The notes beneath the pieces are model-generated. The model did not search any database. It was not told where the DNA came from and saw only the letters and a program-made list of their open reading frames with translations. The position numbers were made by a program, and so were the translations under genes. Shown piece by piece: positions 1 to 32,848 of a DNA stretch of 32,848 bases. Origin of the DNA: Oscillospiraceae bacterium (lineage in GTDB: Bacteria; Bacillota; Clostridia; Oscillospirales; QAMX01); the NCBI GenBank assembly GCA_015068345.1, contig SVKS01000014.1:1-32848 (forward strand), in the 5' to 3' direction. Every line of letters begins with the position of its first letter. The stretch's first letter is position 1.

Positions 1-979
1 CCGCGGGAAGGATGGCCCGGAGGGCCACCTGACCGTAAGGGATGCCCATATACTCCGCCATCAGGAAGGCCGCCGCCCCCATGATGGGGGGCATGATCTG
101 CCCGCCGGTGGAGGCAGAAGCTTCGGCGGCGGCGGCAAATTCCGGGGAGTAGCCGGTCTTTTTCATCAGGGGGATGGTGACCGAACCGGAGCCAACCGTG
201 TTGGCAACCGAAGAACCGGATACCATGCCCTCCATGGCGCTGGCCACCACCGCAACCTTGGCGGGACCGCCCGAGAAGCGGCCAACCACCACGTTGGCGG
301 CGTCGATGAAGAAGTCGGCAATGCCGGTGCGTTCCAAAAAGGCACCGAAAATGATGAAGATGACGATGAATTTGGAGCAGGTGTTGATGGGCGCCGAGAA
401 GATGCCCTCCTTGGAATAGAAGAGGGAACGGACAGTGTAATTGAGTCGGCCCATAAAGGTGGGGTTGGAAAGGCCAACCGTCAGGGCGTAGACCACAAAG
501 GCACCTGCCACGATCAGAATGGGAAGACCCACGCTCCGGCGGCAAACCTCCGCCAGGGTGGCAATGGCCACGATGCCGATGAGAATCTGCCAGGTTTCAA
601 ATTTAGCCCCCTGCTTGATGATGTCGAAGGCGAAAACGGTATAATAGAGGTAGCTTGCGGTGGAAAGCACCATCAAGACCACGTCGTACCAAGGAATATG
701 ATTGACCTTTTGCACACCCTTTTTGGCCGGGAAGATCAGGTAACCCAAAAAGACGATGCAGGCCACAAAGCTTGTAAGCCGAATCTCCTCCAGCCAGGTG
801 GCAAAGAGGGTAACGTAGATACAGAAAAGCGAGAAGAGAGCCAGGGTGCATTGCACCAGGATCTTGGGAACGCCTTCCCAGACACGGGTATTCGATTCCC
901 GGTCGTATTTTTTCATGACGTCTTCCACGCTCTGGGGAACGGCGTCAGCGGGGGTGGTTTTTTTCTTGAAGAGAGCCAC
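1..979 (-). CDS. TRAP transporter permease, 4TM/12TM fusion type (N-terminal part; 3' end runs off the window)
   Basis: Minus-strand translation from GTG at 979 reads VALFKKKTTPADAVPQSVEDVMKKYDRESNTRVWEGVPKILVQCTLALFSLFCIYVTLFATWLEEIRLTSFVACIVFLGYLIFPAKKG..., hydrophobic. It lies directly downstream of a TAXI-type binding protein. GGAGG lies upstream of the GTG. Confidence 0.85.
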   Translation of the reverse strand, partial: MALFKKKTTPADAVPQSVEDVMKKYDRESNTRVWEGVPKILVQCTLALFSLFCIYVTLFATWLEEIRLTSFVACIVFLGYLIFPAKKGVQKVNHIPWYDVVLMVLSTASYLYYTVFAFDIIKQGAKFETWQILIGIVAIATLAEVCRRSVGLPILIVAGAFVVYALTVGLSNPTFMGRLNYTVRSLFYSKEGIFSAPINTCSKFIVIFIIFGAFLERTGIADFFIDAANVVVGRFSGGPAKVAVVASAMEGMVSGSSVANTVGSGSVTIPLMKKTGYSPEFAAAAEASASTGGQIMPPIMGAAAFLMAEYMGIPYGQVALRAILPA

Positions 980-1071
980 GGATAAACCTCCTTGATTGGG
1001 ATTTCCAATTCGGCATGAACCGAAAAACGGGAGGACTGTTTGCCACAGTCCTCCCGGATCAGGCGGGGAAA

Positions 1072-2031
1072 TTACTTGGATTCTACGGTAACGCCCTTTT
1101 CAGCGTAGTACTTGGCAGCACCGGCGTGGAAGGGAGCGGTCATACCGGAGGTGGCGTTTTCGATGGAAAGCTCAGCGCCCTTGCCATGCTCGGCCTTGAT
1201 GGCGTCGATGTTGTCGAAGATGGCGGCGGTGAGGTTGTAAACGTCTTCTTCCGAAGCGTCGGCAGAGACGATCATGGTAGCCTTCACGGTGAGGGTCATG
1301 ACGTCAGCATCCTGGCCGGGGTAGGTGCCGGCGGGGATGGCCAGAGCGGTGTAGTAGGGGCAGGAATCCATGCAGGTTTTGGCGATGTCGCCGTCGATGG
1401 GTACCAGATAAGCGTCAGCGCTGGTCATGAGCTGGGTGATGGCGGGGGTGGGGGCGCCGGCTACGATGAAGGCGGCGTCGATTTTGCCGTCGATGAGGGC
1501 TTCGGTGCTGTCAGCGAAGGACTGGTACTGGGCGTCGATGTCCTCTTCGGTCAGACCGGCGGCACCAAGCACGTCAATGGCGTTGAAGTAAACACCCGAA
1601 CCCGGAGCACCGATGGAAACGGCCTTTCCGGCCAGGTCTGCTACCGATTGGATGGCGGGATCCATGGTGATGAGCTGTACGGCTTCGGCGTAGAGACCGC
1701 CAACAACACGGAAGGAATCTACGGCGCCGTCTTCGGCGAAGGAGCTGGTGCCAGCCCAGGCGTAAGCCATAACGTCGGACTGTACGGTGGCCAGCTGATA
1801 GTCGCCGGCGTCGATGCCCTGGATGTTGGCCTTGGAGCCGTCGGTGGAGACCACGGTGGTCTGGATGCCGGCTTCGTTGGTGATGTACTGACCGAGAACG
1901 CCGCCGAAGGCGTAGTAGGTACCGCTGGAACCGCCGGTGCCCATGGTCATGCTGGTGGAGCCGCTGCAGGCGGCGAAGAGCATCATAATGGCCATTGCAA
2001 GGGCCAGGATGCCAAGAACTCTCTTTTTCAT
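1072..2031 (-). CDS. TAXI family TRAP transporter solute-binding lipoprotein
   Basis: 319 aa; lipobox LFAACSGS; TMGTGGSSGTYYAFGGVLGQYI motif typical of the TAXI family; adjacent TRAP permease. Confidence 0.92.
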   Translation of the reverse strand: MKKRVLGILALAMAIMMLFAACSGSTSMTMGTGGSSGTYYAFGGVLGQYITNEAGIQTTVVSTDGSKANIQGIDAGDYQLATVQSDVMAYAWAGTSSFAEDGAVDSFRVVGGLYAEAVQLITMDPAIQSVADLAGKAVSIGAPGSGVYFNAIDVLGAAGLTEEDIDAQYQSFADSTEALIDGKIDAAFIVAGAPTPAITQLMTSADAYLVPIDGDIAKTCMDSCPYYTALAIPAGTYPGQDADVMTLTVKATMIVSADASEEDVYNLTAAIFDNIDAIKAEHGKGAELSIENATSGMTAPFHAGAAKYYAEKGVTVESK

Positions 2032-2093
2032 TGGGGAACCTCCAAAAAATGTTGTGCCAACCCGAAATGGGTGGATTTTAGTTTATGGGCATT

Positions 2094-2122
2094 ATTATAC
2101 ACGGTTTTCAAAAAAATGCAAT
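2094..2122 (-). promoter_or_regulatory. Putative sigma70-type promoter for the TAXI/TRAP operon
   Basis: Minus strand: TTGCAT, about 16 nt, TATAAT. Confidence 0.45.
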
Positions 2123-2303
2123 ACCCAAAATGAAAAATTTTACAAGAAATTTTCGGAGGTCTGCAAAATATGAGGCTACAAACCGGAATAAACCCGCCGG
2201 TATGCAGGATTTTTGGGAGAACATGGCGGGAATCCTGCAAAATTGCATGATTATGCAGAGCAGTATGCAAGCGGAAAGTAGGGAATCATTCTGTGGCACA
2301 CGG

Positions 2304-2935
2304 TACGGCATCATGACCGGGTTTTGCGTGAGGGGAATTTTCGGGCCGGTGGGGCCCGAAAAAATGGTCATATGCGATCGGCTGTCGGAGCAGAGCGATC
2401 ATGTAGGGGCCGTACTAAGGGCCGAAAGGCCCGCATGTCGGCCCGCCCCCATGCCGCCTGCGGCACGGGGATGATTTGTGCAGACTCGTACAAACCCTCT
2501 CAGTCTGCCCGAAGGGCAGACAGCTCTCCCAAAGGGAGAGCCAAGATCTACCCCTCAGTCGGCTTTGCCGACAGCTCCCCTGACTTCATCCGCCAAAGGC
2601 GGATGCGTGGAGCCAAGGGATGGCCGGTGCATGATTGCCCGCAAGGCGATTGACCATGTGGGGGGTGACAATCCCTCCGTCATTTGCTTCGCAAATGCCA
2701 CCTCCCGTGATCGATTCCCTTCGGGAAGCGATCAATACACGAAGGGAGGCTTTGGCGGGTGCGCCGCAGGGGGGTATCGTAGGGACGATTCACGAATCGG
2801 CCCCTATGGTGCGAAAACCCTGTCGTATCACCGTAGGGGACGGGTTTCCCGTCCCGTAAACCGACCATTTGTACAAACCTCCCGGGCCGATGTGGGCATC
2901 GGACCCTACTGACAAGGGAGAGCCAAGATCCGCCC
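2304..2935. repeat. Intergenic palindrome mosaic island 1
   Basis: Contains composite element TACGGCATCATGACC...TTTTCGGGCC-GGTGG-GGCCCGAAAA...GTAGGGGCCG..., TCTGCCC-gaa-GGGCAGA, an 89-bp repeat at 2666-2754, and GTAG hairpins at 2779, 2833 and 2909(-). All recur elsewhere in the window. Confidence 0.9.
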
Positions 2936-3114
2936 TTACGATGGGAATCGTTTTCCTTTATACAAGGGAGGCTTTGGGGGTGTATCTGTTCCGGTTGGGA
3001 GTTTTACACGATAAATGGACGCCTTTTGCCGGGAATTTTTACATGGTGAGGGGCTTTTCTTGGGGATCGAATCGTGGTACAATAATAGGAAAAAAGAGAA
3101 TGAGGAAGTTAAAA

Positions 3115-4476
3115 ATGAAACGATCGGTTGACCTGACCCAGGGCAGCCCCATGCGGCTGATCCTCTTATACACCCTGCCCATCATGCTGGGCAACATTGT
3201 CCAGACCCTTTATAATACCGCCGACACCGCCATCGTGGGACGCTTTGCGGGACTCCAAAAGCTGGCCGCCGTGGGTACCACCGGCAGCTTGTCCTTCTTT
3301 ATCTTCGGCTTCCTCTACGGCCTCACCGGGGGCTTTTCCATTCTGGTGGCTCAGCGCAAGGGTGCAAAGGACGAGGAGGGCCTCAAAAAGGCCGTAGCCC
3401 ATGCCATTGTGCTCACCGCCATCCTGGTGGCCGCCGTCACCGCCATTGCGGTGCCCCTGACCAAGCCTATCCTTTCCATGATCAACACCCCCGCCGACAT
3501 TCTGGACGATGCCACAAGCTACCTGGCCATCATCTTTGCCGGTACCGCCTTCTCCGCCACCTACAACCTGATGGCCTCCATCCTGCGCTCCATCGGCGAC
3601 AGCAAGACCCCCCTTTACTTCCTGATCCTTTCCAGCGTTTTGAATGTGATTCTTGACGTGGTCTTCATCGTGCCCCTGAAAATGGACGTGGCAGGTGCCG
3701 CCCTGGCCACCATCATTTCCCAGGGAATCTCGGGGGTACTCTGCATCTTCTACGCCGCCAAGCGCTTCCCGGAAATTCACCTGAAGCGGCATCACTTCAA
3801 GCTGGAACGCTATTACTTTAACGAAATGTTCCGTCTGGGCCTGCCCATGGCCCTCCAATCCAGCATCACCGCCGCCGGGATGATCATCCTGCAGGCCGCC
3901 CTGAACGGCTTCGGCGCCAACACCATCGCCGGCTACACCGCCGCAGGCAAGGTGGAAAACATCGTCGCCATGCCGGGCTTCGCTCTCTCCACCACCATGG
4001 CCAACTTCGCCGGTCAGAACACCGGTGCCGGCCGTCTCGACCGGGTGCGCAAGGGGGTCAACTGCGGTCTGATCCTGATTCTGATCTGGTCCACCTTCTC
4101 CTCCCTCTTCTGTGTCTTCGCCGGAAGCCCCATCATGAGCTTCTTTGTCACCGGGGATGCGGTGGCGGTGGCCGAATCGCTGGAGGCCGGTCAGATCTTC
4201 CTGAACATTCTGGCCTGGTTCTTCCTGCCCTTCAATGCTCTGTTTGTCTACCGCAGTACCCTCCAGGGCATCGGTAAGTCCATCTACACCCTGGTGGGTG
4301 GCACCATCGAAATGGTCATGCGTGTGGCGGTTTCCTTCCTGCTGCCCGGTCTCATCGGCTTCGCCGGGGTTTGTTTCGCCGGTCCTGCCGCCTGGGTGGG
4401 GGCTGACATCGTGCTGATCATTGCCTATTATTACGAAATGAAGAAGGCAAAGGCACAGTTGGCAATGAACAATTGA
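3115..4476 (+). CDS. MATE family efflux transporter
   Basis: MKRSVDLTQGSPMRLILLYTLPIMLGNIVQTLYNTADTAIVGRFAG...; ATG at 3115 preceded by GAGGAAG. The longer ORF start at 2869 lies in repeat DNA. Confidence 0.92.
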   Translation: MKRSVDLTQGSPMRLILLYTLPIMLGNIVQTLYNTADTAIVGRFAGLQKLAAVGTTGSLSFFIFGFLYGLTGGFSILVAQRKGAKDEEGLKKAVAHAIVLTAILVAAVTAIAVPLTKPILSMINTPADILDDATSYLAIIFAGTAFSATYNLMASILRSIGDSKTPLYFLILSSVLNVILDVVFIVPLKMDVAGAALATIISQGISGVLCIFYAAKRFPEIHLKRHHFKLERYYFNEMFRLGLPMALQSSITAAGMIILQAALNGFGANTIAGYTAAGKVENIVAMPGFALSTTMANFAGQNTGAGRLDRVRKGVNCGLILILIWSTFSSLFCVFAGSPIMSFFVTGDAVAVAESLEAGQIFLNILAWFFLPFNALFVYRSTLQGIGKSIYTLVGGTIEMVMRVAVSFLLPGLIGFAGVCFAGPAAWVGADIVLIIAYYYEMKKAKAQLAMNN

Positions 4477-4487
4477 CAGTTGAAAAA

Positions 4488-4535
4488 TAAAATATTGGTG
4501 CGCACCGCAAAAGCGGCGCGCACCAATATTTTATA
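4488..4535. terminator. Bidirectional terminator between convergent MATE and epimerase genes
   Basis: AAAATATTGGTGCGC ... GCGCACCAATATTTT inverted repeat. Confidence 0.8.
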
Positions 4536-4557
4536 TATTATATTACATTTTACATTG

Positions 4558-5655
4558 TCAACTTTCCATTTCCAATGCGTCTGCGATGCGTTTGGAGGCC
4601 AGACCATCCCCATAGGGGTTGCTGGCCTTGGACATGGCGTCGTAGGCGGCTTTGTCCGAAAGGAGGGTGGAGAACCACTTGTAGATTTCCGTCTCGTCGG
4701 TGCCCACCAGCCGCAGGGTGCCGGCGGCCACCCCTTCGGGGCGCTCGGTGGTGTCCCGCATGACCAGAACCGGCTTGCCCAGGGAGGGGGCTTCCTCCTG
4801 AATGCCGCCGGAATCGGTGAGCACCAGGTAGCTTCGGGCAAGGAAGTTGTGGAAATCCAAAACCTCCAGGGGTTCGATGATGTGGACCCGGGGGGAATCC
4901 CCCAGCTCCTCCTGGGCGGCTTCCCGCACCAGGGGGTTCATGTGGATGGGGTAGATGACCTTCACGTCCTCATGCTCGTCCAGAATCCGGCGGATGGCCC
5001 GGAACATGTGGTGCATGGGTTCCCCCAGATTCTCCCGGCGGTGGGCGGTCAGGATGACCAGCCGGGAGCCTGCGGCCCATTCCAGTTCGGGATGGGTGTA
5101 ATCCTCCCGGACGGTGGTTTTGAGGGCGTCGATGGCGGTGTTGCCGGTGACCAGGATGCTTGCCGGGTCGCGGCCTTCCCGCAGAAGGTTTTCCTTTGCC
5201 ATTTCGGTGGGGGCAAAGTTGTATTTGGCCAGAATGCTCACCGCCTGCCGGTTGAATTCCTCCGGGTAGGGGCTTTGCAGGTTCCAGGTGCGAAGCCCCG
5301 CCTCCACATGGCCCACCGAGATCTGCTTATAAAAGCAGGCCAGGGCGGTGGCGAAGGTGGTGGAGGTATCCCCGTGGACCAGCACCACGTCGGGGCTGGT
5401 TTCGGTGAGCACCGGTTCGATTTTTTGCAGGATGGCGGTGGTGATGTCGGTGAGGGTTTGCTTGGCCTTCATAATATCCAGGTCGTAGTCGGGGGTGACA
5501 CCGAAGGCGGTGAGCACCTGCCGCAGCATTTCCCGATGCTGACCGGTGACGCAAACCAGGGTGCGAAGCCCCGGACGGGATTTCAATTCGTTGACCAGGG
5601 GGCACATTTTGATGGCCTCCGGACGGGTGCCGAAGACCAGCATGACGGTTTTCAT
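4558..5655 (-). CDS. wecB: UDP-N-acetylglucosamine 2-epimerase (non-hydrolysing)
   Basis: MKTVMLVFGTRPEAIKMCPLVNELKSR..., VHGDTSTTFATALACFYKQISVGHVEAGLRT, TDSGGIQEEAPSLGKPVLVMRDTTERPEG. Confidence 0.95.
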   Translation of the reverse strand: MKTVMLVFGTRPEAIKMCPLVNELKSRPGLRTLVCVTGQHREMLRQVLTAFGVTPDYDLDIMKAKQTLTDITTAILQKIEPVLTETSPDVVLVHGDTSTTFATALACFYKQISVGHVEAGLRTWNLQSPYPEEFNRQAVSILAKYNFAPTEMAKENLLREGRDPASILVTGNTAIDALKTTVREDYTHPELEWAAGSRLVILTAHRRENLGEPMHHMFRAIRRILDEHEDVKVIYPIHMNPLVREAAQEELGDSPRVHIIEPLEVLDFHNFLARSYLVLTDSGGIQEEAPSLGKPVLVMRDTTERPEGVAAGTLRLVGTDETEIYKWFSTLLSDKAAYDAMSKASNPYGDGLASKRIADALEMES

Positions 5656-5684
5656 AACGGAACCTCCATGATGTGATTGGGGGT

Positions 5685-5713
5685 ATTATATCACAAGAAT
5701 GGACAATTGACAA
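5685..5713 (-). promoter_or_regulatory. Promoter of the epimerase gene; -35 lies in a TTGACAATGG-type repeat
   Basis: Minus strand TTGTCA (5713-5708), 17 nt, TATAAT (5690-5685). Confidence 0.65.
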
Positions 5714-5768
5714 CCGATGCTTCGCAATCGACAATGAATAATTGACAATGGACAATGGAAAATGGGCA
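5697..5768. repeat. Degenerate tandem repeat of the ATTGACAATGGACAAT type
   Basis: agaatggacaattgacaaccgatgcttcgcaatcgacaatgaataattgacaatggacaatggaaaatgggcaattttgg. Confidence 0.8.
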
Positions 5769-5820
5769 ATTTTGGTGCGCACCGCGAAAAAGGCGCGTAT
5801 TTTTTGTGTGTGGGGATGGA

Positions 5821-6065
5821 TTTGCAAAATCGTACAAACCCTCTCAGTCTGCCCGAAGGGCAGACAGCATTTGTCCTCTGCGGGGACGCCCCCTGACATT
5901 GCTTACGCAATGCCATCCCCCAAAGGGAGAGCCAAGGGAAATCCGGTTGCGCATCGTAGGGGCCGGGTCTACCGGCCCGAAAACTCGCCGCAGGTGCGGC
6001 GGACAGTCGAGGACGCCTGTCCCTACGACTCCCCCCGGGTCTTCGACCCACCCCCCTCGGGGAGG
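5821..6065. repeat. Intergenic palindrome mosaic island 2
   Basis: TGCAAAATCGTACAAACCCTCTCAGTCTGCCCGAAGGGCAGACAG..., CATTGCttacGCAATG, GTAG hairpin GTAG-GGGCCGG-GTCTA-CCGGCCC at 5956-5978, minus GTAG at 6023-6026. Confidence 0.85.
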
Positions 6066-6172
6066 GGGGCTTTGCGGAACCTCTGCATACTCCGTAACTT
6101 TCCACTTTCCATTTTCAACTTTCAACTTGACTCCGTCCCGGGACGGGGGTTGTGTATCTTGTATATTTTTTG

Positions 6173-6201
6173 TTGTCAAGCGGGAAAGAACATGGTATAA
6201 T
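6173..6201 (+). promoter_or_regulatory. Sigma70-type promoter of the sugar isomerase operon
   Basis: TTGTCA (6173-6178), 17 nt, TATAAT (6196-6201). Confidence 0.75.
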
Positions 6202-6245
6202 GGCACCATGAGACAAAAATCAATTCCAATAAGGAGGAAACAAAT

Positions 6246-7649
6246 ATGGAAAAGCAAACCTTTGCATTGTTTTTTGGCAACCGGGGCTTCATGCCCGCCG
6301 AGCTCATCGAGGGTGCCCGGGAGGATATGGTCAAGGCGGTCACCGATGCCGGCTATGATTACCTGATTATGGACAAGGACGCCACCCGCTACGGTGCGGT
6401 GGAAACCCGGGACGAGGGCCGTATCTACGCCGAATGGCTGAAATCCCACAAGGGGGAATACGACGGGGTCATCCTGTGCATGCCCATCTTCGTGGATGAA
6501 AACGGTGCCATCGCCGCCCTGCAGGATGCGGGAGTACCCATCCTGATGCAGGCCTACCCCGACACCATCGGTAAAATGGACTTCCGCTACCGCCGGGATG
6601 CTTTCTGCGGCAAGTTCTCGGTGACCGACGTGTTCACCCAGTACAAGGTGCCCTTCACCGTACTGCCCCCCCACGTGGTGGATCCCCTGACCCCCGCCTT
6701 CCGGGAAAATCTGGATGAATTCGCCGCCATCTGCCGGGTGGTCAAGGGCATGAAGCGCTTCACCATCGGCTGCATCGGCGCCCGTACCACCGCCTTCAAA
6801 ACGGTGCGTTTCGACGAAATTACCATGCAGCGCTATGGTATCAACGTGGAATCCTTCGACCTTTCGGAGCTCTTTGAGTTTGTCAGAGCCAAGGCCGACG
6901 ACGATGCCGCCGTCCTGGCCAAAAAGGCCAAGCTGGAAGCCTACACCGACTTCTCCGGCGTTCCCGAGGACAAGAAGATCATGCTTGCCAAGATCAGCGT
7001 GGTCATCGACGAATACATCGAAACCTATCACCTGGATGCCATCGCCCTTCGCTGCTGGAACGAAATGGAAACCTACCTCAGAGTCTGCCCCTGCGTGCTG
7101 CTTTCCGAACTCAATGACCGGGGTATCGTGGCCTCCTGCGAAATCGACATGTGCTCCGCCATCACCATGCGGGCCCTGTCCCTGGCTTCCGGCGCCCCCG
7201 CCGCCTGTCTCGACTGGAACAACAACTACGGGGACGACCCCAACAAGGTCATCCTCTTCCACTGCGGCTCCACCGCCCAGGGCCTCATGGCCGAAACCGG
7301 CAAGGTCACCAGCCACAAGATGTTTGACAAGGGTGACCCGGGAAGCGGCTGGGGCACCAACGAGGGCCGTATCGGCGCCTTCCCCATGACCTACTCCAAC
7401 TGCATGACCCTGGACGGCAAGATCATCATCTACGCCTCCGAAGGGGAAATGACCGCCGACGAAATCGAAGAGGGCTTCTTCGGCTGCGGCGGTGTTGCCG
7501 AGATCGATAACCTCCAGAAAAAGCTGATCAAGCTGGCCCGGGGCGGCTTCAAGCACCACACCACCATCACCAAGGGCAAGTGGAAGTCGGTTCTGGAAGA
7601 AGCCTTCGTGACCTATCTGGGCTACGAACTGGTGAATATTGATGAATAA
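6246..7649 (+). CDS. L-fucose/L-arabinose isomerase family protein
   Basis: 467 aa; FFGNRGFMPAELIEGAREDM..., LPPHVVDPLTPAFRENLDEFA, HCGSTAQGLMAE; AAGGAGG RBS; followed by an FGGY kinase and an aldolase. Confidence 0.82.
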   Translation: MEKQTFALFFGNRGFMPAELIEGAREDMVKAVTDAGYDYLIMDKDATRYGAVETRDEGRIYAEWLKSHKGEYDGVILCMPIFVDENGAIAALQDAGVPILMQAYPDTIGKMDFRYRRDAFCGKFSVTDVFTQYKVPFTVLPPHVVDPLTPAFRENLDEFAAICRVVKGMKRFTIGCIGARTTAFKTVRFDEITMQRYGINVESFDLSELFEFVRAKADDDAAVLAKKAKLEAYTDFSGVPEDKKIMLAKISVVIDEYIETYHLDAIALRCWNEMETYLRVCPCVLLSELNDRGIVASCEIDMCSAITMRALSLASGAPAACLDWNNNYGDDPNKVILFHCGSTAQGLMAETGKVTSHKMFDKGDPGSGWGTNEGRIGAFPMTYSNCMTLDGKIIIYASEGEMTADEIEEGFFGCGGVAEIDNLQKKLIKLARGGFKHHTTITKGKWKSVLEEAFVTYLGYELVNIDE

Positions 7650-9147
7650 TATGAAACCTTATGCCATCGGCGGCCTGGACGTGGGAACCACCGGGGCGAA
7701 GATCGCCCTCTTCTCCGTCGAAGGCAAATCCCTTGCAACCTATTACAAAGAATACGACGTGAGCCGCACCGCCGGCCACCACGAGATCGATTTCGGCCTG
7801 GTGCGGGATGGGGTACTGGCCCTTCTGAAGGAAGCGGCCGCCGTCTATGAGATCGGGGCCATCGGGGTCACAAGCTTTGGGGAAAGCTTCGTCATGCTGG
7901 ACGAAAAGGACAACATCCTGGCTCCCGCCATGGTCTACACCGACACCCGGGGGGTGGAGGAGATCGAGGTGCTTGCCAACAAGGTGGATTTCGACCGCAT
8001 GATTGAAATCACCGGTGTGGCTCCCCACGAAATGTTTTCCATCGGCAAGATCCTGTGGTTCAAAAACAACCGGCCCGAGCTCTTCCAAAAGGCAAAAAAA
8101 ATCCTTTTGGGCCAGGATTTCATTGTTTATACCCTGACCGGGGTGCGGCAAATCGACTATTCCCTGGCGGCCCGGACGGGTGCCTTTGACATTGAAAAGA
8201 AGGTTTGGTCCCAGGAAGTCTTCCATGCGGCAGAGGTGGATCCCGACCTGCTTTCCACCCCGGTTCCCACCGGAAGTGTGGCGGGGGGGCTGCGTCCCGA
8301 AATCCGGGAAGCCCTGGGAATCGACTACGACATCACGGTGGTTTCCGCCGCCCACGACCAGCTGGCGGGTATGATCGGTTCGGGTGTTTTCTCCGCCGAA
8401 GAAGCCATGGACGGCACCGGTACGGTGGAATGCATCCCGGTGATCCTTTCGGAAAAGCCCTCCCCGGAGGATGCCGACTTTTACGATGCGGGCTACGCCC
8501 TGGTGCCCTACCTGGATCTGGGGTACGCCTGCTACGCCTTCTCCTTCACCGGAGGGGCCATGCTGAAGTGGTTCCGGGACAATTTTGCCGGGGCTGAAGC
8601 CGCCGAAGCCGGGGAAAAGGGCGTGAATGTTTATACACTCCTGGACAGCCGGGTGAAGGATGAACCCACCGGGATCCTGGCCCTGCCCCACTTTGCCGGG
8701 GCGGCCACCCCCTACATGAATATGGACGCCAAGGCCGCCATGGTGGGGCTGACCCTGGAGCACAACCAATACGACCTCTACAAGGCTTTGATGGAGGCCA
8801 CCAGCTACGAAATGCGGCTGAATTTTGAACGCATGAAGGACTATATGCCAGAGATCAAGGCTCTGCGGGCCACCGGCGGCGGGGCAAACTCCGACGTATG
8901 GCTCCAGATCAAGGCCGATATTCTGGGCCGGGACGTGATCGCCCTGAAAACCGCCGAGGTGGGTGCCGCAGGAAGTGCCGCCCTGGCCGGGGTCGCCATC
9001 GGTCTGTGGCCCGATCTGCCCTCGGCTGTAGCCCCCATGGGAGAGGTCCGGGGGGTCTTCCATCCCAACCAGGAAAACGCCCACTACTACAACCGCCTCT
9101 ATTCCAGATACGCATTGCTCTATGATGCGGTTTCGGAAATCATCTGA
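7642..9147 (+). CDS. FGGY-family carbohydrate kinase (xylulokinase-like)
   Basis: IGGLDVGTTGAKIALFSVEGK..., AAHDQLAGMIGSG, ATGGGANSDVWLQIKADILGRDV; overlaps the isomerase stop codon. Confidence 0.9.
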   Translation: MNNMKPYAIGGLDVGTTGAKIALFSVEGKSLATYYKEYDVSRTAGHHEIDFGLVRDGVLALLKEAAAVYEIGAIGVTSFGESFVMLDEKDNILAPAMVYTDTRGVEEIEVLANKVDFDRMIEITGVAPHEMFSIGKILWFKNNRPELFQKAKKILLGQDFIVYTLTGVRQIDYSLAARTGAFDIEKKVWSQEVFHAAEVDPDLLSTPVPTGSVAGGLRPEIREALGIDYDITVVSAAHDQLAGMIGSGVFSAEEAMDGTGTVECIPVILSEKPSPEDADFYDAGYALVPYLDLGYACYAFSFTGGAMLKWFRDNFAGAEAAEAGEKGVNVYTLLDSRVKDEPTGILALPHFAGAATPYMNMDAKAAMVGLTLEHNQYDLYKALMEATSYEMRLNFERMKDYMPEIKALRATGGGANSDVWLQIKADILGRDVIALKTAEVGAAGSAALAGVAIGLWPDLPSAVAPMGEVRGVFHPNQENAHYYNRLYSRYALLYDAVSEII

Positions 9148-9161
9148 TAAGGAGAAAAACC

Positions 9162-9992
9162 ATGCTTGTTACCCTGAAGGAAATTCTGAAAATTGCCGAA
9201 GAAAAGAAAATTGCCCTGGGTGCCTTCAACACCCCCTCCATGCCCTATGCCCGGGCCATCATCGCCGCCGCGGAAGCCCTGAATCAGCCGGTGATCATCA
9301 TGCACGCCCAGGTTCACGAGGAAATGGGCCTTTGCACCATGGAGGAGGTTGCCCCCATGATGCTGTGGTATGCCGAGCATGCCAAGGTGCCGGTTTGCGT
9401 GCATCTCGACCACGGAACCGACCTGGATTACGTGAAGCGGGGTCTGGAGCTGGGCTTCACCGGCGTCATGTACGACGGTTCTGCCCTGAGCTATGAGGAA
9501 AACGCCAAAAATTCCGCCATCGCCGTGGAAATGGCCCGGAAGACCGGAGCTTCGGTGGAGGCCGAGGTGGGCAGCATGGGTTCCCGGGAGGGAGGCGTCC
9601 AGGAGGACGAATCCATCTACACCGATCCCGATACCGCCGCAAAGTTCGTGGCCGAAACCGGCATCGACGCCCTGGCCTGTGCCTTTGGCACGGTCCACGG
9701 CTTCTACGCAAAGGAACCCAAGCTGGACTTCCCCCGGCTTTCCAAAATCGACTCCCTGGTGGAGGTCCCCCTGGTTATGCACGGGGGATCGGGCGTCAGC
9801 CATGCCGACTACCGGGAGGTCATTGCCCGGGGTGTCCGGAAGATCAACTACTACACCTACATGTCCCGTGCCGGGGCGGATGCCCTGAATGGCCAGACCT
9901 TCAAGCAGTTCCACGACGCCTACGTTGCCGCCGAAAAGGCCATGCAGCGTGATGTGGAAGCGGCCATTCGGGTGTTTGCCAACCTGGGATGA
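9162..9992 (+). CDS. Class II fructose-bisphosphate/ketose-bisphosphate aldolase
   Basis: MLVTLKEILKIAEEKKIALGAFNTPSMPYARAIIAAAEALNQPVIIM..., VHLDHGTDLDYVKRGLELGFTGVMYDGS, VMHGGSGVSHADYREVIARGVRKINYYT. Confidence 0.93.
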   Translation: MLVTLKEILKIAEEKKIALGAFNTPSMPYARAIIAAAEALNQPVIIMHAQVHEEMGLCTMEEVAPMMLWYAEHAKVPVCVHLDHGTDLDYVKRGLELGFTGVMYDGSALSYEENAKNSAIAVEMARKTGASVEAEVGSMGSREGGVQEDESIYTDPDTAAKFVAETGIDALACAFGTVHGFYAKEPKLDFPRLSKIDSLVEVPLVMHGGSGVSHADYREVIARGVRKINYYTYMSRAGADALNGQTFKQFHDAYVAAEKAMQRDVEAAIRVFANLG

Positions 9993-10063
9993 TTGACAAT
10001 TGACAATGGACAATTGAAAATGGACAATTTTGGTGCGCGCCGTGAAAACGGCGCGTATTTTTT
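9991..10063 (+). terminator. TTGACAATGG-type repeat followed by a terminator hairpin
   Basis: attgacaattgacaatggacaattgaaaatggacaattttggtgCGCGCCGT-gaaa-ACGGCGCGtatttttt. Confidence 0.8.
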
Positions 10064-10089
10064 ATGGATGGGGAGGGGGAGTGGCGGGT

Positions 10090-10720
10090 GCGTCGCAGGG
10101 GGTTATCCTTATCGTAGGGACGATTCGTGAATCGCCCCTACGATGCGAAATCTACCGGGTACGGCATAATGACCTGGTTTTGCGTTAGCAAAATTTTCGG
10201 GCCGGTGGGGCCCGAAAAAACGGTCATATGCGATCGATCCGCATTTGCGGAGCGATCACGTAGGGGCGGCCATTGGCCGTCCGAAAAGTTGTGGTTTGCA
10301 GAAATAACCGGGTATGTGCATGCCGGAAGGTTCCGGATGACCAATGGTCATCCCTACGGAGAAGACATGGCATTACATAGTAGGGGCCGATGCAAAAATG
10401 TACGGGGTACGGCATCATGACCTGGTTTCCCGTGAGGGAAATTTTCGGGCCGGTGGGGCCCGAAAAAACGGTCATATGCGATCGGCCGTCGGAGCGGCCG
10501 ATCATGTAGGGACGGCCATTGGCCGTCCGAAAAGTTGCGGTTTGCAGAAATAACCGGATATGTGCATGCCGGAAGGTTCCGGATGACCAATGGTCATCCC
10601 TACGGAGAAGATATGGCATTGCATCGGCCCCTACTGACAAGGGGAGCCAATGGCCGCCGCACCTGCGGTGCGTCGGCGGGACGGGAGACCCGTCCCCTAC
10701 GCTGACGGTGCATTCCTGCG
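10090..10720. repeat. Intergenic palindrome mosaic island 3 (two composite copies)
   Basis: Composite elements from 10160 and 10408; GTAG hairpins at 10114, 10260, 10357(-), 10506, 10603(-), 10700(-). Confidence 0.9.
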
Positions 10721-11280
10721 ACACCTCTGTGGCAGAATCTTCCTACCCGCCGCGGGGTAGCGGCGGAGACGACGGCGTCTACGAAGTAGCCGTCGCATGG
10801 TACAAGCCAATGGAGCGACTGAAGAAGGAGCGACTTCCCACAGAAGGCTACAAGAACACGGTAGGGAGTATTACTAAATAGGGACAAAAAACGCACCCAA
10901 CCTCCGGCTACGCCGTCAGGGGTGTGGGGGCCATCGGAAGCCCCCACGTTTTCTTTGCAACTTTCTTTGACTCCAAAGAAAGTTGATCGCCCTCTGGGGG
11001 AACAACCGTTATTGGACCAAAGAACACAAAACAAACTCCCAACCTTGTTTCCCACCGTTTGCCCCCTGTAGGTTTCCACCCACCGCAAAGCGGCGGGTGG
11101 CGGGCGCTTCGTGCGACCGGGCCGACATGCGCTCCGCTCCTGTGTCGCTTCGCTTAGTACGGCCCCTACGCTGACGGTGAGATTTTGCGATACCTCTGCG
11201 GCACAGGGTTCCTACCCGCGGCGAGGGAGCCGCCATTCTGGTGAAAGTGAATGGAGTGCCGCTGGGAGGAAATGATGGAA
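10697..11280. repeat. Larger intergenic repeat region with two diverged copies of a ~100-bp sequence
   Basis: CTACGCTGACGGTG...CGA(C/T)ACCTCTG(T/C)GGCA...TTCCTACCCGC at 10697 and about 11163; hairpin AACTTTCTTTG-actc-CAAAGAAAGTT near 10959-10984; CCACCCACCGC-aaa-GCGGCGGGTGG near 11077-11101. Confidence 0.65.
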
Positions 11281-11305
11281 AACCGAAATGTTGCACAAAA
11301 AACTC

Positions 11306-11334
11306 TTGCGTCCGCTTGTGCTTTGTGGTATAAT
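11306..11334 (+). promoter_or_regulatory. Sigma70-type promoter of the hibernation factor gene
   Basis: TTGCGT, 17 nt, TATAAT. Confidence 0.6.
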
Positions 11335-11367
11335 ATAGCCATCACAAATAAGAAAGGAAGCGATTGA

Positions 11368-11892
11368 ATGAAGATTACCCTGAATGACAAGAAGCTGAAG
11401 GTCAACGAATGGACCATCCAGCGCATCGAGCAAAAGCTCAACAAGCTGGACCGCTACTTCAAGTCGGATGCGGTGGCGACCGTGCGCCTGTCGGAGGAAC
11501 GGGGACGCTACATCGCCGAGGTGACCGTACATGCCGGGTCCATGGTTTACCGTGCCCAGGACAAGAGTGGAGACGTGATCGCTTCATTTGACGCTGCGGT
11601 CGATGCCATCGACCGCCAGATCAGAAAGAACAAGACCCGCCTGGAAAAGCGCCTCCAGGAAGGTGCCTTCGAAATCTATCCCGCCGACGCCCCTGCGGTG
11701 AAGGAGGATCCCTTCGAAGTGGTGCGGGTGAAGCGGTTCGTTCTGGATCCCCTCACCACCGAGGAGGCCATCCTGCAGATGAACCTCCTGGGCCATCGGT
11801 TCTACGCCTTCCGCAACGTGGAGGACGGGGAACGGATCTGCGTCATCTATGCCAGAGACGACGGCGGATACGGCCTGATCGAATGCGAATAA
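11368..11892 (+). CDS. hpf: Ribosome hibernation-promoting factor, long form (HPF/YfiA family)
   Basis: MKITLNDKKLKVNEWTIQRIEQKLNKLDRYFKSDAVATVRLSEERGRYIAEVTVHAGSMVYRAQDKSGDVIASFDAAVDAIDRQIRKNKTRLEKR plus C-terminal domain VVRVKRFVLDPLTTEEAILQMNLLGHRFYAFRN. Confidence 0.94.
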   Translation: MKITLNDKKLKVNEWTIQRIEQKLNKLDRYFKSDAVATVRLSEERGRYIAEVTVHAGSMVYRAQDKSGDVIASFDAAVDAIDRQIRKNKTRLEKRLQEGAFEIYPADAPAVKEDPFEVVRVKRFVLDPLTTEEAILQMNLLGHRFYAFRNVEDGERICVIYARDDGGYGLIECE

Positions 11893-11915
11893 AAGGCAAA
11901 TGAAACAAAATGATG

Positions 11916-11945
11916 CGCGGCCCAAACGGGCCGCGTATTTTTTGT
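11916..11945 (+). terminator. Rho-independent terminator after hpf
   Basis: CGCGGCCC-aaac-GGGCCGCG followed by TATTTTTTT. Confidence 0.85.
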
Positions 11946-11960
11946 GTGTGGGGGGAGGGG

Positions 11961-12460
11961 GTACATTGTAGGGGCGGATGCCCACATCCGCCCGGGAGGT
12001 TTACGCATATGACCTTTTTTTCGGGCCGGTGGGGCCCGAAAAAACGGTCATATGCGATCGATCCGCATTTGCGGAGCGATCAAGTAGGGGCGGCCATTGG
12101 CCGTCCGAAAAGTTGCGGTTTGCAGAAATAACCGGATATGTGCATACCGGAAGGTTCCGGATGACCAATGGTCATCCCTACGGACAAGGGAGAGCCAAGA
12201 TCCGCCGCACCTGCGGTGCGGGCGGCGGGCGGCAGCAGGTTACGGCACGGGGAATGGAATTGCAAAATTGTACAAACCCTCTCAGTCTGCCCGAAGGGCA
12301 GACAGCATTTGTCCCCTGCGGGGACGCCCCCTGACATTGCTTACGCAATGCCATCCCCCAAAGGGAGAGCCAAGATCTGCCGCACCTACGACCCCTCCGC
12401 CCCTGGCTTCATCCGCCAAAGGCGGATGCGTGGAGGCATGGGAGTGCGGGGGGTGCGTTT
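11961..12460. repeat. Intergenic palindrome mosaic island 4
   Basis: GTAG-GGGCGGATG-CCCA-CATCCGCCC at 11968-11993; composite element from 12001; GTAG hairpins at 12084 and 12181(-); TCTGCCC/GGGCAGA module at about 12277. Confidence 0.9.
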
Positions 12461-12562
12461 TGGGGGGAGAGGGGAGTGAAATAGTTAGCGATAGCTAACC
12501 AAAATGATGCCGATTTCGGCGTTTTTACCAAGAAATGCTTCGTCAAATATCGGGAAAATGGC

Positions 12563-12591
12563 TTGCTATTTTGTGGGTTTTGTATTATAAT
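12563..12591 (+). promoter_or_regulatory. Sigma70-type promoter of the hydrogenase operon
   Basis: TTGCTA (12563-12568), 17 nt, TATAAT (12586-12591). Confidence 0.7.
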
Positions 12592-12637
12592 ATAGGGGCA
12601 CAAAATATACCCCTATAAACTTTCAGGAGGATTCACA

Positions 12638-13120
12638 ATGGCTCTTACACAAGAACAGAAACAGCAGTACACCGAAGAACTGCTTGCCTACATTGAGGAA
12701 CTGAAGGCTACCGGCGAACAGGGCATCCTGATGCCTGTTATGCAGAAGGCCCAGGGCCTCTTCGGTCATCTGCCCCTGGACATCCAGGTCCTCATCGCTG
12801 ATAAGCTGGATTGCCCCGTAACCGACGTTTACGGCGTTGCCACCTTCTACGCTCAGTTCTCCCTGACCCCCAAGGGCGACTACATCATCTCGGTATGTAC
12901 CGGTACCGCCTGCTACGTCAAGGGCGCTCAGGCCGTTCTGGACGAAGTCATCAAGGAACTGGGCATCAACCCCGGTGAAACCACCGCCGACGGCAAGTTC
13001 ACCATTCAGGACACCCGCTGCCTGGGCTGCTGCGGTCTGGCCCCTGTCATGACCATCAACGAAAAGGTCTACGGCAAGCTGGTTCCCGCCGACATCAAGG
13101 GCATCCTGGCTGACTATTAA
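12638..13120 (+). CDS. NuoE/HydC-type [2Fe-2S] thioredoxin-like hydrogenase subunit
   Basis: VMQKAQGLFGHLPLDIQVLIADKL...VYGVATFYAQFSLTPKGDYIISVCTGTACYVKGAQAVL...DTRCLGCCGLAPVMTINEKVYGKL. Confidence 0.94.
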   Translation: MALTQEQKQQYTEELLAYIEELKATGEQGILMPVMQKAQGLFGHLPLDIQVLIADKLDCPVTDVYGVATFYAQFSLTPKGDYIISVCTGTACYVKGAQAVLDEVIKELGINPGETTADGKFTIQDTRCLGCCGLAPVMTINEKVYGKLVPADIKGILADY

Positions 13121-13157
13121 GCTTTCACTTAACCTGATACATAAGGTGTGACCGACT

Positions 13158-13499
13158 ATGAAAATTTCCCAGGTTCAATCCCTTTTGAATGCCCACGTCC
13201 TTTGCGGCGAGGAGCATCTGGAAACCGAGGTCCACTCGGCCTGCGGATCCGACATGATGAGCGACGTTCTGGCTTACGTGAAAAACCAGGCGGTGCTCCT
13301 GACCGGACTTGTGAACCCCCAGGTGATCAAAACCGCCGAAATGATGGATATGCGCTGTATCGTATTTGTTCGCAACAAGAAACCCTCGCCCCAGATGCTG
13401 GAAATGGCCGACGACGTGGGAATCACCCTGCTGGCAACAGCCGAAACGCTGTTCACCGCCTGCGGTGTGCTTTACGACAACGGTCTGCGGGGCTCGTGA
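13158..13499 (+). CDS. DRTGG-domain-like protein
   Basis: 113 aa, MKISQVQSLLNAHVLCGEEHLETEVHSACGSDMMSDVLAYVKNQAVLLTGLVNPQVIKTAEMMDMRCIVFVRNKKP...; position in the hydrogenase operon. Confidence 0.78.
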   Translation: MKISQVQSLLNAHVLCGEEHLETEVHSACGSDMMSDVLAYVKNQAVLLTGLVNPQVIKTAEMMDMRCIVFVRNKKPSPQMLEMADDVGITLLATAETLFTACGVLYDNGLRGS

Positions 13500-13508
13500 C
13501 GGAGGTGA

Positions 13509-13943
13509 ATGGCCAAAATGGATGAAGCTTTGAGATTCCGCTACGATGTGGACGGGGAAAACTTTACCTCCGCCGGCAACGCTTCGGTAGAGGTCAAACG
13601 GAAGCTGCGTCAGCTTGGCTTTCCCCCGGAAATCATCAAGCGGGTTTCCATCGCCATGTATGAGGGCGAGATCAATATGGTGATCCACGCCGACGGCGGG
13701 GTTGCCGAGGTGATCGTGACCCCCGAGGTCATCACCATCATTCTGGCCGACAAGGGCCCGGGCATTGCCGACGTGAGTCTTGCCATGCGGGAGGGTTATT
13801 CCACCGCCGCCGACCACATCCGCTCCCTGGGATTCGGGGCCGGAATGGGGCTGCCCAACATGAAGCGATACACCGACACCATGGAAATTGACACCGAACT
13901 TGGCGTGGGTACCACCATCACCATGACTGTGAAGGTGAACTGA
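13509..13943 (+). CDS. RsbW-like HATPase (anti-sigma-factor-type ATP-binding protein)
   Basis: FTSAGNASVEVKRKLRQLGFPPEIIKRVSIAMYEGEINMVIHADGG...ILADKGPGIADVSLAMREGYSTA...LGFGAGMGLPNMKRYTDTMEIDTELGVGTTITMTV. Confidence 0.88.
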   Translation: MAKMDEALRFRYDVDGENFTSAGNASVEVKRKLRQLGFPPEIIKRVSIAMYEGEINMVIHADGGVAEVIVTPEVITIILADKGPGIADVSLAMREGYSTAADHIRSLGFGAGMGLPNMKRYTDTMEIDTELGVGTTITMTVKVN

Positions 13944-15238
13944 TGCCGACGACAACACCTTATCGACATTCGGTTTCTCTGGAACCCGACAAGTGCAAGG
14001 GTTGTACCAACTGCCTGAAGCGCTGTCCCGTGGAGGCCATCCGCATCCGGGACGGCAAGGCCAAGATCGATCCCGCCCGTTGCATCGACTGCGGCGTGTG
14101 TATCGATGTGTGCCCCTACAAGGCAAAGCGTGCCAGCTACGACGCCCTGTCGGACATCCAGCGTTACCGCTATAAAATCGCACTGCCCGCTCCCTCCCTC
14201 TACGGTCAGTTCGAAAATCTCGAGGAGATCGACCACGTTCTCCAGGGGCTTTTGGACATGGGCTTTGACGAGGTTTACGAGGTGAGCCGAGCCGCCGAGA
14301 TCGTTTCGGGCTTCACCCGCCTCTACCTCAACAATCCCGAGGTGGAAAAACCGGTGATCTCCTCCGCCTGTCCGGTGGTGGTGCGGCTGATATCCCTGCG
14401 ATACCCCTACTTATGTAAAAATATACTGCCCATCAAGCCCCCGGTGGACATTGCCGCCGAGAAGGCCCGGGCAAGGGCGCTTGCCGAGCACCCCGAGCTT
14501 TCGCCCGAGGACATCGGCGTGGTATTCATCTCCCCCTGTCCCGCCAAGGTTAGCTACGTCAAGCAGCGCATTTCCGAAGGGAAAAGCGCCGTGGACCTGG
14601 CGGTGAGCATGAGCGACGCATATTTTGCCCTGATCGGCAAAATGAAGCAGGAGCTCCCCCCGGATACCCTGTCGAAATCGGGTATGATTGGCGTGGGCTG
14701 GGCTTCCTCGGGAGGCGAATCCAGCGCCATCTTCAACGACAAATATCTGGCTGCCGACGGGATCGAAAACGTGATCCGCGTCCTGGAACAGATCGACAAC
14801 GGCACCTTCCCCTCCCTGGAATTTGTGGAGCTCAATGCCTGCAACGGGGGATGCGTGGGCGGGATGATGACGGTGGAAAATCCCTACATCGCCCGGGCCC
14901 GGCTCCAAACCCTGAAGCGGTATCTGCCGGTTTCCCAAAACTGGCGCTTTGAGGACCAGGAGGGCGCCACCGCCGAGCTGCCCCCCGAGCTGAAGGCCGA
15001 TCCGGTGGAATACGCCCCGGTTTCCAAGCTTTCGGAGAACATGGGGGAGGCCATGCGGAAAATGGCCATGATCCAGGCGCTGCATGACGAACTGCCCGAC
15101 CTGGACTGCGGCTCCTGCGGGTCCCCCACCTGTTACCTGTTCGCCGAGGACGTGGTGAAAGGGGAGGCAAGGCCCGAGGAATGCATCGTCCGCATGCGGG
15201 AAGAGCTCCTGAAGGCGGCGAAGGAGGGCAAAGCATGA
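13943..15238 (+). CDS. Sensory-type [FeFe] hydrogenase homologue (two 4Fe-4S motifs, H-cluster-like domain, C-terminal Fe-S motif)
   Basis: CKGCTNCLKRCPVEAI, CIDCGVCIDVCPYKA, SSACPVVVRL, FISPCPAKVSYVKQ, ELNACNGGCVGGMMTVENP, DCGSCGSPTCYLFAEDVVKGEA. Confidence 0.88.
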   Translation: MPTTTPYRHSVSLEPDKCKGCTNCLKRCPVEAIRIRDGKAKIDPARCIDCGVCIDVCPYKAKRASYDALSDIQRYRYKIALPAPSLYGQFENLEEIDHVLQGLLDMGFDEVYEVSRAAEIVSGFTRLYLNNPEVEKPVISSACPVVVRLISLRYPYLCKNILPIKPPVDIAAEKARARALAEHPELSPEDIGVVFISPCPAKVSYVKQRISEGKSAVDLAVSMSDAYFALIGKMKQELPPDTLSKSGMIGVGWASSGGESSAIFNDKYLAADGIENVIRVLEQIDNGTFPSLEFVELNACNGGCVGGMMTVENPYIARARLQTLKRYLPVSQNWRFEDQEGATAELPPELKADPVEYAPVSKLSENMGEAMRKMAMIQALHDELPDLDCGSCGSPTCYLFAEDVVKGEARPEECIVRMREELLKAAKEGKA

Positions 15239-15558
15239 CGGTTGCCGAATTTGCCGAAAAATTGAACCTGACACCCCTTTCCCTGCCCGATCCGGAGCGG
15301 GAGATCACCGGCTTTTACGCCGGGGACCTTCTCAGTTGGGTCATGGGCCGGGCCCAATCGGGGGATTGCTGGTTCACCATCATGTCCAATATCAACGTGC
15401 TGGCGGTGGCCACCCTGGCCGACGTGGCCTGTGTGGTTCTTGCCGAAGGGGTTACCCTGGAGGAGAAGGAGCTGCAGAATGCTGTGGCCAAGGGCATCAA
15501 CGTGCTCACCAGCCAGAAAAATACCTACACCCTGTGCGCCGAAGCGGGTGGTGTGTGA
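15235..15558 (+). CDS. Second DRTGG-domain-like protein
   Basis: MTVAEFAEKLNLTPLSLPDPEREITGFYAGDLLSWVMGRAQSGDCWFTIMSNINVLAVATLADVACVVLAEGV...; ATGA overlap with the upstream gene. Confidence 0.8.
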   Translation: MTVAEFAEKLNLTPLSLPDPEREITGFYAGDLLSWVMGRAQSGDCWFTIMSNINVLAVATLADVACVVLAEGVTLEEKELQNAVAKGINVLTSQKNTYTLCAEAGGV

Positions 15559-16283
15559 TGGAAGTCGCCTACGACCTCCACGTACATTCCTGTCTCTCCC
15601 CCTGCGGGGACGACGACATGACCCCCGCCAACATTGCCGGGATGGCCGCCCTGAAGGGACTGACCGTGGTGGCCCTCACCGACCACAACAGCGCAAAAAA
15701 CTGCCCCGCATTTTTCAAGGCCTGCGAAGAGGTGGGGGTGCTTCCCATCCCCGGCATGGAGCTGACCACGGCGGAGGATATCCACCTAGTCGCCCTCTTC
15801 AAGACGCTTGCGGAGGCCATGTCATTTGACACCTGGCTCCAGGACATCCGGGTGCGAATCCCCAACCGTGTGGACATTTTCGGCCGTCAACAGATCATGG
15901 ACGAAAATGACAACGTAATCGGGGAGGAGCCCGATCTCCTGATCAACGCCCTGTCCTACGACATTGAAAGTCTGGTGACCGAGGCCAGAGCCCACGGGGC
16001 CCTTTGCTACCCGGCCCACGTGGATAAGGAGGCCAACGGCATCCTTGCCACCCTGGGTTTTTTACCCGAAGAACCGAAATTTTCGGTATTTGAAGTCCAC
16101 GACGCGGAAAAGATCCCCGCTTACCTGGGTACACACCTGCCCGGCGGAGCGAAAACCGTCACTTCCTCCGATGCCCACTACCTGTGGGACATCCGGGAGG
16201 CCGAGGAGGCCGGCCGGATGGAGATACCGGAGGAGCTTACGGGGGACGAAGCCCGGGCGTGGATTCTGGGGAGTCTTTTATGA
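15558..16283 (+). CDS. PHP-domain metal-dependent phosphoesterase
   Basis: YDLHVHSCLSPCGDDDMTPANIAGMAALKGLTVVALTDHNSAKNCPAFFKACEEVGVLPIPGMELTTAEDIHLVALF...TSSDAHYL; TGATG overlap. Confidence 0.92.
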   Translation: MEVAYDLHVHSCLSPCGDDDMTPANIAGMAALKGLTVVALTDHNSAKNCPAFFKACEEVGVLPIPGMELTTAEDIHLVALFKTLAEAMSFDTWLQDIRVRIPNRVDIFGRQQIMDENDNVIGEEPDLLINALSYDIESLVTEARAHGALCYPAHVDKEANGILATLGFLPEEPKFSVFEVHDAEKIPAYLGTHLPGGAKTVTSSDAHYLWDIREAEEAGRMEIPEELTGDEARAWILGSLL

Positions 16284-16834
16284 AGGAACTTTCGCTGAAC
16301 ATTCTGGATATTGCCCAAAACTCCATCAAGGCCAAGGCAAGCCTCATCGGCATCCATATTAAAGAAGAGGGGGACATCCTCTCCTTCGAAATCGTGGATG
16401 ACGGCTGTGGCATGGACCAGGCCACGGTGGATCGGCTGGTGGATCCCTTTTACACCACCCGCACCACCCGAAAGGTGGGGCTTGGGATCCCCTTCCTGAA
16501 GATGGCCGCCGAGCAAACCGGGGGCTACGTCAGGGTGGATTCGGTCAGCGAAAAGATAGACCCCCAAAACAAGGGGACGAGGGTCTATGCGGAATTCCAC
16601 AAATCCAGCATCGACTTCACCCCCATGGGTGACATCGTTTCCACCATGGTTTCCCTGATCCAGGGGGCCGACGGGATGGATTTCGATTTCACCTACCAGA
16701 CCGAAAGAGGCGTCTGCGCCCTTTCGACCATGGATATGCGCGAGGTTCTTGGGGAGGAAATCCCCCTCTCGTCCCCGGAAGTCCTGGTTTGGGCCCGGGA
16801 GACCATGGAGGAAAGCCTTTCCGAGATTTTGTGA
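16280..16834 (+). CDS. HATPase-domain protein (histidine-kinase-like ATPase without a visible phosphoacceptor domain)
   Basis: MKELSLNILDIAQNSIKAKASLIGIHIKEEGDILSFEIVDDGCGMDQATVDRLVDPFYTTRTTRKVGLGIPFLKMAAEQTGG. Confidence 0.88.
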   Translation: MKELSLNILDIAQNSIKAKASLIGIHIKEEGDILSFEIVDDGCGMDQATVDRLVDPFYTTRTTRKVGLGIPFLKMAAEQTGGYVRVDSVSEKIDPQNKGTRVYAEFHKSSIDFTPMGDIVSTMVSLIQGADGMDFDFTYQTERGVCALSTMDMREVLGEEIPLSSPEVLVWARETMEESLSEIL

Positions 16835-16875
16835 TATACCAAAAAATATTTTATAGAGGAAGGAACGCAAAAATT

Positions 16876-17241
16876 ATGAAATCTTTAGCGGAACTTGCTG
16901 CCATCAGAGAAAAAATGAAGAACACCGTCAACCTTCGCGAAGGCGATGGTAAGATGCGTGTCGTCGTCGGCATGGCCACCTGTGGCATCGCCGCCGGCGC
17001 CCGTCCGGTGCTGAATGCCTTTGTGGACCAGGTTGCTTCGGCTGACCTGACCGACAAGGTCAACGTCACCCAGACCGGCTGCATCGGCATCTGCGAATAC
17101 GAACCGGTTGTGGAAGTATTCGAAGCCGGCAAGGAAAAGGTCACCTACGTGAAGATGACCGCCGATAAGGTCGCCAAGGTTGTGGAACAGCACCTGAAGG
17201 GCGGCAAGCCTGTTGCGGAATACACCATCGGCAACAACTAA
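16876..17241 (+). CDS. Thioredoxin-like [2Fe-2S] ferredoxin
   Basis: GMATCGIAAGARPVLNAFVDQVASADLTDKVNVTQTGCIGICEYEPVVEVFE; ATG at 16876 preceded by GAGGAAGGAAC. Confidence 0.88.
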   Translation: MKSLAELAAIREKMKNTVNLREGDGKMRVVVGMATCGIAAGARPVLNAFVDQVASADLTDKVNVTQTGCIGICEYEPVVEVFEAGKEKVTYVKMTADKVAKVVEQHLKGGKPVAEYTIGNN

Positions 17242-17277
17242 GCTTCGGCGATAAAGAAGAAAGGATAGGATTTACGT

Positions 17278-19077
17278 ATGATTCGCACTCATGTAATGGT
17301 TTGCGGCGGTACCGGTTGTACCTCTTCCGATTCTCCGGCCATTTGCGCCGCCATGCAGAAGGAACTGGAAGCCAAGGGTATTGCTGAAGAAGTAAAAATT
17401 GTCCAGACCGGTTGCTTTGGTCTGTGCGCCCTGGGCCCCATCATGATCGTCTACCCCGACGGCACCTTCTACACCCAGGTTACCGTTGACGACGTTGCCG
17501 AAATCGTGGAAGAGCACCTCCTGAAGGGCCGCCCGGTTTCCCGCCTTGTTTACGACGAAGTGGCCGAAGGTCACAAGGTCGAAGGTTCGGTCTCCCTCAA
17601 CGACACCGCCTTCTACAAGAGCCAGCTCCGTCTTGCTCTGCGTAACTGCGGCGTTATCAACCCCGAAAACATCGACGAATACATCGCCATGGACGGCTAC
17701 TCCGCTCTTGGCAAGTGCCTCACCGAAATGAGCCGTGAAGACGTCATCAAGGTCATCACCGACTCCGGCCTGCGTGGTCGTGGCGGCGGCGGCTTCCCCA
17801 CCGGCCGCAAGTGGCTCTTCGCCGCCGGCGGTGAACCCGGCACCAAGAAGTACGTGGTCTGCAACGCCGACGAAGGCGACCCCGGTGCATTCATGGACCG
17901 CTCCATCCTGGAAGGCGACCCCCATGCCGTCATCGAAGCCATGGCCATTGCTGCTTACGCCATCGGTGCTGACGAAGGTTACGTTTATGTCCGCGCTGAA
18001 TACCCCATCGCTGTGAAACGTCTGTCCATCGCCATCGCTCAGGCTCGTGAATACGGCCTCCTGGGCAACGGCATCTTTGGCACCGACTTCAACTTCGATC
18101 TGAAGATCCGTCTGGGCGCCGGCGCCTTCGTCTGCGGCGAAGAAACCGCCCTGCTCAACTCCATCGAAGGTATGCGCGGTGAACCCAGACCCCGTCCTCC
18201 CTTCCCCGCTGTCAAGGGTCTGTTTGGTCAGCCCACCATCATCAACAACGTAGAAACCTATGCCAACATTCCTCAGATCATTCTGAAGGGCGCTGAATGG
18301 TTCAACACCATCGGTTCCGAAAAGAGCAAGGGCACCAAGGTCTTCGCTCTGGGCGGTAAGATCCGTCACACCGGTCTGGTTGAAGTTCCCATGGGCACCC
18401 CGCTGTCCACCATCATCAACGAAATCGGCGGCGGTATCCCCGGCGGCAAGAAGTTCAAGGCTGCTCAGACCGGCGGTCCTTCCGGCGGCTGCATCCCCGC
18501 AAGCCTCATCGACACCCCGGTTGACTACGACTCCCTCATCGCCATCGGCTCCATGATGGGTTCCGGCGGTCTGATCGTTATGGACGAAGACAACTGCATG
18601 GTCGACATCGCCAAGTTCTTCCTGACCTTCACCGTGGACGAATCCTGCGGTAAGTGCACCCCGTGCCGCGAAGGTACCAAGAGAATGCTGGAAATCCTCG
18701 ACCGCATCACCGAAGGCAAGGGCGAAGAAGGCGACATCGAACGCCTGGAAGAACTGGCCTACACCATCAAGGCTACCGCTCTGTGCGGCCTGGGCCAGAC
18801 TGCCCCCAACCCCGTTCTTTCCACCATCCGTTACTTCCGTGACGAATACGAAGCTCACATCCGTGACAAGGTATGTCCCGCTCACGTTTGCCAGAAGCTG
18901 GCCCGTTACGAAATCGTTGCCGACAAGTGCAAGGGTTGCTCCCTGTGCTCCAAGAAGTGCCCCGTTGGTGCTATCAGCGGCGTGATCAAGAATCCGTTTG
19001 TGATCGATCAGTCCAAGTGCATCAAGTGCGGCGCTTGCATGGAATCCTGCAAGTTCGGCGCCATCATCAAAAACTAA
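17278..19077 (+). CDS. NuoF/HydB-type NADH-binding hydrogenase subunit
   Basis: 599 aa; SGLRGRGGGGFPTGRKWLFA, CNADEGDPGAFMDRSILEGDPH, ESCGKCTPCREG, C-terminal CKGCSLCSKKCPVGAI and CIKCGACMESCKFGAI. Confidence 0.96.
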   Translation: MIRTHVMVCGGTGCTSSDSPAICAAMQKELEAKGIAEEVKIVQTGCFGLCALGPIMIVYPDGTFYTQVTVDDVAEIVEEHLLKGRPVSRLVYDEVAEGHKVEGSVSLNDTAFYKSQLRLALRNCGVINPENIDEYIAMDGYSALGKCLTEMSREDVIKVITDSGLRGRGGGGFPTGRKWLFAAGGEPGTKKYVVCNADEGDPGAFMDRSILEGDPHAVIEAMAIAAYAIGADEGYVYVRAEYPIAVKRLSIAIAQAREYGLLGNGIFGTDFNFDLKIRLGAGAFVCGEETALLNSIEGMRGEPRPRPPFPAVKGLFGQPTIINNVETYANIPQIILKGAEWFNTIGSEKSKGTKVFALGGKIRHTGLVEVPMGTPLSTIINEIGGGIPGGKKFKAAQTGGPSGGCIPASLIDTPVDYDSLIAIGSMMGSGGLIVMDEDNCMVDIAKFFLTFTVDESCGKCTPCREGTKRMLEILDRITEGKGEEGDIERLEELAYTIKATALCGLGQTAPNPVLSTIRYFRDEYEAHIRDKVCPAHVCQKLARYEIVADKCKGCSLCSKKCPVGAISGVIKNPFVIDQSKCIKCGACMESCKFGAIIKN

Positions 19078-19098
19078 TCCAGAGGGGGAACAAGATAA

Positions 19099-20853
19099 AT
19101 GAGTATGATCAATGTAACTATCGACGGCGTTACCGTCAGCGTTCCCGCCGGCTCCACCGTTCTGGAAGCCGCCCGTGCCGCTAACATCAATATCCCCACC
19201 CTGTGCTACCTCAAGGACGTTCAGCAGATCGGCGCTTGCCGTCTGTGCCTTGTGGAAGCCACCGGTGTCCGTGGTTTCGGTGCCGCCTGCGTGCTGCCCG
19301 CCACCGACGGTATGGTTGTTAAGACCAACACCGCCGCCATCCGCGAACAGAGAAAGGTCAACCTGGAACTGCTCCTTGCCAACCACAACCGTGAATGCAC
19401 CTCCTGCGTCCGCAGCGAAAACTGCGAACTCCAGGCCCTGTGCCGTGAATACGGTGTGAAGGATTATCCCTTCGACGGTGTCAAGACTCCCAGCACCATC
19501 GACGAAGTTTCTCCCTCCATCGTTCGCGACAACTCCAAGTGCATCAAGTGCCGCCGCTGCGTTGCCACCTGCAACGAGATCCAGAAGATCGGTGCCATCG
19601 GCGCCAGCAAGCGTGGCTTCAACACCACCATCGGTTCGGTCTTCGGCAAGTCCCTGGCCGAAAGCCCCTGTGTCAACTGCGGTCAGTGCATCATGGCCTG
19701 CCCGGTAGGCGCTCTCCACGAAAAGGACAGCATCAATGACGTTTGGGCCGCCATCAACGATCCCGCCAAGCACGTGGTCGTTCAGCCCGCTCCCGCCGTC
19801 CGCGCCACCCTGGGCGAAGAATTCGATATGCCCATGGGCACCCCGGTAACCGGCAAGCTGGCCGCCGCTCTGAAGCGTCTGGGCTTTGACAAGGTCTTCG
19901 ACACCAACTACGGCGCCGACCTGACCATCATCGAAGAAGGCACCGAGTTCGTCTCCCGTCTGAAGAACCCCGACGCCGCTCTCCCGATGATCACCTCCTG
20001 CTCCCCCGGCTGGATCAAGTACTGCGAAACCTTCTTCCCCGAATTCATCCCCAACCTCTCCAGCTGCAAGTCTCCCCATGAAATGCTGGGTGCCATGATC
20101 AAGAGCTACTACGCCGAAAAGGCCGGCATTGATCCCAAGGACATCTACGTCGTTTCGGTTATGCCCTGCACCGCCAAGAAGTTTGAAGCTCAGCGCGACG
20201 AACTCTCCGTCAACGGTCTGGCTGACGTGGACGCCGTTCTCACCGTCCGTGAACTGGCCCGCATGATCAAGGAGGCCGGTATCGACTTCGCTCGTCTGCC
20301 CGACGAAGATTTCGATAGCTTCTTTGGCAACTCCTCCGGCGCTGCCGACATCTTCGGCACCACCGGCGGCGTTATGGAAGCTGCTCTCCGTTCGGTTTAC
20401 ACCCTGGTTACCGGCGAAGAACTGGACAATGTGGACTTCACCGCCGTTCGTGGTTTCGAAGGCGTGAAGGAAGCCGAAGTCAACGTTGGCGGCACCATCG
20501 TGAAGGTTGCTGTTGCCAGCGGCACCGGCAATGCCGAAGCTCTCCTGAAGGCTGTTAAGTCCGGCGAAAAGACCTACCACTTCATCGAAGTCATGGGCTG
20601 CCCCGGCGGCTGCATCTGCGGTGGTGGTACCCCCATCGTTTCCGCCAAGGAACGCGCCTACGTGGACGTCAAGGCTGAACGCGCCAAGGCTCTCTACAAC
20701 ATCGACGCCTCTAAGGAAAACCGTAAGTCCCACCAGAACGCTTCCGTCATGGCTCTCTATGGCGAAGGCAGCTTCTTAGGTGAACCCAACGGTCACAAGG
20801 CTCACGAACTCCTGCACACCCACTACGTGGCCCGCAAGAAGTACGAGATCTAA
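19099..20853 (+). CDS. hydA: NADH-dependent/bifurcating-type [FeFe] hydrogenase catalytic subunit (HydA)
   Basis: 584 aa; N-terminal 2Fe-2S domain, HNRECTSCVRSENCELQ, CIKCRRCVATC, CVNCGQCIMACPVGAL, TSCSPGW, MPCTAKKFE, EVMGCPGGCICGGGTP, C-terminal small-subunit region. Confidence 0.96.
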   Translation: MSMINVTIDGVTVSVPAGSTVLEAARAANINIPTLCYLKDVQQIGACRLCLVEATGVRGFGAACVLPATDGMVVKTNTAAIREQRKVNLELLLANHNRECTSCVRSENCELQALCREYGVKDYPFDGVKTPSTIDEVSPSIVRDNSKCIKCRRCVATCNEIQKIGAIGASKRGFNTTIGSVFGKSLAESPCVNCGQCIMACPVGALHEKDSINDVWAAINDPAKHVVVQPAPAVRATLGEEFDMPMGTPVTGKLAAALKRLGFDKVFDTNYGADLTIIEEGTEFVSRLKNPDAALPMITSCSPGWIKYCETFFPEFIPNLSSCKSPHEMLGAMIKSYYAEKAGIDPKDIYVVSVMPCTAKKFEAQRDELSVNGLADVDAVLTVRELARMIKEAGIDFARLPDEDFDSFFGNSSGAADIFGTTGGVMEAALRSVYTLVTGEELDNVDFTAVRGFEGVKEAEVNVGGTIVKVAVASGTGNAEALLKAVKSGEKTYHFIEVMGCPGGCICGGGTPIVSAKERAYVDVKAERAKALYNIDASKENRKSHQNASVMALYGEGSFLGEPNGHKAHELLHTHYVARKKYEI

Positions 20854-20864
20854 GTTTGATCCCA

Positions 20865-20904
20865 AACAAAATTACCCCCTGTCGCAAGACAGGGGGTTTT
20901 TGTT
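20865..20904 (+). terminator. Terminator of the hydrogenase operon
   Basis: CCCCCTGTC-gcaa-GACAGGGGG followed by TTTTTGTTTT. Confidence 0.9.
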
Positions 20905-20926
20905 TTGGGGGGGTAACCCGTACCGG

Positions 20927-21785
20927 GCATATGCGATCGATCCGCATTTGCGGAGCGATCATGTAGGGGCCGTACCAAACGGAGCGAAGCGTAGAGCGTG
21001 TCGGCCCGGTCGCAGGAATGGGCGGTTTGTACGATACCAGATCTGTGGCGTTTACCTCCGGAGGGGATATGTGCATCCTGGAGGCCCCGGGCGGGCCGAC
21101 ATGCGCTACACTCCTTCGTCGCTGCGCTTAGTGCGGCCCCTACGGGGATTCCGGAGGATTTTCGTTCATAAAGCGACCGCCCGGGGTGGGCGGTCGTGGG
21201 GGCGGAGCGATCAAGTAGGGGCCGTACCAAACGGAGCGAAGCGTAGAGCGTGTCGGCCCGGTCGCAGGAATGGGCGGTTTGTACGATACCAGATCTGTGG
21301 CGCGTACTCCGGAGGGGATATGTGCATCCTGGAGGCCCCGGGCGGGCCGACATGCGCTACGCTCCTTCGTCGCTGCGCTTAGTGCGGCCCCTACGGGGAT
21401 TCCGGAGAAATTTCGTTCATAAAGCGATCGCCCGGGGCGGGCGGTCGTGGGGGCGGGCCGACATGCGCTACGCTCCTTCGTCGCTGCGCTTAGTGCGGCC
21501 CCTACGGGGATTCCGGAGGAATTTCGTTCATAAAGCGACCGCCCGGGGCGGGTGGTCGTGGGGGCGGGCCGACATGCGCTACGCTCCTTCGTCGCTGCGC
21601 TTAGTGCGGCCCCTACGGGGATTCCGGAGAAATTTCGTTCATAAAACGACCGCCCCGATCGATGGTCGTGGGGGCGGGCCGACATGCGCTACGCTCCTAT
21701 GTCGCTGCGCTTAGTACGGCCCCTACGGGGATGCCGGAGGAATTTCGTTTATAAAACGACCGCCCGGGGTGGGCGGTCGTGGGGG
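20927..21785. repeat. Tandem array of GTAG elements: two ~251-bp units, then ~111-bp units, abutting the RAYT gene
   Basis: Anchor ATGCGCTAC at 21101, 21352, 21463, 21574 and 21684 gives spacings 251, 111, 111, 110; most units contain CGACCGCCC-NNNNN-GGGCGGTCG or a variant plus CGGCCCCTAC (GTAG on the minus strand). Confidence 0.92.
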
Positions 21786-22271
21786 TTATGGGGTGATGTT
21801 GTGTAGCATCATCCATTTGGTAGGGTTATTTTCGATGTATTGCCAGGTTTCGTCGTAATCCTGCTGATTGCGGATAACGTGGTCGTAGTAGGATCTTTGC
21901 CACAATTTCCCGTGAAATGGGGGCAAAAAACCCGCTTTGACGCCCCGGATATAATCGTTGGTGGTGATGGTTTTGAAATACTGCATGACGTCCGGAATTG
22001 CCTGCCTCGTCTGCGTTTCCCCTATGGTGATCATCAGGTGCAGGTGATCAGGCATGATGACGTATTTGTCCACGGTGACGCCGGGGAAATGTTCCTCCAG
22101 AAGGCGCAATCCGCGGCGCAAAACACGATTCCCCATGGAATCGTTTGCCGGGGGTTCCATTTGGAAGAGATTGGCGCGATCCTGGGTGCAAAGGGTTACA
22201 AAGGTGCATCCCGCGGTTCCGTAATCGTATTCCGACAAACGGGGTTGCTTGCGTTCCGGTTTGACAGGCAT
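21786..22271 (-). CDS. REP-associated tyrosine transposase-like protein (RAYT, Y1_Tnp family)
   Basis: 161 aa; YVIMPDHLHLMITIG (HUH-type HLH), CTFVTLCTQDRANLF, WQRSYYDHVIRNQQDYDETWQYIENNPTKW. No partner tnpB is visible. Confidence 0.9.
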   Translation of the reverse strand: MPVKPERKQPRLSEYDYGTAGCTFVTLCTQDRANLFQMEPPANDSMGNRVLRRGLRLLEEHFPGVTVDKYVIMPDHLHLMITIGETQTRQAIPDVMQYFKTITTNDYIRGVKAGFLPPFHGKLWQRSYYDHVIRNQQDYDETWQYIENNPTKWMMLHNITP

Positions 22272-22273
22272 GG

Positions 22274-23233
22274 TTACATTTCCAGCATATACGCCATGAT
22301 CTTGTCGTCCGATTCGGGGAGGCCTTCGTGGCCGAAGTCGGGGTAGATGACGTAATCCTTTTCGCTTGGAATGTTGTTGAAGGCGGCGAATTGGGTGGAG
22401 GGGGGGCAGATGTTATCCATCAGGCCGGTGAACATACGCACCTTGCATTGGATGCGGTGGGCCATGTTGTGGTTATCGATGTAGCCAAGCTTGGTGAAGG
22501 TTTCGGCCTCGTGCTGGTGGGTGGGGTCGGTGTGGCGGAAGTATTCCACCAGCTCGGCGTAGGCCGCCTTGGCAAGATCCATTTCCCACACCCGGCGATA
22601 GTCGGTGAGGAAGGGGTACACCGGAGCGGCACGGTTGAGGTTGGGGGTCAGGGCCGCACAGGCAAGGGTCAGGCCGCCCCCCTGGCTGCCGCCGGTGGCA
22701 CCCACACGGGTTTCGTCCACGTAGGGGAGAGCCATGACGATACGGGCCAGCTGGGCGCAATCCAGGTAAACCGCCCGGTAGTAGAGCTTTTCGGGGTCAT
22801 CTTCCAGACCGCGGATGATGTGGCCGTGGAGGGTGTTGCCCTTGACCGGGATGGCATCCTCCGAAAGACCGCCCTGGCCCCGGCAATCGAGGGCGGCAAC
22901 CACAAAGCCCGCCCCGGCGTAGCCAAGCTTACTGCTGAAGGAGCCGCAGTCCCCGGAATAACCGTGGAACTGCACCACGGCGGGGAGCTTGCCGGTGGGA
23001 TTTTCGGGCTGAACCAGCTTGGCGTGGACTCTGGCACCGCCAACACCGGTGAACCACAGGTGGTAGCAGGCAAAGCCGGGGGCCTGGAATTCGGCCTTTT
23101 CCAGGGTGTAGTCGGTGCCAAGGGCCTCCATTTCGGCGATGGCCTTGTCCCAGTAGGCGTCAATGTCGGCGGGGCATTCGTTGATGCCGGTGTAGGTCTG
23201 AAGTTTCGAAAGCGGGTAATCCAGAATAGGCAT
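22274..23233 (-). CDS. Acetylxylan esterase / cephalosporin-C deacetylase-like alpha/beta hydrolase
   Basis: MPILDYPLSKLQTYTGINECPADIDAYWDKAIAEMEAL..., VQFHGYSGDCGSFSSKLGYAGAGFVVAALDCRGQGGLSED, VGATGGSQGGGLTLACAAL, GLMDNICPPSTQFAAFNNIPSEKDYVIYPDFGHE. Start placed at 23233. Confidence 0.92.
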   Translation of the reverse strand: MPILDYPLSKLQTYTGINECPADIDAYWDKAIAEMEALGTDYTLEKAEFQAPGFACYHLWFTGVGGARVHAKLVQPENPTGKLPAVVQFHGYSGDCGSFSSKLGYAGAGFVVAALDCRGQGGLSEDAIPVKGNTLHGHIIRGLEDDPEKLYYRAVYLDCAQLARIVMALPYVDETRVGATGGSQGGGLTLACAALTPNLNRAAPVYPFLTDYRRVWEMDLAKAAYAELVEYFRHTDPTHQHEAETFTKLGYIDNHNMAHRIQCKVRMFTGLMDNICPPSTQFAAFNNIPSEKDYVIYPDFGHEGLPESDDKIMAYMLEM

Positions 23234-23270
23234 GGTGAGTTCTCCTTTGTCATTGGGATGTGTTGGGTTG

Positions 23271-23299
23271 ATTATAACACAAGAATGGGGAATTGACAA
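23271..23299 (-). promoter_or_regulatory. Promoter of the esterase gene; -35 lies in a TTGACAATT-type repeat
   Basis: Minus strand TTGTCA (23299-23294), 17 nt, TATAAT (23276-23271). Confidence 0.65.
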
Positions 23300-23328
23300 T
23301 TGCCCATTTCTCCTTGCCGACAAAAAAA

Positions 23329-23400
23329 GTCCCCTGTCGCAAGACAGGGGACATGGTTTTGTCTTAGAGATTTTCAAAATAGAAGGGCTTGCCGGTCTTG
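23329..23400. repeat. Direct repeat copy L (72 bp): terminator hairpin plus duplicated 3' end of the oxidoreductase gene
   Basis: gtcccctgtcgcaagacaggggacatggttttgtcttagagattttcaaaatagaagggcttgccggtcttg; 6 mismatches to 25328-25399 by hand alignment. Confidence 0.9.
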
Positions 23401-23493
23401 CTTAATTCTACCATACGTATAAAAACACGCTCCTTTGTTTTTTCTTGCCATTAACATACCACAAAATTGGCTTAATTACAAGAAACCAACCAC

Positions 23494-24585
23494 TCAAAAG
23501 CCTTCCTTCAATGCCTGCGGATACCGTTCGCGGATCCGTAACATGGATAGTGCCAGCTCTTCCGGTGTGCTTCCGTCATATTGTGTGAAATCACGGTATC
23601 GGGATATGGAATATGCCCGACCATCTGTTACGTGAAAAATCGCATGGGTTCGTGTGGAATAAGAATCAAAATGCTTTCCTTCGTGCTCGACGGCATAGTC
23701 TTCTCCGTCATACCCGAGAAAGAACATCCACTCTTCTCCTTTTTCCAATTCGGCCCGAAGTTCCTTCGATAGTGAGCGGGGGACAAAAGCAAGCCGGTCA
23801 CCTTTTTCAAAACCACCCCAGAAGCATTCACTAATTTCCAATATATAATAAGGCTGTACGGTTTCGAGAGCTCCGCCGGCTTCCAATTCTTTTTTTAATG
23901 CTTCCGGAGAAAGCTCCGCCGACAGGTCAATCGTACACTCCCCCTGTTCCACGATTCGTCCGGTTACGGTGCAGGGAACCAGGGAATACCAGATCATCCC
24001 CTGGGGCCAATTGCTCAATACATAGTTTTCCATCGGATCGGGAAAGAAGTCGGTCTTTTCTTCGTCGATTCCTTCCCGATAGGGACTCTCCTCTCCGTTA
24101 TAATAGGCATATACGCCGTAATTTCCCACAGCGGCATGGAGTTTTTCATCGTAGAGGAAAATTTCCCCCTCCGGGTCCAGATCATTCACTTGTTTCTGTA
24201 TTTCTTGGATTTCCTTCTGTAATTTGTTATTCCGGTCAGCATCTTCTCCCATTTGGCTCATCAGGGATTCCATTTCATCCATCATATTCCGATAGGCTTC
24301 GTACTGCTCCAGGGGAGGGGTATTTTCATCCTGAAATAGCGGATCATTTGCCATTTCATATAATAGATCCTGATACAGGCTTTCTTTTTCGCTATCTATG
24401 ATTTGCGCCAGTTTTTCTTCCATAGACTGGTTTGAAAAAGAAGCTTCAGAGTTTGAGATGGATTCTCCGTGAAGAGCGGGATCCTCGGTTGGGAACTCTT
24501 CAGTTTGCACATGACATCCGGAAAGAAATACCGGAAGCAATAGGAATAGTACCGTAACGATACGATATACCACATGATGATTCAT
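23494..24585 (-). CDS. Putative lipoprotein of unknown function
   Basis: 363 aa; N-terminus MNHHVVYRIVTVLFLLLPVFLSGCHVQTEE with lipobox LSGC; RBS GGAGG. Confidence 0.8.
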   Translation of the reverse strand: MNHHVVYRIVTVLFLLLPVFLSGCHVQTEEFPTEDPALHGESISNSEASFSNQSMEEKLAQIIDSEKESLYQDLLYEMANDPLFQDENTPPLEQYEAYRNMMDEMESLMSQMGEDADRNNKLQKEIQEIQKQVNDLDPEGEIFLYDEKLHAAVGNYGVYAYYNGEESPYREGIDEEKTDFFPDPMENYVLSNWPQGMIWYSLVPCTVTGRIVEQGECTIDLSAELSPEALKKELEAGGALETVQPYYILEISECFWGGFEKGDRLAFVPRSLSKELRAELEKGEEWMFFLGYDGEDYAVEHEGKHFDSYSTRTHAIFHVTDGRAYSISRYRDFTQYDGSTPEELALSMLRIRERYPQALKEGF

Positions 24586-24599
24586 ATAAGAAAACCTCC

Positions 24600-25292
24600 T
24601 CAGGGATTCGGATAAAAACCTTCCAAAACCGAAATATCATAGTTTGTTACGTAATGAATCCGATCATTAAATTTTTCCGGCTTCCATAATGGATGCATGA
24701 CGGATTGTTTCACATCTGAGTTGATGTGCCCCATCCCAAGAACATGGCCAATTTCGTGGCGCATGACCCACATGCGGTTATACAAGGTAAGTGTTTCTGT
24801 TGGCACCTTAAAATAGATGCGTGCGTAAGTTGCTGTGAAATTTGTACCATATCCCGGAGGTTCACCATCGGAGTCCATAAACCATTCTTGGGATGCATTC
24901 TTATGATTCGTGACGGCAAACGCTAGTGTATATGTTGCGTTCCGATTAATGAAATGATTTCCGGGAGCAGTATATAAGTCACATTTGGAGTTTGCAAATG
25001 CAACATCATAAGCATATACCTTGTCCTTTTCGTAACTGAATTGCTGATCCAGAGTATTCCAATGATAAACAGAATCTGCGTATACGTTTGTGTAGGCAGT
25101 AATATCAAGTTCGTCCTCTGCTAATTTCAGTCGGCATTTCGTGACATCACCATTGGCATTCACATAAGTCCATGTCCATCTAACTCGTTCGAAAGTTCCC
25201 GCAAACGCCCCCATTTCTTCGGCTGTTGCAGGAATGCTTGTGAAGAAAAGGAAAACGAATGCGGTTGCAAAAATTCGTAGAAATTTCTTCAT
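24600..25292 (-). CDS. Secreted metzincin/matrixin-like zinc metalloprotease
   Basis: Signal peptide MKKFLRIFATAFVFLFFTSIPATAEE; zinc motif HEIGHVLGMGH (HExxHxxGxxH) and Met-turn-like SVMHP; RBS AAAGGAGG before ATG at 25292. Confidence 0.87.
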   Translation of the reverse strand: MKKFLRIFATAFVFLFFTSIPATAEEMGAFAGTFERVRWTWTYVNANGDVTKCRLKLAEDELDITAYTNVYADSVYHWNTLDQQFSYEKDKVYAYDVAFANSKCDLYTAPGNHFINRNATYTLAFAVTNHKNASQEWFMDSDGEPPGYGTNFTATYARIYFKVPTETLTLYNRMWVMRHEIGHVLGMGHINSDVKQSVMHPLWKPEKFNDRIHYVTNYDISVLEGFYPNP

Positions 25293-25327
25293 ATATAGCC
25301 TCCTTTGGAGAAGAAATAGAAAACCAT

Positions 25328-25399
25328 GTCCCCTGCCGCAAGGCAGGGGGCATGGTTTGGGCTTACAGATTTTCAAAATAGAAGGGCTTGCCGGTCTTG
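25328..25399. repeat. Direct repeat copy R (72 bp), overlapping the 3' end of the oxidoreductase gene
   Basis: gtcccctgccgcaaggcagggggcatggtttgggcttacagattttcaaaatagaagggcttgccggtcttg; final 33 nt identical to copy L. Confidence 0.9.
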
Positions 25400-26451
25400 G
25401 CGGAGGTGTAGATGCCTTCCAGGATGCAGGAGACGATGTAGGCCTGTTCGGGCAGGACGCAGGGGTCCTTGTCCTCCAGAATGGCCCGGATCCACTGCTT
25501 GGCTTCGATGACCTGGGGTTCTTCGTTGCCTTCGCCGTCGTAGAAGGCGGCGCCGCCGGCGTTCAGGTTGGGTTTGTAATCAAACTGACGGTTGTGGGTG
25601 ATGCCGTTGATGCGCAGGCCGTCTCTCATGTCAGCGCCCAGCTTGGTGCCGCAGAGGGAGACCGAGGCTTCGATGACGTCCAGGGTGTTCAGGGCCCAGG
25701 AAGCTTCCAGGTTGATGGTGGCGCCGTTTTCCATGACGATGAAACCGAAGGCGCTGTCTTCCACGGTGAACTTTTCGGGATCCCAGTTGCCCCAGGCGTT
25801 GCCCTGGTTGGTGTCATTGTTGAGGGCGTGGTAGGTGGTACCGACGCAGTACTTGGGCTTGTAGTTGTTGGTGAGCCAGAGGGTCAGGTCGAGGGCGTGG
25901 GTGCCGATGTCGATCAGCGGGCCGCCACCCTGTTCGTATTCGTTGAGGAACACGCCCCAGGTGGGAACGGCGCGGCGGCGAACGGCGTGGGCCTTGGCGT
26001 AGTAAACGTCGCCCAGCTCGCCATCGTTGGTCATGAGCTTCAGGTGCTGGGAGTCAGCACGGTAGCGGCTCTGGTAACCGATGGTCAGCTTCTTGCCGGT
26101 CTTCTTGGCGCATTCCAGCATCTTCTTGGCTTCGGCGGCGGTGTAAGCCATGGGCTTTTCGCACATGACGTGGCAGCCGGCTTCCATGGCGGCGATTGAG
26201 ATTTCGGAGTGGCTGCGGTTGGGGGTGCAGACGTGAACAACGTCCAGGGTTTCCTTTTCCAGGAGTTCCTTGTAGCACTTGTAGACTCTGGCACCTTCCA
26301 CACCGTATTCGGCGGCGGCCTTTTCGGCGCGCTCTACGATGATGTCACAGAAGGCAACGATTTCAACTTCGGGGACCTGCTTCAGGCTGGGCAGGTGCTT
26401 GCCGTTGGCAATGCCGCCGCAACCGATGACGGCGAGTTTCAGCTTGCTCAT
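25363..26451 (-). CDS. Gfo/Idh/MocA family oxidoreductase
   Basis: MSKLKLAVIGCGGIANGKHLPSLKQVPEVEIVAFCDIIVERAEKAA..., VCTPNRSHSEISIAAMEAGCHVMCEKPMAYTAAEAKKMLE. Confidence 0.95.
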   Translation of the reverse strand: MSKLKLAVIGCGGIANGKHLPSLKQVPEVEIVAFCDIIVERAEKAAAEYGVEGARVYKCYKELLEKETLDVVHVCTPNRSHSEISIAAMEAGCHVMCEKPMAYTAAEAKKMLECAKKTGKKLTIGYQSRYRADSQHLKLMTNDGELGDVYYAKAHAVRRRAVPTWGVFLNEYEQGGGPLIDIGTHALDLTLWLTNNYKPKYCVGTTYHALNNDTNQGNAWGNWDPEKFTVEDSAFGFIVMENGATINLEASWALNTLDVIEASVSLCGTKLGADMRDGLRINGITHNRQFDYKPNLNAGGAAFYDGEGNEEPQVIEAKQWIRAILEDKDPCVLPEQAYIVSCILEGIYTSAKTGKPFYFENL

Positions 26452-26572
26452 AGTTGGGGGTTCCTTTCATTGTTAAAATTTGATGCCTCTATTATACCCT
26501 GCTTTTGGGCAGAATGCAATAGAAAAATTGATTTTGCGTGTAATTGATTGCGTAGGCAGGGGAGGCGGGGGG

Positions 26573-26980
26573 GTGACAATCCCTCCGTCATTTGCTTCGC
26601 AAATGCCACCTCCCGTGATCGATTCCCTTCGGGAAGCGATCAATACACGAAGGGAGGCTTTGGTGGGTGCGGCATAATGACCTGGTTTTGCGTTAGCAAA
26701 ATTTTCGGGCCGGTGGGGCCCGAAAAAATGGTCATATGCGATTGGCCGTCGGAGCGGCCGATCATGTAGGGGCCGTACTAAGGGCCGAAAGGCCCGCATG
26801 TCGGCCCGCTCCGGGCCGCCTGCGGCACGGGGGAGGGATTTGTGCGAAACAAAATCCGCCGCACCGATGGTGCGTCGGCGGGCCGATGTGGGCATCGGCC
26901 CCTACTGACAAGGGAGAGGCAAGATCCGCCGCACCGATGGTGCGGACGGCGGGCCGGGAGACCCGGCCCCTACGATTCCC
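26573..26980. repeat. Intergenic palindrome mosaic island 5
   Basis: 89-bp repeat 26574-26662; composite element from 26669; GTAG elements at 26766, 26905(-), 26973(-). Confidence 0.9.
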
Positions 26981-27082
26981 CTCCGCCACAGCCCGCATTC
27001 TCCGTAACTTTCAATTGTCCATTTTCCACCTTCCATTGTGCATGGTTTTATGCTATAATAAAAGAAAAAAGGAGTGTGCATT

Positions 27083-28093
27083 ATGACTTACGTGACTTTG
27101 GGTAACACCGGCATTACGGTGAACAAAAACGGCTTCGGAGCCCTGCCGGTGCAGCGGGCATCGGTGGAGGACGGGGTTCAAATCCTGCGGCGGGCCTACG
27201 AGGGGGGCATCCGCTATTTTGACACCGCCAGAGCCTACACCGACAGCGAATACAAGATCGGTCTGGCCCTGTCGGACGTGCGGGTCCACATCATCATCGC
27301 CACCAAGACCCAGGCTACCACGGTGGAGGCATTTTGGCAGGATCTTGCCACCTCCCTGGAAATGCTGAAGACCGACTACATCGATATTTATCAGTTCCAC
27401 AACACCCCCTTCTGCCCCAAACCCGGGGATGGGACGGGGCTTTACGAGGCGGCTCTGGAGGCCAAGGCCCAGGGGAAGATCAGGAAGATCGGCTTCACCA
27501 ACCACCGGCTCAACGTGGCCCACGAAGCCATCGATTCGGGGCTTTACGAGACTTTGCAGTTCCCCTTCTGCCACCTTTCGGGGGAGAAAGAGGAGGAATT
27601 GATCGAAAAATGTGAGGCGGCGGGCATGGGCTTTATCGCCATGAAGGCCCTGTCCGGGGGACTTATCAACCGGGCCGACGCGGCCTACGCCTACCTGGCA
27701 AAATTCCCCAGCGTCCTGCCCATCTGGGGCATCCAGAAAATGGAGGAGCTGGAGGAGTTCCTGGCCTTCCAGGAAGCCGAACCCACCGTTTCCGGGGAAA
27801 TTGAGGAATTGATCGAACACGACCGGAAGGAGCTGTCGGGGGATTTCTGCCGGGGCTGTGGCTATTGCATGCCCTGCCCCGTGGGGATTCAGATCAACAA
27901 CTGTGCCCGAATGTCCCTGATGCTTCGCCGGGCCCCCACCACCAACTGGCTCTCCGAAACCTGGCAGGCCAACATGGCCAAGATCGAGGATTGCCTCCAT
28001 TGCGGTGCCTGCATCAAAAAGTGCCCCTATGGGTTGAATACCCCGGCCCTTTTGCGGAAGAACCTGGAGGATTACAAGACCTTTTTGAAGTGA
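27083..28093 (+). CDS. Aldo/keto reductase with C-terminal 4Fe-4S ferredoxin domain
   Basis: MTYVTLGNTGITVNKNGFGALPVQRASVEDGVQILRRAYEGGIRYFDTARAYTDSEYKIG..., CRGCGYCMPCPVGIQINNCARM, CLHCGACIKKCPYGLNTPALL. Confidence 0.94.
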   Translation: MTYVTLGNTGITVNKNGFGALPVQRASVEDGVQILRRAYEGGIRYFDTARAYTDSEYKIGLALSDVRVHIIIATKTQATTVEAFWQDLATSLEMLKTDYIDIYQFHNTPFCPKPGDGTGLYEAALEAKAQGKIRKIGFTNHRLNVAHEAIDSGLYETLQFPFCHLSGEKEEELIEKCEAAGMGFIAMKALSGGLINRADAAYAYLAKFPSVLPIWGIQKMEELEEFLAFQEAEPTVSGEIEELIEHDRKELSGDFCRGCGYCMPCPVGIQINNCARMSLMLRRAPTTNWLSETWQANMAKIEDCLHCGACIKKCPYGLNTPALLRKNLEDYKTFLK

Positions 28094-28103
28094 ATTGATT
28101 TTC

Positions 28104-28132
28104 AACGCGGCCCGTTTGGGCCGCGTTTTTTG
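28104..28132 (+). terminator. Rho-independent terminator after the aldo/keto reductase
   Basis: AACGCGGCCC-gttt-GGGCCGCGTT followed by TTTT. Confidence 0.88.
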
Positions 28133-28164
28133 TGGGGGAGGACGGGGCGTTTACGGGCCGGGGA

Positions 28165-28700
28165 TGGGTGCAAAATCGTACAAACCCTCTCAGTAGGGGC
28201 GATCTGTGATCGCCCGCCGAACCTGCCAACACGGGCGACCGCAGGTCGCCCCTACGATGGGAAACCTACCGGGTACGGTATAATGACCTGGTTTTGCGTT
28301 AGCAAAATTTTCGGGCCGGTGGGGCCCGAAAAAACGGTCATATGCGATCGGCCGTCGGAGCGGCCGATCATGTAGGGGCCGTACTAAGGGCCGAAAGGCC
28401 CGCATGTCGGCCCGCCCCGGGACGTTTACGGCACGGGGGAGGAATTTGTGCAAAACCAAATCCGCCGCACCGATGGTGCGTCGGCGGGCCGATTCGTGAA
28501 TCGCCCCTACTACCCCTCAGTCGGCGTTGCCGACAGCTCCCCTGACAAGGGGAGCCAAGGGCCGCCCACAACACGATTGACCATGCGGGGTTTGACAATC
28601 CCTCCGTCATTTGCTTCGCAAATGCCACCTCCCGTGATCGATTCCCTTCGGGAAGCGATCAATACACGAAGGGAGGCTTTGGGGGGTGCGCCGCACCTGG
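28165..28700. repeat. Intergenic palindrome mosaic island 6
   Basis: GTAG hairpins 28193-28215, 28255(-), 28372, 28510(-); composite element from 28274; 89-bp repeat 28593-28681; diverged composite remnant at about 28730-28790. Confidence 0.9.
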
Positions 28701-28967
28701 GGTGCGGGCGGTGGGGAAAATCGCATACGGCAGGGCATCATGACCTGGTTTACGCCAGCAAAATGTTCGACCCGGTGGCAGCGGGCTGCATTCTGCACAA
28801 AACCTCCTCTGTGGCACCCACGGCAATGGCCACCTCTGGGAGGGGGCTGTCACCGAAGGTGACTGGGGGAGAGAGGCATGGGAAGGCTTGGGGCGCTGAT
28901 GAAAAAACATTCCCAAAATTGCACAAAACATGTCAAAATAAATTGTGACACTTTTTCCCCAAAAGAC

Positions 28968-28996
28968 TTGCCATCCGGGGGAAAAAAGGCTATAAT
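28968..28996 (+). promoter_or_regulatory. Sigma70-type promoter of the ABC transporter operon
   Basis: TTGCCA, 17 nt, TATAAT. Confidence 0.7.
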
Positions 28997-29095
28997 GCAA
29001 TAAACAAAAAATGTCGCTCTTTGCCCGTCAGGGGCAGGGGAGCGGCGCAAACCCACCCCACTCCGTTCTTGCAAAACGAAAGGAAGGTGTTCCAA

Positions 29096-30877
29096 ATGCA
29101 TACTGTGAAGTGGATCTGGGAGAACCTGAAGGGTTATCACGGCCGATACGTGGTGGCCAACATCCTCCAGGCTCTGATGGCCGCCATGGTCATCATCACT
29201 CCCACCATTACCGGACGCATTATCGACCGGGTGGTCGTTGGCGTCCCCGATGCTGCGGGTAATCTGATCCGCCATGTGGACGAACTGGTTCCTCTGGTTC
29301 TCCTGATGGTGGGGGTCCATTACTTCCGCATGGGTACCAGCTACCTGATGGTCATCCTCTATGATCAGGCCGCCCAGGGCATGAAGTTCAGCTTGCGCAC
29401 CAAGCTTTACGAAAATATGCAGACCCTGGACATGCAGTACTACTCCAAGTCCCGCTCCGGCGACCTGATGACCCGCCTCACCGGTGACCTGGACATGATG
29501 CGCCACGGTGCCACCTGGGTTATCCGTCAGCTCATCAACGCGGTGGTGCTCTACGTGGCCTCCCTGGTCTACCTTTTCACCATCAACTGGAAGTTCACCC
29601 TGATTTTGATGGTGACCAGCCCCCTCTTCGTCATCGCCCGCAACCAATTCACCAAAATCTCCCGGCCTCTGTTCATTGCCGCCCGTGAAAAGCTCACCGA
29701 ACTCAACGGCTTTGCCCAGGAAAACATCGAATCCAACCGTGTGGTCAAGGCCTTTGCCCACGAGGAATACGAATGTAAGCGCTTCGACGAATACAACACC
29801 GTCTACCGGGATGCCAACCTGAAGGCCTCCTTCGCCTGGCTGAAGATCCACCCCCTGGTGGAAACCATCTCCCAGTCCCTGTCCCTTTTGGTCATCCTCT
29901 TTGGCGGCCTCTTCTGCATCTGGGGCGAGCTTTCCATCGGCGAGCTCTCCATCTACATCAACCTGTCCTGGGCCATTTCCAGCCCCATGAGCACCATCGG
30001 TGCGCTCCTTTCCGACTTTGAACGCTTCCTGACCTCCGCCCAGAAGGTCACCGAGCTCTATTACGCCAAGAGTGACATCGTCAATGGGGAAAACCCCATC
30101 AAAAAGGACGAAAAACTCAAGGGTCAGATCGATTTCAACCACGTTTCCTTCGCCTACGACAGCAACGTGGTGTTCAAGGATATCGACTTCCACGTAAAAC
30201 CCGGCCAGACGGTGGCCATCATGGGCCCCACCGGCTCGGGCAAAACCACCATCGCCAGCCTCATCGGCCGCTTCTTCGACCCGAAATCGGGTGAAGTTTT
30301 GGTGGACGGGGTCAACGTGAAGAATTACGACCTGGCATACCTCCGGTCGAACATCGGTATGGCCACCCAGGACGTGTTCCTCTTCTCCGAAACGGTGGAC
30401 TCCAACATTGCCTATGGCGACGAAGACCTGCCGGAAGAGGACGTGGTGGAATTCGCCAAGGCTGCCGACGCCCACGGCTTTATCAGCCGCATGCCCGATG
30501 GCTACAACACCATCGTGGGCGAGCGTGGCGTAGGTCTTTCCGGCGGTCAGCGCCAGCGTATCGCCCTGGCAAGAGCTCTGGCGGTGCGTCCTTCCATCCT
30601 GATCCTGGACGACACCACCTCCGCTGTGGACGTGGAAACCGAACAGGCCATCTGGAAGGCTTTGGCAGACGAAAAGTACAAGTGCACCCGTGTGGTCATT
30701 GCCAACCGTGCCAGCTCGGTGCGGGACGCCGACCTGATCATCATCCTGGAAAAGGGTGGTATCCTGGAAATGGGCACCCACGACGAGCTCATGGCCAAGG
30801 AAGGCTACTACTACGAAACCTTCATGCTCCAGAACGAGGGCATCATGTCCGGTATGTCGAAGGGAGGGAATGACTGA
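29096..30877 (+). CDS. ABC transporter, permease/ATPase fusion (apparently degenerate-site half)
   Basis: Walker A GPTGSGKTT, signature LSGGQRQR, Walker B region ILILDDTTSAVD, H-loop region VVIANRASS; start ATG at 29096 after AAAGGAAGG. Confidence 0.94.
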   Translation: MHTVKWIWENLKGYHGRYVVANILQALMAAMVIITPTITGRIIDRVVVGVPDAAGNLIRHVDELVPLVLLMVGVHYFRMGTSYLMVILYDQAAQGMKFSLRTKLYENMQTLDMQYYSKSRSGDLMTRLTGDLDMMRHGATWVIRQLINAVVLYVASLVYLFTINWKFTLILMVTSPLFVIARNQFTKISRPLFIAAREKLTELNGFAQENIESNRVVKAFAHEEYECKRFDEYNTVYRDANLKASFAWLKIHPLVETISQSLSLLVILFGGLFCIWGELSIGELSIYINLSWAISSPMSTIGALLSDFERFLTSAQKVTELYYAKSDIVNGENPIKKDEKLKGQIDFNHVSFAYDSNVVFKDIDFHVKPGQTVAIMGPTGSGKTTIASLIGRFFDPKSGEVLVDGVNVKNYDLAYLRSNIGMATQDVFLFSETVDSNIAYGDEDLPEEDVVEFAKAADAHGFISRMPDGYNTIVGERGVGLSGGQRQRIALARALAVRPSILILDDTTSAVDVETEQAIWKALADEKYKCTRVVIANRASSVRDADLIIILEKGGILEMGTHDELMAKEGYYYETFMLQNEGIMSGMSKGGND

Positions 30878-32649
30878 TGGCACGCAATAAGTTTGACATT
30901 GACGAAACCTTAGAGTCCCCCTTTAGTTTATCCCATCTGGCCCGTGCATCGGCCTATATCCTGAAGCACAAGTGGAAGATGGCCCTGGCCTTCCTGCTCT
31001 CGGCCATCGCCTCGGTGGCCTCCCTCTTCCAGCCCCAGCTCATTCAGCACGCGGTGGACGTGGCCATCCCCGCCGGGGATATCAAGGCCCTGATCATCGT
31101 GGTCATCGGCATGGCCATCTCCATTTCGGTTGCCATCTGGCTCACCAACCTGCGCTCCCGCATCATGACCCGGGTCAGCCAGACCATCATTTATGAAATC
31201 CGCACCGACCTGTTCAATCACCTGCAGTATTTAAGCTTTGACTACTACGATTCCCGCCCCCACGGCAAGATCCTGGTGCGTGTGGTCCAGTACGTCAACA
31301 ACGTCCAGGACATCCTTTCCAACGGTATCCTGAACTTCTTCATCGATATCATCAACATCATCTTCATCACGGTGTTCATGTTCACCACCCACGCCACCCT
31401 GTCCTGGGTCATCGTGGCGGGCCTGCCCTTCTTCATTGCGGTGCTGGTCATCTGCACCCCCATCAACCGCCGGGGCTGGCAGAAGGTATCCAACAAGAAC
31501 AGTAACATCAACGCCTACGTGGCCGAGTCCATCAACGGCATGAAGGTGACCCAGATCTTCGCCCGGGAAGAAACCAACGCCTCCATCTTCCGCCGTCTTT
31601 CTGACGAATACCGGAAGGTTTGGATGACGGTGGTGTACCCCAGTAACGCCGTGTGGCTTGCCGTAGAATGCATTTCGGTGGTGATCACCGCCTTTATCTA
31701 CGTGGCGGGTATCAAGTGGGTGGTTCCTGCGGTCACCTACGGTACCCTGGTGGCCATGACCAGCTATTCCGGCCGCTTTTGGGGTCCGATTTCCAACCTG
31801 GCGGGCATCTACAACAACTTCATCAACTCCATTGCCTACCTGGAACGTATTTTCGAAACCATCGACGAACCCATCACCATTCACGATGCACCCGACGCCA
31901 CCGAGCTTCCGCAGATCGAGGGCCGGGTTACCTTCGAGGACGTGACCTTCGCCTACGAGCCGGGTGTGAATGTTTTGGAACACGTGTCCTTTGACATTCA
32001 GCCGGGTATGTCGGTTGCCCTGGTGGGTCCCACCGGTGCCGGCAAATCCACCGTGGTGAACCTGATCTCCCGCTTCTACGACCTGACCGGGGGCCGGGTG
32101 CTCATCGACGGCCACGATATTTCCAAGGTGACGGTGAACTCCCTGCGCCGCCAAATGGGCATCATGCTCCAGGACAGCGTCATTTTCTCGGGCACCATCG
32201 CCGACAACCTGACCTACGGCAAGCTGGATGCCACCGAGGCCGATATGAAGAAGGCCTGCGACATCGTCCACGCCTCTGACTTCATCGAGGACATGGAAAA
32301 CGGCTACCAAACCGAGCTTTACGAGCGGGGCGGCCGTCTGTCCCAGGGCCAGAAGCAGCTTTTGAGCTTTGCCAGAACCATCCTCTCCGACCCGAAGATC
32401 CTGATTCTGGACGAAGCCACATCAAGCATCGACACCCAGACCGAAAAGATGCTGCAGATCGGTATCAATTCCATGATGAAGGGGCGCACCTCCTTCGTCA
32501 TCGCCCACCGGCTTTCCACCATCAAGGCCTGCGACCGCATCATGTACATCGCCAACAAGGGCGTGGCTGAATGGGGTACCCACGACGAGCTGATGGCCAA
32601 GAAGGGCAAGTATTACGAGCTCTATATGTCCCAGCTTTTGAAGAAGTAA
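30877..32649 (+). CDS. ABC transporter, permease/ATPase fusion (canonical half)
   Basis: Walker A GPTGAGKST, LSQGQKQL, ILILDEATSSID, VIAHRLST; TGATG overlap with the upstream gene. Confidence 0.95.
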   Translation: MARNKFDIDETLESPFSLSHLARASAYILKHKWKMALAFLLSAIASVASLFQPQLIQHAVDVAIPAGDIKALIIVVIGMAISISVAIWLTNLRSRIMTRVSQTIIYEIRTDLFNHLQYLSFDYYDSRPHGKILVRVVQYVNNVQDILSNGILNFFIDIINIIFITVFMFTTHATLSWVIVAGLPFFIAVLVICTPINRRGWQKVSNKNSNINAYVAESINGMKVTQIFAREETNASIFRRLSDEYRKVWMTVVYPSNAVWLAVECISVVITAFIYVAGIKWVVPAVTYGTLVAMTSYSGRFWGPISNLAGIYNNFINSIAYLERIFETIDEPITIHDAPDATELPQIEGRVTFEDVTFAYEPGVNVLEHVSFDIQPGMSVALVGPTGAGKSTVVNLISRFYDLTGGRVLIDGHDISKVTVNSLRRQMGIMLQDSVIFSGTIADNLTYGKLDATEADMKKACDIVHASDFIEDMENGYQTELYERGGRLSQGQKQLLSFARTILSDPKILILDEATSSIDTQTEKMLQIGINSMMKGRTSFVIAHRLSTIKACDRIMYIANKGVAEWGTHDELMAKKGKYYELYMSQLLKK

Positions 32650-32664
32650 GTACATAAAGCAGAA

Positions 32665-32696
32665 AATCCCGTACCGGTTGGTACGGGATTTTTTTA
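32665..32696 (+). terminator. Rho-independent terminator after the ABC operon
   Basis: AATCCCGTACC-GGTT-GGTACGGGATT followed by TTTTT. Confidence 0.92.
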
Positions 32697-32743
32697 TGTG
32701 TGAAGCGGGAGCCGCAGAAGGGGCGGCGGGGTGTAAGTGGCAA

Positions 32744-32848
32744 GTAGGGGCGATTCACGAATCGCCCGTCCCTATGGTGCGAAGACCTACCAGGTACGGC
32801 ATAATGACCTGGTTCCCCGTGAGGGAAATTTTCGGGCCGGTGGGGCCC
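32744..32848. repeat. Intergenic palindrome mosaic island 7 (truncated by window end)
   Basis: GTAG-GGGCGATTC-AC-GAATCGCCC at 32744-32767; composite element from 32795 ending in TTTTCGGGCCGGTGGGGCCC. Confidence 0.88.

Follow-up and report, generated by a model that had tools for sequence, protein, structure and literature searches.

How a two-gene islet with no integrase of its own came to lie between two copies of the 3′ end of a host gene is the question raised by positions 23329–25399 of the window (the whole 32,848-nt stretch of DNA that was analyzed). The initial annotation had likened this arrangement to the attL/attR sites of elements that integrate in gene ends, and had offered the replacement of a tandem oxidoreductase paralogue as an alternative.

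Organization and content of the islet

All of the genes concerned lie on the minus strand. The Gfo/Idh/MocA oxidoreductase gene of the host (gfo; 26451–25363; Pfam PF01408, E 7e-32) is followed by the right repeat (25328–25399), a metzincin gene (25292–24600), a lipoprotein gene (24585–23494), a distal spacer (23401–23493), the left repeat (23329–23400) and, beyond the islet, the host acetyl xylan esterase gene AXE1 (23233–22274; Pfam PF05448, E 9e-122). The 2-kb islet comprises two genes, arranged as a metzincin-lipoprotein operon. The first encodes a secreted, matrixin-like peptidase of the metzincin type, with a signal-peptide-like start and an HExxHxxGxxH site (HEIGHVLGMGH), which is matched by Pfam PF00413 (E 1.6e-7) on the longer reading 24600–25376; no solved homologue was found by sequence. 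The second product carries an LSGC lipobox, has no match in Pfam, NCBIfam or PHROG, and has distant paralogues in G000 (the genome containing the window), G001, G002 and G003.

In the genomes searched, relatives of the lipoprotein were seen within the genus alone, and none was detected outside it in 396 genomes of the order at E 1e-10. At loci L059, L061 and L065, lipoprotein paralogues lie in tandem and have repeated 5′ regions of high similarity, which suggests local duplication of this family in the genus. Apart from the islet itself, the sole match of the metzincin among the same 396 genomes was a 32% relative in G040, with none further in a 388-genome sample of the class. Locus L212 (3555–4865), which belongs to another family of the order, likewise has a lipoprotein gene immediately behind a metzincin gene. 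Since the G040 metzincin gene directly precedes a lipoprotein gene, whose product is weakly similar at its C-terminus, the pair looks like a standing two-gene module. A viral or plasmid origin of the cargo was rejected, as the cargo had no match in the viral collection and the metzincin none in plasmids.

The islet had been described, without computation, as more AT-rich than its neighbors, and this proved correct: its GC content is 0.436, compared to 0.58 for the rest of the window, and in a 486-kb sample of the genome only 21 of 2069 stretches of the same size were similarly low. The GC3 values of the metzincin (0.39) and lipoprotein (0.46) genes are likewise far below those of seven other genes of the window (0.73–0.82). 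A native composition was not found; the composition of the islet DNA is foreign.

Alignment of the two repeats reproduced the initially annotated counts exactly (66 of 72 nt matching, 6 mismatches), with 33 identical nucleotides at the coding side (23368–23400 in the left copy, 25367–25399 in the right), and ungapped extension lengthened the match to 79 nt at 89%. In a search of the whole 2.8-Mb assembly, the 72-nt sequence occurs at these two places only (E 7e-32 and 1e-23). As had been proposed, the intact gfo gene has its functional 3′ end in the right copy, and the left copy is an isolated fragment that encodes the same residues (KTGKPFYFENL-stop) without the gene body. On the upstream side, homology between the copies ends exactly at the 33-nt core. 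On the other side, in G000, it runs 39 nt beyond the core into the terminator, where the islet hairpin segment and the native terminator differ at 6 of 39 nt; the compensatory change in the terminator stem, also noted initially, is a real pair. No structured RNA with an Rfam match was found at the repeats. A third copy of the terminator hairpin, CCCCTGTCTTGCGACAGGGG, lies behind a hydrogenase gene (20876–20895), so that, taken by itself, the hairpin has less specificity than the coding portion of the repeat, and a larger role for terminator similarity was dropped.

The statement that no integrase is present held: no recombinase or integrase was found in the islet, neither of whose genes encodes one, and none was recognized among the ORFs of the window. 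The islet also contains no transposase, its ends carry no terminal inverted repeats, and no convincing inverted-repeat arms surround the repeat core. Some recombinases work without clear arms of this kind. A Y1/RAYT transposase gene (21786–22271) lies outside the islet, beside an array of REP-like repeats (21000–22271) that have relatives elsewhere in the window and in G003.

No second islet with a duplicated gene 3′ end was detected in a 529-kb sample, about a fifth of the genome. Besides the present islet, the sample showed only tandem paralogues, tandem repeats and dispersed intergenic repeats, and a recurrent class of such islets in this genome was rejected. Inspection of the gene end in about 109 relatives revealed no other islet at the site, but only a tandem paralogue (L089, distant) and a non-coding repeat (L090); a gene-end hot spot was rejected on these grounds.

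Exchange between two species and position of the boundaries

Comparison of five genomes of the genus (G000–G004) revealed islet DNA in two, G000 and G003, which represent distinct species and carry the islet at the same place; G001, G002 and G004 lack it. The assemblies of both known carriers are fragmented drafts (199 and about 550 contigs). A strict empty site (gene-terminator-esterase), which the initial annotation had suggested seeking, was not found in the five genomes, this gene order being confined to the two carriers. In the other three, the site shows a different gene order or contig ends and is uninformative in this respect: the esterase is preceded by other genes, and the oxidoreductase gene, found in G001 and G002, is followed by other sequence.

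The divergence between G000 and G003 was determined at four-fold sites. Within the islet, it amounts to 1/143 for the lipoprotein gene and 0/30 for the metzincin gene (together 1/173). The background values are 31/157 (AXE1 esterase), 50/292 (ABC1) and 62/272 (ABC2), from which the islet differs with a Fisher p of about 1e-13, and 15/77, 29/206, 9/118 and 7/45 for genes of the hydrogenase region. Pooled over these seven nearby genes, the background is 203/1167, and the islet lies about 30 times below it. Divergence so far under background indicates a recent horizontal exchange of the islet, which postdates the separation of the two species. Contamination of G003 by G000 does not account for this, since the same G003 contig holds its own diverged esterase gene. 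The oxidoreductase body (11/153) is at the low end of the background, which appears only mildly unusual because this gene evolves at about 0.7 times the rate of the esterase (0.224 vs 0.309 between G001 and G002). In G003 the metzincin gene is broken by a 454-bp internal deletion at a short GATATT match, which indicates that it is dispensable there.

The last part of gfo before the islet (25375–25486) differs between the two species at 12 of 112 nt, a background-like level, vs about 27 of 1519 nt in the islet (Fisher 5e-6). Divergence is zero from 25374 to 25302, remains low throughout the islet except at 23830–23970 (the distal spacer, which ends in AGC before the AAGACC of the repeat, is about 97% identical), and returns to background past the left repeat. 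As judged from this profile, both boundaries of the islet fall inside the repeats. Between the two islet copies, that of the window and that of L033, about a dozen differences cluster at 23830–23970, in 140 nt of the lipoprotein gene; all are transitions, mostly A to G, and several alter the encoded amino acid. A further local patch, eight differences from L033 within 22 nt (25465–25486), lies close to the oxidoreductase gene end and is far above the average of the gene.

Each species has its own core, TTCTATTTT or TACTACTTC, which occurs in both of its repeat copies. Both left copies have CTC as their last codon, like the outgroups G001 and G002; both right copies have CTG. G000 and G003 share an identical right hairpin, whereas their left terminators are unrelated. 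The ancestral codon and lineage-specific terminator on one side, and the common CTG and hairpin on the other, identify the left copy as the displaced native gene end and the tail of the right copy (CTG-TAA plus hairpin) as sequence that came with the islet and regenerated the end of the gene. On this comparison the right repeat is native up to about 25375 and islet-borne from about 25369, CTGTAAG and the hairpin being the same in G003 next to a gene segment of background divergence. The attL/attR-like layout described initially is thereby borne out: a new gene end is supplied by the islet, the native one lies beyond it, and the boundaries are inside the repeats. The resemblance of the islet hairpin to the native terminator of G000 suggests that the islet probably came from a close relative of G000 and not from G000 itself. 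The hairpin between the oxidoreductase and metzincin genes lacks the long T run of native terminators, and a promoter would have little space there, which makes it likely that the islet genes are expressed by read-through from the oxidoreductase gene.

Route of insertion and competing explanations

The locus is probably, though by no means surely, a horizontally exchanged, integrase-less genomic islet inserted at the gene end by homologous or short-homology recombination. The islet would be a metzincin-lipoprotein operon that brings along a copy of the host oxidoreductase gene end, and may have entered by recombination within a gene-end sequence of roughly 30 nt, most simply as a presumed circle, or as a fragment, with gene-end sequence at its ends. 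The stop codon and hairpin brought by the islet would then have completed the host gene, and the native end would have been displaced beyond the islet, where it now forms the left copy. An illegitimate junction formed at AGC|AAG may have created the unit in the first place, in the manner of homology-facilitated illegitimate recombination (PMC2884548, PMC5361080). This route is favored because precedents exist (the microcin H47 island and single-crossover insertions, see below) and because searches turned up neither a recombinase or transposase nor a terminal inverted repeat or RNA element. Several points argue against it. A plain single crossover would be expected to leave one repeat with the donor core, but both are of native type in both species, so that mismatch repair or later conversion would have to be added, which is the weakest step; the homology in common, about 30 nt, is close to the length that RecA usually requires or falls short of it; and only two carriers are known, both as fragmented drafts, with no empty site in the present gene order.

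It is less probable, but deserves serious consideration, that the islet is a non-autonomous integrative element (CIME- or pseudo-SCC-like), either a cargo unit or a decayed remnant, whose gene-end att sites are recombined by an integrase acting in trans. A gene-end target, a regenerated gene end, direct repeats, foreign cargo and precise boundaries within the repeats in two species would all be accounted for. Such an element agrees poorly with the lack of a recombinase in the islet or window and of a clear inverted-repeat core, with the lack of any other islet at this site in about 109 relatives and of any other islet with a duplicated 3′ end in 529 kb of the genome, and with a cargo that matches neither the viral collection nor, for the metzincin, plasmids. 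The initial likening to integrative elements stands, therefore, as regards foreign composition, insertion at a gene end and the att-like arrangement; for a dedicated site-specific element, the integrase, clear inverted-repeat core, terminal inverted repeats, second site and hot spot were all lacking. A related and more doubtful possibility is that the gene end is the true target of an unknown trans-acting system which duplicates about 30 nt of native target; the islet would then be a minimal, repeatedly mobile cargo unit with the captured gene end and terminator as its sole mobility signal.

An old insertion in the common ancestor, inherited vertically, with gene conversion in each lineage maintaining the similarity of the repeats, would explain the common site and the species-specific core of both copies. 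It is made very improbable by the low four-fold-site divergence of the islet (1/173 vs 203/1167) and by the unrelated left terminators. Transposition by an unknown transposase in trans, with a long target-site duplication (about 9 to 32 nt), seems hardly plausible: a duplicated target would indeed place the native core in both copies in both species, but the islet has neither terminal inverted repeats nor a transposase, the site is the same in both species, the two copies in G000 remain homologous for 39 nt of terminator beyond the identical core, and the nearby Y1/RAYT gene is outside the islet beside REP-like repeats. Scarcely credible, finally, is the initially proposed remnant of a tandem oxidoreductase paralogue, its body replaced by the islet or deleted: one distant relative (L089) does have a tandem paralogue, and the frame of the left copy is shared by a short reading, MVELSKTGKPFYFENL, that follows a Shine-Dalgarno-like AAAGGAG, but the ATG of this reading is ATT in G003 (a short peptide from the left copy was rejected for this reason), genomes of the genus with a match hold a single gfo copy, with no full second gene at this place, homology on the upstream side goes no further than the 33-nt core, and the left copies have retained the ancestral codon at their end along with lineage-specific terminators.

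Relation to known systems

With recombination at the gene end as the preferred reading, the locus presents, at the level of sequence, a case in which cargo moved between species, with both boundaries in a duplicated gene end and no recombinase. It offers a means of testing to what extent small islets can spread by ordinary recombination at about 30 nt. It may also illustrate a simple route from single gene to operon, in which an incoming piece swaps a strong terminator for a weaker hairpin.

Integrative elements found at gene 3′ ends, such as SGI1 at trmE and SCC at rlmH, encode integrases or recombinases. Like them, the islet regenerates the gene end and has direct repeats on both sides; unlike them, it has no integrase. 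The microcin H47 island of E. coli is mobile, recombinase-less and flanked by direct repeats (13 kb, with repeats of 144–148 bp), and its excision and integration have been detected experimentally (PMC3191183, PMC5426353). The islet is similarly small, with long imperfect direct repeats, no recombinase of its own, apparent recombination within the repeats, and horizontal presence/absence (two of the five genus genomes); it differs in its 2-kb size, in having repeats made of a gene end, and in that its mobility is deduced from comparison of genomes alone.

In E. coli, single crossovers of circles carrying a partial gene end leave gene-end duplications of 109–950 bp (PMC3240628). The islet resembles such insertions and those of homology-facilitated illegitimate recombination (small variable segments, PMC2884548), in which foreign DNA is captured beside a homologous gene, sometimes with partial duplication of its end; in contrast to these, it was exchanged later between species, with its boundaries again in the repeats. 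A further parallel is provided by the downstream-shifted immunity genes and orphan 3′ ends of T6SS/Rhs loci (PMC5361080), where an incoming module supplies a new end and the ancestral segment is pushed downstream, although the islet contains no effector or immunity gene and the displaced piece is an 11-codon fragment with its terminator.
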